From Fervidobacterium thailandense (GTDB lineage: Bacteria; Thermotogota; Thermotogae; Thermotogales; Fervidobacteriaceae), in contig NZ_LWAF01000002.1 of NCBI RefSeq assembly GCF_001719065.1, forward strand, positions 124,001-188,000: a DNA stretch of 64,000 bases. The letters are read 5' to 3'. The translations under genes and the position numbers were made by a program. Below, one piece after another: positions 1 to 64,000 of the stretch. The notes beneath the pieces were generated by a model. It worked only from the letters and a program-made list of their open reading frames with translations. It ran no database searches and was not told the origin of the DNA. Positions within the stretch are counted from its first letter, which is position 1; every line of letters begins with the position of its first letter.

Positions 1-1523
1 AAGATGAGTCTATCAAGTTCAACGTTCTTTGCTCGCTCGATTTCTGAAAGGATGTTCGATATCATCTTCGGACCCACACCGCTCACCTGAGCAAGGTCGA
101 AAACGGTGAGGTAAAACAAGTCCGCAATATCCTTTACAAGCTGAGCGTCGACGAGCTTGGAGATGATCTTAGATCCCAAGCCTTGGATGTCAAGCGCTTG
201 GCGCGAGACAAAGACCTCCAAATGACGCTTGAGCTTCGCTGGACAGTGCGGGTTTAAACATTTGTAGGCCACGTACTCCCCTGACTCTTTGCCAACCACA
301 CCACCGCAAACGGGACATCGGTCGGGAGGCCTGACAATCACTTCATCACCGTCGCGTAGTTCCTTCAAAACTTGGACAACCTGCGGTATGATACCTCCCG
401 CCTTCTCGATGAAAACGTAATCACCAATCCGCAGGTCGAGTTCCTCTATGTAATCGAAGTTGTGCAAGCTTGCACGTTTCACCGTCGTTCCTTCGAGCTC
501 CACAGGTTCGAACTCCGCAACCGGTGTGATAACCCCGGTCCTTCCAACCTGCAACACCACGTTGAGCACTTTCGTCCTCGCCTGCTGGGCCGGGAACTTG
601 AATGCGATGGCCCAGCGCGGGGACTTTGCAGTTGCACCGAGTTCGCGCTGTTTTTCAAAATCGTTCACCTTGACCACAACACCGTCAACCCAGTAGTCGA
701 GCTCGTGCCGCCGACGACTCCACTCCCTCCAGTACTCAACCACTTCATCGACATTCTTACAAAGTGCATTATGCGGATTCACTTTGAAGTGCAGTTCTTT
801 GAGAAATTCCAGGGCTTCCCACTGCGTCTTCAGCCCAAAGCTTTCGGGTTTTACGACGTAATATATGAAAGAATCCAAATTCCTCTTCGCAACTTCCCTG
901 GGGTCGAGTAAATGGAGTGTTCCAGCCGTTGCATTTCGCGGGTTCGCAAACGGTGTTAATCCTTCCTCTTCGCGCTGTTGGTTTAACTCCTCAAAGTACT
1001 GGACCGGCATGTAGATTTCGCCACGTACCTCCAGGTCTATCTCCCTTGGTAGTCTCAAAGGAATGGACTTTATCGTCTTCACGTTAACCGTGACATCATC
1101 GCCTTTCAAGCCATCGCCGCGTGTAATAGCACGAACGAGCATCCCCTTTTCGTACCTCAGGGCTATCGAAACACCGTCTATCTTCAGTTCGGCAACGTAT
1201 TCCACCGTTCCGACGGTGCGTTTCACACGCGCATCGAAGTTTCTAATTTCTTCCTCACTGTAGGTGTTGTCCAAACTGAGCATCGGCTCGGAGTGCTCGA
1301 CGGTTTCGAAACCCTCAACGGGTGCACCACCGACACGTTGTGTAGGTGAGTCCGGAGTTCTCAGCTCCGGGTACTTTTCCTCCAATTCAATCAACCTTTT
1401 CATCAGGCGATCGTACTCTTCATCGCTAATTATTGGACTAACAAGGACGTAGTACCTGTAATTGTGGTACTCAATTTCCTTTCTAAGCTTCTCCACTTCT
1501 TGTCTGATCTTCTCGGGTACCAC
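1..1523 (-). CDS. ligA: NAD-dependent DNA ligase, C-terminus cut by window edge
   Basis: About 507 N-terminal residues are present. The enzyme seals nicks in replication and repair using NAD+. Visible parts are the Ia NAD-binding domain (HNYRYYVL), the adenylation motif ELKIDG with nucleophile Lys near residue 114, an OB fold, the four-Cys zinc finger (CPVCGG...CLNPHC) and helix-hairpin-helix repeats (SGVGPKMI). The C-terminal BRCT domain lies beyond base 1. The start is GTG at 1523: an in-frame TGA lies two codons upstream, and a GAGGTG ribosome site sits 7 bases before it. It follows rnr by 43 bases on the same strand, so the two are probably cotranscribed. Confidence 0.95.
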
Positions 1524-1566
1524 GTTCGTTCACCTCTTACGCCAACCCCGCCGTTCTCTTAATTCT

Positions 1567-3819
1567 TCACTTCTTTGAGCGCTTTCGCTTCTTCTTACCC
1601 TTCTTATCCCCACCTTCGACTTTGCGTTCACTTGAGCGCCTTTCGGAAACGTTTTCCAGTTCCTCCGGAGTGGTATTGATCAGTCCCAACCCTCTTTCCT
1701 TGAGCTCGTCTTCACCGGCTATTTCGAAATCGATCTCCATACGTATCTTATCGGCGCGCGTAACTTTGGCGTACAAAAGATCACCGATTTTGAAAACCTT
1801 TCCCGTCCTGGAGCCGATTAGCCTTGCACCGACTTCGTCGTAATAGTAATAATCATCGAGTGTGGAGACGTGGATGAGTCCGGAAATGTATTTCTCGGGT
1901 ATCTCCACGAACATACCGAACTTCGTTACTGATGTGACAACCACTCTGAAAACTTCACCGATGTGCCTGGATATGTAATCTATCTTCTTCAGTGCTTCGT
2001 AGTCCCACTCAGCCTCATCAGCCACGCGTTCGCGCTTACTACAATGAACTGCAGCTTTTGCGAGGTATTTCTCGAGCTTTTTTAACTCTTTTTTCGGAAT
2101 ATTTCCTCCAGTCTCCAGGTACATCTTGAGTAACCTGTGAACAATGAGGTCGGGATAACGCCTAATGGGTGATGTGAAGTGCGTGTACGCTTCTGAGGCT
2201 AAACCAAAGTGTCCCACGTTACTTGGCGAATAAACGGCGCGTTTCATCGAGCGCACGAGCAAGCGCTGGATACTCGCGCGAAGCGGATGGTCTTTGGTCT
2301 TCTCGAGAAGTTCCTGGAGTACGCGTGGGTGAATCTGTTGGGGTAGTCTCATCCTGATTCCGATGGCGGCCAAGTAATTCTTGAGTTGTAGCAAGGTATC
2401 GTAATCCGGTTCTTCGTGCACCCTGTATATGAACGGGATATCCGCGTTGTGAAAGATTTCAGCGATCGTCTCGTTCGTTTTTATCATGAACTCCTCGATT
2501 ATTACTTCCGATTCTCCACGTTTGCGCGGGATAATATCTATCGCGTGTCCCCTCTCGTCAAGAACTATCTTCACCTCATCTCCTTCAATGTCAAGTATCG
2601 CACCTCGCTTACGCCTGTTCTCTCTTAAAATATCCTTGAGTTCCTTCATAAGGTATATGTGATCGGCCAAGTCTTTGAGTTTGTCCCCCTCGGGTCTACC
2701 TTCGAGGAACGCGTTCACATCGTCGTACACGAGTCGGCGATAACTCCTAATCACACCGTGACCGACTTTGTAGTCCACCACGTCGCCGTTCCTGTCTATT
2801 TCCATAAGCAACGACATCACGAGTCTATCCTCACCCTGCACAAGGCTACACAGTCCGTTCGAAAGCTTGAACGGCAACATGGGGATAACCCGGTCGGCCA
2901 GATAGACGCTCGTAGCCCTGTTGAATGCCTCGCGATCGAGCGCGGTATTTGGTTTCACGTAGTGTGCCACGTCCGCGATGTGTACACCGAGAAGGTAATT
3001 CCCGTTGGGTAGTCTCTTAACTTGGACTGCGTCGTCGAAGTCTTTCGCATCAACTCCATCGATGGTGACGATTATCTCGTTTCTGAAATCCCAACGTCCT
3101 TCCATGTCCTCTTCACGCACGTAATCGGGTAACTTTGCCACTTCTTCGAGCACTTCTTCGGGGAAATCAACGGGTAAGTTGTGTTTGACAACGACCGTTG
3201 GGAAATCCGTCGCCGGATCCTCAACACGCCCCAGTACTTCCACAACGCGTGCCTGCGGGGATTTCCTGAGAGACGGGTAGTGCGTGATCTCCGCCACGAC
3301 CTTCATTCCGGGCTTTGCACCGTTTATCTCCTCTATAGGGATATTGAACTCGTAAGGCAACTTCGGATCATCTGGGATGACGAACGCGAACTGCCCGCGG
3401 GTCTCGAAAACACCAACAAAGCGCTTAATCCCCCGCTCGAGGATCTTCACAACACGCCCCTCGGGAAGTTCGTACCAACGCCCTATGATCTGCACCATCA
3501 CACGATCCTTGTGCATGGCCATGTTTGTCTTCTCAATGGGAACCGCGATCTCGGTGCCGTCGTCGGTGGTGACGAACGCAATGTTTCCACTGCGCGTGAA
3601 CTCTATCGTTCCAGTCAGGAGATTGCCTTTGGTCAGGAGGTAGCGTCCGTTGTCGTCACGGAATATGTACCCCGCATCGACGAGTTGATCGAGCATTTCA
3701 CGCAACTTTTCTTTCTCGTCCTTATCCTTGATACCGAAAACTCGGCACAACTCCTTGAAGGTCATTGGCTTGTAATCTTCGGATTTGAAAAAATTCTTCA
3801 GCTCTGATTTTTTCACCAA
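1567..3819 (-). CDS. rnr: Ribonuclease R (3'-5' exoribonuclease)
   Basis: The 750-residue product degrades structured RNA processively from the 3' end in the cytoplasm. In order there is an N-terminal winged-helix region (1-65), two cold-shock-like OB domains (about 68-200), the RNB catalytic domain (about 245-575) with metal-binding Asp at 254, 260, 262 and 263 (TIDGVDAKDFDDAV), an S1 domain (about 620-700) and a strongly basic Lys/Arg tail ending the protein. Length fits bacterial RNase R. It is the first gene of an rnr-ligA unit, with a candidate -10 box upstream at 3897-3902. The basic tail resembles that used for structured RNA in other RNase R proteins; this is an inference. Confidence 0.95.
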   Translation of the reverse strand: MVKKSELKNFFKSEDYKPMTFKELCRVFGIKDKDEKEKLREMLDQLVDAGYIFRDDNGRYLLTKGNLLTGTIEFTRSGNIAFVTTDDGTEIAVPIEKTNMAMHKDRVMVQIIGRWYELPEGRVVKILERGIKRFVGVFETRGQFAFVIPDDPKLPYEFNIPIEEINGAKPGMKVVAEITHYPSLRKSPQARVVEVLGRVEDPATDFPTVVVKHNLPVDFPEEVLEEVAKLPDYVREEDMEGRWDFRNEIIVTIDGVDAKDFDDAVQVKRLPNGNYLLGVHIADVAHYVKPNTALDREAFNRATSVYLADRVIPMLPFKLSNGLCSLVQGEDRLVMSLLMEIDRNGDVVDYKVGHGVIRSYRRLVYDDVNAFLEGRPEGDKLKDLADHIYLMKELKDILRENRRKRGAILDIEGDEVKIVLDERGHAIDIIPRKRGESEVIIEEFMIKTNETIAEIFHNADIPFIYRVHEEPDYDTLLQLKNYLAAIGIRMRLPQQIHPRVLQELLEKTKDHPLRASIQRLLVRSMKRAVYSPSNVGHFGLASEAYTHFTSPIRRYPDLIVHRLLKMYLETGGNIPKKELKKLEKYLAKAAVHCSKRERVADEAEWDYEALKKIDYISRHIGEVFRVVVTSVTKFGMFVEIPEKYISGLIHVSTLDDYYYYDEVGARLIGSRTGKVFKIGDLLYAKVTRADKIRMEIDFEIAGEDELKERGLGLINTTPEELENVSERRSSERKVEGGDKKGKKKRKRSKK

Positions 3820-3896
3820 AGCTTATACCTCCTCGCTAACTCAGTTGCTTTAGGTTTACAACTCTTTCCCTCCGATCGCACAATCGGACAAATAGA

Positions 3897-3902
3897 ATTA
3901 TA
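3897..3902 (-). promoter_or_regulatory. Candidate -10 box for rnr
   Basis: The minus strand reads TATAAT, about 80 bases before the rnr start. No convincing -35 hexamer is seen at 16-18 bases. A short inverted repeat (3871-3876 with 3883-3888) lies in the predicted leader. Confidence 0.45.
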
Positions 3903-3971
3903 CCACACCGAAAACCGATTTGTTACACAATCTTTCAAACCTTTGCACGTTGAAGAACATCGCTTCGTCGC

Positions 3972-3999
3972 TTGACGAACCCCCTCTGGTTGGTAGAAT
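3972..3999 (+). promoter_or_regulatory. Candidate sigma-A promoter for the membrane protein at 4074
   Basis: TTGACG at 3972-3977 and TAGAAT at 3994-3999 are separated by 16 bases, about 75 bases upstream of the ATG. Confidence 0.5.
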
Positions 4000-4073
4000 T
4001 CTTGATAGGATCTTTCAAGTGTTTACGTCAGACTCGGCAACACGGAACGGTGAGCTGAAAGGACGGTGCATCA

Positions 4074-5213
4074 ATGGAGCAGAAGAAGGCCTTCTCCCTT
4101 GAAACTTTCATCTTCCTCGCCGTAGTTTGCCTCACGTTTTACCTGTTCCTGGGTACGATGGGGAGTGCGAACTTTTTCAAGACCCTCATGTTAACAGCCC
4201 ACGACCTTCTACTCAACACCGTGTTCTTCATCATGGCCGTTGCGGTGCTGACCGGGGCCTTCGCCGCACTACTTGACGAGTTCGGTGTGGTACATCTTGT
4301 GCACCTTCTACTCGATAAGCTCATGAAACCCCTCTACAACCTTCCCGGTGTCGCCGCGATGGGTATACTTTCGACCTATTTTTCGGATAATCCGGCGATC
4401 ATAGCGTTGGCTAAGGATAAAAAGTTTTTGGCACATTTTGAAAAATGGCAGGAGCCTTTGCTTTGTAATTTAGGTACCGCGTTCGGCATGGGGATGATCG
4501 TCTCAACGTTCTTCATCGCACAAGGTGGTCGAGCCGGCGTCAACTTGGTTCCGGCGGTCATCGTGGGTAACATTGCAACGGTGTTCGGAAGTATCGTGAG
4601 TGTTAGGTTGTTCGCACACTGGACGAAAAAACGTCTGGGGAGTGTTCAAAAAGACATCGACCGTTCGACGGAAAAGTTTCGTAGGATTCGGGAAGGCAAC
4701 GTGTTCGAGAGGTTCCTCGAAGCAATGCTTGATGGCGGGAGGAACGGGGTGGAGATTGGCATAGGTATCATCCCGGGAGTGCTCGTTATCAGCACATTCG
4801 TGATGATGCTCACGTTCGGCCCGAAAGATCCTTCGGTTGGTTACCAGGGACTCGCATACGAGGGTATCGCGGTCTTCGACAAAATCGGGAAATTACTCTT
4901 TTGGCCCCTGAAATTACTCTTCGGATTCGACTACCCGCAACTTGTTGCATTCCCCATCACGTGCCTCGGTTCGACCGGCGCCGCGCTCGCACTGGTACCG
5001 AAGTTCATGGATCAGGGACTCATAAAACCAAGCGATATCGCGGTTTTTACCGCCGTAGGTATGACCTGGAGCGGATATCTGAGCACGCACGTGGGAATGA
5101 TGGATGCACTTGGTTACAGGTACCTAACCGGCAAGGCCATCCTCTCGCACACGATAGGAGGCCTCGTTGCCGGTGTTAGCGCGAACCTACTTTACAAGTT
5201 GATCGTCCATTGA
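4074..5213 (+). CDS. Polytopic membrane protein, nucleoside-recognition (Gate)-like
   Basis: The 379-residue product has roughly eight to nine hydrophobic segments and no signal cleavage site. The arrangement, with a conserved polar loop after the third segment (YFSDNPAIIALAKDKKF) and a second Gly/Pro-rich membrane half (ITCLGSTGAALALVPKFM), recalls the Gate/nucleoside-recognition membrane proteins of Clostridia and Thermotogae. That family has no firmly established substrate, so transport is an inference. The gene stands alone behind its own promoter and ends 3 bases from the converging guaA, with no terminator visible between them. The ATG has an AAAGGA site about 10 bases upstream. Family assignment is moderate and function is unknown. 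Confidence 0.6.
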   Translation: MEQKKAFSLETFIFLAVVCLTFYLFLGTMGSANFFKTLMLTAHDLLLNTVFFIMAVAVLTGAFAALLDEFGVVHLVHLLLDKLMKPLYNLPGVAAMGILSTYFSDNPAIIALAKDKKFLAHFEKWQEPLLCNLGTAFGMGMIVSTFFIAQGGRAGVNLVPAVIVGNIATVFGSIVSVRLFAHWTKKRLGSVQKDIDRSTEKFRRIREGNVFERFLEAMLDGGRNGVEIGIGIIPGVLVISTFVMMLTFGPKDPSVGYQGLAYEGIAVFDKIGKLLFWPLKLLFGFDYPQLVAFPITCLGSTGAALALVPKFMDQGLIKPSDIAVFTAVGMTWSGYLSTHVGMMDALGYRYLTGKAILSHTIGGLVAGVSANLLYKLIVH

Positions 5214-5216
5214 GAA

Positions 5217-6764
5217 TCATTCCCATTCGATGGTTGCCGGTGGTTTGGAGGTAATATCGTAAACCACGCGGTTCACGCCCTTCACTTCGTTGACAATGCG
5301 CTTTGCCACGTGATTGAGAAATTCGTGCGGCAATTTTGCCCAATCGGCCGTCATACCATCCTCACTCGTGACGGCTCTCAGCGCAACGACGTTTTCGTAG
5401 GTCCTGTAGTCTCCCATCACTCCCACGGTCTTTATGGGCAGTAACACGGCAAACGCCTGCCAGACCTGATCGTAAAGTCCCCACGATTTAAGCTCTTGGA
5501 TGAAGATATGATCCACTTCTTGCAACAGGACGACGGCCTCTCTGGTTACCGGGCCTATTATTCTGACAGCCAAGCCGGGGCCCGGGAACGGATGACGCTT
5601 CAGAATCGAATCTGGAAGTCCGAGAACTTTACCGAGCGCACGTACTTCGTCCTTGAAAAGGTACCTCAGCGGTTCAACGATTTCGAACGGTAAATTCTCC
5701 GGTAATCCCCCAACGTTGTGGTGTGTTTTAATCTTCGCACCTGCCTTGCGTTCGGCAACCTTACTCTCTATCACATCGGGATACAACGTTCCTTGTGCCA
5801 GGTACTTGACATCGCCGTACAGTTCTCTGAGTTTCATCGCCTCTTCGTAAAAAACGTCTATAAATGTATGCCCGATCCTTTTCCGCTTTTCCTCCGGATC
5901 CTCAACACCGTCCAAAACCTTAAAAAACCGCTCCGAGGCATCCACGTAATGGATCTTTATCCCCAAACCATCGAACGTTCTAATCACTTCCTCCGGCTCG
6001 TTCTTGCGCAACAATCCGGTGTTAACAAATATCGGGATGAACCTGTTTCCCACCGCACGATGAAGTAGCATCGCGACGACGGACGAATCGACACCGCCGG
6101 AGAGCGCCAAGATGACTCGCCCACCACCTATCCGTTCGCGAAGCTGGCGGATGAGTTCCTCGGAGAGATCACTCATCGACCAGTTCTCTTCAAGATGGGC
6201 TACTTTTTTGAGGAAATTTCGGAGAATCTCCTTACCGTACTGGGTATGGATAACCTCCGGATGGAATTGTACGCCGTAGTACCTACCATCCAAGCTCCTG
6301 ATCGCCGCGTACGGGGAATTTTCACTACGGGCGATTCCTTCGAATCCATCTGGAAGTTCCTCCACCCTATCGGAGTGGCTCATCCACACGGTGAACTCCG
6401 CCGGCAGGTCTTCAAACACACCGATTCCCTTTTCCACATGTAGCTTCGCGGGTCCGAATTCGCGTCTGTCGGACCTTTCGACCCGACCACCGAGCTGGTG
6501 AACGAGTGCTTGGAGGCCGTAACAGATACCGAGGACCGGTAATCCACTTTTAAAGACGTAATCCGGAATTTTAGGGGCATTTTCATCGTAAACACTCGCA
6601 GGGCCTCCGGAAAGGATGAATGCAGCGGGCTGGAGTTTCGTAACCTCCTGCTCGGTTGCATCGTACGGAACGAGTTCGGAATAAAATCCGAGCTCGCGTA
6701 CTCGTCTGAGGATGAGTTGTGTGTACTGGGAACCGAAGTCCAGAACCACCACAGTCTTCCTCAT
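5217..6764 (-). CDS. guaA: GMP synthase (glutamine-hydrolysing)
   Basis: The 515-residue product converts XMP to GMP using ATP and glutamine. The N-terminal class I amidotransferase shows the nucleophile Cys in GICYGLQ and the His/Glu pair in QFHPEVIH. The ATP-pyrophosphatase domain has the P-loop LSGGVDSSV, and the C-terminal dimerisation domain ends in KPPATIEWE. The start at 6764 (MRKTVVVLDFGSQYTQ) is chosen because it begins at the conserved amidotransferase strand and has a GGAAGG site; an upstream extension to 6818 looks non-conserved. It is monocistronic, divergent from the GH20 gene, and has a good promoter at 6809-6837. Confidence 0.97.
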   Translation of the reverse strand: MRKTVVVLDFGSQYTQLILRRVRELGFYSELVPYDATEQEVTKLQPAAFILSGGPASVYDENAPKIPDYVFKSGLPVLGICYGLQALVHQLGGRVERSDRREFGPAKLHVEKGIGVFEDLPAEFTVWMSHSDRVEELPDGFEGIARSENSPYAAIRSLDGRYYGVQFHPEVIHTQYGKEILRNFLKKVAHLEENWSMSDLSEELIRQLRERIGGGRVILALSGGVDSSVVAMLLHRAVGNRFIPIFVNTGLLRKNEPEEVIRTFDGLGIKIHYVDASERFFKVLDGVEDPEEKRKRIGHTFIDVFYEEAMKLRELYGDVKYLAQGTLYPDVIESKVAERKAGAKIKTHHNVGGLPENLPFEIVEPLRYLFKDEVRALGKVLGLPDSILKRHPFPGPGLAVRIIGPVTREAVVLLQEVDHIFIQELKSWGLYDQVWQAFAVLLPIKTVGVMGDYRTYENVVALRAVTSEDGMTADWAKLPHEFLNHVAKRIVNEVKGVNRVVYDITSKPPATIEWE

Positions 6765-6808
6765 AATCCTTCCCCCCACGGCAAGCATTCTTAAGATTTT
6801 ACAAGAAA

Positions 6809-6837
6809 TTATTACCACATTTTCTCACCGGTTGCAA
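6809..6837 (-). promoter_or_regulatory. Candidate sigma-A promoter for guaA
   Basis: On the minus strand TTGCAA (6832-6837) and TAATAA (6809-6814) are separated by 17 bases, 45 bases upstream of the guaA start. Confidence 0.5.
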
Positions 6838-6867
6838 CAGCCATGTTCGATGAGTATGCGGTGGGTG

Positions 6868-6873
6868 TATAAT
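6868..6873 (+). promoter_or_regulatory. Candidate -10 box for the GH20 gene
   Basis: TATAAT lies 45 bases before the chosen ATG at 6918. The best -35 (TTCGAT, 16-base spacing) is weak. Confidence 0.35.
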
Positions 6874-6917
6874 CATGTATGAGCGGGCGTTATCAAAGAC
6901 AACGGGAGGAGATTTTG

Positions 6918-8789
6918 ATGGATAGCGTTGATAACATTCTTTTAATCCCAAAACCCAAGGCAGTTGAACTCTTGAATGGTAAGCTGCGCATTGGAAAAAA
7001 CTCGGAGTTCGCAACATTGTTTCTGGATGTGGACAAAGAAATTTTAAGTGACACGTACCTTGATCAAATGAACGAGACTTTTCTCAAAATAGGTTGGAGA
7101 GTGAGACGTGGAAGGGGAAACGGAACCTCCGGGTTAAACGTTAAGATTCGCCTGGATCCTTTCGAAGTCAACGAACCGCAGGGTTACCGGCTCACTATCC
7201 AAGACGACGTCGAAATCCTGGCTCGAGATCGGGAGGGTGCACACTACGGACTTCAAACACTGAAACAGATACTCAGGCAAGCGGGAAAAGACATTCCACG
7301 GCTCAGGATAAACGACTTTCCCGACTTCCCAAACAGAGGGGTAATGCTCGATATCAGCCGTGACCGGATTCCAAAGACGGATGTTCTGAAAGAACTCGTT
7401 GAAAAATTATCGGAGTTGAAAATCAACCAGCTCCAGCTCTACACCGAGCACACGTTCGCCTACAAAAATCACCGCAAGGTGTGGGAGGGCTTTTCGCCGC
7501 TCACGCACGAAGAAATCGAGGAACTTGACAAGTTTTGTAAAAGTCACTTCGTCGAACTCGTCCCCAATCAAAACACCTTTGGACACATGAGCAAGTGGCT
7601 CATCCACGAGGAATACCGTCACCTTGCCGAAACACCGGAGGGGTTCGTTGCCCCTTGGGGTCAGCGGTACGAGTTCCCGTTCTCACTATCGCCCGCGGTT
7701 CCGGAGAGTTTGAAGTTGATCGAAGACATACTGGGAGAACTCCTACCGCTGTTCTCCAGCTCGAAGGTAAACATAGGTTGTGATGAAACCTTCGATCTCT
7801 GTTTGGGTAAATCGAAAGAACTGTGCAAAGAGCGCGGAAAAGGTAGGGTTTATCTGGATTTCCTGCTCAAAATTTACACAATCGCTAAGAGGTACAAAGA
7901 GAAGGTCATGTTTTGGGGTGATATTATCGAAAATCATCCCGAACTCATATCGGAACTTCCACGTGACCTTGTCCCGATGATTTGGGGCTACGAGGCTGGT
8001 CACCCATTTCAAGAAAAATGCAAGCTTTTCAGCTCCACGGGTCTGGAATTCTACGTCTGTCCCGGTACGTCGACGTGGAATTCTTTCGTTGGGCGGAGTG
8101 AGAACGCGTTGAAAAACATCGTCAACGCCGTTGAGAACGGAAAGAAATTCGGCGCGATCGGTGTGCTTGTAACCGACTGGGGGGACAACGGTCATCCGCA
8201 ACACTTAGCGTTCTCCTATCTTGGATTTGCCTGGAGCGCTTGGCTTTCGTGGAACTCCATCACACCGGACATTCGCGAATTTCTACAGACCTTGAACGTG
8301 CACGTTTACGAAACGGGAGAGGATATAGCTACGTTGGTCTACGAATACGGAAAGTTGTGCGAGCGGATCTTCTACACACCGAATGGTACACCCTATTTTT
8401 ACGCACTCGTGTACCCAGATAGGATGTCCTCGCAAATCGAGCGCTACAACCTCGACGAGTTACGCGAGTTGAGAAACCACATCGAGGAACTTGACAGGAA
8501 AACGGCCTCGTTGAAAAATTGCGATATCAGGGAACAGTTGTTGAACGGTTCTGAGTTCGTAAAGCTCGGGTTGAACGTGCTGGAGTTTTTAAAGCTGTAC
8601 GCGGATGTTCAAAATGTACCGGATGAGATTTGGGAAAGATTCGCTCAAGCACTTGAAACGTTCCTGATGGTAGATTATCGAAGGATATGGATGAAGTACA
8701 ACAGACCTGGTGGGTTCGATCAGAGTGTCCACAAACTTTCCAGGATTCTGAGGGTCAGGAACGGGGACAGCTCTGGCCTCATATTTTAA
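6918..8789 (+). CDS. Glycoside hydrolase family 20 beta-N-acetylhexosaminidase-like protein
   Basis: The 623-residue product probably removes terminal N-acetylhexosamine. The N-terminal GH20b domain (to about residue 125) ends in GAHYGLQTLKQ, followed by a TIM-barrel beginning NRGVMLDISRDR. The catalytic Asp-Glu pair of GH20 is visible at about D289-E290 (IGCDETFDL). No signal peptide is seen, so it may act on imported chito- or muropeptide-derived sugars; this is inferred. The start at 6918 has GGGAGGAG 6 bases before it, better than the upstream ATG at 6879. About 50 bases separate it from the downstream ABC permease, so the two may be cotranscribed. Exact substrate is unknown. Confidence 0.82.
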   Translation: MDSVDNILLIPKPKAVELLNGKLRIGKNSEFATLFLDVDKEILSDTYLDQMNETFLKIGWRVRRGRGNGTSGLNVKIRLDPFEVNEPQGYRLTIQDDVEILARDREGAHYGLQTLKQILRQAGKDIPRLRINDFPDFPNRGVMLDISRDRIPKTDVLKELVEKLSELKINQLQLYTEHTFAYKNHRKVWEGFSPLTHEEIEELDKFCKSHFVELVPNQNTFGHMSKWLIHEEYRHLAETPEGFVAPWGQRYEFPFSLSPAVPESLKLIEDILGELLPLFSSSKVNIGCDETFDLCLGKSKELCKERGKGRVYLDFLLKIYTIAKRYKEKVMFWGDIIENHPELISELPRDLVPMIWGYEAGHPFQEKCKLFSSTGLEFYVCPGTSTWNSFVGRSENALKNIVNAVENGKKFGAIGVLVTDWGDNGHPQHLAFSYLGFAWSAWLSWNSITPDIREFLQTLNVHVYETGEDIATLVYEYGKLCERIFYTPNGTPYFYALVYPDRMSSQIERYNLDELRELRNHIEELDRKTASLKNCDIREQLLNGSEFVKLGLNVLEFLKLYADVQNVPDEIWERFAQALETFLMVDYRRIWMKYNRPGGFDQSVHKLSRILRVRNGDSSGLIF

Positions 8790-8854
8790 AGTTTTGATTT
8801 AAAGATTTGAGATCGCCCAATGCCAACTTGGGTTGAAAGATGACGAGGTGGACC

Positions 8855-10426
8855 ATGGAACGCACGCATCGAACGGTTGCAAAAAGGCTTTGGACCAGTA
8901 AGCTTGCCAGCATCGTACCGCTGGTTTACTTATTTGCTGCGTTGCTAGTCCCGTTCGCGGTCAACTTACACTTTGTTGGCGGTGTGAACTGGCGAGCGAT
9001 CGTTGAGAACTCGGGTAAGATCCGCTTCACGATTTGGCAAGCATTTCTATCTTCTGTACTCACGATGCTCATCGGCCTGCCGGGTGCGTACCTTGTGGGA
9101 CGGACACGAATGCACCCGCTGGTGAAGAAGATTTTCCGAATCATGGCAAGCGTCCCGTTCGTTTTACCCGGCATTACGATGGCCATCGGATTTTTCCTGG
9201 CGTTCGGAAGAAATGGTTTGTACACGAGGTTTCTCCAGCTCTTCGGTTTCTCCCCAAGGATACTCTACACCTTCGGCGCCGTACTACTGGGTCATGTGTT
9301 CTACAACTTTCCGCTATTTATCAGGATCGTGGGAGAGGCTTGGGAAGCCTTAGATGGCCATATCATCGAATCGGCAAAATTGGATGGTGCATCGAATTGG
9401 GACATCTTCAGATTCGTAGAGTTACCTATCCTGCTACCATCCATACTCAGGGCCTTCTTCTTGACGTACGTGTACACTTTCACGAGCTTTTCCGTTGTCC
9501 TGATACTCGGTGGAATCAAGTATTCGACCATCGAAGTGGCAATTTACATGTACTCGAGGATCTTGTTCGATTTTAAGTCCGCCGCGGCGCTGATGATATT
9601 CCAGTTAATCTTCATCGCGACGTTGGGTTATCTTACATCAACCAAGCTCGGAACGGAAGAGAAGCATTACCACGTGCACTTGGAAAAATTTCCGAAATGG
9701 GGCATCGGGTTCCTGGTACTGGCATCCGTGCTCATATTCGTACCACTCGTTTACTCAGGATTATCGGGATTCGTTGACTTTTTCGGAAAATTTTCCCTGG
9801 AGAATTTCAAACTACTCTTTTCCGGTGATCTGGAGTACTTAATAGGAGCGAGCCTAAGCCAGATAGTCTTTTACACGTTGCTGATAGCCGTAAGTTCAAC
9901 ACTTTTGGCTATCGCGATCGGCACGATAGCCGGTTACTTCTCGAGTAGGGGTATGAAGGTGCAGTACATCGTGCTCCTCCCTACAGCACTCTCGTCGGTG
10001 ACGATCGCTTTTTCCTACGTTTTGCTCAAGTTTCCACCCGTACTGAAAATCATTGTCGTGCACTCGTTGATAAACCTCCCCATCGTTTTCGGTATACTCG
10101 ATGCCGGTTGGAGGAAGGTATCGCAGAGCCTATTGGAAGCGGCAAGGATCGATGGTGCGAGGACCTTTAGGCTACTTTCGAAGGTTGTTTTTCCGCTTAT
10201 GTGGCGGGCCGTGATGACGGCGTTCGTCTACGCGTTCACCATCTCCGTCGGTGAAACGTCGGCTACGTTGACCCTCGCCGAGCCGCCGATCATGACCTTC
10301 GCCGTCGCGGTCTTCAGGCTCATGAGTTCACGGAACGTTGAAATAGCGATGGCTTTGAACACACTCTACTTTGCGTTCGTGCTTGTCTTGTTCACATTGG
10401 TGGAACTATCCAGAACTGGGGAGTGA
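8855..10426 (+). CDS. ABC transporter permease, two fused domains (iron/thiamine/2-aminoethylphosphonate type)
   Basis: The product has about 523 residues with two repeated permease halves of about six membrane helices each. Each half carries the EAA loop contacting the ATPase: EAAKLDGASNWDIFRFVELP-like in half one (written ESAKLDGAS...ELPIL) and EAARIDGARTFRLLSKVVFP-like in half two (EAARIDGART...VFPLM). Fused permeases of this layout serve FbpB, ThiP and related importers. No ATPase or substrate-binding protein is adjacent, so the substrate cannot be named. ATG 8855 has GAGGTGG 3-4 bases upstream; ATG 8840 in frame is an alternative. It may share a transcript with the GH20 gene. Confidence 0.85.
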   Translation: MERTHRTVAKRLWTSKLASIVPLVYLFAALLVPFAVNLHFVGGVNWRAIVENSGKIRFTIWQAFLSSVLTMLIGLPGAYLVGRTRMHPLVKKIFRIMASVPFVLPGITMAIGFFLAFGRNGLYTRFLQLFGFSPRILYTFGAVLLGHVFYNFPLFIRIVGEAWEALDGHIIESAKLDGASNWDIFRFVELPILLPSILRAFFLTYVYTFTSFSVVLILGGIKYSTIEVAIYMYSRILFDFKSAAALMIFQLIFIATLGYLTSTKLGTEEKHYHVHLEKFPKWGIGFLVLASVLIFVPLVYSGLSGFVDFFGKFSLENFKLLFSGDLEYLIGASLSQIVFYTLLIAVSSTLLAIAIGTIAGYFSSRGMKVQYIVLLPTALSSVTIAFSYVLLKFPPVLKIIVVHSLINLPIVFGILDAGWRKVSQSLLEAARIDGARTFRLLSKVVFPLMWRAVMTAFVYAFTISVGETSATLTLAEPPIMTFAVAVFRLMSSRNVEIAMALNTLYFAFVLVLFTLVELSRTGE

Positions 10427-10450
10427 CAATCTCAGGTTTTTGGACGATAA
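10424..10450 (+). promoter_or_regulatory. Possible sigma-28 (FliA) promoter for flgM
   Basis: GACGATAA at 10443-10450 differs by one base from the flagellar -10 consensus GCCGATAA. The -35 region 11 bases upstream (TGACAATC) fits poorly. It lies 58 bases before the flgM ATG, at the head of the flagellar genes. Confidence 0.3.
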
Positions 10451-10507
10451 TATATTTGACAACAAGGAATGAAACACCACGCTGGCTTCTCGAAAGGGGC
10501 GTTCGGT

Positions 10508-10786
10508 ATGATAGACAGGGTGAACAGGGCCGGGCAAATGCAGGGGGCCCAGCATATCCAGGAAACGAAAGGAAAGGAAGCGAAGAAGGGAGAAAAGTTA
10601 AGGGAGAAGGAAGAAAAAGAAGCCTTACTCATCGAGGATGGCAAAAAAGTGGCAGAGTACATCGCCATGGCCAAGAACTACCCGGAAGTGCGGACGGAAT
10701 TGGTCCAAAAGCTCAAAGAAGCCATCGAGAACGGAACGTTTAAAATTGACGTGGACAAGATAGCGAGAAAATTACTCGGTGAGTGA
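10508..10786 (+). CDS. flgM: Anti-sigma-28 factor FlgM
   Basis: The 92-residue acidic/basic helical protein begins MIDRVNRAG and contains the FlgM signature region (KVAEYIAMAKNYPEVRTELV, then IENGTFKIDVDKIARKLLGE). FlgM binds and blocks the flagellar sigma factor FliA until the hook is complete. The ATG at 10508 has an AAAGGGG site 8-10 bases upstream; an in-frame ATG at 10469 would add 13 residues with a cramped ribosome site. It leads the flgM-flgN-flgK-flgL block, the standard context. Confidence 0.88.
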   Translation: MIDRVNRAGQMQGAQHIQETKGKEAKKGEKLREKEEKEALLIEDGKKVAEYIAMAKNYPEVRTELVQKLKEAIENGTFKIDVDKIARKLLGE

Positions 10787-10858
10787 AAAAGGCAAAGGAA
10801 GCACGGTTAAAAGGTTATTAGAAAATTTCCAAAGCTTCGAAAGGAGGCACGGCCGCGA

Positions 10859-11332
10859 ATGCACCTGGAGTTGCTGAACAACCTCAGACGGCAGTCCGAG
10901 GTGTTTGAAAGTATGATCCAAGCCTTCAAGGGCTTGGAACGTGCGGTTATAGCGAAAGACACGCAATTGGTCACCAAGTACGGTGCCAACATCGAAGAAT
11001 TGAGTTTCGAAATATCGCGCCTTGAGGATGAGAAGGAAATCATTCTTAAGAACTTGGGCTTCGACACGGTGAAGGACTACATTGACCGTTGTGGAGAGCC
11101 TACAACCTACGAAGTTGCGCTCCAGTTGGCCGAAATTGTCGAAAAGATAAACGAATTAAGCATAGTTATGCAGAATATAAGGAACATGTTCGAATTCCAA
11201 ACGCAGTACGTAAATCTTTTGAACACACTATTGAAAGGGATCGATTCGCCAACTTACGCACCTCCGATGAACAACCCGAGTGCGCGATACCACGTACCAT
11301 CCGAAAAACCCCTTTACGATCGCAATTTCTGA
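10859..11332 (+). CDS. flgN: FlgN-family flagellar export chaperone
   Basis: The 157-residue, almost wholly helical protein shows the FlgN/FlgK-chaperone pattern: a long N-terminal helix (LELLNNLRRQSEVFESMIQ), the typical EELSFEISRLEDEKE block and a C-terminal helix with a disordered tail. FlgN holds the hook-filament junction proteins FlgK and FlgL before export. Its position between flgM and flgK supports the call. AAGGAGG precedes the ATG by 11 bases. Confidence 0.82.
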   Translation: MHLELLNNLRRQSEVFESMIQAFKGLERAVIAKDTQLVTKYGANIEELSFEISRLEDEKEIILKNLGFDTVKDYIDRCGEPTTYEVALQLAEIVEKINELSIVMQNIRNMFEFQTQYVNLLNTLLKGIDSPTYAPPMNNPSARYHVPSEKPLYDRNF

Positions 11333-11375
11333 AGTCCTGAACACAAAAAGGAGTAACCGAGTCAGGAGTGATCGC

Positions 11376-13919
11376 ATGCCCGACATAAGCCTCTTTGGCA
11401 CGTTGAACACCGGTCTTCTTGGAGTTTACGCGAGTAAACTTGCAATGAACGTTGTGGCACACAACATTGCCAACGCCAACACACCGGGCTTCTCGAGACA
11501 GAGACCTGAACTTCTCACCATGCCACCGATACCAACGACATCGCTCACACAACCGGCCATCCCGCTCCAAATTGGTACCGGTGTTTACGTGAGGGACATC
11601 AAACGTATAAGGGATCAATTCCTGGACCTTCAATATCGCCAGGTCAACAACAAGTACAACTACTGGGATGTGATGACCTCCAACATCCACTTCGTTGAAC
11701 AACTCATCGCCGAACCATCCGAGGCCGGTATCAGGTACCTGTTCGATTCCTTCTGGTCCGGCATAGAGGAGGTCATCACCGACCCGACGAACACCGCCGC
11801 AAAGCGCGGGCTCGTGAGTAGAGCTGAGGAACTCGTCCAGCATATGAAAGACCTCTACTATCGCCTTGAGCAACTTCGCGTTGACTTGGACAACGAAATC
11901 GCCCAGAGGGCATCGCAGATAAATGCAATGTTGAAACGATTAGCGGATATAAACGCGAAAGTCCGTATTGCCGTGAGTTTGAAATACTCACCGAACGATT
12001 TACTCGATGAACGCGACAGGATACTTGATGAACTCTCAAATCTCGCAGACATTTATTACTACGAAGACGCAGCGGGCCAGATTACCTTGAGAATCGGTAA
12101 CCAGATCGTCCTGACCGGCCAAGATGTTGTAGAGTTGCGTGCACTCGACCGGCCATTTGGAAAGGGGTTCAAAGAGCTGTTTGCTGGAAACTCAAAAGTT
12201 GTCGTGAACGACGGCAGGCTCAAGGCTTTGTTCGATTTGAGGGACAACGTACTCGTTAAATACATGAACCGCCTTGATGAGTTCGCACTCTCTTTGAGTG
12301 ATGAGTTCAACCTCGTACATCAGGACGGTTTCAACGGTGACGGGAGCGTTACGGGTTTAAAGTTCTTCAACGACATCTCCGCCGACAGGATACAAGATTC
12401 CGTGCTTTACCGCTTGGCTGGAGCAAAGCGCGTGGAAAACGGTCCGATAAACTTCATCTCCGGGATGTCAGATAGAAAAGACTTTGCTGACATACTGACA
12501 AAACCGTTCATCGAGAAGGGCTCAATCGTTTTCTTCAACGGTACCGATAAGATCTTCAGCGCACGGGTTAATCCTTACGATAAAGTGGAGGACTTCCAAG
12601 CAACTCTGAGCGCGATAGCGGACAGGTGGTTCGATCTGAAAATCGGTGCGCACGGTGATGGTGGTTACAGGTTGTACTTCGAATCGAGCCAGAACCTGAG
12701 GCACACGCTGGCACTTGACTTCAACGGTAACATGTTCAACACGATGGGATTTGCCACGCGAAATGTTGACGTTTTTGTGGTTAACGAATCGGATTTTAAG
12801 GTCAAAGCGGGGAATTACAAAATCGCTGTCAACGGAAAAGAAGCGATCATTTCGGTGACGAGTTCAACAACACTCGGTGACCTGGCCAAACAATTGACCG
12901 CAGAATTCGGAACCGAGATCGTTGCTTACGTTCACGACGGTAAGCTTCTGATCATCCCAACGCTTAAAAACAATTTCAACGTGAAGCAGATAAAACTGTC
13001 TGACCCGGACGGACTCTTCACCCAGGCGAACATTCACCTGGAGACCTATAAGGCACTCGATACCGGAATCGAAACCCTCGAGAACATCCTCAAGAGAAGT
13101 CAGGCCTTCTCGATACGGATCGGTGCCACGGAAATAAGGATCGATCCGACGAAGATGACGCTTAGGGACCTTGCGCAAAAAATAAACGAGGCGAACACCG
13201 GTATCTTAGCTGAGGTAACACCGCACAGCAAATTCGTCATCCGTAGCTCAAGGTCCCTTGGTTTCGAACTCAAAAAAGTTATCCAAGGCCCTGAAGCCCT
13301 CTGGAGTGCACTCGGGTTCATCGATCCGGATGGAGATCCTTCGAACGATTGGGATGAAGGTTTCGTCTTCTTAAACCCGTACGAAAAACCGGAAGATCAG
13401 CGCATGAGGTACATCAAAGCGGATGCACTGTTCATAGACAAACGCCTCCCGATGGAGCCGTATCGTTTCGTGGAGAAACTCGCCGTGAATTCGACGATAA
13501 GGAGCAATCCTGAAACACTCGCGGTGGACATCGGTTATACGGAGGATAACCCGAACTGGGATGCGAAAGTTTTCAGGCCCTCCGGACGTGCGAACACCAA
13601 GATTGTTGAGTACTTATCAGCTTTGAAGTACAAAAAGCTCTTGAACGACGGTCTCGAGTCCTTCAATGAGTACCTTGGAAGTGTCGTTGCAGAGCTCGGC
13701 GTTGAGGGCGAAACTGCGATGAAGATAAAGAACAACACCGATTTGATGAAGAAGGAAATTGACGGTGAACGTGAAAGAGTTAAAGGTGTGTCACTCGACG
13801 AAGAAATGGCCAACATGATAAAGTACCAGCACGCGTTCAACGCAGCCGCACGCGTTATGACCGCTGTTGATGAAATGATCGGCCGCGTGATTGACCGACT
13901 CGGCGTGGTCGGTAGATAA
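11376..13919 (+). CDS. flgK: Flagellar hook-associated protein 1, unusually long
   Basis: The 847-residue product caps the hook and joins it to the filament. The N-terminal rod motif is clear (LLGVYASKLAMNVVAHNIANANTPGFSRQ split over residues 11-40), and the C-terminal D0 helix ends DEEMANMIKYQHAFNAAARVMT-like with VDEMIGRVIDRLG. FlgK is usually 450-650 residues; here about 200-300 extra residues lie in the middle (roughly 300-720), rich in beta-type repeats that probably form extra surface domains D2/D3. The start at 11376 has CAGGAG 7 bases upstream; the reading frame is open further 5' into flgN but without similarity. Confidence 0.93.
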   Translation: MPDISLFGTLNTGLLGVYASKLAMNVVAHNIANANTPGFSRQRPELLTMPPIPTTSLTQPAIPLQIGTGVYVRDIKRIRDQFLDLQYRQVNNKYNYWDVMTSNIHFVEQLIAEPSEAGIRYLFDSFWSGIEEVITDPTNTAAKRGLVSRAEELVQHMKDLYYRLEQLRVDLDNEIAQRASQINAMLKRLADINAKVRIAVSLKYSPNDLLDERDRILDELSNLADIYYYEDAAGQITLRIGNQIVLTGQDVVELRALDRPFGKGFKELFAGNSKVVVNDGRLKALFDLRDNVLVKYMNRLDEFALSLSDEFNLVHQDGFNGDGSVTGLKFFNDISADRIQDSVLYRLAGAKRVENGPINFISGMSDRKDFADILTKPFIEKGSIVFFNGTDKIFSARVNPYDKVEDFQATLSAIADRWFDLKIGAHGDGGYRLYFESSQNLRHTLALDFNGNMFNTMGFATRNVDVFVVNESDFKVKAGNYKIAVNGKEAIISVTSSTTLGDLAKQLTAEFGTEIVAYVHDGKLLIIPTLKNNFNVKQIKLSDPDGLFTQANIHLETYKALDTGIETLENILKRSQAFSIRIGATEIRIDPTKMTLRDLAQKINEANTGILAEVTPHSKFVIRSSRSLGFELKKVIQGPEALWSALGFIDPDGDPSNDWDEGFVFLNPYEKPEDQRMRYIKADALFIDKRLPMEPYRFVEKLAVNSTIRSNPETLAVDIGYTEDNPNWDAKVFRPSGRANTKIVEYLSALKYKKLLNDGLESFNEYLGSVVAELGVEGETAMKIKNNTDLMKKEIDGERERVKGVSLDEEMANMIKYQHAFNAAARVMTAVDEMIGRVIDRLGVVGR

Positions 13920-13952
13920 TCGGTAGATGAGTTTTAGTGAGGAGGAAAAGAT

Positions 13953-14846
13953 ATGCGTATAACGAACAACATGATAAACGAGAGAACACTCTTTAACATA
14001 CAGCAATCCCTCTACAGGATCGCCAGACTCCACGACAAACTCTCATCCGGTAAGGAAGTCCAGTACCCCAGCGATGATGCGGTTATTGCAACGCGCGCTT
14101 CGAACATTTCGAGCCGACTCAGGGAACTCGAGCAGTTCAAACGCAACGTCGACCATATCCACAACTTCATCCAGTCCTACGACACCACGCTCCAGGAACT
14201 CTCCGAACTTTACCACCGCGTGCGCGAACTAATGGTACGCGGTGCCAACGGGACGAACACGGTGGATGAAAGGAACGCGATAGCGGCCGAGTTGAAGGCA
14301 CTGAAAGAACATCTGATAGAGGTTGCCAACACGCGCGTCGGTGATGAGTTCATATTCGGCGGTGCACGTTCGGAGTTGAAACCGGTAGACGATGATGGCA
14401 ACATAGTTATCCCCATCGAGGCAAATGTGCGAAGACGAGCGAACGCACTCGGCTATAGCATAACCTACGGTTTGACCGTATACGATGTGTTCGTACTTGA
14501 AAACGGTAAGAGTGTTTTCTCAACAATAGACGACGCCATTTTAGCACTTCAACAGGGTGATGAACGAAAGCTTTCGGAGATATCGCTCAAAGAGATCACG
14601 TTACTCGAGAAATCCGTCATGGAACATTTCGCAACGATAGGTTCAACTGCGCGGATGGTCGAGATGGTCTCCTCCAGACTCGAGGACCTCAAGCTCTTCA
14701 ACACCGAATACCTATCCAAAGAACAAGACGCGGACTTGACAAAAGTCTTGACGAGCCTCTCGATGCAACAATCCGTCCTCGAGGCGGCACTGAAATCGGC
14801 CGCGATGGCCATCCAAAAGACACTTGTTGATTTCGTGGGAGGATAA
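13953..14846 (+). CDS. flgL: Flagellar hook-associated protein 3
   Basis: The 297-residue product is a flagellin-like junction protein. The N-terminal motif MRITNNMINERTLFNIQQS and the D0/D1 coiled region (LSSGKEVQYPSDDAVIATRAS) are diagnostic of FlgL, as is the C-terminal helix with LTSLSMQQSVLEAALKSAAM. A GAGGAGG-type site (GGAGGAAAAG) lies before the ATG. It follows flgK by 33 bases. Confidence 0.95.
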   Translation: MRITNNMINERTLFNIQQSLYRIARLHDKLSSGKEVQYPSDDAVIATRASNISSRLRELEQFKRNVDHIHNFIQSYDTTLQELSELYHRVRELMVRGANGTNTVDERNAIAAELKALKEHLIEVANTRVGDEFIFGGARSELKPVDDDGNIVIPIEANVRRRANALGYSITYGLTVYDVFVLENGKSVFSTIDDAILALQQGDERKLSEISLKEITLLEKSVMEHFATIGSTARMVEMVSSRLEDLKLFNTEYLSKEQDADLTKVLTSLSMQQSVLEAALKSAAMAIQKTLVDFVGG

Positions 14847-14858
14847 ACAGAAAGGTGA

Positions 14859-15524
14859 ATGATGTGGAGTGAAACGTTCAGCACGGACATAATCAAGGAA
14901 ATTAGGACGGTGGACACCATCCATCATCGGCCGACTCATGCGTCGGCTTTTTTAGTTTGGTACGCGAAACCGACGCGTGATGTGAAAAACGTCATCGAAC
15001 TCGGAAGTGGAACGGGGATAGTTGCACTTTCGATGGCGAAGTTGTACAATGTACGTGTGGACGGTGTTGAGTTACAACCTCATCTTTGTGAACTCGCGCA
15101 AAAGGGTGCGGAGCTGAACGGTGTTTCGGAGCTTGTTAAATTTTACAACATCGACGTACGGGATGTGAAAAAACATTTCAGACCCGAGAGTTACGATATG
15201 GTCGTCTCGAACCTACCTTTTCACATCGGTAGGGAAAGCCCGTACGAGGAGAAGAAAATTTCGAAGAGTGCGACACTCGAGCTGATAGACGCGTTTATAG
15301 AAGCCACGGCTTACCTGTTGAAAAACAAAGGTACGTTCGTTTTCGTGTGCTCCCCGAAGATAACCGTCTACATGATCGAACATTTGGCGCTCAAGAAACT
15401 GATCGTTCAAAGACTCGGTATCCTCTACGGAGCACCTGGGAAAAATCCCAAGATCGTCGCACTGAGGGGCAAGAAGAACGGAGGTTACGAACTCGTGATC
15501 ACATCACATTACGCGAACGCATGA
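14859..15524 (+). CDS. Class I SAM-dependent methyltransferase, TrmN6-like
   Basis: The 221-residue protein resembles the tRNA1(Val) adenine-37 N6-methyltransferase/YfiC family. Motif I is VIELGSGTGIVAL (about residues 45-57), the acidic ribose-binding residue follows in GVELQPHL, and the N6-methylase tetrad appears as SNLPF (NLPF rather than NPPY/NPPF). It starts 12 bases after flgL and is likely on the same transcript, although its role is unrelated to flagella. Two adjacent ATGs (14859, 14862) are possible starts after AAAGGTG. Substrate assignment is by family only. Confidence 0.72.
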   Translation: MMWSETFSTDIIKEIRTVDTIHHRPTHASAFLVWYAKPTRDVKNVIELGSGTGIVALSMAKLYNVRVDGVELQPHLCELAQKGAELNGVSELVKFYNIDVRDVKKHFRPESYDMVVSNLPFHIGRESPYEEKKISKSATLELIDAFIEATAYLLKNKGTFVFVCSPKITVYMIEHLALKKLIVQRLGILYGAPGKNPKIVALRGKKNGGYELVITSHYANA

Positions 15525-15562
15525 GTTAATTTTTGACATTTGCATTACGTGGGGGGATGTAC

Positions 15563-16885
15563 ATGGTAGAACGTTACGCACTCGAGCCTTTGAAAAGTCT
15601 GTGGACACTTAAAGCCCAGTACGAGCGTTGGCTTGAGGTGGAACTTGCCGTTGTTGAAGCTTACGAAGAGTTCGGAATCGCTCCGAAAGGAACCGCCCAA
15701 AAAATTAGGGAACGTGCGCAAATCGACGTAGACGATATCCTCCGGACCGAAGCGGTGGTTGACCACGACGTTATCGCCTTCGTCAAATCTGTCACCAAGA
15801 ACATGGGAGATGAGGCAAGATTCTTCCACTACGGATTAACCTCCTCCGACGTGGTCGATACCGCGACAAGCTTGGCGTTGAAAAGTGCTACCGAAGAGAT
15901 ACTGTGCTCTTGCAAGAGTTTGGCCAACGTACTTTACGAAAAAGCTATTCGTTATAAAGACCTTCCAACGATAGGTAGAACACACGGCGTACACGCCGAG
16001 CCGACATCGTTCGGTTTGAAATTCCTTTCGTGGTACGCGGAACTGCTGCGCGATATCGAGCGTCTTGAGAGGGCAAAAGAGGAGATATCCGTGGGGAAAT
16101 TGAGCGGAGCTGTTGGAAATTACGCCAACATCGACCCAAAAATTGAGCGCAGGGCTTTGGAAAAACTCGGTTTAAAACCAACACCCGTAGCAACACAGGT
16201 AATTCCACGCGATTACATCGCACACCTGCTTTCCGTTTTCGCCCTTATTGCTGGTTTGATAGAGCGCATCGCGATCGAAATAAGACATCTCCAGCGCACT
16301 GAAGTTCTCGAAGCGATGGAACCGTTCAAGGAAGGTCAGCGGGGCTCATCCGCAATGCCACACAAGAAGAATCCCATCCTGTGTGAGCGCTTAACGGGAA
16401 TGGCACGCTTGATGAGGAGTTACGCACAAGTTGCGTTCGAAAACATGGCACTCTGGCACGAGCGCGACATTTCGCACTCTTCGGCCGAGAGATACATACT
16501 TCCCGACGCAACGATGACGATTTACTACATGTTGGAGAAAACAAGGTACTTGATAGAAAGCCTGAAGGTTTTCGAGGAGAAGGTTCGAAATAATCTGGAT
16601 TTGACTAAAGGACTGATCTATTCCCAGCGCATCCTTCTGGCACTCGTTGACAAGGGTATGTCAAGGGAGGAAGCTTATACTCTCGTTCAATCGATTGCCC
16701 TCGAGTGTTGGGAAAGTGGTGAGTCGTTCAGGGAGAGAGTTATGCAAAACGAAAAGGTCAAAACCTTGCTGACAAGAGAAGAACTCGAGACCTTATTTGA
16801 ACCAAGCTACTATCTCAGAAACGTCGACGCCATATACGAGAGGTTTAAGCACGATCCAAAGTCCGAAAACCAAAAAGGCAATTAA
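15563..16885 (+). CDS. purB: Adenylosuccinate lyase
   Basis: The 440-residue enzyme cleaves SAICAR and adenylosuccinate in purine synthesis. Characteristic stretches are TSSDVVDTATSL, the catalytic His region GRTHGVHAEPTSFG, and the flexible signature loop GQRGSSAMPHKKNP. The start at 15563 (MVERYALEPL) follows a run of six G's about 6 bases upstream; ATG 15557 is equally possible, whereas an ATG at 15533 lacks a ribosome site. The gene lies 38 bases after the methyltransferase and ends before a bidirectional terminator. Confidence 0.96.
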   Translation: MVERYALEPLKSLWTLKAQYERWLEVELAVVEAYEEFGIAPKGTAQKIRERAQIDVDDILRTEAVVDHDVIAFVKSVTKNMGDEARFFHYGLTSSDVVDTATSLALKSATEEILCSCKSLANVLYEKAIRYKDLPTIGRTHGVHAEPTSFGLKFLSWYAELLRDIERLERAKEEISVGKLSGAVGNYANIDPKIERRALEKLGLKPTPVATQVIPRDYIAHLLSVFALIAGLIERIAIEIRHLQRTEVLEAMEPFKEGQRGSSAMPHKKNPILCERLTGMARLMRSYAQVAFENMALWHERDISHSSAERYILPDATMTIYYMLEKTRYLIESLKVFEEKVRNNLDLTKGLIYSQRILLALVDKGMSREEAYTLVQSIALECWESGESFRERVMQNEKVKTLLTREELETLFEPSYYLRNVDAIYERFKHDPKSENQKGN

Positions 16886-16900
16886 GGAAGGGAAGAAGCA

Positions 16901-16935
16901 AAGAAAAAGGGCGGTCTTAAGACCGCCCTTATTCT
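16901..16935. terminator. Bidirectional rho-independent terminator
   Basis: A perfect 24-base palindrome at 16907-16930 (10-base arms AAGGGCGGTC/GACCGCCCTT around TTAA) lies between convergent purB and the Thr-rich gene. The T-rich tail is best on the minus strand, but both directions are plausible. Confidence 0.85.
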
Positions 16936-16955
16936 CAACCAGACTTTGCTCGCGA

Positions 16956-17243
16956 TTAGAACTCTCCGGATGTAGCTTCCTCTGTGGTTACGTCCGTAGT
17001 ATCGGTTGTTTCGGTGGTTTCCACTGGAGTTTCCGTTGTCGTTTCCTCAACTGGTGTTTCTTGGACCGTTGGTTCTTCCGTTGTCGTTTCTTCCGTTGTC
17101 GTTTCTTCGGTTGTTACTGGTGTCTCTTCCGTTGTCGTTGTAGCCGCTTCTTTGCTCTTGTTGGCCGCAACTGCCCAGATGATCGCGACAACGATGATGG
17201 CGATGACTATAAGCGTTACCGTCAAACCTTTCTTGGATGCCAT
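16956..17243 (-). CDS. Small membrane-anchored Thr/Glu-rich repeat protein
   Basis: The 95-residue protein has a short basic start, one hydrophobic helix (residues 6-26, LTVTLIVIAIIVVAIIWAVA) and then about 65 residues made almost only of Thr, Glu, Val and Pro in TTEE/PVEET-type repeats. There is no lipobox. It would sit in the inner membrane with an acidic, Thr-rich stalk outside. No family is recognised and function is unknown. It is real by its setting: a GGGAGGTTGG ribosome site 4 bases before the ATG, a well-formed promoter at 17292-17319 and a terminator 20 bases past the stop. The repeats also keep the opposite strand open, which is a composition effect. Confidence 0.72.
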   Translation of the reverse strand: MASKKGLTVTLIVIAIIVVAIIWAVAANKSKEAATTTTEETPVTTEETTTEETTTEEPTVQETPVEETTTETPVETTETTDTTDVTTEEATSGEF

Positions 17244-17291
17244 AGCTCCAACCTCCCTCTTGAAATGATGTGTTCCGAAGTTTTCGTGAAT

Positions 17292-17319
17292 ATTATATCA
17301 TCCGAAATGTTACTTTCAA
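17292..17319 (-). promoter_or_regulatory. Candidate sigma-A promoter for the Thr/Glu-rich gene
   Basis: Minus-strand TTGAAA (17314-17319) and TATAAT (17292-17297) have 16-base spacing, about 50 bases before the ATG. Confidence 0.55.
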
Positions 17320-17609
17320 TGGCCTACGGATGGACCATTCTTGAAAATTGTGTGTTACACGCAAGTTAATAGGTCCATTTATTCTGATTTAATCAAGACC
17401 TAAGAGATGACCGAAAGAGTCCGAAAGCTTGCAAAGAGCGGTTCAAGAAGTACCTTTCAAAGTCCCAAATTACGCTCCTCTGGGGTATCCGCAGTAGAGC
17501 AAAAATGAGCTAACTCGTGCATAATACCGTATATGTTCGCATTCGTGCACATACAAACGATAGACTCGGATAGATTTCCGTAAACCTATTCCCACGATTC
17601 AAAGAATGT
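17320..17609 (+). other. Non-coding stretch upstream of the ornithine operon
   Basis: About 290 bases between the divergent promoters hold no credible gene. A short interrupted hairpin is present: 17474-17477 pairs with 17497-17500 and 17480-17482 with 17492-17494, loop 17483-17491. A further weak pairing (GTGCA with TGCAC) follows around 17517-17552. No known riboswitch was recognised, including no cobalamin box. Operator function for the ornithine genes is possible but unproven. Confidence 0.3.
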
Positions 17610-17639
17610 TTGAGAAAACGTGAGCGAACAGTTTAAAAT
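17610..17639 (+). promoter_or_regulatory. Candidate sigma-A promoter of the ornithine operon
   Basis: TTGAGA at 17610-17615 and TAAAAT at 17634-17639 are 18 bases apart, about 47 bases before the ord ATG. Confidence 0.5.
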
Positions 17640-17685
17640 ATTTTTAGTCAGACTCATCAGCACTTCTCAGAGGGAGGGTTTCACT

Positions 17686-18699
17686 ATGCGTGTCGTGGTT
17701 TGGGGTTTTGGAGCGATGGGAAGAGGAATTGCAAGAAACATTATGGAGAGTAAGTTCATGAAATTGGTTGGTGTCATAGACAAGAATCCCGATTACATCG
17801 GTAAAGATGCGGGCGAGCTTTTGGGTATCGGGACGTACGGTGTACGCGTCAGAGATTCCATCGACGTCATTGAGGAGACGAACCCGGATGTGGTTGTTAT
17901 TGCAACGAGTTCTTTCGTTAGGGAGGTACTCCCACAGATCGAGTACGCGGTGAAGAATCACGCGAACGTGATCACAATTGCCGAGGAGATGGCATTCCCG
18001 TTCGATTCTCATCCTGAAGAATCGCTTTACATGGATAATTTAGCGAAACGATACGGTGTGACCATCCTCGGCACCGGTGTCAACCCCGGATTCGTGCTCG
18101 ATACACTCATCATCTCACTCACAGGTGTCTGCAGCAAGGTGGAGCGGATCGTCGCCAAGCGTATCAACGACCTCTCACCGTTTGGCAAAACCGTTATGGA
18201 AACCCAGGGAGTTGGTACAACACCCGAGGAGTTCGAGGAAGGCCTCAGGAAAGGTACTATCGTCGGGCACATTGGATTTCCGCAGAGTATCATGATGATC
18301 GCACGTGCGCTCGGTTGGAATATTACACGCATCGAGGAGGATAGAAAACCTATCATCTCGAACGTTTACAGGGAAACACCCGTTGTCAAGGTCCAACCCG
18401 GTATGGTTGCTGGATGCAACCACTCGGCCAAGGCATACATTGGTGATAAGTGCGTCATCGAGCTCTACCATCCACAGCAGATACACCCGCACCTTGAGGG
18501 TGTTGAAACTGGTGATTACATTGAGATCTATGGGGACATCAATATAAACCTCTCGATAAAGCCGGAGATTCCCGGAGGTAAGGCCACGATCGCGATCGCA
18601 ACGAACATGATCCCCATCGTCATCGGTGCACAACCCGGTTTGAAGTGTATGGCAGACCTTCCGGTGCCACGCAATATCCTCAGTAGCGTTATTGGTTAA
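17686..18699 (+). CDS. ord: 2,4-diaminopentanoate dehydrogenase
   Basis: The 337-residue NAD(P)-dependent enzyme oxidatively deaminates 2,4-diaminopentanoate to 2-amino-4-oxopentanoate, step three of ornithine oxidation. The N-terminal Rossmann fold ([16 protein letters not shown]) and dihydrodipicolinate-reductase-like C-terminal half match the Ord family described in Clostridium sticklandii. It is the first gene of ord-ortA-ortB-oraS-oraE, which makes the assignment firm. The ATG at 17686 follows a GGGAGGG site; an upstream GTG extension to 17620 would overlap the promoter. Confidence 0.93.
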
Positions 18700-18729
18700 C
18701 ATTTCGTTTGAAACTTCGAGGTGGTGGCC

Positions 18730-19062
18730 ATGTTAGCCAAAAAAGGTGACTGGGTGCAGATCGAATTGACGATCCTCACCCCGGAACAACGGGCACCGCA
18801 GGTACCGGAGGATACAAAAAAAGTCCCACTTATGGCCCGGTTGAAGGGCTTCCTGGTCGATGAGGTGGCATCACCCGGCGCGGTTGTTACGGTGAAAACA
18901 CCGAGCGGAAGGCTTGTGACCGGTACACTCGTAGCGGTGAATCCGAAGTACGAACACGATTTTGGTGAGCCCGTCCCGGAACTTATAACGATAGGCTTGG
19001 AACTTCGCCAGATTCTCGAAGAGAGCGAAGAAGAGAAACATCCAGGTGGTGAGATGCGATGA
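18730..19062 (+). CDS. ortA: 2-amino-4-oxopentanoate thiolase, small subunit
   Basis: The 110-residue protein is the small subunit of the thiolase that splits 2-amino-4-oxopentanoate with CoA to alanine and acetyl-CoA. It shows the OrtA pattern KGDWVQIELTILTPEQRAPQVP and KGFLVDEV..GAVVTVKTPSGR. It needs OrtB, encoded immediately downstream with a 4-base overlap (ATGA-type junction at 19059-19062), so translation is coupled. The ATG at 18730 follows GAGGTGG; two in-frame GTGs just upstream are less likely. Confidence 0.92.
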   Translation: MLAKKGDWVQIELTILTPEQRAPQVPEDTKKVPLMARLKGFLVDEVASPGAVVTVKTPSGRLVTGTLVAVNPKYEHDFGEPVPELITIGLELRQILEESEEEKHPGGEMR

Positions 19063-20474
19063 GGGACCTTTCCTACAGCGCGGTCATGGCAAGGCGCGCC
19101 GAGATAATGAGGAAGGCCGTCGGTATTGATTACGAAAAGTTCATCATCGAAGGGTTCGCGTTCGACTACGAGGGAATGATGAAAGAAGTCGGTTATTCCA
19201 TCGAAGACGTGCGAAAAATCCAAGCCGAGACGTGCGTGGGAAACACCCCACTCGTCGAGCTGAAGAACATAAACAGGCTCATCAGAAAAATCGCACCGAA
19301 GGGCAAGGGAGCTCGGATATTCCTTAAAGACGAGGCAACAAATCCATCCGGAAGCTTCAAGGATCGCAGAGCTGCCGTGAGCGTTTACCATGCTCAGAAG
19401 CTCGGCTACAAGGGCGTCATCGCGGCAACGAGTGGTAACTACGGTGCGGCGGTCGCATCGCAGGCTGCCAAGCGCGGACTGAAATGTATCATCGTTCAAG
19501 AATGCTACGATAGCCATTGGCGCGGACAACCGGAAATTTTGGAAAAAGGACGCGCTTGCGAAGCCTACGGTGCCGAGGTTGTACAACTCACCGTCGGGCC
19601 GGAGCTTTTCTACTATACACTCGTGCTTCTCGAGGAAACTGGTTATTTCAACGCATCCCTTTATTCACCGTACGCGATCGCTGGAATAGAAACCCTGGGC
19701 TACGAGATAGCGGAGCAGATGTTGAAACTCACCGGTAGGTTCCCGGATGCGGTTGTTGTAACGCACGCTGGAGGAGGACTCATCACCGGTACCGCCCGCG
19801 GGTTGAAGAAGGCTGGTGCGGTCAACACGAAGGTTATCGGTGCGAGCGTCGATCTCAGAGGCTTGCACATGGCAAGTGACAACGACTTCAACAGAAAGTA
19901 CTTCACCACCGGACACACCGGTTTCGGTATCCCATTCGCAGTTTTCCCGGACCGCTCCGACGTGCCGAAAAACGCCGCACGCCCGCTCAGGTACATGGAC
20001 CGCTACGTGCTCGTAACTCAGGGAGAGGTTTTCTACGTGACCGAAATGCTCGCGCACCTGGAGGGACTCCAGCGCGGACCAGCCGGTAACACCTCTTTGG
20101 CGGCGGCATTCGCGCTCGCACTCGAGATGGACGAGGATCAAACCATCGTTGTGAACGAAACCGAATACACCGGTGCAGGTAAACTTCCCTCCGCCCAATT
20201 GACTTTTGCAAAGAAGATGGGAATGATCGTGAAACGCGGGCACCCGATTCTTGAAGACAAACCCGGCCAAGTCATCGCAATCCCCGAGCATCCATCTCAG
20301 ATAGGTGTCATCGAGTATCCGGTGGAAGAACTCAAGAAGAGTTATTTGAAAGAACTCATCAAGCGCGAGGGAAGAACGCAGTTCACGGAAGCGGAATGGA
20401 AGTTCCTGGAAGAAGACCTGAGGGCCACGAGAGAGCAGATAGAAAAATGGATCGCTGAGATAAAGATAAGCTGA
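19059..20474 (+). CDS. ortB: 2-amino-4-oxopentanoate thiolase, PLP-binding large subunit
   Basis: The 471-residue product belongs to the fold-type II PLP enzymes (threonine synthase-like). The Schiff-base Lys is in NPSGSFKDRRA (about residue 103), the substrate/phosphate loop in ATSGNYGAAVASQAAKRG, and the cofactor glycine loop in THAGGGLITG. With OrtA it completes the carbon-splitting step of ornithine oxidation. The gene is sandwiched between ortA (overlap 4 bases) and oraS (13-base gap). Confidence 0.94.
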   Translation: MRDLSYSAVMARRAEIMRKAVGIDYEKFIIEGFAFDYEGMMKEVGYSIEDVRKIQAETCVGNTPLVELKNINRLIRKIAPKGKGARIFLKDEATNPSGSFKDRRAAVSVYHAQKLGYKGVIAATSGNYGAAVASQAAKRGLKCIIVQECYDSHWRGQPEILEKGRACEAYGAEVVQLTVGPELFYYTLVLLEETGYFNASLYSPYAIAGIETLGYEIAEQMLKLTGRFPDAVVVTHAGGGLITGTARGLKKAGAVNTKVIGASVDLRGLHMASDNDFNRKYFTTGHTGFGIPFAVFPDRSDVPKNAARPLRYMDRYVLVTQGEVFYVTEMLAHLEGLQRGPAGNTSLAAAFALALEMDEDQTIVVNETEYTGAGKLPSAQLTFAKKMGMIVKRGHPILEDKPGQVIAIPEHPSQIGVIEYPVEELKKSYLKELIKREGRTQFTEAEWKFLEEDLRATREQIEKWIAEIKIS

Positions 20475-20487
20475 AAGGGGGTTTATC

Positions 20488-20856
20488 ATGAAACCAAGAC
20501 CGGATGATTTCGCCGAAAGATCAAGACATCTCCAGCACATGAGTGATGAAGAACTCGACGCGTACTTCTGGGAACTTGTTGAAAAGGTTGTCGATCCACT
20601 TGTTGAACTTGCAAGGACGCACACGTCACCGTCGATAGAACGTTCCGTCCTTCTAAGAATGGGATTCAACAGCCTCGAGGCGAAGAAACTCGTGGACATG
20701 ATTTTCGAACGTGGACTCCTTGGAAAGGGTGCAGGACACATCGTTTGGAGGATCGCGAAAGAGCACAACATAGACTACATAGAAGCCGGTAGAAGGTTGA
20801 TAAACGGTATGTACTGGGACGATGTGGACAGGATATTCAAAGGGGTGAAGAAGTAA
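20488..20856 (+). CDS. oraS: D-ornithine 4,5-aminomutase, S subunit
   Basis: The 122-residue small subunit of the adenosylcobalamin- and PLP-dependent aminomutase that moves the terminal amino group of D-ornithine to C4. Conserved OraS stretches are DFAERSRHLQHMSDEELDAYFWE and PSIERSVLLRMGFNSLEAK, followed by GKGAGHIVW. An AAAGGGGG site precedes the ATG. Its stop overlaps the oraE start by one base, consistent with equimolar subunits. Confidence 0.94.
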   Translation: MKPRPDDFAERSRHLQHMSDEELDAYFWELVEKVVDPLVELARTHTSPSIERSVLLRMGFNSLEAKKLVDMIFERGLLGKGAGHIVWRIAKEHNIDYIEAGRRLINGMYWDDVDRIFKGVKK

Positions 20857-23066
20857 TGATGCCACTGGATCCCAAAAAGCCTATAGATATCGAAGAAATA
20901 CTGAAAGATTTGGACAAATACCGACCAAGACGCAGAGGGTGGACCTGGAGAAAGAAACTTCCCGAAGGTACGAAGGTTGATAGGTACGAATACTACCAAA
21001 TTAGCGAGCCGTTGAAGAACAGCATTCCACTTCCCGCGGCGCACTATTTTAACAACATAGATCCGCAACCGGATGTTGTCATCACCGCGGAGATCGCGTC
21101 CGGTCGGTTCGAGGATGATATTCGCAGGATGCGCATGGCCGCCTGGCACGGTGCGGACCACATCATGGTCATCCGCACACTCGGACAGTCGCACTTTGAC
21201 GGCCTCATCGAGGGGACTCCCGAAGGCGTCGGTGGTATACCAATCACCCGTAAACAGGTGCGCGCAACGAGGAAGGCACTCGATTTGATCGAGGACGAAG
21301 TCGGTAGACCCATAAACTTCCACAGCTACGTTTCCGGGGTTGCCGGACCGGAGATAGCCGTACTCTTTGCGGAAGAGGGTGTTAACGGGGCACACCAGGA
21401 CCCGCAGTACAACATCCTCTATCGTGGTGTTAACCCCGTGCGCTCGTTCGTGGATGCGGCCGTTGCCAAGAAGATAATGGCATGGGCAGGGATGCTCCAA
21501 ATCGATGGTGCGCACAACGCGAACGCATCGGCAAAAATCTCCTGGACCGTCATGCCGGAGCTCTTGGTTCAGCACGGTATCAACTGTATGTTCTCACTTA
21601 AAGTGGGCATGCCGAAAGAAAACATCGCACTCTCCACCGTTCCACCGATGATCGCGCCAACACCGGAGATGCGCATTGACCTACCGTATGCAGTTGCGCT
21701 CAGAGAACTCTTCAAAGGTTTCAGGTTCCGAGCACAGATGAACACCAGGTACATCGAATCGGACCTTTTTGACGCAACGAGAGTTCACGTATTGAACGCG
21801 GTACTCTCCAGACTCACCAGCGCGGACTTACAGTCCACGATAACCCCCGATGAGGGTAGGAACGTACCGTGGCACATAAACTCGATCCGCGGTGTTGAAA
21901 CGGCAAAACACACGCTCCTTGCAATGGATGGAATCCAGAAGTACGTCAAGATAGACCGGGAAGCGATTCGCGAAAAGGTACGCGAATTGAAGATGCGTGC
22001 CATCCTGATGCTCGAGGAAATCCTCGAAATGGGAGGTTACTTTGAAGCACTCGAGGCTGGGATGTTTGTAGATAACGGCTATTATCCCGAACGACTCGGT
22101 GATGGGATTGCAAGGAAGAAAGATGGAGAAATCGCAGCCGGAACGGTTGTACCTAGGGACCCGGATTACATGGCACCCGTGTGTGAACACTTCGGTTACA
22201 ACAACCTACCGGAGGGATTGGAAAAACCGTGTGATCTTATCGGAGGGTGTACGTTCCACAAACCGGAGAAGATCCAATTCATCGACGAACTCGACGAGAC
22301 TGACAACGTGAACCTAAGACTCCAACGCGTTAAGGACATGAAAGCACGAAATGTCATAAAACCTGAAGTTGAATGGTACGCGGATGGTTGGATACAACTG
22401 GATATGACCTTCTCACTCCCGGAAGAGTACGCCGAAGCAGCTGCACTCGCGGTTTGTGAAAGACTTGGTCTTGAGGATCCGACGATAATAGCCAAAACGG
22501 TCCTCCACCCAGCGGAAGGTACGTACGTTGAGGTTAAGGCAAAAGTGCCCTTCGAAATTAAGATCGACGAGCTGAAACTCCCGAAGAAGCCTGAGATTTT
22601 GCCCGAAGATGAGATATTCGATTTCGTGGCCAAACGACCAATAACCGTTGTAGCGGCGACTGTGGGCGAGGACGAACACTCGGTGGGATTGAGGGAGATA
22701 CTCGACATAAAGCACGGTGGTATCGAAAAGTACGGTATCAAGTATCATTACCTTGGCACCAGCTGCCCACCGGAAAAACTTATCGACGCGGCGATAGAGA
22801 CCGGTGCGGATGCGATACTCGCCTCGATGATAATCACGCACAACGACGTGCATATAAAGAACATGCGAAGGCTCAACGAGCTGGCAATCGAGAAAGGTAT
22901 CCGCGATAAAGTGCTCATCATCGTGGGAGGTACGCAGATCACGAACGACCTGGCAATCGAAAACGGCGTCGATGCAGGATTCGGGCGCGGAACGAAGGGA
23001 ATTCACGTCGCATCGTTCATCGTCAAAAAACTGAGGGAACGCGATGCCCAGAGTTCCGGAAACTGA
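20856..23066 (+). CDS. oraE: D-ornithine 4,5-aminomutase, E subunit (B12/PLP)
   Basis: The 736-residue catalytic subunit has an N-terminal TIM-barrel that binds PLP and adenosylcobalamin, and a C-terminal Rossmann-like B12 domain (from about residue 600). The base-off cobalamin motif DxHxxG is visible as DEHSVG, followed by GGTQ and a C-terminal GFGRGT loop. Length and domain order match clostridial OraE. Starts at ATG 20856 (overlapping the oraS stop) or ATG 20859. No reactivating chaperone gene and no ornithine racemase are nearby, so D-ornithine must come from a racemase encoded elsewhere. Confidence 0.95.
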   Translation: MMPLDPKKPIDIEEILKDLDKYRPRRRGWTWRKKLPEGTKVDRYEYYQISEPLKNSIPLPAAHYFNNIDPQPDVVITAEIASGRFEDDIRRMRMAAWHGADHIMVIRTLGQSHFDGLIEGTPEGVGGIPITRKQVRATRKALDLIEDEVGRPINFHSYVSGVAGPEIAVLFAEEGVNGAHQDPQYNILYRGVNPVRSFVDAAVAKKIMAWAGMLQIDGAHNANASAKISWTVMPELLVQHGINCMFSLKVGMPKENIALSTVPPMIAPTPEMRIDLPYAVALRELFKGFRFRAQMNTRYIESDLFDATRVHVLNAVLSRLTSADLQSTITPDEGRNVPWHINSIRGVETAKHTLLAMDGIQKYVKIDREAIREKVRELKMRAILMLEEILEMGGYFEALEAGMFVDNGYYPERLGDGIARKKDGEIAAGTVVPRDPDYMAPVCEHFGYNNLPEGLEKPCDLIGGCTFHKPEKIQFIDELDETDNVNLRLQRVKDMKARNVIKPEVEWYADGWIQLDMTFSLPEEYAEAAALAVCERLGLEDPTIIAKTVLHPAEGTYVEVKAKVPFEIKIDELKLPKKPEILPEDEIFDFVAKRPITVVAATVGEDEHSVGLREILDIKHGGIEKYGIKYHYLGTSCPPEKLIDAAIETGADAILASMIITHNDVHIKNMRRLNELAIEKGIRDKVLIIVGGTQITNDLAIENGVDAGFGRGTKGIHVASFIVKKLRERDAQSSGN

Positions 23067-23144
23067 GGCCTTAAAAGTGCCAAAACCGCCAAAATTTTCG
23101 ATGGAAATCACAAAGTCGTTTTGTAGCTTCGGGTAATCACATTC

Positions 23145-23183
23145 CGACCGCTGGCCGAAATTACAGGATTCGGTCAGCGGTCG
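23145..23183 (+). other. Strong hairpin between oraE and the semialdehyde dehydrogenase gene
   Basis: Fifteen-base arms 23145-23159 and 23169-23183 pair fully with one G-U wobble around a 9-base loop. No T run follows, and the next ribosome site (AAGGAGGGGG) begins about 7 bases later. It may stabilise or process the mRNA, or act as a partial attenuator. Confidence 0.6.
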
Positions 23184-23205
23184 ATTCGTAAGGAGGGGGA
23201 GAGGG

Positions 23206-24783
23206 ATGTCTTACGAGGCGACACACTGGACGATTATTCCACCGTTCAAAAACGAGCCACCGGTCAACTTTGACCTACCGGAAAACGAGAAACGTATGCA
23301 CGAGGCTCTCGAGAAGGTCTACAAAGAGTTCGGTAGAGAGTACGATATCGTCATCGGAGGAAAACACTACAAAACGGAAAAGAAGATTCGCTCCATCAAC
23401 CCCAGCAAGTTCGACGAGGTTGTTGGAATCGTAAACAGTGCAACCGAAGAGCTCGCGGATCTGGCTGTCCAGGAAGCTTGGAAAGCCTACGAAACCTGGA
23501 GTCGTACACCCGCGTGGAAACGTGCCGAGTACCTGCTGAAAGCCGCACAGCTCATACGCGAGCGCAAGTTTGAGTTCGACGCCTGGCTCGTGTACGAGGT
23601 CGGCAAGAACTGGATCGAAGCGGACGCGGACGTTTCTGAGGCCATCGATTTTCTGGAATTCTACGCACGTGAAATGCTCAGGTACGCCTCCGAGCAACCG
23701 ATAGTCAGGATCCCGGGTGAATACAACGAACTTCGTTACATACCACTTGGAGTCGGTGCCATCATCCCACCGTGGAACTTCCCACTCGCCATCCTCGTAG
23801 GAATGACGAGTGCTGCAATCGTCACGGGAAACACCGTCGTGCTTAAACCCGCAAGCGATAGCCCGGTCATCGCGGCGAAATTCTTCGAGGTCATGCGCGA
23901 GGTCGGATTACCGGACGGAGTGATAAACTTCCTTCCCGGTAGCGGAGCACTGGCTGGGGAGTTTCTCGTAAAACATCCCAAGGTGCGGTTCATCAGCTTT
24001 ACCGGTTCTAAGGACGTCGGATTGAGGATCCACGAACTTGCCGCAAAGCCGCAACCAGGTCAAATTTGGATAAAACGCACCGTTCTTGAGATGGGAGGAA
24101 AGGACGCGGTGGTGGTGGATGAAACCGCGGACCTTGACGCAGCTGCGGAAGGTATCGTTGTGAGCGCGTTCGGCTACCAGGGCCAGAAATGTAGTGCGGG
24201 AAGTAGGGCTATCGTTGTCAAAGACGTCTACGATATCGTCATTGAAAAAGTTCTGGAACGTATGAAAAAGATCAAGATGGGTGATGTACGCTACAAAGAA
24301 AACTGGCTCGGACCTGTGATAAACAAGAGTTCGATGGAAAAGATAATGGCCTACATCGAGATAGGCAAGAACGAAGGCCAACTCATCTGGGGTGGTAACT
24401 CACGTGAGGATTTGGGAGGTTACTTCATCGAACCGACCATTTTCAAAGACGTAGCTTGGAATGCACGAATAGCCCAAGAAGAAATATTTGGCCCATTGCT
24501 GGCGTTCATAAAGGCTGAAGACTTCGACGATGCGTTGAGGATTGCCAACAGCACCGAATACGGACTTACCGGCTCGTTGTACTCACGGGACAGGACAAGG
24601 ATTGAACGTGCAAAAGAAGAGTTCCACGTTGGTAACCTATACTTCAACCGCAAATGCACAGGCGCACTCGTGGGTGTCCATCCGTTCGGTGGGTTCAACA
24701 TGAGCGGAACGGATAGCAAGGCGGGTGGACGGGACTACCTTGGCCTATTCCTCCAAGCGAAGGTGTGGAGTGAGAAGATTTAG
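23206..24783 (+). CDS. rocA: L-glutamate gamma-semialdehyde (1-pyrroline-5-carboxylate) dehydrogenase
   Basis: The 525-residue aldehyde dehydrogenase oxidises glutamate semialdehyde to glutamate with NAD(P)+. ALDH hallmarks are the PPWNFPLAI oxyanion-Asn strand, NTVVLKPAS cofactor site, FTGSKDVG, the general-base Glu in VLEMGGKDAVVV and the nucleophile Cys in GYQGQKCSAGSR. The pattern and the N-terminal extension (PPFKNEPPVNF) fit the bacterial RocA/PruA2 group. It follows oraE by 139 bases containing a hairpin and has a strong AAGGAGGGGG site. The setting suggests a second outlet for ornithine or proline carbon via glutamate; no ornithine aminotransferase is in the window. Confidence 0.92.
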   Translation: MSYEATHWTIIPPFKNEPPVNFDLPENEKRMHEALEKVYKEFGREYDIVIGGKHYKTEKKIRSINPSKFDEVVGIVNSATEELADLAVQEAWKAYETWSRTPAWKRAEYLLKAAQLIRERKFEFDAWLVYEVGKNWIEADADVSEAIDFLEFYAREMLRYASEQPIVRIPGEYNELRYIPLGVGAIIPPWNFPLAILVGMTSAAIVTGNTVVLKPASDSPVIAAKFFEVMREVGLPDGVINFLPGSGALAGEFLVKHPKVRFISFTGSKDVGLRIHELAAKPQPGQIWIKRTVLEMGGKDAVVVDETADLDAAAEGIVVSAFGYQGQKCSAGSRAIVVKDVYDIVIEKVLERMKKIKMGDVRYKENWLGPVINKSSMEKIMAYIEIGKNEGQLIWGGNSREDLGGYFIEPTIFKDVAWNARIAQEEIFGPLLAFIKAEDFDDALRIANSTEYGLTGSLYSRDRTRIERAKEEFHVGNLYFNRKCTGALVGVHPFGGFNMSGTDSKAGGRDYLGLFLQAKVWSEKI

Positions 24784-24808
24784 GCAACAAATAAACCACC
24801 AAGCAAAA

Positions 24809-24840
24809 CAAAACCCCCGCGGACGCGGGGGTTTTGCTGT
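24809..24840. terminator. Bidirectional rho-independent terminator
   Basis: Thirteen-base perfect arms 24809-24821 and 24824-24836 (CCCCCGCG/CGCGGGGG core) with A-rich and T-rich flanks lie between the convergent rocA and Omp-beta genes. Confidence 0.92.
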
Positions 24841-24867
24841 TCACTGACGTTTATTACGTTGCACGAA

Positions 24868-26226
24868 TTAGAACTTGGCCTCGTACACCAACCTGACTTT
24901 CCAATCTGGAGCATTCAGGAATTCACCAGCCGCATCATAGATTTTGTTTTTATCGGGATCACCAAGAGTTCCGTAGTAACCGTCGAAGTAAGTGTTTGCA
25001 GTTAAGTTGTACTTACCGTAGATCTTGTAACCGTTCTTGTCTCCGGTCTTGTCTTTAAACATCGCGTAGTCTCCGCGGAGATAGAGCTGATCGATGGTTG
25101 TTTCCACGTAAGCGTTAATGTATTTGTATTTATCGATTTCCGCAACGTTATCCCAGAAAGCAAATGCGCCAACGGTCGTTTTATCGATAACCAGTTTAAC
25201 ATCGGCATCAAGTGTATATTTCTTCTTTTCATCGAGAACATTATCGTTCGTAACTTTCGCTGTTAGTGTAACTGGATCAACCTTCAACACGACTTTGGCT
25301 TCATCGAGCTTAAGAGAAAACGTACCTTGCGCACCGGAGAAATCGTAGTTCGGTGTTATCTTAAGAGTTGGTGTGACTGGACCGAACGTATCGGTATATG
25401 TAATTGTTGCTTTAACGTATTTTCCATTCTCAATGTTCGAGGATTTGTAATCGAGTTTGTCGAGGTTTTCACCCATTTTAAATTCCGGAGCAATGGTTAG
25501 TCCTTTTACTGGTGTCATGGAACCTTTAACTATGAGGTCGTAAGCGGTTTTACCGTCTTCATCAACCATTCCTGCAAAGACTGTAACGTTCGGTTTTATG
25601 ATTCCAAGGTCAAACTCGGCATTGGCGTGTGCACCATATTCGTATTTATCCTTGTTTGCTATGTTGTAGAAACCTCCGATAAGAGTAAATGGTTTCACGG
25701 TGTACTTGACTAAGAGCATATCCTCGAAGTATATGGCATCGTTTGTCGTATCATCTTTTAATTCTTGGAAGTAAAACTCAAGACCAGGAACGGTCTTCGG
25801 GAGAGTTATCTGGAACGCATCTTTAAGTCCTGCTACGAAATTTCCTTTGGCATCTCTACCAGTAAAGTAATCGCTGACGAACTGGGGACTCGTGGTGTAA
25901 TAACCCGTGAAGAAAGGTGTTTCAAACTTGACATCATTAAGCTTAAGGTCAAATGTCATACCTTTGTCACTAATACCACTGTACGATAGTGAAAACGTCG
26001 CACCAACTTGACTTGTCGGACCGAATGTAAAACTTACACGCCCTCTAACAAAGTCAGCGTTCGTACCATCGGTTGCTATACCGCTGATGTTTATTCCACC
26101 CTTGTCAACGACCAACTGGAACCTGACAGTACCGGAATAACTAAAGTTACCAATAGTAAACGTCGTCTCAGCGGCAAACGCAAAGAGCGCAACTACCAAA
26201 AGTAAACCCACAAGAACCTTCTTCAT
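24868..26226 (-). CDS. Outer membrane beta-barrel protein, Omp-beta-like
   Basis: The 452-residue protein has a clear Sec signal peptide (MKKVLVGLLLVVALFAFAAE) and otherwise only alternating polar/hydrophobic strands rich in Tyr, Gly, Asp and Lys, ending in an aromatic residue (VRLVYEAKF), as expected for a porin-like barrel. In Thermotoga the toga porin Omp-beta is encoded right after Omp-alpha; the same order is found here, with a 134-base gap. It is therefore probably the major barrel of the outer sheath. A GGAGGAGGGAG ribosome site suggests very high expression. Substrate selectivity is unknown. Confidence 0.8.
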   Translation of the reverse strand: MKKVLVGLLLVVALFAFAAETTFTIGNFSYSGTVRFQLVVDKGGINISGIATDGTNADFVRGRVSFTFGPTSQVGATFSLSYSGISDKGMTFDLKLNDVKFETPFFTGYYTTSPQFVSDYFTGRDAKGNFVAGLKDAFQITLPKTVPGLEFYFQELKDDTTNDAIYFEDMLLVKYTVKPFTLIGGFYNIANKDKYEYGAHANAEFDLGIIKPNVTVFAGMVDEDGKTAYDLIVKGSMTPVKGLTIAPEFKMGENLDKLDYKSSNIENGKYVKATITYTDTFGPVTPTLKITPNYDFSGAQGTFSLKLDEAKVVLKVDPVTLTAKVTNDNVLDEKKKYTLDADVKLVIDKTTVGAFAFWDNVAEIDKYKYINAYVETTIDQLYLRGDYAMFKDKTGDKNGYKIYGKYNLTANTYFDGYYGTLGDPDKNKIYDAAGEFLNAPDWKVRLVYEAKF

Positions 26227-26332
26227 ACCTAATCTCCCTCCTCCTCAAAAGATTTGAAAGAAATCCAGAAACGTAAGAATCGAAGTTTTAAACATTCAAA
26301 CTCTTAAATCGCATCCCCCCTTTTTTTCGACA

Positions 26333-26348
26333 GTATATACGTATATAC
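26333..26348. repeat. Perfect 16-base palindrome/direct repeat in the omp intergenic region
   Basis: GTATATAC occurs twice in tandem, giving a 16-base perfect palindrome 13-28 bases past the Omp-alpha stop. It lacks a GC-rich stem or T tail, so it looks more like a protein-binding site or processing hairpin than a terminator. Confidence 0.6.
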
Positions 26349-26360
26349 GAGAATTCAGCA

Positions 26361-27827
26361 TCACCACCAACCAAAGACTTTACCAACGGAAATCACACCT
26401 AAGATAAAACCAATTACACCCGTAACCGCTCCTACCGTTGCTATCGTTCTGAGTTCTTCAGACTCTTTCTTTGACTTTTCCAGTTCCTTCTTTAGTACTT
26501 CCGCTTCTTTTTGTGATTTACTTACCTCTTCCTTGTTTGCGGCAATTTGAGTGGACAATTCTTTGACGGCTGAGTCAAGTTTCTGATCCTGCATGGATAT
26601 CTTCGCATTCGTTGCATTCAATTCTTCGCGAATTTTTGCCATGGCTTCCTCAAACTCGTCTCTACCAACCTTTGACTCGCTCAACACTTGCTCAACACTA
26701 AGAATCTGGTCCTCCAAGAGCGATACTTTGATTTCCAGTACCTCAATACGTTCAAGGGCTTCATTTCTAAAGTTTACCACAAAATCGTTCAGCGTGTCAA
26801 GTTTTACCGAGATTTCCGAAACTTGTTCTTGGAGTCCCAAAATGGCGTCCGTGAGCATTTCTTGGACGGAATTCAATCTTTCTTCGAGATCCTTTATTCC
26901 CGCTTTCAAAGCCTCAAGCTCACTTGACAGCCCCTCACACCGCTCGGCCATCTCCATCCTTAACTGGTCGACCATTACGTCGGTGTAGGCCGTTGCGGAC
27001 GTTTCAACCTCTTTTATCTCCTCGGAAAGCCCATACACGATATCCCTGATCGCGGGTAAACCCGTTGCCAACGTGCTCTCGATGTTGAGTAACCGAACTT
27101 CAAGTTCAGACAAATTTTGAGCAAGCTCCTCCACGTTCTGTTTTAACTGAGCCAAGTTGACTTCTTTCTGGTTACCTTCGGAATCGGTGTAAACGAACTT
27201 GTCGGAAAGGTTGTTAACAAGCTCATAGAGCTTTATAATGTCACTCTCGTGGAGCTCGAGGTTGATGAGCGCATCCTGGAGTTGCACCCTGAGTTCCTCT
27301 ATCGCCTGCTCCAGAGTCTCCCTTGTCTGCTCGAGGGCTTCTTGGGAAGCCTTCGTTCCCGTTGTTTCGTACACAAGGTCGACGTACTCTCTAACCTGGT
27401 CTAAAAGACTGTTGAGTCTTTCAATCTCTTCGTAGAGGGACTCAATATCAGCTTTATCGGCTTTGGAATTTACCGTAATCTCGACTTTGTTCTTCAGCGT
27501 TTCGATATCGTTTTTCAGAGTGGCAAGGTCGTTCCTCAGAGTGGTAACAGTCCCTTCAACAGAGCTAATCTTCGCGGTAGGAATGTTTAAAAGCTCCTTC
27601 ATCACACCGTCCAAGTAGTTCAACGTTCTAACGATGAGGAGAGCTATCTGGTACCTCGTAACCGATTCGTCACCTCGATAAGTCCCATCTGGAAAACCAG
27701 TAACGATACCAATTTCCGCCAAGCGTTTGACGTACTCCTCGGCCCAGTGTCCCTTTGGAATGTCCCTGAAACTGGCAAAGATCGTTAGAGCGGTAGCAAG
27801 CAATGCAACGATAAATATCTTTTTCAT
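26361..27827 (-). CDS. Omp-alpha-like toga rod protein (SLH domain, coiled coil, C-terminal anchor)
   Basis: The 488-residue protein has a signal peptide (to about residue 19), one SLH domain (about 20-75, FRDIPKGHWAEEYVKRLAE ... TGFPDGTYRGDESVTRYQ), a long coiled coil (about 85-445) and a C-terminal hydrophobic helix (about 455-485). This is the layout of Thermotoga Omp-alpha, which spans the wide periplasm between cell wall and outer sheath. ATG 27827 is chosen because it starts the signal peptide after a GAGGGGG site; upstream in-frame codons are non-conserved. Own promoter at 27887-27916; Omp-beta follows. The rod region is shared with the gene at 36145. Confidence 0.9.
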   Translation of the reverse strand: MKKIFIVALLATALTIFASFRDIPKGHWAEEYVKRLAEIGIVTGFPDGTYRGDESVTRYQIALLIVRTLNYLDGVMKELLNIPTAKISSVEGTVTTLRNDLATLKNDIETLKNKVEITVNSKADKADIESLYEEIERLNSLLDQVREYVDLVYETTGTKASQEALEQTRETLEQAIEELRVQLQDALINLELHESDIIKLYELVNNLSDKFVYTDSEGNQKEVNLAQLKQNVEELAQNLSELEVRLLNIESTLATGLPAIRDIVYGLSEEIKEVETSATAYTDVMVDQLRMEMAERCEGLSSELEALKAGIKDLEERLNSVQEMLTDAILGLQEQVSEISVKLDTLNDFVVNFRNEALERIEVLEIKVSLLEDQILSVEQVLSESKVGRDEFEEAMAKIREELNATNAKISMQDQKLDSAVKELSTQIAANKEEVSKSQKEAEVLKKELEKSKKESEELRTIATVGAVTGVIGFILGVISVGKVFGWW

Positions 27828-27886
27828 CGTTATACCCCCTCTCCTTTTGTCTTGCCCACTAAACATTACACCCTTTTGACAACCGT

Positions 27887-27916
27887 ATTATACCACAAAA
27901 TATTTCGGTTTTGCAA
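27887..27916 (-). promoter_or_regulatory. Candidate sigma-A promoter for the omp genes
   Basis: Minus-strand TTGCAA (27911-27916) and TATAAT (27887-27892) with 18-base spacing, about 60 bases before the Omp-alpha ATG. Confidence 0.6.
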
Positions 27917-27960
27917 ATATCTTTTCATTTTTCGTGCAAGTTGCGTGGAAGCTTGGAAGT

Positions 27961-29154
27961 CTAAATTCCCAAAACCCTTATAAAAACACGCTTTCCGATA
28001 CGCAAGATGTGTTCGCCGACGATTTCCACGGAAGACTTGAAGTTGTCGATTCTGTTGCTGTCCCAGTACACACCGCCTTGCATTATTAGACGCTTAATTT
28101 CGCTTCTCGAACCGATGTTGAGTTTTTCAAGGAGATCGACAACGTTGTAGCTACCTTTTGGTACTTGTACTTGAGGCATTTCGTCTGGAATCTCTTTTTT
28201 CTGGAAGACGGTCACAAAATACTCCTCAGCCTCTTTCGCTTTTTCTTCCCCGTGGAACTGTTTTACTATTTCACGCGCAAGCCACATTTTGTAATCTCTT
28301 GGGTTGACAAGCTTTTCCGAGATTTCCCGTTCCATCTTCGTCAAAACTTCTTCCGGAGTATCGGTCAACAACCGAGCGTACTTGACGATGAGCTCGTCGG
28401 GAATTGACATGACTTTACCGTACATGTCTTTTGGCTCGTCAGTGAATCCGATGTAGTTGTTGTAACTCTTGCTCATCTTCAATTTGCCATCCGTTCCCTC
28501 GATGATGGGCATCGTCATCACTATCTGTGGTTTTAGACCGTACTCCTCCTGGATCTTCCTCCCAACCAAGAGGTTGAAGAGCTGATCTGTCCCACCAAGC
28601 TCAACATCCGCCTGAATGGCCACCGAATCGTACGCTTGCGCAAGTGGATACAGAAACTCCGCGATACTTATCGGGCTTCCCTCAGCGTAACGTTTCGCAA
28701 AATCCTCACGCTCAAGCATCCGCGCAACTGTATACTTCCCGGCGAGTTTGACGACATCGGCAAAGGTCATAGCACCGAGCCATTCGTTGTTGTAGCGGAT
28801 CTCGGTCTTTTCCCTATCCAGTATCATGAACGCTTGCTGTGCGTATGTTTTGGCGTTTTCCTGAACTTCCTCCCTGGATAGCATGGGGCGTGTGGTGTTT
28901 CGGCCGGAGGGATCTCCAATCATCGCGGTGAAATCACCAATGATGAGGATAACGTGGTGCCCAAGATCTTGGAACTCTTTCAGTTTTCTGAGCACCACGG
29001 CATGCCCAAGATGAAGGTCCGGTCTTGACGGATCAACACCGAGTTTCACACGCAAAGGTCGGCCAGTTTTCAGTCTCTCAAGCAGTTCCTCCTCGTTTAC
29101 AAGGTCTACGACGTTCCTCTTCAGGATCTCAAGTTGACGTTCCGGCGATAACAT
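27961..29154 (-). CDS. tyrS: Tyrosyl-tRNA synthetase
   Basis: The 397-residue class I synthetase charges tRNA-Tyr. The HIGH motif is HLGH (GVDPSRPDLHLGHAVVL), the Tyr/tRNA site follows in DQLFNLLVGR, and KMSKS is exact (LKMSKSYNNYIG). A C-terminal S4 RNA-binding domain (GSRSEIKRLIMQGGVYWDSNRI region) ends the protein. The DPSRPDLHLGH form belongs to the TyrZ/TyrRS2 clade. It follows secG by 54 bases; that gap is too short for a T-box leader. Confidence 0.95.
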   Translation of the reverse strand: MLSPERQLEILKRNVVDLVNEEELLERLKTGRPLRVKLGVDPSRPDLHLGHAVVLRKLKEFQDLGHHVILIIGDFTAMIGDPSGRNTTRPMLSREEVQENAKTYAQQAFMILDREKTEIRYNNEWLGAMTFADVVKLAGKYTVARMLEREDFAKRYAEGSPISIAEFLYPLAQAYDSVAIQADVELGGTDQLFNLLVGRKIQEEYGLKPQIVMTMPIIEGTDGKLKMSKSYNNYIGFTDEPKDMYGKVMSIPDELIVKYARLLTDTPEEVLTKMEREISEKLVNPRDYKMWLAREIVKQFHGEEKAKEAEEYFVTVFQKKEIPDEMPQVQVPKGSYNVVDLLEKLNIGSRSEIKRLIMQGGVYWDSNRIDNFKSSVEIVGEHILRIGKRVFIRVLGI

Positions 29155-29208
29155 GAAACCAGCCTCCTAAGACATTGGGAAGAATCATCAATAAACGTTT
29201 CTATCCCG

Positions 29209-29442
29209 TCAACGCACGATTACGAACGAAACCAGAAAGCACATGGCAAAGAACGCGATGGCCAAACCGACGGTTATCTTTCCAGATGTATCGAGCCCTC
29301 TTTTCCTACCAAACATCGTATAGGCCGCACCGGAACCGAAAGCTCCACCAAGTTCGGAGAACTTCTCCATCTCCTGAAGGACCATGAAGATGAGGCCAGC
29401 TGAAATGAGTGCGTGGATTACCAAGAGTATCACCGCAAGCAT
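29209..29442 (-). CDS. secG: Protein-export membrane protein SecG
   Basis: The 77-residue protein has two membrane helices (about 2-22 and 55-75) joined by the conserved cytoplasmic loop FGSGAAYTMFGRKRGLD, which is diagnostic for SecG. It is part of the SecYEG translocon. A GGAGGTG site lies 6 bases before the ATG and a TATAAT -10 box at 29490-29495. tyrS follows on the same strand. Confidence 0.93.
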   Translation of the reverse strand: MLAVILLVIHALISAGLIFMVLQEMEKFSELGGAFGSGAAYTMFGRKRGLDTSGKITVGLAIAFFAMCFLVSFVIVR

Positions 29443-29489
29443 GAAAACACCTCCAGTTTGTTTTAATTTGGAACAAGTGCTCGGAGAAA

Positions 29490-29495
29490 ATTATA
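29490..29495 (-). promoter_or_regulatory. Candidate -10 box for secG-tyrS
   Basis: Minus-strand TATAAT about 48 bases before the secG ATG; no clear -35. Confidence 0.4.
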
Positions 29496-29542
29496 TCATA
29501 GCGGTTCTAAATTTTGTACTCCTTTTCCTTGAGCAGCGGTGT

Positions 29543-32500
29543 TCAGAAGAGTGTAGCCTGATCCGTTTCGGGTAGACCGTCGAGTACCCCGAGCCTTCTG
29601 AGTACTTCGATTTGCGCTTTCGTCACTTTTGCACGGTTTGCCAAATCCTCTACCGAGGTGTACATCTTCTCATTTCTTTTCTCAACTATCGCGCGGGCAA
29701 CGTTCTCACCTATACCACGGATTTTGTTGAACGGGATGATGAGGTCCTTTCCATCGATGATGAACCTCGTTGCATCGCTTCTTCGTAAATCTGGCTTTTT
29801 GAATCCAAATCCCCTGAGCATCATCTCGAGTGCGGCCTGGAGTACTTTTTCTTCGTTCTTTTCTTTGACGTCTTTCTTAACGTTCGCAGCCAGCTCGTTT
29901 AGTCTACGCTTTATCGCATCTTTACCTTTAAGTATGAACTCGGCGTCGAATTCGTCACCTTTTGTGGAAAAGAAGGCCGCGTAGAAGGCAAGAGGGTAAT
30001 GGACTTTAAAGTACGCGATTCTGAATGCCATACTCACATAAGCCACGGCGTGCGCCTTTGGAAAGAGGTACTTGATCTTCTGACATGACTCTATGAACCA
30101 ATCCGGTACACCGTACTCTTTCATCAACTGAACTTCCTCTTCCTTCAATCCTTTACCTTTTCGAACGTTCTCCATGATCTTGAACGCCGCCGCGGGTGGT
30201 ACTCCTTTGTGGATGAGATAAAGCATGATGTCGTCACGACATGAGATAACCTCCGAAAGTGTGGCAATTTTCTTCTGGATGAGTGTCTGCGCATTTCCGA
30301 GCCACACGTCTGTTCCGTGCGAAAGCCCGGAAATCCTCACGAGCTCGGCAAATGTCTTCGGCCTTGTCTCGCGCAGCATTCCCATGACAAAATCCGTACC
30401 AAATTCGGGAATCCCTATCGTTCCCACGTCCGTTCCCAGCTCCTCCGGATCAACCTTGAGGACTTTTACGGACGAGAAGATGCTCATGGTGTCTTTATCG
30501 TCCATCGGAACGGTCATCGGATCCACTCCGCTGTATTCGTGGAGGAGTTTTATCATCGTTGGATCATCGTGACCGAGCGCATCGAGCTTTACAAGGTCGT
30601 CGTGAATGGATTCGTACGCAAAGTGTGTGGTGAAGACGCCGGCCTTCTTGTCGTTCGCCGGGTATTGATACGGAGTGAAGTCGTGGATATCCATGTCGCT
30701 GGGAACTATCATCAATCCTCCCGGATGTTGACCGGTCGTACGTTTAACTCCCGTAACGTACATGGCAAGACGCTCTTGCTCGGCCGGGTGGAGGGGGTTG
30801 ACGATCTTACCGGTTTTGTCCTCCATGTAAGATTTAACGAAACCGACCGCGCTTCTGTCGGCGATCGTGTTTATCGTACCGGCCCTAAAGACGTAAGACT
30901 TTCCGAACAGTTCTTCTATGTACCTGTGCGCTCGTTCCTGGTACTCGCCCGAGAAGTTCAAATCAATATCTGGAACCTTATCTCCCTCAAAGCCCATGAA
31001 AACTTCGAACGGTATATCCTGTCCAGCCTTTTGTAGTTTTGCGCCACACCTTGGGCAGCGTTTATTTGGTAGATCGTATCCTGAGCCGTACTCCTCGTGG
31101 AACTCCACGTACTTACAATCCGGACATCTGTAGTGTGCCGGCAGTGGATTGACCTCGGTTATTCCCACAAGGTGGGCAACGAGCGACGAACCTACCGAGC
31201 CACGTGAACCGACCACGTAGCCATCTTCGGCAGCTTTCTTAACAATCAGGTGAGCTATCATATAAAGCACGGCGTAACCGTGCCCTATGATGCTGTTGAG
31301 TTCCCTCTCAATGCGCTTTTCAACAAGCTCCGGGAGCGGGTTTCCGTAGAGCTCGTAAGCCTTTTGGTAGGTCATTTCCCTGAGACGCTCTTCTGCACCC
31401 TCAATTTTCGGTGGGTGTAGTTTCTTTTCAACTGGTTTAATCTCTTCAATACTCTCGGCGATCCTGTTTGGATTGTGGATGACTACCTCCTCGGCGATTC
31501 CCTCGCTTTCGAATATCTCAAAAGCCGCTCTGAGCATTTCTTCCGTTGTTCTGAGGTAATAATTTGCCTCCGCGTCCTCGACGTTACTCTGTGGTGCGAG
31601 GAGTACCTTTCTGGCTTTGATGTCCTCGGGATCCAAAAAGTGCGCGTTCGACACCATGACAACCGGCATGTTCAATTCCTTTGCAACTTCGTACAGAAGC
31701 TTGTAGGCTTCTTTGGCCTCTTCCGGTGTGAATTCCTCGGAAACGATCGTGTCCAGTGGGACGATTTCGACATAATCGTAGAATTTGAGTGCTTCAAGTA
31801 GTGCCCCTCTGTCACCTTTTAATGCGATCTCAAAAATCTCGGAGTTCGGGCACCCGGTACCTATGAGTAAACCTTCCCGGTGAGTCTCCAGATCGGAACG
31901 TAGCACCTGTGGAACGGTGAAGAAGGTTTCCGTGTGGGATTTTGAGATGAGTTTGTAGAGGTTTTTTAAACCCGTTCTATTCCGTACGAGTACGGTAAGG
32001 TGTTTTGGATGCTTTGTTAGCGGGTTGATCGTTTCGACGAGTTTGTTCAACTTATCGAAGGTCGTTATCGATCTCTTCTTGGCAAGGTCTATGAGTTTCC
32101 AGAAGACCTTCACCGTGATCCTCGCATCGTCGAGAGCCCTGTGGTGCTGGAAAGTCCCGAGCCCGAAGTAATCGACGAGTTTATCGAGAGAGAATGATTT
32201 TATCTTGTTCTTCAAGAGCGCGTTGGCAAGCCTGAGTGTATCGATGTACGGTGGGTTGAAGCTGAAACCGAATTTCGAGAAGGTGTTCTGAAGAAAAGTG
32301 ACGTCAAAGTCCGCGTTGTGTGCAACAATAACGCAACCTCCGAGGAACTCGTAGAGTTTACCAACCACATCCTCTATCCGTGGAGCGTTTTTCAACATCT
32401 CTTCGGTGATTCCTGTTATCCTAAGGCTTTTTTCCTTCAACTGGTCCGGTTTAACGAACGTGTGGAATTCTTCGATCACTTCCCCGTTTCTTGTTTTAAC

Positions 32501-33694
32501 AGCTCCTATTTCCATGATTTCGTCCTGTCTTGGGTTGAGCCCCGTCGTTTCAAGGTCAATAACGACGTAAGTAGCTTCGGAAATCTCGCCATCGATGGGA
32601 TTTATCATGATCTGTTTGGGATCGTGTGCAACGTACAACTCGGCACCGAAAATGGGTTTCAAACCGTTTGACGATGCCAACTCGTAGAACTCGGGTATTG
32701 CCTGAACGTTTCCATGATCCGTAACCGCGAGAGCCTTCCAACCCCAGTCCCGTGCAACGCGGACGTACTCTTCAACGCTCAGAACGCTGTCCAGGTCGCT
32801 CATCTTTGTGTGCGCGTGCAGTTCTACGCGCTTTTGAGGGGCGTTATCCATCCTGTCGAGCGGTGGAATCTCGGTTGCGTTCTCGCTTTTGAAGAACGTT
32901 ACTCCGAATTTGTCCACGTCCAAGGTGCCGGTAAAAATGTACCACTTACCCTCGGAGATTTTGTCTCCGTATAATTTTGCCTTGGAATTGAAAAATTTGC
33001 AAAGTGTTGAATCCTTTTTATCTGTGATGTAGACGTTTAAAACCTCTTCCGACGGTCTATCGATTTTGAAAACCTTGCCGTAAAGTTTTGACCTTTTCTT
33101 CGTCTGGGGCATGTTCGAAGGTGAATATATGTTCTTGAGGAACTCTTCAATTTTTTCTCTGGTCAAATCGATTACATCATCGGCTCCGCCGTCATCGGGG
33201 TTCGATGAGTCAGTCGAAATTGTACTGACCTGGGTTAGGACTTCTTTGGGATCTATCTTCACCTCAACGTTACTCAACTCAACAACAAACTCTTTGAAGG
33301 GAAGTTGTGGCTTTACTTTTTTTAGCCTCGAGAGGATATGACTCTTACCGAACTCACCTATCGCGTAGATAATAAGTCTGTCACCATCGATTTCGATCCT
33401 GTCAAGGTACCTCCCGGAGCCGTTGAGTAAGCGAAAGGTGCGTTCTTTTAACTCAGTCTCGCTCAACTGAGAATGATTTTCGGATTTTTCATTCAACACC
33501 TCAACGTGCACGCCTATGTAGTTGCACAAAGATTCCCGGAAGCTTTCGAGCTCTCCGGAAAAGTTCTCCACAACGAAGGTCACACACTGGCGTTGCCTAT
33601 CGTAAATTACGCGCTTTAGCACACCGGAAACATCAAGACCTAATTTCTTCCCAATATTACTCAACGGTTTTGAAACTTTGAACGTGTAGATCAT
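29543..33694 (-). CDS. polC: DNA polymerase III PolC-type alpha subunit
   Basis: The 1383-residue replicative polymerase has an N-terminal region with an OB fold (about 200-270), a PHP domain starting ELHAHTKMSD (about 292), a DnaQ-like 3'-5' exonuclease inserted in it (VVIDLETTGLNPRQDEIMEIG, about 377-540, with HNADFDV and HRALDDA), a four-Cys zinc ribbon (CPDCKY...CPRCGA), the polymerase palm (KVPDIDLNFSGEY) and a C-terminal HhH/thumb part ending QATLF. This order is the PolC type shared by Firmicutes and Thermotogae. The ATG at 33694 begins the conserved part; an in-frame GTG four codons earlier is an alternative. It follows ruvC by 55 bases. Confidence 0.96.
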   Translation of the reverse strand: MIYTFKVSKPLSNIGKKLGLDVSGVLKRVIYDRQRQCVTFVVENFSGELESFRESLCNYIGVHVEVLNEKSENHSQLSETELKERTFRLLNGSGRYLDRIEIDGDRLIIYAIGEFGKSHILSRLKKVKPQLPFKEFVVELSNVEVKIDPKEVLTQVSTISTDSSNPDDGGADDVIDLTREKIEEFLKNIYSPSNMPQTKKRSKLYGKVFKIDRPSEEVLNVYITDKKDSTLCKFFNSKAKLYGDKISEGKWYIFTGTLDVDKFGVTFFKSENATEIPPLDRMDNAPQKRVELHAHTKMSDLDSVLSVEEYVRVARDWGWKALAVTDHGNVQAIPEFYELASSNGLKPIFGAELYVAHDPKQIMINPIDGEISEATYVVIDLETTGLNPRQDEIMEIGAVKTRNGEVIEEFHTFVKPDQLKEKSLRITGITEEMLKNAPRIEDVVGKLYEFLGGCVIVAHNADFDVTFLQNTFSKFGFSFNPPYIDTLRLANALLKNKIKSFSLDKLVDYFGLGTFQHHRALDDARITVKVFWKLIDLAKKRSITTFDKLNKLVETINPLTKHPKHLTVLVRNRTGLKNLYKLISKSHTETFFTVPQVLRSDLETHREGLLIGTGCPNSEIFEIALKGDRGALLEALKFYDYVEIVPLDTIVSEEFTPEEAKEAYKLLYEVAKELNMPVVMVSNAHFLDPEDIKARKVLLAPQSNVEDAEANYYLRTTEEMLRAAFEIFESEGIAEEVVIHNPNRIAESIEEIKPVEKKLHPPKIEGAEERLREMTYQKAYELYGNPLPELVEKRIERELNSIIGHGYAVLYMIAHLIVKKAAEDGYVVGSRGSVGSSLVAHLVGITEVNPLPAHYRCPDCKYVEFHEEYGSGYDLPNKRCPRCGAKLQKAGQDIPFEVFMGFEGDKVPDIDLNFSGEYQERAHRYIEELFGKSYVFRAGTINTIADRSAVGFVKSYMEDKTGKIVNPLHPAEQERLAMYVTGVKRTTGQHPGGLMIVPSDMDIHDFTPYQYPANDKKAGVFTTHFAYESIHDDLVKLDALGHDDPTMIKLLHEYSGVDPMTVPMDDKDTMSIFSSVKVLKVDPEELGTDVGTIGIPEFGTDFVMGMLRETRPKTFAELVRISGLSHGTDVWLGNAQTLIQKKIATLSEVISCRDDIMLYLIHKGVPPAAAFKIMENVRKGKGLKEEEVQLMKEYGVPDWFIESCQKIKYLFPKAHAVAYVSMAFRIAYFKVHYPLAFYAAFFSTKGDEFDAEFILKGKDAIKRRLNELAANVKKDVKEKNEEKVLQAALEMMLRGFGFKKPDLRRSDATRFIIDGKDLIIPFNKIRGIGENVARAIVEKRNEKMYTSVEDLANRAKVTKAQIEVLRRLGVLDGLPETDQATLF

Positions 33695-33749
33695 TGCAAA
33701 CACCCCATTCCGGACAAATACCCTTAAAGACCTCGGAAAGAACTGTTTC

Positions 33750-34223
33750 TCACCGGGTTGTCTGTACGGCGGCACACCACGCAATCGCGAGTGCGTCCGC
33801 CGCATCGTCGGGCTTTGGGATCTCATCGAGCTTGAGGAGTATCTTGATAACCTTCTGAATCTGTTGCTTGTCAGCCCGACCGTAACCGGTGATGGCGAGT
33901 TTTACCTGATGAGGTGTGAATTCAACGACAGGTAAATTGGAGTGCCGTGCGGCAAGAAGGATGACCCCACGTGCCTCCCCCACGTAAATGGCGGTCTTCA
34001 CGTTTTTATAAAAGTAGATATTTTCAACAGCAACAAGCTCCGGTTGGTAATGCGCGATAACATCCAAGATGCCTCTGTAAACACGTTCAAGACGCTCATC
34101 AAACCTTTCATCTTTGTCCGTTGTTATCGCACCGTGTGACACGTAGGAGATCTTGTTGCCCGACTTCTCAACGATACCATAACCAACGATGCCGTAACCC
34201 GGATCAATCCCTAAAATTCGCAT
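33750..34223 (-). CDS. ruvC: Crossover junction endodeoxyribonuclease RuvC
   Basis: The 157-residue Holliday-junction resolvase shows the catalytic Asp in [14 protein letters not shown], the Glu in [12 protein letters not shown], and the C-terminal acidic pair in [15 protein letters not shown]. It acts with RuvAB in recombination. It lies directly upstream of polC and is probably cotranscribed from a candidate -10 box at 34319-34324. Confidence 0.95.
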
Positions 34224-34318
34224 CTCGATTGCTCCTTGAAAGTTTCTGCTCGTTCTCGGTCGTTCTCTGAGAATTTGCGGACCTCATACCCTTTCTATGG
34301 GCTGTTGTCCGATTCTAT

Positions 34319-34324
34319 ATTATA
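34319..34324 (-). promoter_or_regulatory. Candidate -10 box for ruvC-polC
   Basis: Minus-strand TATAAT about 96 bases before ruvC. A 7-base GC-rich stem (CCCCCGT/ACGGGGG, 34325-34331 and about 34349-34355) overlaps the -35 region and could instead end the queA transcript. Confidence 0.35.
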
Positions 34325-34375
34325 CCCCCGTGCTGAGAGGTTTGCGTTACGGGGGGAGTGTTTAATATTGTTAAC

Positions 34376-35410
34376 TCAGATGATGAAGCACGCATCACCG
34401 AACGAGAAAAATCTGTATCTCTCCGCCACAGCTAAATTGTAAAATTTCATCGTTAGATCGTATCCAGCAAACGCACTCACAAGCATCAATAACGTTGATT
34501 TTGGGAGATGGAAATTTGTAACTAAAGCATCCACCAGTTTGAACTCGAACGGCGGATAGATGAAGATATCGGTTTTCCCGGAATAAGAGTCTGCAAGAGG
34601 GAGTCTTGCAATCGTTTCGAGCGTTCTTACCGAGGTTGTTCCAACGGCTATTATTCTACCACCAGACTTCTTAGTCTCGTTTATGACTTGAACGGTTTCC
34701 TTCGGAACTACGTAAAACTCCTCGTGCATTTTGTGTTCACGAATGTCTTTGGCCTTCACAGGTCTGAAGGTTCCTATCCCCACATGGAGAGTGATCTCCG
34801 CTATGTTCACGCCTTTCTTTTTAATCCTTTCGATCAGTTCCGGTGTGAAGTGCAACCCAGCTGTTGGTGCAGCCACGCTCCCCTCGTTCTTCGCGTAGAC
34901 GGTTTGGTACCGTTGGAAATCTATGCTCTGGTTCTTTATGTAATGCGGAAGTGGTACTTGGCCGAACGAAAATATCTCGGAATCAGATTTTGCGGAAAAC
35001 TCGAGAATTCGTGTGCCTTCCTCGGCGCGCCCTAAGCACTTTGCCATCAAGCTATCCTGCGCTTCACCGAATATTAGAACCGTTCCATCCTTTATCGCCT
35101 TGCCCGGTTTGACCAAGCATTTCCAAACACCTTCACCGAGTTTTTCCAAAAGAAGTACCTCCACCTTCGCACCGGTGGATTTCCTACCAACCAGTCTCGC
35201 CGGTATGACCTTGCTTACGTTGAAGACCATCGTGTCCCCGGGAATTAAGTACTCCACGATTTCCCGAAAGATTCTGTGCTCTATCGTTCCCGTTTTCCTG
35301 TTGATCACCATCAACCTGGAGGCATCGCGTGGCTCAACTGGTTCCTGGGCAATCAGTTCTTCGGGAAGGTGATAATCGTAAGCTTCCAGATCGTACAGAT
35401 TCCTCTCCAT
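34376..35410 (-). CDS. queA: S-adenosylmethionine:tRNA ribosyltransferase-isomerase
   Basis: The 344-residue enzyme transfers ribose from SAM to 7-aminomethyl-deazaguanine in tRNA, making epoxyqueuosine. Family blocks are YDYHLPEELIAQEPVEPRDASRLMV-like at the N-terminus (split by position 10-34), GEEGSVAAPTAGLHF-type (here NEGSVAAPTAGLHFTPEL), HVGIGTFRPVK and TNFHLPKSTLLMLVSAFAG. ATG 35410 gives the family start; a TTG at 35428 in frame is possible. It follows rpsO after a terminator, so it needs its own promoter or read-through. Confidence 0.93.
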   Translation of the reverse strand: MERNLYDLEAYDYHLPEELIAQEPVEPRDASRLMVINRKTGTIEHRIFREIVEYLIPGDTMVFNVSKVIPARLVGRKSTGAKVEVLLLEKLGEGVWKCLVKPGKAIKDGTVLIFGEAQDSLMAKCLGRAEEGTRILEFSAKSDSEIFSFGQVPLPHYIKNQSIDFQRYQTVYAKNEGSVAAPTAGLHFTPELIERIKKKGVNIAEITLHVGIGTFRPVKAKDIREHKMHEEFYVVPKETVQVINETKKSGGRIIAVGTTSVRTLETIARLPLADSYSGKTDIFIYPPFEFKLVDALVTNFHLPKSTLLMLVSAFAGYDLTMKFYNLAVAERYRFFSFGDACFII

Positions 35411-35444
35411 CACTCTCAACGCTCCCAAAAATCTTGGATAATTC

Positions 35445-35476
35445 GTAAAAAAACGGGCGTAGACCGCCCGTTTTAT
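35445..35476 (-). terminator. Rho-independent terminator of rpsO
   Basis: On the minus strand AAAACGGGCG and CGCCCGTTTT pair around GTCTA and are followed by a T run, about 30 bases past the rpsO stop. Confidence 0.9.
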
Positions 35477-35506
35477 CGAGTGTGATTTTTGTGATTTTGG
35501 AGGTTC

Positions 35507-35770
35507 TTACTTCCTCAGATCAAGTTTCTCCAAAAGCTGTCTGTACAGCTCCGGATCCTTCTTCATGAGGTATTTCAACATCTTCCTCCTACGGCCAACC
35601 ATTTTCATGAGACCTCTTCTGGAGTGGAAATCCTTCGGATGGTTCTTGAGGTGCTCGGTCAGGTGCCTGATCCTTGCCGTCAGGAGCGCAATTTGAACGG
35701 CCGTACTTCCGGTGTCGCTTTCATGAATCTGGAACTCCTTAATAATCTCCTGTTTGTTGATACCTTCCAC
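35507..35770 (-). CDS. rpsO: 30S ribosomal protein S15
   Basis: The 87-residue primary 16S-binding protein has the S15 signature [25 protein letters not shown] and [22 protein letters not shown]. The start is GTG at 35770, with GGAGGTG 7 bases upstream; this gives the usual S15 length. It is transcribed from a good promoter at 35846-35874 and ends at a terminator. Confidence 0.96.
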
Positions 35771-35845
35771 AACAACACACCTCCAACTCGAGTGTCCACT
35801 TGCCAAGTAGGGGCACGAAGCCCGCAACCGAGCAAGGGCATTGAT

Positions 35846-35874
35846 ATGTTACAACAGCCACCAAAGGTTGTCAA
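35846..35874 (-). promoter_or_regulatory. Sigma-A promoter for rpsO
   Basis: Minus-strand TTGACA (35869-35874), 17-base spacer and TAACAT (35846-35851), about 75 bases before the GTG. The leader of about 70 bases could hold an S15 autoregulatory structure, but none was identified. Confidence 0.6.
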
Positions 35875-36020
35875 GCTCCAAACACCATTGTTTGTGCACA
35901 CACGTACAAAATAAGGAAAATCGTTCGTTTAGCTAAGCAAACAAGTTAAAATACCATGTTTGGGTTCAGATTGAGCCTTTGTTCGCACTTTTAGAAACCG
36001 AAACTGATTCCAAAAAACGT

Positions 36021-36050
36021 TTGCTTTTTTCTCTGCGATGGTGCTATAAT
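36021..36050 (+). promoter_or_regulatory. Candidate sigma-A promoter for the coiled-coil gene at 36145
   Basis: TTGCTT (36021-36026) and TATAAT (36045-36050) with an 18-base spacer. A second TATAAT follows at 36052-36057. The rest of the 374-base gap 35771-36144 holds only this and the rpsO promoter. Confidence 0.5.
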
Positions 36051-36144
36051 ATATAATGGTTCCTTAAAGTTTCACAACTTTTGGAACTTTCAATCTTTCA
36101 CATTAGAACGTTTTCTTCACACTCTGGAGAAGGAGGGAAAGCGT

Positions 36145-37221
36145 ATGAGAAAACTGGGGATTTTACTTGCGGTCTTATTGTTCGGTATTTTCGTCTACGC
36201 TCAAGAAGTTGACGTTGAAGGTATCCTGAACAGGCTGGAGCTTCTCGAAGAGTACGCCAACATGATTTACGAGACGGTTGGAACTAAAGTTGGATACGAA
36301 GAGTTAGAGGGACTCATTTCCGATCTCGATGCAAGAATAAGCGAACTTGAAGTCTCTATACTCAACATTCAAAGTACGCTTGAAACAGGTCTTCCAGCCA
36401 TCAGGGACATGCTTTACGAACTTTCGGCAAATATAGCAGCTGTTGAAGAAAAGTCAGCAATGTACACAGACGTTCGTGTTGATTCCTTGAAAGAAGAGCT
36501 GGATAGACTTGCCGAAGAGCTCGCGTCATTGCAAACGCTTCTGGAAGACGTCAAGGTCACTCTGGATATTCACGATGGAGATATCTTAAAGATTTATGAA
36601 ACTCTTGGATCACTCTCCGAGGAACTAGCAGGGTTGCAGGAATCAGTAACCGCCCTTGTTTCTGTCACTGAAGATGTTGAATCAATGAAACTGAAGCTTG
36701 ATATGCACGATCAAGATATTGTAAACATATACGATAACCTTGCTATGAAAGCAAATCTTGAGAGTGTTGAAAATCTTGAAGCCTCTGTCACAGCACTTGA
36801 AGAAGCCGTTAATGGGCTCAGCGAAATCTTGACCGGACTCGCTGCACAAATAGGTGACACGGACTACTTGTTGAGGAAACAAATTGAAAACCTCGGTAAG
36901 AACCTCGAAAGTGGGTTGGCCGACAAGGCTTCCAAAGAAGAAGTTGAAGTCTTGAGAAATAGGCTCGAACTCCTAGAAGATTACGCAAGCATGATCTACG
37001 ACTTGGCTAATTCAAAACTTTCGATCAGCGACTTCGAGATCTTCAGAGAAGAAGTCGAAAAAACGTTCTCTGAGCTCAGGAAAACAACCACAGAAAAAGA
37101 CCAAGCACTCGAAGCGAGGATAAAAGCCACAAACGAACTCGCCGAGCAAGCAAAATCTTTGGCTATTACAGGAATTGTACTTGGTATTGCAGGGATTATC
37201 ATTTCTCTATTCATCAAGTGA
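36145..37221 (+). CDS. Secreted coiled-coil protein with C-terminal anchor, SLH-less Omp-alpha paralogue
   Basis: The 358-residue protein has a signal peptide (MRKLGILLAVLLFGIFVYAQ), a coiled coil from about 25 to 330 and a hydrophobic C-terminal helix (about 337-357). It shares distinctive rod segments with the Omp-alpha protein at 26361: STLxTGLPAIRDxxYxL (81-88 here, about 255-262 there), YxxxIYETxGTK, and an H-x-x-D-I-x-x-[IL]-Y motif that occurs twice here (LDIHDGDI, LDMHDQDI) and once there (LELHESDI). There is no SLH domain. An internal duplication links NRLELLEEYANMIY (29-42) with NRLELLEDYASMIY (272-285). It is monocistronic with its own promoter and terminator. A sheath-spacer role is inferred. 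Confidence 0.8.
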   Translation: MRKLGILLAVLLFGIFVYAQEVDVEGILNRLELLEEYANMIYETVGTKVGYEELEGLISDLDARISELEVSILNIQSTLETGLPAIRDMLYELSANIAAVEEKSAMYTDVRVDSLKEELDRLAEELASLQTLLEDVKVTLDIHDGDILKIYETLGSLSEELAGLQESVTALVSVTEDVESMKLKLDMHDQDIVNIYDNLAMKANLESVENLEASVTALEEAVNGLSEILTGLAAQIGDTDYLLRKQIENLGKNLESGLADKASKEEVEVLRNRLELLEDYASMIYDLANSKLSISDFEIFREEVEKTFSELRKTTTEKDQALEARIKATNELAEQAKSLAITGIVLGIAGIIISLFIK

Positions 37222-37246
37222 TAATTCAAAAAGCAGCGGTAACTGA

Positions 37247-37279
37247 AAGCGGGTGGGTATTCCACCCGCTTTTTCTTTG
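37247..37279 (+). terminator. Rho-independent terminator of the coiled-coil gene
   Basis: Ten-base arms AAGCGGGTGG (37247-37256) and CCACCCGCTT (37262-37271) with a 5-base loop, followed by a T-rich run; 25 bases past the stop. Confidence 0.92.
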
Positions 37280-37350
37280 TTGTAGTAATGGTATAATTGA
37301 CTTTGAGTGTGGACATCCAACATTAAGGATAAAGGAAGGTGCGTAGTTCC

Positions 37351-38928
37351 GTGCGCGAGATTTTAACACTATTAAAGTTCATCGGGTTTTACTCGAGTTA
37401 TCAATCAAAGATCCGGAAAAAACAGCCGAGTCGTTCAAGTCGAGCGATAAGTCAGATTCTCACAGCTCTAATAGGTGTTTTGCCTGCTGGAGTTTTTGTG
37501 TACTGGACGAATTTTAAGCTCTTCAGCTCTCTGCGAAACCTACCTCAGAGCTTGTCTCAGCAGGTTGGTAGTATGTTCTTGAACTTTTCGCTGACGATCT
37601 TTTCCATTTTTTACATGGTTGGCTTCATCGGGAACGCTATGTACGGTCTTGCACGTAACGAAGAGACCGAATACCTCTTGACCTTACCCATAGATAGACG
37701 TTCACTTGCTCTCTACAACATCTTAGTCTCAACAAATAGCCAGTTCTACACGTTGGCTTTCCTTTTGGGTGCGATCCTCGGGTACACCGTTGGGTTGGGA
37801 CTGAACATTCCGATTCAAGTTCTTAAAGTTCTTCTTCACGTGTACTTTCTTACATCGCTCTCATCCCTCATCGCACTTTTGTTGGGAGGCATGGTGTCGA
37901 AGGAGTTCGTACGAAAACTTAACGTTTTGCTCACACTGGCACTGATCTTTTTCTACTTCGGGGTCTCCTACCTGTACGATGCGCAGTTTTCGGGGCTCAA
38001 GGTTCGCGATGCCAACATCGAACGTTTCGCACGATGGTTCCTATTCGTAAATACCGATTACAATTTTCTCAGTTGGACCTTCTCTTCAAAAACCACGTTG
38101 CTCCTCGGAAGTGTGTTGATATCAATCCTGGCAAGTATCGCGTTTTTTTTGCTTTCTCCCAAGCTGGCGTTTGAACCCGTAGTGAGAAAGGGCGTTCAAC
38201 ATTTCAAAGACTTGACTATGGACCTGGCAAAAATTGCCAAAAACCGTAGACCTCGAACGAGAGGCTCAAACGCTGTGTTTTGGAAGGACTGGAAATTGCT
38301 CCAGAGAAACGAGCAGTTTTTATTCCTCATTTTGTATCCCCTGGGTTTTGGTATCTTCATGGTTCTCGTCTCGGCCGGTTCGGCACGTTACTTGAGCTTG
38401 CCGTTTATTGGCGTGTCCGTCTTCTACTGTGCCATCGAGGCTGGTATCCTGCTTTCGAGGGAAACCTCCCAAAAAGATTTTGCTCTCACACTACCGGTGA
38501 GGCTTTCAAGTCTGTTCTTCCCCAAATTGTTCATCCCTGTCCTCCTCAACGTCGGGCTTTTCTTCGTAATCTTGATGTTCTCGTACGCACTCAACCGTCT
38601 CGACAAGTTCGTCTTGATACTTGCTCCAATACATCTACTACTCCTTACTCTGAGTTCGCTCGTGGGCGCGTACTTCAGTTTAAAAAGGCCTGGGAAAGGT
38701 AAGAATCAACCTTTCGATGCTGTTGCCGTTTTCATAGTTCAGGGTATAACGTTCGGTCTTGCCATTTCCATGCTGATGCCAGCGAGCGTGCTCACATACG
38801 CTAAGGGACTCAGCCCTCTCGAGATTCTGATCCACCGGACGATTTTATTCTCGGGTATCGTGAGCTCCCTGGTTCTCCTCGTGCTGTTTGCCAGAAAGCT
38901 TGCGAAATTGATAAGTGGCATCAAGTAA
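37351..38928 (+). CDS. Polytopic membrane protein, ABC-2-type exporter permease-like
   Basis: The product is about 525 residues with some 12 hydrophobic segments and no soluble domain. Patterns such as GLARNEETEYLLTLPIDRRSLALYNIL and, in the second half, ETSQKDFALTLPVRLSSLFFPKLF recall the paired 'RNEE..LL.LP' and 'K..P' elements of large ABC-2-type permeases, which suggests two homologous halves. No ATPase gene is adjacent. GTG 37351 or GTG 37339 could be the start after AAGGAAGG. The gene sits alone between a terminator and the DUF47-PiT pair. Substrate is unknown. Confidence 0.6.
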   Translation: MREILTLLKFIGFYSSYQSKIRKKQPSRSSRAISQILTALIGVLPAGVFVYWTNFKLFSSLRNLPQSLSQQVGSMFLNFSLTIFSIFYMVGFIGNAMYGLARNEETEYLLTLPIDRRSLALYNILVSTNSQFYTLAFLLGAILGYTVGLGLNIPIQVLKVLLHVYFLTSLSSLIALLLGGMVSKEFVRKLNVLLTLALIFFYFGVSYLYDAQFSGLKVRDANIERFARWFLFVNTDYNFLSWTFSSKTTLLLGSVLISILASIAFFLLSPKLAFEPVVRKGVQHFKDLTMDLAKIAKNRRPRTRGSNAVFWKDWKLLQRNEQFLFLILYPLGFGIFMVLVSAGSARYLSLPFIGVSVFYCAIEAGILLSRETSQKDFALTLPVRLSSLFFPKLFIPVLLNVGLFFVILMFSYALNRLDKFVLILAPIHLLLLTLSSLVGAYFSLKRPGKGKNQPFDAVAVFIVQGITFGLAISMLMPASVLTYAKGLSPLEILIHRTILFSGIVSSLVLLVLFARKLAKLISGIK

Positions 38929-39037
38929 AGCAAGTAAGAGATGCTTCAAAGTCACCGACTTTTGTGGTACGATTGACTTGTCAGAGAGATTTCCGAAAAT
39001 TTCGGTGGAAAAGATTCGTGGCGGAGGGACGAAAAGG

Positions 39038-39712
39038 ATGGCAAACATATTTCAAAAACTCATACCTTATAAATCCCCGATCCAGCTTCTTGTGGAACAC
39101 GCTCAGCTCTGTGTTCGGGCTGGAGAGCTGATGGAACAAGCTGTCAAGGACTATTTCACAAGCAGAGAGATATCGGGAATCTCAAAATTGATCGACGAGT
39201 TAGAGGACGAAGCGGATGCTATAAAACTCAAGCTTAGGGAAATTTATTCAAAGTTGAAGTGGACCTACTTCAACAAGAACGATTTTCTTGATTTACTCCA
39301 CAACATCGATTCGATAATTGATCTCACTGACGATGTGCTCAAGATGTTAACTATGAACAGTGTGGAAGACACGCCCGAGGATGTGAAAAAAGACGTGGTG
39401 AAGCTTGCGGAGTTAGTTAGGTTGAGCATCAAGCACATGTACGACAGTGTCGAGGAGTTGAAAACCCTGATCGAGTCAGCCTTTTCTCCTCGAGAGGTTA
39501 GGAAAGAGGATGAACAAGCGCAGGTCGTCGAGAGGGAAGAACACTCGAGTGACCTTTTGGGAATCGACATTGGTAAGCGGTTGTTCAGTTTGAAGAATCG
39601 TATGAACGCTGTGGATATAATGTTCCTCAACAGCGTCGTCATACTCCTGATGAGGATTGAAGACCGTGCGAAAAATGTTGTGGAAAAGGTCAGGTTGATA
39701 TCTCACAGTTGA
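39038..39712 (+). CDS. DUF47/PhoU-like phosphate transport accessory protein
   Basis: The 224-residue all-helical protein begins with a short lead-in (MANIFQKLIPYKSPIQ) and has the DUF47 pattern (ELEDEADAIKLKLREIYSKLKWTYFNKNDFLDLLHNIDSIID), a distant PhoU relative. Such proteins accompany and regulate PiT-type phosphate permeases. It lies 34 bases upstream of the PiT gene. ATG 39038 follows GGCGGAGGG; the frame is open upstream into the preceding gene without similarity. Confidence 0.88.
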   Translation: MANIFQKLIPYKSPIQLLVEHAQLCVRAGELMEQAVKDYFTSREISGISKLIDELEDEADAIKLKLREIYSKLKWTYFNKNDFLDLLHNIDSIIDLTDDVLKMLTMNSVEDTPEDVKKDVVKLAELVRLSIKHMYDSVEELKTLIESAFSPREVRKEDEQAQVVEREEHSSDLLGIDIGKRLFSLKNRMNAVDIMFLNSVVILLMRIEDRAKNVVEKVRLISHS

Positions 39713-39746
39713 GGATGTTCATCTGACCAACGGGGAGGGCTTGAGA

Positions 39747-40964
39747 GTGTTAACAGCTATCGCGATCCTGACGGGTGTCTTCATGGCTTTCGCAATTGGT
39801 GCGAATGATGTTGCCAACGGTATGGCCACCGCAGTGGGAGCCCGTGCAATAACTGTAAGGCAAGCGGCGCTGATCGCCGCGTTTCTGGAGTTCTTGGGTG
39901 CGGTGATGTTCGGTGCAACCGTGACCAAAACCATAGCCAGCGGGATCGTTTCGATAGATCACATCCAGGATCCAAACAAGGTTATCATAGGTGCGATCTC
40001 GGCCCTCGTTGCCGCCACTGCGTGGGTGCTATTGGCTACGTACTACGCGATGCCGGTGTCCACGACACACTCGATAATCGGAGGAATGGTAGGATTTGGA
40101 CTCGTGAGCGGTGGTGCAAGGGTCATCTATTGGGACAAGTTGTGGAAGATAGTGCTTTCATGGTTCGTGTCACCAGTGGTCGGAGGCGTATTATCTTTCA
40201 TCGTTTTTAAAATCCTTGCGTGGACAATGCTACACAGGGAGCATCCACTTAAGGCCGCAAAAAAAGTGGCACCGTTGATGATTGGTTTCACGTTTTTCTT
40301 GATATCCTTCCTTTTCTCACTCAAGACGTTGAAAAAGGGTTACGCCGAATCGATGAGGTACGGTTTGATATTCTTTTTCGTTGTGACATTAGTATCGTGG
40401 CTCCTGGTCAGGAGATTCTCAACCTCGGATAAGGTCAATGATGAGTACAATGCCGTGGAGCAAATATTCAGGCGTGTCCAAGTATTGACATCGGCTTACG
40501 TATGTTTCTCGCACGGTGCGAATGACGTTGCAAACGCAGTTGGACCCGTCGCGCTGATAATGTTGATAAACAGGACGCACTCGACGAGTGTGGGAAGTGT
40601 TGAAATACCGAAATTCGTGTTGTTCCTGGGTGGTTTGGGAATTGCTCTTGGCGTGCTACTTTACGGGTACAAGGTTATGCAAACAATAGGTCACGATATC
40701 ACCGAACTTAACAACACGAGGGGCTTTTCGATAGATTTCGGAACGGCAACGACCGTGCTGCTTTCATCAATCTTCGGATTTCCGATAAGCACAACGCACA
40801 CAGTTGTGGGAGCGGTTACCGGTGTTGGATTGGCAAGAGGTATCGAGGTCGTTAACATCGACGTGCTGAAAGATATACTGATTTCGTGGTTCGTTACCGT
40901 GCCGTTCTCCGCTGGTGCGAGTGCGTTGACGTATCTTGCGCTAACAAGTATGATGCACTTTTGA
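39747..40964 (+). CDS. pit: PiT-family inorganic phosphate permease
   Basis: The 405-residue membrane protein has about ten helices in two inverted halves. The PiT signatures GANDVANGMATAVGARAIT (near the N-terminus) and GANDVANAVGPVALI (second half) are both intact, as are the STTHSIIGG and STTHTVVGA motifs. It imports phosphate with H+ or Na+. GTG 39747 is 7 bases after GGGGAGGG; TTG 39741 is an alternative. The partner DUF47 gene precedes it. Confidence 0.95.
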   Translation: MLTAIAILTGVFMAFAIGANDVANGMATAVGARAITVRQAALIAAFLEFLGAVMFGATVTKTIASGIVSIDHIQDPNKVIIGAISALVAATAWVLLATYYAMPVSTTHSIIGGMVGFGLVSGGARVIYWDKLWKIVLSWFVSPVVGGVLSFIVFKILAWTMLHREHPLKAAKKVAPLMIGFTFFLISFLFSLKTLKKGYAESMRYGLIFFFVVTLVSWLLVRRFSTSDKVNDEYNAVEQIFRRVQVLTSAYVCFSHGANDVANAVGPVALIMLINRTHSTSVGSVEIPKFVLFLGGLGIALGVLLYGYKVMQTIGHDITELNNTRGFSIDFGTATTVLLSSIFGFPISTTHTVVGAVTGVGLARGIEVVNIDVLKDILISWFVTVPFSAGASALTYLALTSMMHF

Positions 40965-41049
40965 ATCAGTCCGCACCGTACTCCGAGTTTGTGTTGAGCA
41001 TGCTTAACAAAATCAACCGTGCAACAGTAACGCGGGGGTTGGAAAGGTG

Positions 41050-42030
41050 ATGACTGTTCTCTTCCTGACACGTATGATAGATTACTTTGAGAAGCGTATA
41101 GAAGACCTCCGGGCCGAGTTTCCAAACGTGGCCTTCGTAGTTCCAAAGAACCGTGCGGAGGCGGAAGAACTTTTACCCAAAGCGGAAGCGGTTGTCACCG
41201 GTCACTTGACAGAAGAGCAGGTCCGGAAAGCGAGCAAGCTCCGGGTGATTTTCGTTCCGTGGGCCGGGGTGAACGCACTACCACTCGACGTGATCAAGCA
41301 AAGGGGGATAATAGTTTCAAACAACCACGGAAACGGCAAAATTGTTGCCGAACGTGCCATCGCGTTGGCACTGGCGGTGATGGGAAGAATCGTGGAGTTT
41401 CACAACGACCTGGCAAAGGGTATTTGGCACGGATACGAGGCTGGGGCTCGTAAGGAGGATTTTTGGTTTTCGTTGCAGAACAAGAAGGTCAGTATCCTCG
41501 GGCTCGGAACGATAGGGAAACACATCGCAAAGCTTTTGAAAGGTTTCGATTGTGAAATCATGGGTTACAAGAAAACGGTGGAACCTGTGGAACTGGTGGA
41601 CCATGTAACGAACAATCTCGAAGAGGCCATCGCGTTCGGTAAAGTGATTTTCGTTGCTCTACCGCTCACCTCCGAAACCAGGGGAATAATATCCTCGGAA
41701 ATACTAAGGACGATGCACGGCAAGTTTCTCATCAACGTTGGTCGTGGTGAGCTCATCGACGAGCGCGGTCTGTACGAAGCATTGCGCGATGGAATACTTG
41801 CCGGTGCAGGTATAGATACTTGGTACCTTTATCCTGAGGGAGAAGAAACTGTCAGACTACCTTCACGTTATCCGATCCACACACTCAAAAACGTCGTCAT
41901 CTCACCGCACGTTGGCGGTTTCACAATAGAAGGACAGATGGGTAGGATAGACGAGACCGTTGAGAATATAAGGCACTACCTTCTGACAGGGAGACCTTTG
42001 AACGTGGTTGATCTGGAACGTGAATACTGA
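41050..42030 (+). CDS. D-2-hydroxyacid dehydrogenase family protein
   Basis: The 326-residue NAD(P)-dependent oxidoreductase has the Rossmann motif VSILGLGTIGKHIAKLL, the substrate-binding loop NNHGNGKIVAERAIALAL, the catalytic region LINVGRGELIDERGL and the His of SPHVGG. The substrate (phosphoglycerate, glyoxylate, lactate or other) cannot be told from sequence alone. A GTG three bases earlier (41047) competes as start after GGAAAGG. It is 38 bases upstream of trmI, possibly one operon. Confidence 0.82.
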   Translation: MTVLFLTRMIDYFEKRIEDLRAEFPNVAFVVPKNRAEAEELLPKAEAVVTGHLTEEQVRKASKLRVIFVPWAGVNALPLDVIKQRGIIVSNNHGNGKIVAERAIALALAVMGRIVEFHNDLAKGIWHGYEAGARKEDFWFSLQNKKVSILGLGTIGKHIAKLLKGFDCEIMGYKKTVEPVELVDHVTNNLEEAIAFGKVIFVALPLTSETRGIISSEILRTMHGKFLINVGRGELIDERGLYEALRDGILAGAGIDTWYLYPEGEETVRLPSRYPIHTLKNVVISPHVGGFTIEGQMGRIDETVENIRHYLLTGRPLNVVDLEREY

Positions 42031-42068
42031 TCCACCTTGATGTTTGATCGATGAAGGAGTGATCCAGG

Positions 42069-42905
42069 TTGGTAAAAGATGGCGACAGGGTTTTACTTTA
42101 CGGTGAAGATGGTAGTAAGTTCATCGTTCGTGTTGTGGCCGGTGCGAAGAAGAGTACGCACCTTGGATTGATAGAGTTCGATAACTTAGTTGGCAAACGA
42201 TTTGGTGATACAATATCCATAGGAAAGACGGGAAAAACTTTCTACATTCTCCCGCCGACCTACGTGGATGATATCTTCTCGATGAAACGGAAAACGCAAA
42301 TAGTTTATCCAAAGGATTCGAGTTACATAATCATGAAACTGGATGTGAAGCCTGGTTCAAGAGTTATCGACACTGGAATAGGTAGTGGGGCGATGTGTGC
42401 AGCAATGGCCAGGCTTGTCGGGGAAACGGGAAAAGTGTACGCATACGAAAGAAGGGAAGAATTTTTGAAACTTGCACGGGCAAACTTAACCGAGTGGGGA
42501 CTCGTCGACAGGGTGGAATTCGTACTAAAAGATATTTCACTCGGTTTTGACCACACCGATGTGGACGCCTTGCTTCTTGACGTTCCGGATCCGGAGAATT
42601 ACGTCCGGCAGTGCTGGGAGGCACTAAAAGGTGGCGGAATTTTAGGCGTGATCTGTCCGACCACGAACCAAGTCTCCGCGGTGCTCGAGAAGATTTACGA
42701 ACTACCGTTCGTTGACGTCGAGGTTTGGGAGTCGTTGATGAGGCAGTACAAACCCGTACCCGCACGTCTGAGACCGGTGGATAGGATGGTAGCGCACACA
42801 ACTTACATGATCTTCGCACGACGCGTGAACGCAAAGTTCTCCTCGGAGCAGACCGGCACTCTGGAGAGCTCGGAAATTGACGCTTTGAATGTTGAGGAGG
42901 TGTGA
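42069..42905 (+). CDS. trmI: tRNA (adenine-58-N1)-methyltransferase
   Basis: The 278-residue enzyme makes m1A58 in the T loop of tRNAs, important for thermostability. The N-terminal beta domain is followed by the linker ILPPTYVDDIFSMKRKTQIVYPKDSSYI and a Rossmann SAM domain with motif I VIDTGIGSGAMCAAMARL; the catalytic Asp lies in LLLDVPDPENYV. The start is TTG at 42069 after AAGGAG. The stop overlaps the protease ATG by one base (TGATG), implying coupled translation. Confidence 0.93.
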   Translation: MVKDGDRVLLYGEDGSKFIVRVVAGAKKSTHLGLIEFDNLVGKRFGDTISIGKTGKTFYILPPTYVDDIFSMKRKTQIVYPKDSSYIIMKLDVKPGSRVIDTGIGSGAMCAAMARLVGETGKVYAYERREEFLKLARANLTEWGLVDRVEFVLKDISLGFDHTDVDALLLDVPDPENYVRQCWEALKGGGILGVICPTTNQVSAVLEKIYELPFVDVEVWESLMRQYKPVPARLRPVDRMVAHTTYMIFARRVNAKFSSEQTGTLESSEIDALNVEEV

Positions 42906-44119
42906 TGATGAAGAACGTTTTAAAAGGTATATTTTCCTACGTTTTTGTCACCGCGGTGGTGATAATCTCCAGCTTAGTTCTGTCCGGAGCATCCGACACG
43001 CAACTCATTAATTACTTGCAACCCATCTACGAAGCACTTTACCGCATCAACAACGATTACTACGATATAAAGAACGTTAAGTTCGATAATCTGATCGATT
43101 CGGCAATCGACGGCCTTGTCAAAGGTCTTGGTGACGATTTCAGTTACTACTATCCAGCCTCGAGACAACAAGAACAGATTATAGAAATGGAAGGCCAGTA
43201 TGGAGGATTGGGTATCGAGGTTACATACGACAGCGAAAACCGCGCGGTAAAGGTCATCAGCCCCATGTACGGAACACCGGCTTGGAGGGCTGGATTGCAA
43301 GCCGGTGATTTGATCATCGGTATTGACGATCAACCTGTAAGCGAAATGGAGTACATGGAAGCGATAAATAAGATGCGCGGCAAACCAGGCACGGAAGTGA
43401 AGTTGACTATAAAGAGGGGCAAGGAAATCTTCGAAGTAAAGATCATTCGTGAGATTATCCAGATCATTCCGGTAAAATCCGGGACAACAATCTACGACGG
43501 CAAGAAGATAGGATACATTCTCATCACGAAGTTCAACGAACCGGTTCCAGCCGAGCTCCAGAAAGCGCTCAGAAAACTTTACGACCAGAAGATCGATGCT
43601 TTACTCATCGATTTGAGGAATAACCCCGGTGGCTTGCTCAACATCGTTGTCGAGGTCGCAAATTACTTCTTGGAACCTGGTCGGATTATCGTTTCGGTTA
43701 AGGACAGGAACGGTAGGATCACGGATAAGTACGTCAGCCGTGGTAGTAACTATCCGAACGTACCCCTTGCGGTGCTGATAAACAATGGCTCAGCTTCCGC
43801 TTCTGAAATCTTAGCGGCGGCACTCAAGGACAACAAACGCGCGATCTTGGTTGGCCAAAGGACCTTCGGAAAAGGTTCGGTGCAACGGGGATTTCCGTTG
43901 AGCAACGGAGGAACACTTTACCTGACGGTCGCACATTACATCACACCGGCTGGGAAGGATATTCATAAGGTGGGAATTGAGCCGGATGTTGTAGTCCAAG
44001 AGGCTACGTCAACGGAAAGAAAGATTGACGCTCAGAAGTACACACTCAGCGAAATAGAAGTTGATTTGAATGATCCCGTTGTGAAGACGGCCATAGAAAA
44101 ACTTTTAAAGCTGAGATAG
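42905..44119 (+). CDS. ctpA: Carboxyl-terminal processing protease (S41)
   Basis: The 404-residue protein has an N-terminal signal anchor (about 8-28), a PDZ domain (about 95-175, GGLGIEVTYD...GLQAGDLIIGIDD) and the S41 peptidase core with nucleophile Ser in NNGSASASEILAAAL and Lys in GQRTFGKGSVQRG. It trims C-termini of exported proteins. It follows trmI with a one-base overlap and GAGGAGGT upstream. Downstream lie two unknown membrane proteins and an RND exporter. Confidence 0.93.
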   Translation: MMKNVLKGIFSYVFVTAVVIISSLVLSGASDTQLINYLQPIYEALYRINNDYYDIKNVKFDNLIDSAIDGLVKGLGDDFSYYYPASRQQEQIIEMEGQYGGLGIEVTYDSENRAVKVISPMYGTPAWRAGLQAGDLIIGIDDQPVSEMEYMEAINKMRGKPGTEVKLTIKRGKEIFEVKIIREIIQIIPVKSGTTIYDGKKIGYILITKFNEPVPAELQKALRKLYDQKIDALLIDLRNNPGGLLNIVVEVANYFLEPGRIIVSVKDRNGRITDKYVSRGSNYPNVPLAVLINNGSASASEILAAALKDNKRAILVGQRTFGKGSVQRGFPLSNGGTLYLTVAHYITPAGKDIHKVGIEPDVVVQEATSTERKIDAQKYTLSEIEVDLNDPVVKTAIEKLLKLR

Positions 44120-44156
44120 ACCAAACGTTCGGACGACAGTAAGTTTTCAGAGGAAT

Positions 44157-44693
44157 ATGAAGTTCGAATTTTACGCTCTTATCGTCTTTTTCACCACCCT
44201 GGTCATCTTTCTCGTTACAACGCACATCGAAACGCGTCCAAGGGTGGAGGAGGTTTTGCCTTCTCCACTCGTTTTTACGAGTAATCCATTTTCCGAACAC
44301 GTCTTTACAATGGTCAACCAGATGAACAAACAACTCCTACTTTTGGAGTACAACATCAGAACTCCCGCCGAATTCAGGGATGTTCGGGAACTGGAGGATT
44401 TGTACAACGTCATTGACGATCCGAGAGCGGCAAAGAACCTGAGTAAACGCATTTTGGTAACGTGGTGGGGAAACGCGTTAGTAGGAGCATGTTTCAGCGT
44501 GAAGCACATCACCGTTTGCTGGAGACCCACGGTCGAGATTACAACGGAAACCAACGGAACCAGTGACTTTGGAAGTGCGCTTTTATCGGCACTCTCCGGT
44601 ACTTCGGAGCGGTGTAGAATCGGTAATTGGGACGTCGAGATCGCGAAGCTGATCGCGGAAAGGTACGCAGTGCTCCTTCGTATGAAACATTGA
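44157..44693 (+). CDS. Unknown protein with one N-terminal membrane helix
   Basis: The 178-residue protein begins with a membrane segment (about 5-22) and then a mixed soluble domain outside. It contains a stretch SVKHITVCWRPTVEITTETNG and three scattered Cys. No family is recognised. A GAGGA site precedes the ATG by 3-4 bases. It lies 37 bases after ctpA and 20 before another unknown membrane protein, so it belongs to the ctpA-RND-GT4 string and may act in envelope biogenesis; that is inference. Confidence 0.7.
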   Translation: MKFEFYALIVFFTTLVIFLVTTHIETRPRVEEVLPSPLVFTSNPFSEHVFTMVNQMNKQLLLLEYNIRTPAEFRDVRELEDLYNVIDDPRAAKNLSKRILVTWWGNALVGACFSVKHITVCWRPTVEITTETNGTSDFGSALLSALSGTSERCRIGNWDVEIAKLIAERYAVLLRMKH

Positions 44694-44713
44694 GTTTTGG
44701 GAGATGATGTGTC

Positions 44714-45118
44714 TTGAAGAGAAGAATCGTTACCTACATGGTTAATTCGATAATTTCGTTGCTGTTGCTTGTTATTTTGTATACCTGGTCTGCGTACAAA
44801 CTTCATCTTGCAACGTTCCTTGTGGATAGGGAAATATTCAACTTCTTCATCCTTTACGTCCCAGTTTTGCTGTTCTTTTCACTACTTTTTCTCAGCTTGG
44901 AGGATACTTTTAATGAGGTCAAGAGACTCATCTGGTACTCGTTTGTGCCGGTTGTGGCCTTCCAAATCGGTTGGTACGGTCTATCTTTTAACCTGGCATT
45001 TCCCATATGCTATGCGTTGTCGAACGTTTTGATTAAGCCAAACTTCAAAGCTCGGGTACCACTTATCGTCTTCAACGGCGTGGCGATTCTGATCTTAGTC
45101 TTTTGGAGGTCGATGTAG
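44714..45118 (+). CDS. Unknown small polytopic membrane protein
   Basis: The 134-residue protein is mostly hydrophobic with four to five predicted membrane helices and a short central charged loop (SLEDTFNEVKRLIW). The start is TTG at 44714. The stop abuts the RND exporter start without a gap, so translation is probably coupled. No family is recognised. It resembles in size and topology the accessory membrane proteins of transporter or lipid loci; no function can be assigned. Confidence 0.65.
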   Translation: MKRRIVTYMVNSIISLLLLVILYTWSAYKLHLATFLVDREIFNFFILYVPVLLFFSLLFLSLEDTFNEVKRLIWYSFVPVVAFQIGWYGLSFNLAFPICYALSNVLIKPNFKARVPLIVFNGVAILILVFWRSM

Positions 45119-47497
45119 TTGCAAAGCCTCGAGCAACTGTCAACGAGAATCGTGAAATACTTGCTAAAAAATTATAGAAAGGTCATGCTCATTCTTTTGG
45201 TCGTTGCCGCGGTACTCGGTACCTATGCGTTACTCTTTCTTCGTGTCAACGCGGATATAACGGGGTTGGCCCCGCAAGAAGATCCAAAGTTCAAAGATTT
45301 GATTAAGTACACTTCGGAAAAGCTGACCTCAAACACGTTGGTCGTGGTGTTGACCAAGGTGAAAGGTAAGGATCACGATAAGCTCGCCTCGGAGTTGAAG
45401 GAACTTTTCGAAAAAACACCTTACGTGAATCAAGCTGAGCCTTTCGATAATCCCGAAACATTGGTAAAGTACGGTATGCTGTCCGTCGGTGGTGGAACGG
45501 TATCGGAAACGGTTCGGTATTACCAGTCACTACTGAACGTTGAACCAAAAACGTTGATCGACTTTCGCTTTTGGAGAAACACCGGCGCGGCGCTGCACGA
45601 CATGAACAAGTTCTTGGAAGAGGTTGTCACCAAAAGTGGCATAAAGAAGTACTACTTACTCTCACCGGACGGTGACCTCATGGTCATGAACTTTTCAATG
45701 AACAAACCGATGTCTGACGTGAAGTTCGTATCGGAGGCGGTGACGACACTTAAGTCCATTATCAAGAGTTTCGAGCAAAAGTACGGAATTGTGATCTACT
45801 TCACCGGTGGTGTGATGGGAACTTACGAAAGTAATCAACAAGCCACGAAGGATTTCACGCTCACGAGTATCATTTCACTTCTCGGAGTTCTGTTCATCCT
45901 CCTGGTTGGATTTGGTAACGTTTTAGAACTGGCCTTTTTCTTCTTCGGATTGTTAATTTCGATGGCTATAAGTATGGGAATCATCGCAATCGTGTTGAGG
46001 GAACTCAACATCGTTACAACCTTCGTGAATGCGATGCTTCTGGGTTTGGGTATCGATTACGCAGTCTACATCGTCACCAGGATCCAGGAAAGGTTTAACC
46101 TCGAGGGAGTTTCCAAGGAAAGTATCGTTCACGCATTCGCTGAGAATTTTAGGCCTTCGTTCGTCTCGATGGTCACAACCGCCCTTGCGTTCTTGACGAT
46201 GGTCTTCAGCCCGTCGAACGCGATAAAGCAGATGGGACTTTCCGTTGCCATCGGAGTCTTCATTTACTTTACCGTTTTTAACATCGTCATGCCGATCGCC
46301 CACATGAAGTTTCTGGACAAGTTTAAAGTCAGGCAAAGGGAAACGTACGTGAGGTTTGTGGATTTCGTTAGGCGCAGCAAGCTTCTCATGAATATTACGA
46401 TCCTCGGTACTCTCGTTCTCGCCGCGGTTGGAACGTACTCCATCCTGAATTTCTCCTACACTGCCTCGAGTCTTGTGAGTAAGAACGCCGAGTCGGTTAT
46501 CGCCCAAGATATAGTTGCTCAAAAGTTCGGTCAAATCGGATCTTCAGATGTTGCTATCGCCGAAGTCGGCTCGGAGGAACTCCAGAAAACGATAGAAAAG
46601 CTCATTGAAAAAGGTTTGATATCGTCGGCGTTCTCCATATTAACGTTTGTGGAGAGCCCAGAAAAAGTTACGCAACAACGCTCAGATATATACGTTAGAC
46701 TACTTGAAATAACCCATATACCAATTTTGGAGTTGATCTTTAGAAAGTACGGTCTTTACGAAAGTTTCGTATCAACCCTGGACGTCCTCAAGAACGTTAC
46801 AACAACCGAGGATCTCTTCAAAATAATGGAGAAAGATATCCCAAGTCTGTTTTACAAATCCATCGACGGTAAAAACTATTTACTGGCCTACGTTTCCTTA
46901 CCTTTTGACCTCTGGCAAGCGGATAATTTTAAGCGCTTTTTCGACAGCATGAAGGCACTAAATATTAGAACGTACGGCTATTCGGCACTCTTTTATGAGG
47001 TGATCAACGAGCTTGTCCGTTCCACTGTTCTGGTTCTTGGTTTCGTCTTCATCGTGGAGCTGCTGGTTCTTCTGTTGGATTTCAAAAAGTTTGGCAAAGC
47101 GTTCACGATACTCGTTCTTACGGTACTCAACGGCCTGGCCGCGTTCGGTTTTACCTATCTACTCGGCATCAGAGCGAACTTTATAACGTTCATCGTACTT
47201 CCGATATTCCTTGGTATCGGTGTGGATAGTCTCGTCGAGCTGGAGCACAGTGTGAAGTACGGTAGGGAAAGTATCATCAAGACGGAGAAGGCGATAATCA
47301 TCTGTATAACGACAACCGTGGCTTCTTTCGGTAGTTTTGTGCTTGCAAGAGGACAGCTTCTCAGAGAATTTGGGTTGGTAACCGCAGCCGGTTTAATCGG
47401 TACGTTGTTTATCTCCATCTTTTGGTACCTGAACACGGCGGACAAGAAATGGCGAATACGCGCGAAGGTCAACCCCGAACAGGCGAGTGGGAAGTGA
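45119..47497 (+). CDS. RND-superfamily (MMPL/HAE3-like) exporter
   Basis: The 792-residue protein has 12 predicted membrane helices in two repeats, each with a large exterior loop (about 40-215 and 430-600). Conserved transmembrane Asp residues lie in GLGIDYAVYIVTR and FLGIGVDSLVELEHS. This is the architecture of MmpL/HopN-type exporters that move lipids and hydrophobic molecules. The start is TTG 45119 with GGAGGT 8 bases upstream. The start of the GT4 gene overlaps or closely follows its stop, hinting that the exported compound is a glycolipid or related envelope molecule (inference). Confidence 0.85.
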   Translation: MQSLEQLSTRIVKYLLKNYRKVMLILLVVAAVLGTYALLFLRVNADITGLAPQEDPKFKDLIKYTSEKLTSNTLVVVLTKVKGKDHDKLASELKELFEKTPYVNQAEPFDNPETLVKYGMLSVGGGTVSETVRYYQSLLNVEPKTLIDFRFWRNTGAALHDMNKFLEEVVTKSGIKKYYLLSPDGDLMVMNFSMNKPMSDVKFVSEAVTTLKSIIKSFEQKYGIVIYFTGGVMGTYESNQQATKDFTLTSIISLLGVLFILLVGFGNVLELAFFFFGLLISMAISMGIIAIVLRELNIVTTFVNAMLLGLGIDYAVYIVTRIQERFNLEGVSKESIVHAFAENFRPSFVSMVTTALAFLTMVFSPSNAIKQMGLSVAIGVFIYFTVFNIVMPIAHMKFLDKFKVRQRETYVRFVDFVRRSKLLMNITILGTLVLAAVGTYSILNFSYTASSLVSKNAESVIAQDIVAQKFGQIGSSDVAIAEVGSEELQKTIEKLIEKGLISSAFSILTFVESPEKVTQQRSDIYVRLLEITHIPILELIFRKYGLYESFVSTLDVLKNVTTTEDLFKIMEKDIPSLFYKSIDGKNYLLAYVSLPFDLWQADNFKRFFDSMKALNIRTYGYSALFYEVINELVRSTVLVLGFVFIVELLVLLLDFKKFGKAFTILVLTVLNGLAAFGFTYLLGIRANFITFIVLPIFLGIGVDSLVELEHSVKYGRESIIKTEKAIIICITTTVASFGSFVLARGQLLREFGLVTAAGLIGTLFISIFWYLNTADKKWRIRAKVNPEQASGK

Positions 47498-47501
47498 TAG
47501 T

Positions 47502-48725
47502 GTGCGCATACTGATGGTCTCGGACACGTACTTACCACAAATTAACGGCGTGGCGACGTCGATATATCTGTCGAAGAAGTACCTCGAAATGAGGGGACAT
47601 AGAGTTTACATAGTGGCTCCCGTCAAACCGGACGATGATCCCGACGTTTTGACCGTTCCGGGAATAACTTTTCCTTTCGAAAAACAACACAAGGTTGTCT
47701 TCGCCAACCATCTAAAGATACTCGAGTTCGCGCAGGAAAAGGGGATCGAGTTGATACACAGTCACGATCCACTCGCACTCGGTATCAGGGCACTGAAGGT
47801 GCAACGTGAGATGAGATTGCCTCACGTTCACACATATCACACTTTACTAACGGAGTACCGCCATTACGTTCCACCACCGTTCACACCGGATCGCAAGACT
47901 GTAGAGGAGTTTTCGAAGTGGTTTTGCAACAAAGTGAACGTGGTGATCGCACCAACACCGGAAATCAAGACCGAGCTTCAAAGGTACGGTGTTGAACGAC
48001 CAATCGAGGTGATACCAACCGGCATCGACACAACGGAATTTTCGAAACCCGCAACACGCGATGTACGTGGCGAGTACGGTATCCCGAAAGATGCGATACT
48101 ACTAATGTACGCCGGAAGGTTGGCTAAGGAGAAAAATTTGGACTTCCTCTGCAACGTGGTTGCACGCGTGATGAGGGAGGAACAACGCGTCTGGTTCATG
48201 CTTGTGGGGGATGGTCCGGAAAGAAAATCCCTCGAAGAATTCTTCGAACGCACTGGGCTCGAAGAGCGTGTAGTCTTCACCGGATACGTACCCCACAAGG
48301 AAATAGCAGATTTTTACAAAGCATCGGACCTTTTTGTTTTCGCTTCGTTGACGGAAACCCAGGGGCTTGTTGTGCTTGAGGCGCTCGCAAGTGGTACACC
48401 TGTTGTCGCCATAGCTTACAAAGGTGTTGCCAACGTCTTACGCAACGGGGAGGGTGCATTGACAACGGGGGTGAACGAGGAAGAATTCTACCACGCCATC
48501 TTTCAGGCCCTTTCGAAAAGGGATGAACTATCGGAAAAGGGAAAATTGTACGTGGAGAAACACTGGTCGATGAACGCGATGGTTGAGAGGCTGGAGGCCG
48601 TTTACATGGAAGCTATGGAGCAAGGCTTTGTGGATTTCGAAATGCCGTCGGTCATCAGCACGTCGTTGCAGTTGAAGCTGACAAAACTGTTCAAAAAATT
48701 CCTCGCCCTCGGCGAGGAATTCTAA
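47502..48725 (+). CDS. GT4-family glycosyltransferase, diacylglycerol glucosyltransferase-like
   Basis: The 407-residue GT-B enzyme starts VRILMVSDTYLPQINGVATSI. It has the GT4 donor-site region IPTGIDTTEF, AGRLAKEKNLDFLC, and the E-x7-E motif in TETQGLVVLEALASGTPVVA. The N-terminal DTYxPQxNGV block and YHTLLTEYRHY resemble 1,2-diacylglycerol 3-glucosyltransferases, which make membrane glucolipids in Thermotogae and Firmicutes. GTG 47502 is chosen; GTG 47487 in frame is possible. Its last codons contain the terminator of the converging rsgA operon. Confidence 0.82.
   Translation: MRILMVSDTYLPQINGVATSIYLSKKYLEMRGHRVYIVAPVKPDDDPDVLTVPGITFPFEKQHKVVFANHLKILEFAQEKGIELIHSHDPLALGIRALKVQREMRLPHVHTYHTLLTEYRHYVPPPFTPDRKTVEEFSKWFCNKVNVVIAPTPEIKTELQRYGVERPIEVIPTGIDTTEFSKPATRDVRGEYGIPKDAILLMYAGRLAKEKNLDFLCNVVARVMREEQRVWFMLVGDGPERKSLEEFFERTGLEERVVFTGYVPHKEIADFYKASDLFVFASLTETQGLVVLEALASGTPVVAIAYKGVANVLRNGEGALTTGVNEEEFYHAIFQALSKRDELSEKGKLYVEKHWSMNAMVERLEAVYMEAMEQGFVDFEMPSVISTSLQLKLTKLFKKFLALGEEF
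48693..48721 (-). terminator. Terminator of the rsgA operon, lying inside the GT4 coding end
   Basis: Perfect 11-base arms (48697-48707 and 48711-48721) with a 3-base loop. On the minus strand the stem is followed by six T's (48698-48693). It lies 30 bases past the rsgA stop and covers the last nine codons of the opposing gene. Confidence 0.85.
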
Positions 48726-48750
48726 TCCTTGCGTTAGTGCTACCAAAACT

Positions 48751-49638
48751 TCAAGGCTTTCTGAATGCCTTTTCCTGGATCTCCTTAAGCATCTTCACGT
48801 AGCTTTCGTACCTACTCCTTGGGAGTTTACCTTTCATAACCTGCATTTTAACGAAACATTCCGGCTCGTCAAGGTGCACGCAATCTGGGAAAAAGCATTT
48901 ATCGTTTTCGAATTCGATGAACAGGTACCTCAGTTCCTCAGGTTCGATCCCTTCGAGCTCCAAACTTGCAAAACCTGGTGTATCAACCACCCATCCGCCG
49001 TCGCGTACCCTTAAAAGCTGGGCTGTCGTCGTTGTGTGCCTTCCGCGTTCGAGTTTTTCCGAAATCTCCCCGGTGCGCAGTTTCAAATTCTCATCTATCG
49101 CGTTCAATAAACTACTCTTTCCAACACCAGACATGCCCGCGAACACCGAAATCTTCCCTTGCAGATACTCCTTGAGTTCGGAAATGCCTTCCTTTGTTAC
49201 CGCACTTGTCTTAACGAGCGGATAGAGATTCCCATAGATCTTCTCAAACTCGGTGATTTCATCCCTTTCGAGCAGATCTATTTTGTTCAAGACAAGAACA
49301 AGCGGGAGTTTTTCGCGTTCAACAAGTACAATGAACCTGTCGAGTATTTCCAGGGGAACTTCCGGTTTGCGCAGCGTCGTTACAACAATGACTTGGTCAA
49401 CGTTCGCCACACTGGGCTTTTTCAATTCGCTTCTTCTGTGGAGTATGTTCTCGACAACACCCTCATCACCGTGTATGGGTGTAAACTCGACGGTATCACC
49501 CGTAATGGGGCGGATGCCTTGTTTTTTAAATTTCCCCCTCAACTTACAGAGGTACTGTTTCCCTGTCTCCAGGTCTTCGACAACCAGGAGGTTGGAATAG
49601 AAGCGCAGAACAACTCCTAATCGACGTTTACTTGTCAT
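48751..49638 (-). CDS. rsgA: Ribosome small-subunit-dependent GTPase RsgA
   Basis: The 295-residue circularly permuted GTPase assists 30S maturation. After an N-terminal OB domain the G motifs occur in permuted order: G4 LVLNKIDLL, G1 FAGMSGVGKSSLLNAI, G2 region GRHTTTTAQL and G3 VVDTPGFASLEL. A C-terminal zinc site follows (CFFPDCVH..EPECFV). It begins 2 bases after the PASTA gene stop, in the order rlmN-PASTA-rsgA. Confidence 0.95.
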   Translation of the reverse strand: MTSKRRLGVVLRFYSNLLVVEDLETGKQYLCKLRGKFKKQGIRPITGDTVEFTPIHGDEGVVENILHRRSELKKPSVANVDQVIVVTTLRKPEVPLEILDRFIVLVEREKLPLVLVLNKIDLLERDEITEFEKIYGNLYPLVKTSAVTKEGISELKEYLQGKISVFAGMSGVGKSSLLNAIDENLKLRTGEISEKLERGRHTTTTAQLLRVRDGGWVVDTPGFASLELEGIEPEELRYLFIEFENDKCFFPDCVHLDEPECFVKMQVMKGKLPRSRYESYVKMLKEIQEKAFRKP

Positions 49639-49640
49639 CT

Positions 49641-50423
49641 TTAGAATTGTCCCCCCTGAAGTGTGTTGGTGTCCTCGGTACTCGTTTTTGGAGTAATCTC
49701 CTCGGACGGAACCTGTGGTGTTGAATTTTCCTCCGACGCACTTGGTGAAACGGATGGCACGTTTTCGAGTGGATCGTAAGTCACAGGGGTCTTACCGACC
49801 TCGGCACCGACCTCCGGCGGGATGATTTCCACCGGTCCGGCTTCGGTCGTGGCTTCCTCTTCAACCGGTCCTGGGATGTTGATACGAATCCCCGAGCTCA
49901 CGAAGAGTTTTACTCTATCACCGCTAACAACTTTGGAGCCCGGCGTGGGACTTGTGGATACCACTATTCCCTTGAACGTACCTTCGTTTACCTCCTGGAC
50001 GATCGTTTCAACACCCACATCGCGAAGGATATCCTGAACACTCTTGTACCAAGCACCTTTGAAATTCGGAAGGATGATGGACTTGATGCGAACTTGTTCG
50101 GTGTACAGCTTTATCGTTCTGCCTCGTTTAACACGCGTACCAGCTGTCGGATCCATCCGGATGACCTTACCAGTACCCCCTTCAACTTTCACTATAAAAC
50201 CTTCTGCCGTCAGCTTCCGCACGGCTTCCTGAACGTCCATGTCGACAACGTTTTCCAACTTCACCGTTTCCGTACGCGCTTTGAATATCATGGTCCAATA
50301 AAAAGTTAAACCGCCAAGCGCGGCAGCACCGCAGATTATGAGTACAGACAATGGTATCCAAAGTACAACGCGTAGCATGCCACGTTTTCTTTTCTCCTTC
50401 CTCCTACCACGCAGGTCGATCAC
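49641..50423 (-). CDS. Membrane-anchored PASTA-domain protein without a kinase domain
   Basis: The 260-residue protein has a short basic cytoplasmic start (RGRRKEKRKRG), one membrane helix (about 19-44), two PASTA repeats (about 53-110 with DPTAGTRVKRG and 113-178 with SPTPGSKVVSG) and a Pro/Ser/Thr/Glu-rich tail (about 185-260). PASTA domains bind peptidoglycan stem peptides in PrkC-type kinases and PBPs. Here no kinase or transpeptidase domain exists. The start is GTG 50423 after GGGGAG. In Firmicutes the rlmN-rsgA interval holds prpC-prkC, so this gene occupies the place of a Ser/Thr kinase receptor and may be its remnant; this is inferred from order. Confidence 0.8.
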   Translation of the reverse strand: MIDLRGRRKEKRKRGMLRVVLWIPLSVLIICGAAALGGLTFYWTMIFKARTETVKLENVVDMDVQEAVRKLTAEGFIVKVEGGTGKVIRMDPTAGTRVKRGRTIKLYTEQVRIKSIILPNFKGAWYKSVQDILRDVGVETIVQEVNEGTFKGIVVSTSPTPGSKVVSGDRVKLFVSSGIRINIPGPVEEEATTEAGPVEIIPPEVGAEVGKTPVTYDPLENVPSVSPSASEENSTPQVPSEEITPKTSTEDTNTLQGGQF

Positions 50424-50447
50424 GTTACCACTCCCCGCAGAGTACCA

Positions 50448-51518
50448 TCAAACCTTTCGTTCCACTTTTCCAGCGTTCAACAGATGTCTTCTTCTTAGCT
50501 GACCACATGCCGCATCGATGTCGGTACCCTTTTCACGTCTGATTTCACATTCCACATTGTGTTTCTCAAGAATCTCCTTGAACCTCTCCAACGCCCAGTG
50601 TTGCGGTCTCTCCAAGATGATGGAACCGGTACTCTGTACCGGATTTATCGGAATCAGGTTAACGTAAGCACCGATTCCCCTCAGAAGTTCCGCGAGCTTT
50701 TCGGCATCGTCAGCAAAATCGTTGAATTCGCGTATCAAGACGTACTCGAAAGTAACCCTGTTCTTTGTGATGCGCTGGTACTCCTTCACCGCGTGGATGA
50801 TCTCCTCAACACTGTACTTCTTGTTCAACGGGACGAGCTGATCACGTTTATAGTTCGTCGGAGCGTGCAAGGAAATTGCGAGCTTAACCTCGGGTAGATC
50901 GTGCGCAAGCTGAACTATCTTTTCCGGTATCCCAACTGTCGAGATAGTGATCCTGCGCATACTGATACCTTTTCCCTTCGGATTGTGGAGTATCCTGACA
51001 CTCTTAACGACTTCTTCGTAATTGAGCAGTGGCTCTCCCATGCCCATGAACACGATGTTCCCGATGTTGACCTTGCGGTGCAACTCCATGGCGAGTACTT
51101 GGGCAACGATCTCACCAGCTGACAGATTCCTGTCGTAGCCACTTTGACCGGTGGCGCAGAATACGCATTTCACAGGACAACCAACTTGCGTTGAAATGCA
51201 CGCGGTTACCCGGTCGGGGTGGAAGAGCAGTACAGATTCTATAGTTTTTCCATCCGAAAGTTCCCAGAGAAACTTCGTGGTTTTGTCGATAGCCGAGACC
51301 TGCATATCAAGTAGTTTTGGAATCAACACATCGAAGTTTTCGGAAAGTAACCTTCGATGCTCCTTCGAAAGGTTCGTCATAGCCGAGAAGTCGAAAACCT
51401 TTTTTTTAAACACCCAATCGTACACCTGATCCACACGATACCTTTCAAGTCCCAGAATTCCGAATTGCTCGACGAGTTCCTCGTATTGGTAGTTCAGTAA
51501 GTTTCTCTTCACGCTCAC
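50448..51518 (-). CDS. rlmN: 23S rRNA/tRNA (adenine-C2)-methyltransferase
   Basis: The 356-residue radical-SAM enzyme methylates A2503 of 23S rRNA and A37 of some tRNAs. The cluster motif is CPVKCVFCATG; the SAM loop is MGMGEPLLNYEEV; the methyl-carrying Cys lies near the C-terminus in DIDAACGQLR, with the second in VGCPVK. The GTG at 51518 follows GGGAGG by 8 bases; upstream in-frame codons to 51536 are less likely. It follows the radical-SAM gene at 51533 by 14 bases. Confidence 0.94.
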   Translation of the reverse strand: MSVKRNLLNYQYEELVEQFGILGLERYRVDQVYDWVFKKKVFDFSAMTNLSKEHRRLLSENFDVLIPKLLDMQVSAIDKTTKFLWELSDGKTIESVLLFHPDRVTACISTQVGCPVKCVFCATGQSGYDRNLSAGEIVAQVLAMELHRKVNIGNIVFMGMGEPLLNYEEVVKSVRILHNPKGKGISMRRITISTVGIPEKIVQLAHDLPEVKLAISLHAPTNYKRDQLVPLNKKYSVEEIIHAVKEYQRITKNRVTFEYVLIREFNDFADDAEKLAELLRGIGAYVNLIPINPVQSTGSIILERPQHWALERFKEILEKHNVECEIRREKGTDIDAACGQLRRRHLLNAGKVERKV

Positions 51519-51532
51519 TTTTCTTTCCTCCC

Positions 51533-52366
51533 TCACAAGTTCTGCTTAATCGATTCGCTTTTGTACCTTGTCCCGGAGGAGTTCCGGGGTAAAAACCACA
51601 ACGCACAACAGCCGGAAAAGTCGTACTCCCGGTCGATTGATTTGACGATCCCAGTTGCCACGTTCAAGACCCGTTCCTGTAGCTCCAATCTGTACGTGCC
51701 CCTCGGATGCATGCAGCCCAGAAAGACGTCGTCAAACCTTGACCTTGCAAACTCGAAGAGTCCAGCGACCTCGTCAACGTGTGGTGGAGAGCACTTCGAA
51801 AATGTCGTACCGGCCGTTGGAACAAAGACGTTTATCACAACGTACGGAAAGTGCTGCGAAAGAATCTCCAACGCTTTGTACTCGTGCGTTATCACTCCGC
51901 ACGCGATTCCCACGGTCACGTGTGGGACTTTGATCACCTTCAAAGGTAAGATGGCATCGAGTATGTCCTCTGGTGTTCTCCGAAGCCCGTAAATCGACCA
52001 CAGGACCTCGGGATCGGCAAAAAAATCAAAGCTCACAACATCCGCAACTTCATCGAGTTCGTAGGGAGGGCGCTTGGGAAATCCCACGTGGAAGTTGTAC
52101 GACAACCCGTGTTCGACTTTCAACCGCCTCAGCTTATCCAAGTACGGCTCGAACGGGATCCTCCCCTCGCGATCCATCCCTCCACTGATTAAGAACGAGC
52201 GATACGTATCAAGGTACTTTTCCATCTCGTCAACGTGTACCATGTGCTTTAGATAGTGCCCACCACAGTGTGGACAATTCAGTCCGCAACCGCGCGTAAC
52301 CGTCACAGGAAGTGTTGCGGACGGATCAATACGGATGCAAGCTTTCGTTTCCCTCACACTCCACAT
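51533..52366 (-). CDS. Radical-SAM protein, biotin-synthase-like uncharacterised group
   Basis: The 277-residue protein carries the cluster motif CGLNCPHC near residue 30 and further Cys in FSKCSPPH, LGCMHPRG and a C-terminal SGCCALW. The last motifs are typical of the uncharacterised 'biotin synthetase homologue' group (as I recall, COG1856), some members of which act as lipoyl synthase subunits. ATG 52366 follows TGGAG by 6 bases and overlaps the end of the partner radical-SAM gene by 13 bases, so the two are translationally coupled. Substrate is unknown. Confidence 0.72.
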   Translation of the reverse strand: MWSVRETKACIRIDPSATLPVTVTRGCGLNCPHCGGHYLKHMVHVDEMEKYLDTYRSFLISGGMDREGRIPFEPYLDKLRRLKVEHGLSYNFHVGFPKRPPYELDEVADVVSFDFFADPEVLWSIYGLRRTPEDILDAILPLKVIKVPHVTVGIACGVITHEYKALEILSQHFPYVVINVFVPTAGTTFSKCSPPHVDEVAGLFEFARSRFDDVFLGCMHPRGTYRLELQERVLNVATGIVKSIDREYDFSGCCALWFLPRNSSGTRYKSESIKQNL

Positions 52367-53244
52367 GGTGTTCTCCAATCGATGGGAAGTGTTGTGAGGC
52401 GTTCCTTCTCGTCAAGCTGCATCCAACCGTCGAGTCCAAGCTCGATCAGTTTATCAAGTGCGCTCTCGTATTCTTCTTTCGTTATCTTACGCCCTATGAG
52501 AGGATCATTACGCGCACCAAAGTGCGGTATGTACTGGGACATCAACGCAACGGGAATTCTATTGTCAAGCTCAGCTATGAACTCTAAAGCCCTTTCGTGT
52601 CCACTCACGTTGTTGGGTAACACGAGGATCCTGATTATCAATCCTTTCATCCGCTCCTCGTCAAACGGTCCCACTTGCCGGTACATTTCCTTCACAGCCT
52701 CTTGGGCAACCGTCCAATAATCTGGTACCTTGGAGTAGATTTGACCGAAACGATCGTCGGTGTACCTTATATCGGCCAGATATATATCAACGTAGCCTTC
52801 GAGTGCGCGCAGTGTTTCGATTCGCTCGTAACTTGATGTATTGTAAACAACCGGTAGGGAAAAACCACGTTCCCTCGCAATCTCGAGTGCTTGAATTATC
52901 CAAGGCACGTGCGGTGTCGGGGTAACCAGATCCAGCGTCTTCGCACCGGCTTGCTGGGACTTCAAAAACGCACACGCAAGTTCTTCAAGCGTAATCTCGA
53001 ACCCAACACCCCTTTGCGAAAAGCCCATGTTTTGACAGTAGATGCATTTCATTTGGCACCCGGTGAAGAACACAGCCGCGGCTCCAGTTTCACCGGATAT
53101 GGGTGGTTCCTCACCTTTGTGTAGCACAATGTTCGATAACTTCGGGAGATAACCGACAGTACATACACCAACTTGCTTGGTCCTGTCAACCCTACACATA
53201 CGCGGACAGAGAGTGCATTCTCTGAGAACATCGAGTCCCATCAT
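52354..53244 (-). CDS. Radical-SAM protein, PflA/PflX-like
   Basis: The 296-residue protein has an N-terminal Cys cluster (CTLCPRMCRVDR), then the radical-SAM motif CQMKCIYCQN (about residue 63-72) and the glycine/SAM region DLVTPTPHVPWI. This fits the PflX family (COG1313) of radical-SAM proteins related to glycyl-radical-enzyme activases, but no glycyl-radical enzyme is nearby. It heads a minus-strand run of five genes down to rsgA. Two adjacent ATGs (53244, 53241) can start it. Function is unknown. Confidence 0.75.
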   Translation of the reverse strand: MMGLDVLRECTLCPRMCRVDRTKQVGVCTVGYLPKLSNIVLHKGEEPPISGETGAAAVFFTGCQMKCIYCQNMGFSQRGVGFEITLEELACAFLKSQQAGAKTLDLVTPTPHVPWIIQALEIARERGFSLPVVYNTSSYERIETLRALEGYVDIYLADIRYTDDRFGQIYSKVPDYWTVAQEAVKEMYRQVGPFDEERMKGLIIRILVLPNNVSGHERALEFIAELDNRIPVALMSQYIPHFGARNDPLIGRKITKEEYESALDKLIELGLDGWMQLDEKERLTTLPIDWRTPCGV

Positions 53245-53304
53245 CTTTACTCAAACACCTCGACCCAACAAAATTCTATACTTTTCCCATTTTCCACAAG
53301 TGAA

Positions 53305-53310
53305 ATTATA
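53305..53310 (-). promoter_or_regulatory. Candidate -10 box for the radical-SAM/rlmN/rsgA operon
   Basis: Minus-strand TATAAT about 60 bases before the first gene; no clear -35. Confidence 0.4.
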
Positions 53311-53404
53311 CCACGTTCACGTTCAGTTGTGTTGACGTTATTTGTATTTTTTGTTTTCTGAGTCGGCGAATTGGTTAACACACGTTGCCTGCGGACGAAA
53401 GTTG

Positions 53405-53434
53405 TTGCTTTCGAAACATGCGTTGTGGTATAAT
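53405..53434 (+). promoter_or_regulatory. Candidate sigma-A promoter for the M42 peptidase
   Basis: TTGCTT (53405-53410) and TATAAT (53429-53434), 18-base spacer, about 42 bases before the GTG start. Confidence 0.55.
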
Positions 53435-53476
53435 GATTTTGTAATCACCATCCAATTGGAAATGGAGGTGTCCATC

Positions 53477-54493
53477 GTGGGGACGCTTGAGGGACTTGTA
53501 AAAAAACTCACCGAAGTTAGCAGTCCGAGTGGTAGGGAGGAAGAAATCAGGCGGGCAATCCTCGAGGAACTCGAAGGTCACATAGACGGCTACAGGGTCG
53601 ATAAGCTGGGGAACCTCATCGTTTGGAAAAATGGAACGAGTGGAAAGAAAATCCTCCTCGATGCACACATGGATGAAATCGGTGTCGTTGTCACGAACAT
53701 CGACGATCGTGGATTTTTGAAGATAGATAGGGTCGGCGGTGTTTCCCCTTACACGGTCTTCCAGAACCGGTTGCGCTTTGGAAACGTTCTTGGAATCGTG
53801 GGCATAGAGGGTGAAACGTCGGAAGAACTTCAAGGAAATATCCAAAAGATGTCGTTTGAGAAACTCTTTGTGGACATCGGTGCCAGAAGCAGGGAAGAGG
53901 CGGAAAAGCTGTGCCCCATCGGCACGTTTGGGACGTTCGATAGCTACTTTTACAGCTTCGGTGACTTTATGGTAAGCAAATCGATGGACGACAGGATCGG
54001 TTGCGCCGTTATCGTCGAGGTCTTTAAGAAGTTGTCGAATCCGAAGCATACCGTCTTCGGAGTGTTCGCAGTTCAAGAGGAAGTCGGGCTCATCGGTGCG
54101 CACGTCGCCGGTTACGATATCGAGCCGGATGTGGCGATCGCCATCGACGTGACAGGTGTTGGGGACACACCGAAAGGTCTCAAACGCGTACCGATGGCTC
54201 TCGGAAAAGGCACGTGTTTAAAGGTAAAAGATGCCTACTCCATCAGTAACAGGAGGATTCTTGAAAAGTTCAAGGAGCTTGCGGAGAAGCACAATATCCC
54301 ACATCAAATGGAAGTGCTTATCTACGGTGGGACGGACGCGGCCGGTTACCAAGCGACCAAGTCCGGAATTCCGAGTGCAACGCTTTCGATCCCGACAAGG
54401 TACATCCACACTCCAAGCGAGATGGTCGACAAAAGGGATGTCGAGGCGACGATTGAACTGACGGTGAAGTACTGCGAGGAAGGACTGGGGTAG
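53477..54493 (+). CDS. M42-family metalloaminopeptidase
   Basis: The 338-residue cytoplasmic enzyme belongs to the tetrahedral dodecameric aminopeptidases (TET; glutamyl or leucyl type). Metal ligands are visible as His/Asp in LLDAHMDEIG, Asp in KSMDDRIGCA, the Glu pair in VQEEVGLIGA, Asp in AIDVTGVGD and His in TRYIHTPSEM. It degrades peptides taken up or released by proteolysis, suitable for a peptide fermenter. GTG 53477 follows GGAGGTG by 6 bases; the frame is open much further upstream through the promoter but without homology. Confidence 0.92.
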   Translation: MGTLEGLVKKLTEVSSPSGREEEIRRAILEELEGHIDGYRVDKLGNLIVWKNGTSGKKILLDAHMDEIGVVVTNIDDRGFLKIDRVGGVSPYTVFQNRLRFGNVLGIVGIEGETSEELQGNIQKMSFEKLFVDIGARSREEAEKLCPIGTFGTFDSYFYSFGDFMVSKSMDDRIGCAVIVEVFKKLSNPKHTVFGVFAVQEEVGLIGAHVAGYDIEPDVAIAIDVTGVGDTPKGLKRVPMALGKGTCLKVKDAYSISNRRILEKFKELAEKHNIPHQMEVLIYGGTDAAGYQATKSGIPSATLSIPTRYIHTPSEMVDKRDVEATIELTVKYCEEGLG

Positions 54494-54536
54494 CAAAAGG
54501 AGTAGTAAAAGCTGTTAAGCATGGTGGGATGCTCAC

Positions 54537-55511
54537 GTGAAGAAAAGAGTACCCATAGGTTCGCGAAAGTGGAAGGAGATAACGGATTTTGATTTGAAAG
54601 TAATATCCGTAGTCATCGTGGCACTTTCGTTAACGACCTTATCTTTGTTACTTTACGCTGTGTACTTGAAGTTTCAAAAGAGCCAGGTTGAAGTCACGAT
54701 CAAAGAATCGACCCCCGTACAGCAGCCTCCCATCGAAGAGGTGGTACGAACGGCTACGGAGACTTTATATTACATCAAGCCCGACATCAAGCCTTCGTCA
54801 ACGGAGGAGCCGGAAAGTACCGACACGGCGGTATCTCAAAATCCGGTCGGCGGAACAACCACAAGAGTACCGGATGAGGGGTTGACCATCGTTCCGCTGG
54901 ATGAGGGAACAACAGCCGCGACCAACTCAACAGAGGTGGAATTGGCAAAACAACCAACACAAACGGAACAGCCGACTCAACCCGCACAAGCCCAACCGCA
55001 ACAACCAGGTGATGGAGAGGTTACGGAAAAATCAGAAGAAGTTGAGGAGAACCGCTATCTCAAAGGGCTGACGAAGTTTGACTACAACCTCCTGCTCTCC
55101 CGCATGGCGGAGAACTTACCGAGCACGAAACTTTACCTCTACGTTGTCGACGGCGAAACGGCGTTGAAGCTTGCGAAAATGACGACAAATTACGTCATAG
55201 ATCAAGTCGGTGGTAAGTACCATTTAGCTTGCACGAAGAACATCGCTCCGGACCTCAACCCAAGTGTCGGGATATATACGGTTAAAACAAAACCGATTAA
55301 GGATTCGAAAGAGGTTTTCAAATCCGTTGTGAACCTCCGAACGTTTGGAATTAGTGCCTTCAGTGTCTCAACGAGCGAAGGTCTGATTTTGTGCATGGGT
55401 GTATTCAGAACCGAAGCCCAGGCTCGAAGCTTCTACTACTCCCAAGATTGGTCGGAGCTTTCCAAATACGCGAACGTCTCCGGTGCCTCGGTCTCTAAAA
55501 TAGGAGATTGA
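54537..55511 (+). CDS. Unknown membrane-anchored protein with Pro/Gln/Thr-rich linker
   Basis: The 324-residue protein has a short cytoplasmic start, one membrane helix (about 21-45), a low-complexity linker (about 60-175, rich in Pro, Thr, Gln, Glu) and a C-terminal globular domain (about 178-320). The end of this domain (YTVKTKPIKDSKEVFKSVVNL...GVFRTEAQARSFY) resembles a SPOR-type peptidoglycan-binding fold, but the match is weak. The start is GTG 54537. Its stop overlaps the start of the double-HhH gene by the TTGA junction, so the two are translationally coupled and may act together. Function is unknown. Confidence 0.65.
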   Translation: MKKRVPIGSRKWKEITDFDLKVISVVIVALSLTTLSLLLYAVYLKFQKSQVEVTIKESTPVQQPPIEEVVRTATETLYYIKPDIKPSSTEEPESTDTAVSQNPVGGTTTRVPDEGLTIVPLDEGTTAATNSTEVELAKQPTQTEQPTQPAQAQPQQPGDGEVTEKSEEVEENRYLKGLTKFDYNLLLSRMAENLPSTKLYLYVVDGETALKLAKMTTNYVIDQVGGKYHLACTKNIAPDLNPSVGIYTVKTKPIKDSKEVFKSVVNLRTFGISAFSVSTSEGLILCMGVFRTEAQARSFYYSQDWSELSKYANVSGASVSKIGD

Positions 55512-56227
55512 CGTGTGTCTGGGATAGGGGGTTACGTACACCAACCGTGGCAAGTGTACAGGAACCTCAGCGCAACGAAAAATTTTTTCTGGCTATCTTC
55601 GCCGTTCTTATCGTCATTTTTGGCATCGTCTTCCAGCCGAGGCTTCGAAACAACCTCGGATGGGGTTCCATGAAAAGAGAAGAGACGGAGAATAAGCAAG
55701 AGAAAAGCATCGAACGAAAGTACGCGGACTCGGTACTTGATATAAATCTTGCCACACAAGAAGAGTTGGAAACACTACCGGGCATAGGACCTTCAAAGGC
55801 GAAGGCGATCGTGGAGTACCGAAAGTTGCAGCCTTTCAAACGACCAGAAGACCTGATGAACGTTCCCGGCATTGGCCCGAAAACCTACGAAAAGCTCAAG
55901 AACAGGATAAAGGTAAGTGGTGTGAGTGTAGAACAGACAAACCAAGGTGGACAGGTTGTAACTGAAACGACAACTACGAAAAAGGAAGAGATGACATCGT
56001 ACAATCAGAATAACACCACAAATTATGGAAGCCAACTCCTCAACATCAACACCGCCACAGTTTCCGAGCTTGAGAAACTTCCCGGAATCGGACCTACCAA
56101 GGCGGCGGAGATAATAAGGTACAGAACCGAAAACGGGCCCTTCAAAAGTGTTGACGAATTACTGAACGTGAAGGGGATAGGTCCGAAGACTTTGGAAAAG
56201 ATTCGACCACTGGTGTGTGCCAAGTAA
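55508..56227 (+). CDS. ComEA-like DNA-binding protein with two (HhH)2 domains
   Basis: The 239-residue protein has one N-terminal membrane helix (about 26-43) and two copies of the helix-hairpin-helix pair: first copy about 76-140 (DINLATQEELETLPGIGPSKA ... MNVPGIGPKTYEKL) and second about 176-237 (NINTATVSELEKLPGIGPTKA ... LNVKGIGPKTLEKI). ComEA, the DNA receptor of natural transformation, normally has one such pair. A Thr/Gln-rich linker separates the copies. The start is TTG 55508 in the TTGA overlap with the preceding gene; GTG 55547 is a possible later start. No other competence gene is in the window. Confidence 0.85.
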   Translation: MTCVWDRGLRTPTVASVQEPQRNEKFFLAIFAVLIVIFGIVFQPRLRNNLGWGSMKREETENKQEKSIERKYADSVLDINLATQEELETLPGIGPSKAKAIVEYRKLQPFKRPEDLMNVPGIGPKTYEKLKNRIKVSGVSVEQTNQGGQVVTETTTTKKEEMTSYNQNNTTNYGSQLLNINTATVSELEKLPGIGPTKAAEIIRYRTENGPFKSVDELLNVKGIGPKTLEKIRPLVCAK

Positions 56228-56243
56228 CTTGGAGCTTTGGAAG

Positions 56244-57656
56244 TTACTGGTACAGTTTGCGTATCTGCTCGTACTTCTTCATGAAGATATCGAATATCCT
56301 CGGGTCGAACTTCTTTCCGTTGTTCGCGTGTAAGAACTTAAGCGTCTCCTCCTCGCTGTAAGCCTTCCTGTACACCCTGTCGGATCTGAGCGCATCGTAA
56401 AAATCGATGATACTCACTATACGCGCACAAAGGGGGATTTCCTCACCTTTCAAACCTTTCGGATAACCAGTACCATCCCAATTCTCGTGATGGTAGAGCG
56501 CAACCGTACTGGCCATGTTGAAGAGTGGATGGTCAACCGTCGAGAGGATCTTGTGGCCAATTATCGTGTGGTGTTTCATTATCTCGAACTCTTCCTCCGA
56601 GAGCTGGCTGGGTTTCATGAGGATGGAATCCGGAATTCCCACCTTACCAACATCGTGTAGCATCGCGGCGATTTCGAGGTATTCAACCTCCAAGTCTTCC
56701 ATTCCCATCTCCTGCGCCAAGATCTTCGCGATTTCACCCACCCTCCGAACGTGCTCACCCGTTTCGAGTGACCTGGTCTCGGTCACCTCCGAGATAATGT
56801 AAACGATCTTGTACAACGTGTCAGTCAGATCGCGACTTATGAAGTTGTTCTCAACTTCCAAAATCAGATCGTTCAGGAACACGTCGAGAATCTTGCTGAA
56901 GTACTCTTCAACTTCGGCCGAGAACGTGACGTCGAAATGAAGAGCGGACGAGTAACCTGTGCGTAAGTTGAATTCCAACGAAGTGTCGGCCCCCAAACCA
57001 CTCCACACAACACGCTTGTAGGCCTTGTGATTCACCAAGTGCTCCTTTCTGTGCTCGATTTTGACATCTACCTCCAGGATTTGGGCGATACCATCGAACA
57101 ATTCTTCGACGAACTTAACGTAATCCTCGTCCGTTTTCAGATCCATTACCAGCGACGTAAGGAATGCAAGTTTGGAGAGTAGGAGGCGTTGCTTGTCGAG
57201 TGTCGTGTAGTCTTTGTACTCCCTCAACTTTGAGACGATGAGTGTGTACAATGCGTTACCGGAAAGTTCCGCTTTTTCTCGATAGTCGTTTATGTCGTAC
57301 TTCAAAATTATCTCCCTCGGTGGCGCGTACCCAGGTTGTCCCGTGCGTATGACTAATCTCATCCGTTTGTCGCGCAAGTCTTCCCTCACAAATCGGACAA
57401 CCTCAAGGCCCGCATGTTCGGTCTCCATCACCACATCTATAATTGCCAGAGCTATTCCTGGTACGTTTTTCAGTATCTCTATTGCCTCGGTACCGGAATA
57501 AGCACTGTACACTTTTACTGGTCTGTTCAAAAAGGTTATATCGCGTGCAACAACCGATGTGACGGCGTGAACGTCAGGTTCATCGTCCACAACGAGAATC
57601 TTCCAAGGTTCGAGTTTGTGCTCTTCTTTTGGAGTCTTCTTCAAGAACGTTGGCAT
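56244..57656 (-). CDS. Response regulator with DUF3369 and HD-GYP domains
   Basis: The 470-residue protein has an N-terminal receiver (about 18-140; ILVVDDEPDVH, phospho-acceptor Asp in LAIIDVVMETEHAG, Lys region YREKAE), a DUF3369 sensor-like domain (about 145-300) and an HD-GYP phosphodiesterase domain (about 300-470) with AAMLHDVGKVGIPDSIL, HH in LYHHENWDGTGYPKGLKGEEIP and DFYDAL. HD-GYP proteins hydrolyse cyclic di-GMP. No cognate kinase is adjacent. ATG 57656 follows GGGAGG; codons up to 57680 are an alternative extension. A TATAAT box lies upstream at 57705-57710. Confidence 0.92.
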   Translation of the reverse strand: MPTFLKKTPKEEHKLEPWKILVVDDEPDVHAVTSVVARDITFLNRPVKVYSAYSGTEAIEILKNVPGIALAIIDVVMETEHAGLEVVRFVREDLRDKRMRLVIRTGQPGYAPPREIILKYDINDYREKAELSGNALYTLIVSKLREYKDYTTLDKQRLLLSKLAFLTSLVMDLKTDEDYVKFVEELFDGIAQILEVDVKIEHRKEHLVNHKAYKRVVWSGLGADTSLEFNLRTGYSSALHFDVTFSAEVEEYFSKILDVFLNDLILEVENNFISRDLTDTLYKIVYIISEVTETRSLETGEHVRRVGEIAKILAQEMGMEDLEVEYLEIAAMLHDVGKVGIPDSILMKPSQLSEEEFEIMKHHTIIGHKILSTVDHPLFNMASTVALYHHENWDGTGYPKGLKGEEIPLCARIVSIIDFYDALRSDRVYRKAYSEEETLKFLHANNGKKFDPRIFDIFMKKYEQIRKLYQ

Positions 57657-57704
57657 CTTCAAAATCCTCCCGATATACATTCCTACACAAGGTTGTTCAC
57701 AACG

Positions 57705-57710
57705 ATTATA
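57705..57710 (-). promoter_or_regulatory. Candidate -10 box for the HD-GYP gene
   Basis: Minus-strand TATAAT about 50 bases before the ATG at 57656; the -35 is unclear. Confidence 0.4.
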
Positions 57711-57818
57711 TCATAACCACCGTTGTTTAATACCCCGGGGCTCTGAAGTTCCAAAGGAAAATGAAGGTAACGAAGCTGGTAAAATATTATGGGAAAACTC
57801 TCGAGGGAGGGATTGGAG

Positions 57819-58748
57819 ATGATATTCACCCTAACGATGAACCCATGCTTGGATAGGTACATCTACGTGGACGAGCTCGTTGTGGACGACACGATCCGGG
57901 CAAAGAAGGTCGTGGATTACCCAGCTGGGAAAGGAATCGACGTCTCGCGAGTCATTCGCGAGCTGGGTGGTGTTTCAATTGCCATCGCACTCGTTGGTGG
58001 AGACACGGGCAGGAAACTTGAGGAGATGCTCGACAGGGAAGGGGTCATCTACACCTCGATACGCGTACCTCAGGAAACGCGAATGAACGTGATCCTTGAA
58101 ACGAATAAAGGGCAGTACAGGATAAGCATGCCAGGTGAAAAAATCAGCGCGAAAAAGTTACAAGTTGTCCTCGAAGTGCTCAACGCGTTGGTAAGGGAGA
58201 GGGATACGGTCGTTGTTTCCGGAAGCCTTCCAAAAGGTGTTGCCGCCGAGTTCTACACTGGCATCATTTTTTCACTCAAACAGTGGGGTGCCACCGTTTA
58301 TTTCGATGCGGACGGTGATAAGCTGAAGGCCGGGCTCATCGGCCAACCGGATTATATCAAACCGAACCTACACGAGTTTCAAAGACTTACAGGCAAGCAC
58401 GTGACTCACGAAGATGAGATAATCTCCGAAGCCAAAAAAATCATCGAGCATTTCGAGTTGAAAGGGATACTGCTAACTCTCGGTGGTAAGGGAGCGTATT
58501 TGATAACTGCTGACAAGGTGTTGTACACCAAATCAATCGAGGTAAAGGTGAAGAGTGCCGTCGGTGCGGGTGACTCCTTCTTAGCAGGGTTCGTGCTGAA
58601 AAAAGAAGAAGGGTTATCGGATGAGGAGGCTTTAAGATGGGCCAACGCGGCGGGCACAGCCGCCGTGTTGACCCCGGGTACTCGTCTGTGTAGGCGTGCG
58701 GATGTTGAAAGATTGCTCGAAAAGATTGAGGTTGTCCGAATTTTGTAA
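57819..58748 (+). CDS. PfkB-family sugar-phosphate kinase (1-phosphofructokinase/tagatose-6-phosphate kinase type)
   Basis: The 309-residue ribokinase-fold enzyme starts IFTLTMNPCLDRYIYVDEL, typical of FruK/LacC/PfkB. The substrate region GKGIDVSRVIRELGG and the C-terminal ATP/anion-hole motif VGAGDSFLAGFVLKKEEG with catalytic Asp are intact. ATG 57819 is 8 bases after GAGGGAGG. No PTS gene or aldolase is adjacent, so choice between fructose-1-phosphate, fructose-6-phosphate and tagatose-6-phosphate is open. It converges on pdxT with only 5 bases between the stops. Confidence 0.87.
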   Translation: MIFTLTMNPCLDRYIYVDELVVDDTIRAKKVVDYPAGKGIDVSRVIRELGGVSIAIALVGGDTGRKLEEMLDREGVIYTSIRVPQETRMNVILETNKGQYRISMPGEKISAKKLQVVLEVLNALVRERDTVVVSGSLPKGVAAEFYTGIIFSLKQWGATVYFDADGDKLKAGLIGQPDYIKPNLHEFQRLTGKHVTHEDEIISEAKKIIEHFELKGILLTLGGKGAYLITADKVLYTKSIEVKVKSAVGAGDSFLAGFVLKKEEGLSDEEALRWANAAGTAAVLTPGTRLCRRADVERLLEKIEVVRIL

Positions 58749-58753
58749 CATTT

Positions 58754-59320
58754 CTATTTTTTGATCATACCGAGGAAGTATTCATGGACACGTGTGTCGT
58801 CCGTTAATTCCGGGTGAAAAGAAGTCACCAGGACGTTGTTTTGCCTGAGCATTATTGGATGACCTTCGAACGTCGATAGAACTTCGACTTCTGGTCCCCA
58901 TTCATCAACCCGTGGTGCGCGGATGAAAATGGCTTTGAATGGCTTATCGAAGCCTTTGATTTCAACGTACTCCTCAAAGCTATCAACCTGCCGACCGTAG
59001 GCGTTCCGCATTACCTTTATATCTATTACGCCGAGTGATTCTTGCGGGTAGTTCTCGATTTCCTTTGCAAGGACGATCAATCCGGCGCAGGTGCCGTAAA
59101 CAGGCAGACCTTGAAGGATCTTCTCCTTCAAGGCGTCGAAGAGACCCACGCGTTTCATAATTCTTATCATCGTTGTGGATTCGCCGCCTGGTATGATGAG
59201 CCCGTCGATTTTTTCGAGGTCTTCTGGTGTTCTGACGATGAGTACTTCGTGTCCAAGCTTTTCAATCATCATTTTGTGTTCCCTGAAATCACCTTGAATT
59301 CCGGATACGCCGATAACCAT
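58754..59320 (-). CDS. pdxT: Pyridoxal 5'-phosphate synthase, glutaminase subunit
   Basis: The 188-residue class I amidotransferase supplies ammonia to PdxS. The Gly-rich loop is [13 protein letters not shown], the nucleophile Cys is in [11 protein letters not shown] and the His-Glu pair in [11 protein letters not shown]. It follows pdxS by 3 bases. PLP made here would serve OrtB and OraE encoded in the same window. Confidence 0.96.
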
Positions 59321-59323
59321 ACT

Positions 59324-60199
59324 TCACCATCCTCTTTCCTGGAGCTTGACCTCGAGCGATTCTATGTCAAGTCCCTCCATCGGCTCACCTATATCCTCGG
59401 AAATCTTCAGGAGCATTTCCGGATCGTTCCAGTACGTGACTGCCATCACGATCGCCCTGGCCATCTTCATCGGATCCTTGGACTTAAAAATACCGCTTCC
59501 AACGAACACCCCGTCCGCACCGAGCATCATCATCAGTGCCGCATCCGCAGGTGTTGCAATACCGCCAGCCGCGAAGTTCACAACTGGAAGTCTCCCAAGT
59601 TCCTTGACTTGCAAGACAAGCTCAACTGGCGCACCAATCTCCTTCGCGTAGCTAACTATCTCCTCGTACGGCATGTTCTGTACTTTTCGGATCTCAGACA
59701 TCATCGTTCTCATGTGCTTTACCGCCTCAACGACGTTACCGGTACCGGCTTCGCCTTTTGTTCTTATCATCGCGGCACCTTCGGCGATCCTTCTGAGAGC
59801 CTCACCCAAGTTTCGTGCACCGCACACGAACGGAACTTTGAACTCGTGCTTGTTTATATGGTACTTATCATCCGCTGGCGTGAGAACCTCGGATTCATCG
59901 ATGAAGTCCACACCAAGGGCTTCCAAGATTCTCGCTTCGGCGATGTGTCCAATCCTAACTTTCGCCATCACCGGGATGGAAACGGCTTCCATGATCTCCT
60001 TTATTTTGGAAATGCTGGCCATTCGGGCAACTCCTCCGGCTTTTCTGATGTCCGCCGGCACACGTTCAAGGGCCATAACGGCAACCGCACCGGCCTCTTC
60101 AGCTATCTTTGCCTGTTCGGCGGTCGTAACGTCCATGATGACGCCACCTTTGAACATTTCGGCAAAACCTTTTTTAATCTCCCACGTTCCCTTTTCCAT
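59324..60199 (-). CDS. pdxS: Pyridoxal 5'-phosphate synthase, synthase subunit
   Basis: The 291-residue TIM-barrel enzyme makes PLP from ribose 5-phosphate, glyceraldehyde 3-phosphate and ammonia. It shows the near-invariant PdxS blocks [22 protein letters not shown], the Lys in [25 protein letters not shown]-type (here [15 protein letters not shown]) and [14 protein letters not shown]. It leads pdxST and lies 40 bases after the mutase gene. Confidence 0.97.
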
Positions 60200-60239
60200 G
60201 TTCCTTCGCCTCCCTCTACGTTTCGGATGAAGATTTATG

Positions 60240-61904
60240 TCAGATTATAACAGTTTCCGTGTACTCGCCAAAGACCTCCCTCAACGCGTTACTTATTTCA
60301 CCCACGGTAGCGTACGCCTTGACTGCTTCGAGTACGTACGGGAATAAATTCTCATCGGTGGATGCGACCTCTTTGATCTTGTTGAGGAGTTTCTTCACCT
60401 TCTCGTTGTCCCTGCGTTCTTTTAGTTTCTTGAGTCGCTCTTTCTGCTTCTTCTCAAGTTCAGGATCAACCTTCAGAATCTCACCTATACGAGTTTCCTC
60501 TTGGATCTGGAATTTGTTCACACCAACGATTACCTCTTCTCCCCTCTCCACAGCCAACTGGTGTTTATAAGCGCTCTCGTGGATCTCTTTCTGTACGTAC
60601 CCGCTTTCTATTGCCTTTATCATTCCGCCCATCTGGTCGATCTTTTCGATGTACTCCATCGCCCTGCGCTCAATTTCGTTGGTCAACGCCTCTATGACGT
60701 ACGAACCACCGAGTGGATCTACCGTGTCCGCCACACCGGATTCGTAAGCGATGATTTGCTGAGTTCTCAAAGCGATCATCGCGGAAAGTTCCGTCGGAAG
60801 AGCGATTGCCTCGTCGTAGGAGTTCGTGTGCAGCGATTGCGTTCCTCCGAGCACAGCCGCAAGTGCCTGGATTGTAACCCTGATGATGTTGTTGAGCGGT
60901 TGCTGGGCCGTGAGCGTTGAACCTCCCGTCTGCGTGTGGAACCTGAGTTTCATCGCCTCGGGGTCGGTGACACCAAAACGGTTTTTCATTATCTTCGCCC
61001 ACAATCTCCTTGCGGCCCTAAACTTGGCAATCTCCTCGAGGAAATTGTTGTGCGCGGCGAAGAAGAACGAAAGTCTCTTTCCCAACACGTTCGGATCCAA
61101 GCCACGTTTAATGGCCGCTTCAACGTAAGCGATGCCATCGGCAAGTGTGAACGCAACCTCCTGAACAGCCGTGGAACCCGCTTCGCGGATATGGTAACCG
61201 CTGATACTGATAGGATTCCACTTGGGCATGTACTTTGAGCAGTACTCGAAAATGTCCGTAATCAACCTCATCGATGGTTCCGGAGGATAAATGTACGTTC
61301 CACGTGCAATGTATTCTTTGAGAATATCGTTCTGAATTGTACCACTCAATTTGTCTTGGGATACTCCCTGTTTCTCGGCCACCGCTATGTACATTGCAAG
61401 GAGTATCATCGCTGTGCTGTTTATCGTCATCGATGTACTAACTTGATCCAATGGGATACCATCGAAGAGTATCTCCATATCTTCTAAAGAATCTATTGCA
61501 ACACCAACTCGCCCGACTTCCCCCTCGGCCATCGGATCATCTGAGTCGTAACCGATTTGCGTGGGCAGGTCGAAAGCGACCGATAGTCCCGTTTGCCCTT
61601 GCGAGAGCAAGTATTTGTATCTTTTATTCGATTCCTCGGCCGTACCGAATCCCGCGTACTGACGCATCGTCCAGTAACGTGCGCGGTACATCGTCGGTTG
61701 CACACCGCGTGTGAACGGGTACTCACCGGGAAAACCGAGGTCTTCTAAGTAATTCAACCCCTCAACGTCTTCGGGTGTGTAGAGTCGTTTTATCTCGTAA
61801 CCTGAAGACGACATGAAAACTTGCTTTCTCTCCGGAACCTTCGAAATGGATTTTTCGACAACCTGCTCGTACTTTCTCTTCGCCTCCAAGAACTTTTCGT
61901 CCAT
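60240..61904 (-). CDS. mutA: Methylmalonyl-CoA mutase, catalytic (N-terminal) subunit
   Basis: The 554-residue protein is the TIM-barrel part of the B12 enzyme that interconverts methylmalonyl-CoA and succinyl-CoA. Conserved stretches are [32 protein letters not shown]-type near the N-terminus, [32 protein letters not shown] and [16 protein letters not shown]. It ends without the C-terminal cobalamin domain, so it is the split form used by archaea and some bacteria; the small B12 subunit must be elsewhere. ATG 61904 follows AAGGGGTGG. Cotranscription with the carboxyltransferase upstream suggests a methylmalonyl-CoA/propionate module. Confidence 0.94.
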
Positions 61905-61981
61905 CGTTCCACCCCTTCCACGATAACCTGTCGATGATTTGTTAGGATATTTACGCCACCAAAGCCTCAAGATACAGTAAG

Positions 61982-62278
61982 TCAAGCATCACGATTCAAG
62001 AATGTGCCCTTCTCATCTTGCGTTTGTGAGCTTGCAAATCTCTTGCCCGCTTCAAGTTGGTGTGTGAGTTTCTGGAAACTTTTGAGTTTCTCCTTCAACA
62101 ATTCCATTCTGCCCTTATCGCGTTCGTATATCTCGACCAACATCTCCCGAGGGAGTTCGGGCAACAACTTTTCCCGTAAATCCAACAACCGGTTGAGAGC
62201 ATCGTAATCTTCCTTTTCTATAGCCTCGTCTATGAGTGCCTCAATTTCAAGTATATCCTTTGGCTCATCGTTAAACAT
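61982..62278 (-). CDS. Small helical protein of unknown function
   Basis: The 98-residue protein is acidic in its first half ([29 protein letters not shown]) and predicted as two to three long helices followed by a disordered tail. The helix pattern ([12 protein letters not shown] ... [12 protein letters not shown]) resembles flagellar FliT-type chaperones, but the likeness is weak. It overlaps the end of the AcpS-FolK gene by 8 bases, so it is translationally coupled to it. No function can be assigned. Confidence 0.6.
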
Positions 62279-63110
62279 CGCCGTACACCTCTATTCCAGC
62301 GTTTTCCGCAGATGCCTCGTCGAGCAGTTTTTGATAGAGTTTTTCCATAGAGGTCTTCAAAACCGGGTGAACGAAGTGTGCATTCAACTCACGCATCGGC
62401 AAGACGAAAAATATCCTGTTCTCAAAATCGTAGTGTGGTACCACCAGCTCCGGGGTCCTTATCACAAGGTTGCCGTAAAAAAGTATATCCAAATCTATCA
62501 CCCTTGGGCCCCACTTTTCGGTCCTGACACGCCCCAGCGAGCGTTCAACGTTCAGGAGTGCTTCAAGAAGCTCCGATGGTGTTAAATCTGTGTCGATCTC
62601 AGCTACACAGTTAAGAAAATCGGGCTGATCAGTTTTTCCGTACGGTTTGGTCTCGTACACCTTTGAAACGCTTATTATATCGCAGAATTCAGATATTTCT
62701 CCCAGCGCGGCTCGCAAATTCTCCAATCTGTCACCAAGGTTACTGCCAAGTCCTATGTAGATACCTCCACGTTCCTTCTCAAGAATGACACTTGCGTAAA
62801 CGAACTTGTCGTGTGCCAACGAGGCGTGTATCCTGTTGAACACTCCACAAACGGGACGGACGTACCTGTGCAAAACCGGGTAAACCTCTCCGAATCGTCC
62901 GTTCAGAAAGGAAACGTCCTGAAACGAATTACCATCGATCCCAGTACCAAGAGCCTTGAAGTACGCTTCCTTCAACGCAAACCTCCCGGCAATGTATTCC
63001 TCATCAATTCTCGCACGGTTCATTCGCTCATCTTCGGTGAGCACTCTATTCGCAAGTTTCAAGTCCACTCTCTCGATATCAAGTACGTCAACACCAAAAC
63101 CAACGATCAA
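62271..63110 (-). CDS. Fusion of holo-ACP synthase (AcpS) and HPPK (FolK)
   Basis: The 279-residue protein joins two enzymes without a linker. Residues 1-112 are AcpS: IVGFGVDVLDIERV with metal-binding Asp8, AGRFALKEAYFKALGTG with Glu48, and the ASLAHD strand. Residues 116-275 are HPPK: YIGLGSNLGDRLENL, VYETKPYG, DQPDFLNCV, and RVIDLDILFYG with metal Asp207 and Asp209. It would attach phosphopantetheine to acyl-carrier protein and pyrophosphorylate the folate precursor. Start TTG 63110 lies in a TTGA overlap with the upstream stop, 9 bases after GAAGGAGG. Both halves keep their key residues. Confidence 0.88.
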   Translation of the reverse strand: MIVGFGVDVLDIERVDLKLANRVLTEDERMNRARIDEEYIAGRFALKEAYFKALGTGIDGNSFQDVSFLNGRFGEVYPVLHRYVRPVCGVFNRIHASLAHDKFVYASVILEKERGGIYIGLGSNLGDRLENLRAALGEISEFCDIISVSKVYETKPYGKTDQPDFLNCVAEIDTDLTPSELLEALLNVERSLGRVRTEKWGPRVIDLDILFYGNLVIRTPELVVPHYDFENRIFFVLPMRELNAHFVHPVLKTSMEKLYQKLLDEASAENAGIEVYGDV

Positions 63111-64000
63111 ACCGGATAGCCTCCTTCGAATTCCTCCGCAAGTTTCCAATCCACGTACAAGCTGTTTTCGTACCTACGTCTCAAGTACTGACGCCCAACT
63201 TCGCCTAAAATGGCGTAGATGAGCAAATCCTCATCGCTTTGCGCAAGGAGCCCTATCTCCCTTTTCCTATTCTCCAGTTCGGGTTCCAGGTAGTCCGCGG
63301 GTCGTCCTTCTATGGGTTTCTCATCACCCAGGATCTTTTTCACCAGTTCCGGGTCGATTGGCGCTGGAGGTTTGCCGTACAGTCCCTTGACGTAATCCTT
63401 AACCTCCCTTGTAACCTTCGCGTACCGTTCCCCGGTCATAACATTCAGAACGGCTTGGACACCGACAATTTGGCTGGTTGGAGTTACGAGCGGAGGATAT
63501 CCAAGATCCTTCCGAACCCTGGGAATCTCTTCGAGCACCTCATCGAGTTTGTCGAGCATCTTCTGCTCAGAAAGTTGCTTCACAAGATTAGAGTACATTC
63601 CTCCCGGAACTTGGGAGACGATTATCCTGTGATCTATCGTAACCATCTTCACGTCGTAGGCTTCGTATTTTTTCCTAACTTCCCAAAGGTACCGCACGAT
63701 CGAGTCAACTTTTTTCCAGTCAATCTTGGGTAAGTCAACGTATTCGGACAGGACGTGGTAAAAAGTTTCGAACGCCGGTTGACTGGTTGCCATGGCGAAC
63801 GGCGAAAACGCCGTGTCGATAACATCTGCACCAGCCTGAAATGCCGTTATGTAAGCCAGTTCCCCCAATCCCGCCGTTGCGTGACTGTGAACCTCAACCG
63901 GTAAACCGTACCTTTTCTTCAATTCGGATACGAGCTCACCGGCCGCTTTCGGTGTCAGAAGCCCGGCCATATCCTTGATGCACAACGAGTGAACCCCGCG
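63107..64000 (-). CDS. Biotin-dependent carboxyltransferase subunit (OadA/pyruvate carboxylase B/5S type), N-terminus beyond the edge
   Basis: The last 297 residues are present and the frame runs open through base 64000. The DRE-TIM/HMGL-like barrel end shows SLCIKDMAGLLTP, VEVHSHATAGLGELAYI, AFSPFAMATSQP and the post-barrel domain VSQVPGGMYSNLVKQL, all typical of oxaloacetate decarboxylase alpha, pyruvate carboxylase subunit B and transcarboxylase 5S. No biotinyl domain (MKM) is at the C-terminus. The substrate cannot be fixed from this part. Its stop overlaps the AcpS-FolK start. Confidence 0.9.
   Translation of the reverse strand, partial: RGVHSLCIKDMAGLLTPKAAGELVSELKKRYGLPVEVHSHATAGLGELAYITAFQAGADVIDTAFSPFAMATSQPAFETFYHVLSEYVDLPKIDWKKVDSIVRYLWEVRKKYEAYDVKMVTIDHRIIVSQVPGGMYSNLVKQLSEQKMLDKLDEVLEEIPRVRKDLGYPPLVTPTSQIVGVQAVLNVMTGERYAKVTREVKDYVKGLYGKPPAPIDPELVKKILGDEKPIEGRPADYLEPELENRKREIGLLAQSDEDLLIYAILGEVGRQYLRRRYENSLYVDWKLAEEFEGGYPV

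Follow-up and report, generated by a model that had tools for sequence, protein, structure and literature searches.

AcpS (holo-ACP synthase) and HPPK (FolK) are encoded by a single gene in Fervidobacterium thailandense, and this fusion is the standard state of the Fervidobacterium-type (f1) and Pseudothermotoga-type (f2) families of the phylum Thermotogota, and no curiosity of one genome. Its product is very probably a bifunctional enzyme, in which HPPK was fused to acpS once, before the Thermotogales diversified, the HPPK half having subsequently decayed in the Thermotoga family (f3).

The fusion gene occupies positions 62271 to 63110, on the minus strand, of the window, that is, the whole stretch of 64,000 nucleotides that was analysed. 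It comprises 279 codons and a stop. Its start codon, TTG (63108-63110), shares bases with the TGA that ends an upstream carboxyltransferase gene (pycB/oadA-like), the two forming a TTGA at 63107-63110 on the same strand, and this stop-start overlap is retained as TTGA in f1 and as ATGA in f2. At the 3′ end, an overlap of 8 bases (62271-62278, minus strand) includes the ATG of a charge-rich, helical-looking ORF of 98 aa (61982-62278, minus strand), assigned to cluster c5 and matching nothing in Pfam or NCBIfam. Two genes past the fusion (60240-61913, minus strand) is found the large subunit of a methylmalonyl-CoA mutase-type enzyme, which consists of the mutase domain only and gives no match to the Pfam B12-binding domain; the gene order from fusion to mutase is retained in much of f1.

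Within the frame, the AcpS domain spans residues 1-112 (62775-63110), the junction residues 113-116 (62763-62774) and the HPPK domain residues 117-266 (62313-62762), all on the minus strand. Specifically, the Pfam scan detects ACPS (PF01648) at residues 5-88 with 46.2 bits (cut-off 25) and HPPK (PF01288) at residues 118-243 with 131.8 bits (cut-off 25.7), and the NCBIfam folK model TIGR01498 scores 142.1 bits (cut-off 54.1). The AcpS equivalog model TIGR00516 gives 51.9 bits, under its cut-off of 59.8, and the domain model TIGR00556 gives 56.4 bits, over its cut-off of 45.35; the best NCBIfam AcpS model is PRK14661 (169 positions), which covers residues 1-119. The modest AcpS score (46 bits) is explained by the divergence of the family. 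The first-pass annotation had described one ORF carrying a complete AcpS followed by a complete HPPK, and these matches, together with the presence of Asp8, Glu48 and the IDLDIL motif in the window fusion, bear this description out.

Among 29 aligned fusions, the others of which are 44-84% identical to the window protein, both halves preserve their functional residues. In the AcpS half, Asp8, Glu48, Lys52, His100 and Asp101 are invariant; assignment to AcpS is based on the curated-profile score together with the metal-binding Asp and Glu, the basic residue and the SxSHD motif, all of which are found, the motif reading SLAHD in the window fusion. In the HPPK half, alignment equates Asp206 and Asp208 with Asp95 and Asp97 of the E. 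coli enzyme, Arg203 with Arg92 and His226 with His115, and the residues invariant in the 29 fusions are, in E. coli HPPK numbering, Gly8, Asn10, Asn55, Glu77, Arg82, Arg84, Trp89, Arg92, Asp95, Asp97, His115 and Arg121. Curated-profile score, catalytic residues and fold all identify the C-terminal half as an HPPK, and Foldseek aligns the fusion model with solved HPPKs at a TM of 0.82-0.93, normalised to the target. Compared with its closest relative, to which it is 84% identical, the window fusion has a dN/dS of about 0.07-0.12 in each half, with dN of 0.07-0.09 and dS of 0.7-1.1 in the comparison with the fusion L107. Judged from these substitution rates, purifying selection acts on both halves of the fusion.

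A survey of 103 genomes of the phylum defines the distribution of the fused gene. All 30 of the f1 and f2 genomes having matches carry HPPK and ACPS in one ORF of 263-328 aa, shortened to 232 aa where the contig ends inside it; an f2 genome that is 71% complete gives neither match. The family f1 presumably also includes Thermosipho. In the remaining families of the phylum acpS and folK are separate ORFs, and in a non-exhaustive search of other phyla none of 38 loci with close HPPKs showed an AcpS match. The earlier interpretation of the fusion holds in part: the joining with almost no linker is genuine, but it is lineage-wide in f1 and f2 and, according to the f3 remnant described below, ancestral.

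The genome of the window is 99.95% complete in 55 contigs and yields a single match each to ACPS and HPPK, both inside the fusion ORF. A hidden second folK or acpS was sought in this genome and none emerged; stand-alone copies beside a degraded fusion, which the first-pass annotation had proposed to look for, are therefore lacking, and the fusion is intact. The same genome encodes DHPS, FolE2 and two carrier proteins of ACP size, while FolE and FolB were not detected in it. As no other AcpS or HPPK accompanies FolE2, DHPS and the two ACPs, the fusion must serve both pathways and, with the rest of the folate pathway found, its HPPK half would be the only enzyme for its step.

A comparative study (PMC1971073) treated HPPK and DHPS as signatures of the de novo folate pathway. 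Across the order these two proteins co-occur with FolE2: f1 and f2 possess all three, bar some incomplete genomes, as do the f3 genera g12 and g13, and the f3 genera g10, g11 and g14 show neither HPPK nor FolE2, nor a DHPS above the curated cut-off. None of the order's 45 genomes gives a FolB (dihydroneopterin aldolase) match, although FolE2, DHPS and HPPK are present in most members, and the FolB step must fall to another enzyme. One f1 genome encodes, besides FolE2, a strong match to GTP cyclohydrolase I (FolE; G083:C10:25664-26149), unique within the order. In a genome of family f10 (G041:C7:299493-300638), adjoining folP and folK matches are interrupted by stops or frame changes, and the genus of this organism includes genomes with intact folP/folK and others with none, which may reflect a decay of folate synthesis or a poor assembly.

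The N-terminal AcpS would transfer 4′-phosphopantetheine from CoA to apo-ACP, and the C-terminal HPPK would pyrophosphorylate 6-hydroxymethyl-dihydropterin for DHPS. AcpS enzymes are homotrimers with active sites between subunits, and the fusion may, as the first-pass annotation proposed, display three HPPK units around an AcpS trimer. The two reactions are probably independent and, because they have no common intermediate, a metabolic channel between them would not be expected. The fusion would entail a single start codon and a putative 1:1 expression of the two activities, with HPPK rigidly packed against AcpS. It is improbable that the fusion serves to couple the two pathways, whether by regulation or through ligands in common, such as ATP/CoA status or an action of 3′,5′-ADP on HPPK. 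The maintenance of the fusion across two families and the rigid packing in the model would agree with such coupling, but the pathways do not meet in any intermediate, f3 gave up HPPK catalysis and kept AcpS, and both enzymes are separate in other families of the phylum.

The reading of a bifunctional enzyme with a single origin finds its historical evidence in f3. The AcpS of one f3 genome matches PDB entry 5XUM, which bears the title Thermotoga maritima AcpS, at 100% identity, and all 13 f3 AcpS proteins that were read extend for about 57-75 residues beyond the AcpS domain. In alignment with the fusions, these tails begin at the fusion junction, LE-[KR]-x-x-G-x-[IV], and contain collinear pieces of HPPK, namely the first strand, a strand-helix piece (EIETDLPPYELL in the tail of g11 versus EVDTDLPPLELL in the fusion L107) and YGN. 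They lack the C-terminal third of HPPK as well as its loops and its R..W.GPR.IDLDI catalytic segment; the deletion of this segment with its two Asp, found in 13 of 13 proteins, sets the tails apart from HPPK enzymes, and their homology to HPPK is detected both by profile and by fold. In particular, hhalign scores the tail profile against the fused HPPK at 31.1, with a maximum of 23.1 for 400 column shuffles (mean 11.9, sd 2.6), 14.1 for the reversed tail and a maximum of 19.5 for 110 unrelated ORF families from the same loci. Chance was considered as a source of the likeness and is ruled out by the shuffles and the 110 families.

Structural comparison points in the same direction. AlphaFold2 predicts the f3 tail as beta-alpha-beta-beta-alpha-beta, with a block pLDDT of about 95; the HPPK core of the modelled fusion has the same order of elements. 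A Foldseek alignment of the modelled fusion with the 5XUM crystal extends over 221 columns, at a TM of 0.80 normalised to 168 residues; the AcpS part alone (about 111 residues) could reach at most 0.66, so that some of the tail has to lie over HPPK with matching orientation. The 5XUM entry contains one chain, a description of entry content that leaves the assembly state unsettled. In addition, the small gene of cluster c5 that lies after the fusion in most f1 and f2 genomes is also the downstream neighbour of the tailed acpS in g10, g11 and some of g13. Finally, dN is lower than dS in all pairs of f3 tails measured, the weakest case being L140/L142 (dN 0.094 versus dS 0.208). On profile comparison and predicted structure, the tail of f3 AcpS is what is left of the fused HPPK, miniaturised and catalytically dead, and was apparently crystallised in T. 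maritima AcpS without being recognised.

The opposing view, that the Thermotoga tail is an unrelated ferredoxin-like domain and that the fusion was made in f1 and f2 only, is very unlikely. The ferredoxin-like fold is common, single tail sequences have no Pfam match, and the tail profile scores more weakly against stand-alone HPPK, at 21.6, just over the maximum of 20.5 for its 400 shuffles. Nevertheless, the score against fused HPPK lies beyond all shuffles and all 110 families, and the shared junction, the collinear strand-helix motif with YGN, the common downstream gene and the overlay on the crystal structure all argue for descent from HPPK. If the f3 tail is such a remnant, the fusion predates the split of f1, f2 and f3. 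A single in-frame event would have placed HPPK behind acpS before the order diversified; in f1 and f2 the fused copy is now the only HPPK, and in f3 the HPPK half would have been reduced to a small ferredoxin-like core lacking the catalytic residues.

In the HPPK tree, a single clade of fused HPPKs is not rejected (p 0.31), a result by which a single origin is not proven, and the AcpS tree leaves the groups without resolution. In f3, the separate folK comes after folE2 and folP, a folP-folK adjacency that is found also in f8 and f10, and it pairs with the folK of f8 (support 98/81); an alternative clade uniting the fused HPPKs with the folK of f3 could not be rejected (AU p 0.23). The best DHPS tree does not group f3 with f1 and f2 (AU p 0.074), and the FolE2 of f3 has a long branch. 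A folK remnant beside folP in f1 and f2 was sought by tblastn, and no trace was found. The favoured though not proven explanation, based on these trees and gene orders, is that folate synthesis was lost in the f3 ancestor and the cluster re-acquired by g12 and g13; the alternative is the retention of an old separate copy of folK.

All f3 genera have kept the dead core, and dN stays below dS, which suggests that AcpS came to depend on the attached HPPK core for folding or stability. A loss of an AcpS helix was considered as the cause of this dependence and dropped, as loop lengths fail to separate the groups. It is, on balance, plausible that a fused active domain became indispensable to an unrelated essential enzyme and was later miniaturised to a dead scaffold instead of being deleted, leaving the fossil seen in 5XUM.

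In the AlphaFold2 monomer model of the fusion (pLDDT 91, pTM 0.90), the last AcpS strand covers residues 103-111 and the first HPPK strand residues 117-123; the linker is thus about 5 residues long, in agreement with the near absence of a linker claimed initially, and no flexible linker is present. It is doubtful in the extreme that the ORF, although translated whole, works as two proteins, by virtue of an internal start or of proteolytic cleavage at the junction. Some relatives do have an in-frame ATG or GTG 1-13 codons ahead of the HPPK start, but its position varies among them; the window fusion has no in-frame ATG, GTG or TTG from codon -19 to +5 around the HPPK start, and thus none in the junction, and the model offers no flexible segment. 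That the two genes were joined by an assembly or sequencing error, through loss of a stop and a start between acpS and folK as the first-pass annotation had feared, can practically be dismissed, as the junction of the window fusion contains no stop codon, 30 genomes from both families have the same unbroken frame, several of them assembled into a single contig, and nothing was found in favour of such an error. Chance is excluded on like grounds, given the conservation of the frame down to 44% identity and the low dN/dS of both halves.

The AcpS-HPPK fusion can be compared with several known systems. T. maritima AcpS (5XUM), at 169 aa as long as the NCBIfam model NF011255/PRK14661, has an orthologous AcpS domain, the same junction and a C-terminal extension that overlays the HPPK core, as in the fusion; it differs in that the extension lacks the catalytic segment, the loops and the C-terminal third and is no HPPK enzyme, folK being separate. 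Stand-alone HPPKs (E. coli, H. influenzae and S. aureus structures) share with the fusion the complete fold and all catalytic residues, but have no AcpS in front. HPPK is likewise fused to another enzyme in DHNA-HPPK (2CG8) and HPPK-DHPS (3MCO, 4PZV, 2BMB, 7MPY), whose partners catalyse neighbouring folate steps, whereas AcpS belongs to fatty-acid synthesis; the HPPK fusions in the papers and structures examined have folate partners (PMC4224340, PMC1971073). The PPTase domain of fungal fatty acid synthase, recovered among the Foldseek matches, is also an AcpS fold within a larger protein, but its partner uses the pantetheinylated carrier, which the HPPK of the fusion does not. A literature search of limited scope returned no paper on an AcpS-HPPK fusion and none naming 5XUM, and domain databases may list the architecture. 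AcpS and HPPK are known families; the lineage-wide fusion joins these known parts in a new way, and what is surprising is the fossil HPPK in a solved AcpS.

For the annotation of Fervidobacterium and Pseudothermotoga genomes, the fusion means that these are not short of acpS or folK. The remnant accounts for the C-terminal extension of the solved AcpS, and the fusion, as a rare genomic character, would date the event before the diversification of the Thermotogales. Throughout whole families two essential pathways are tied to one gene, and the fusion and its remnant together represent a testable case of a fused enzyme becoming a structural appendage.
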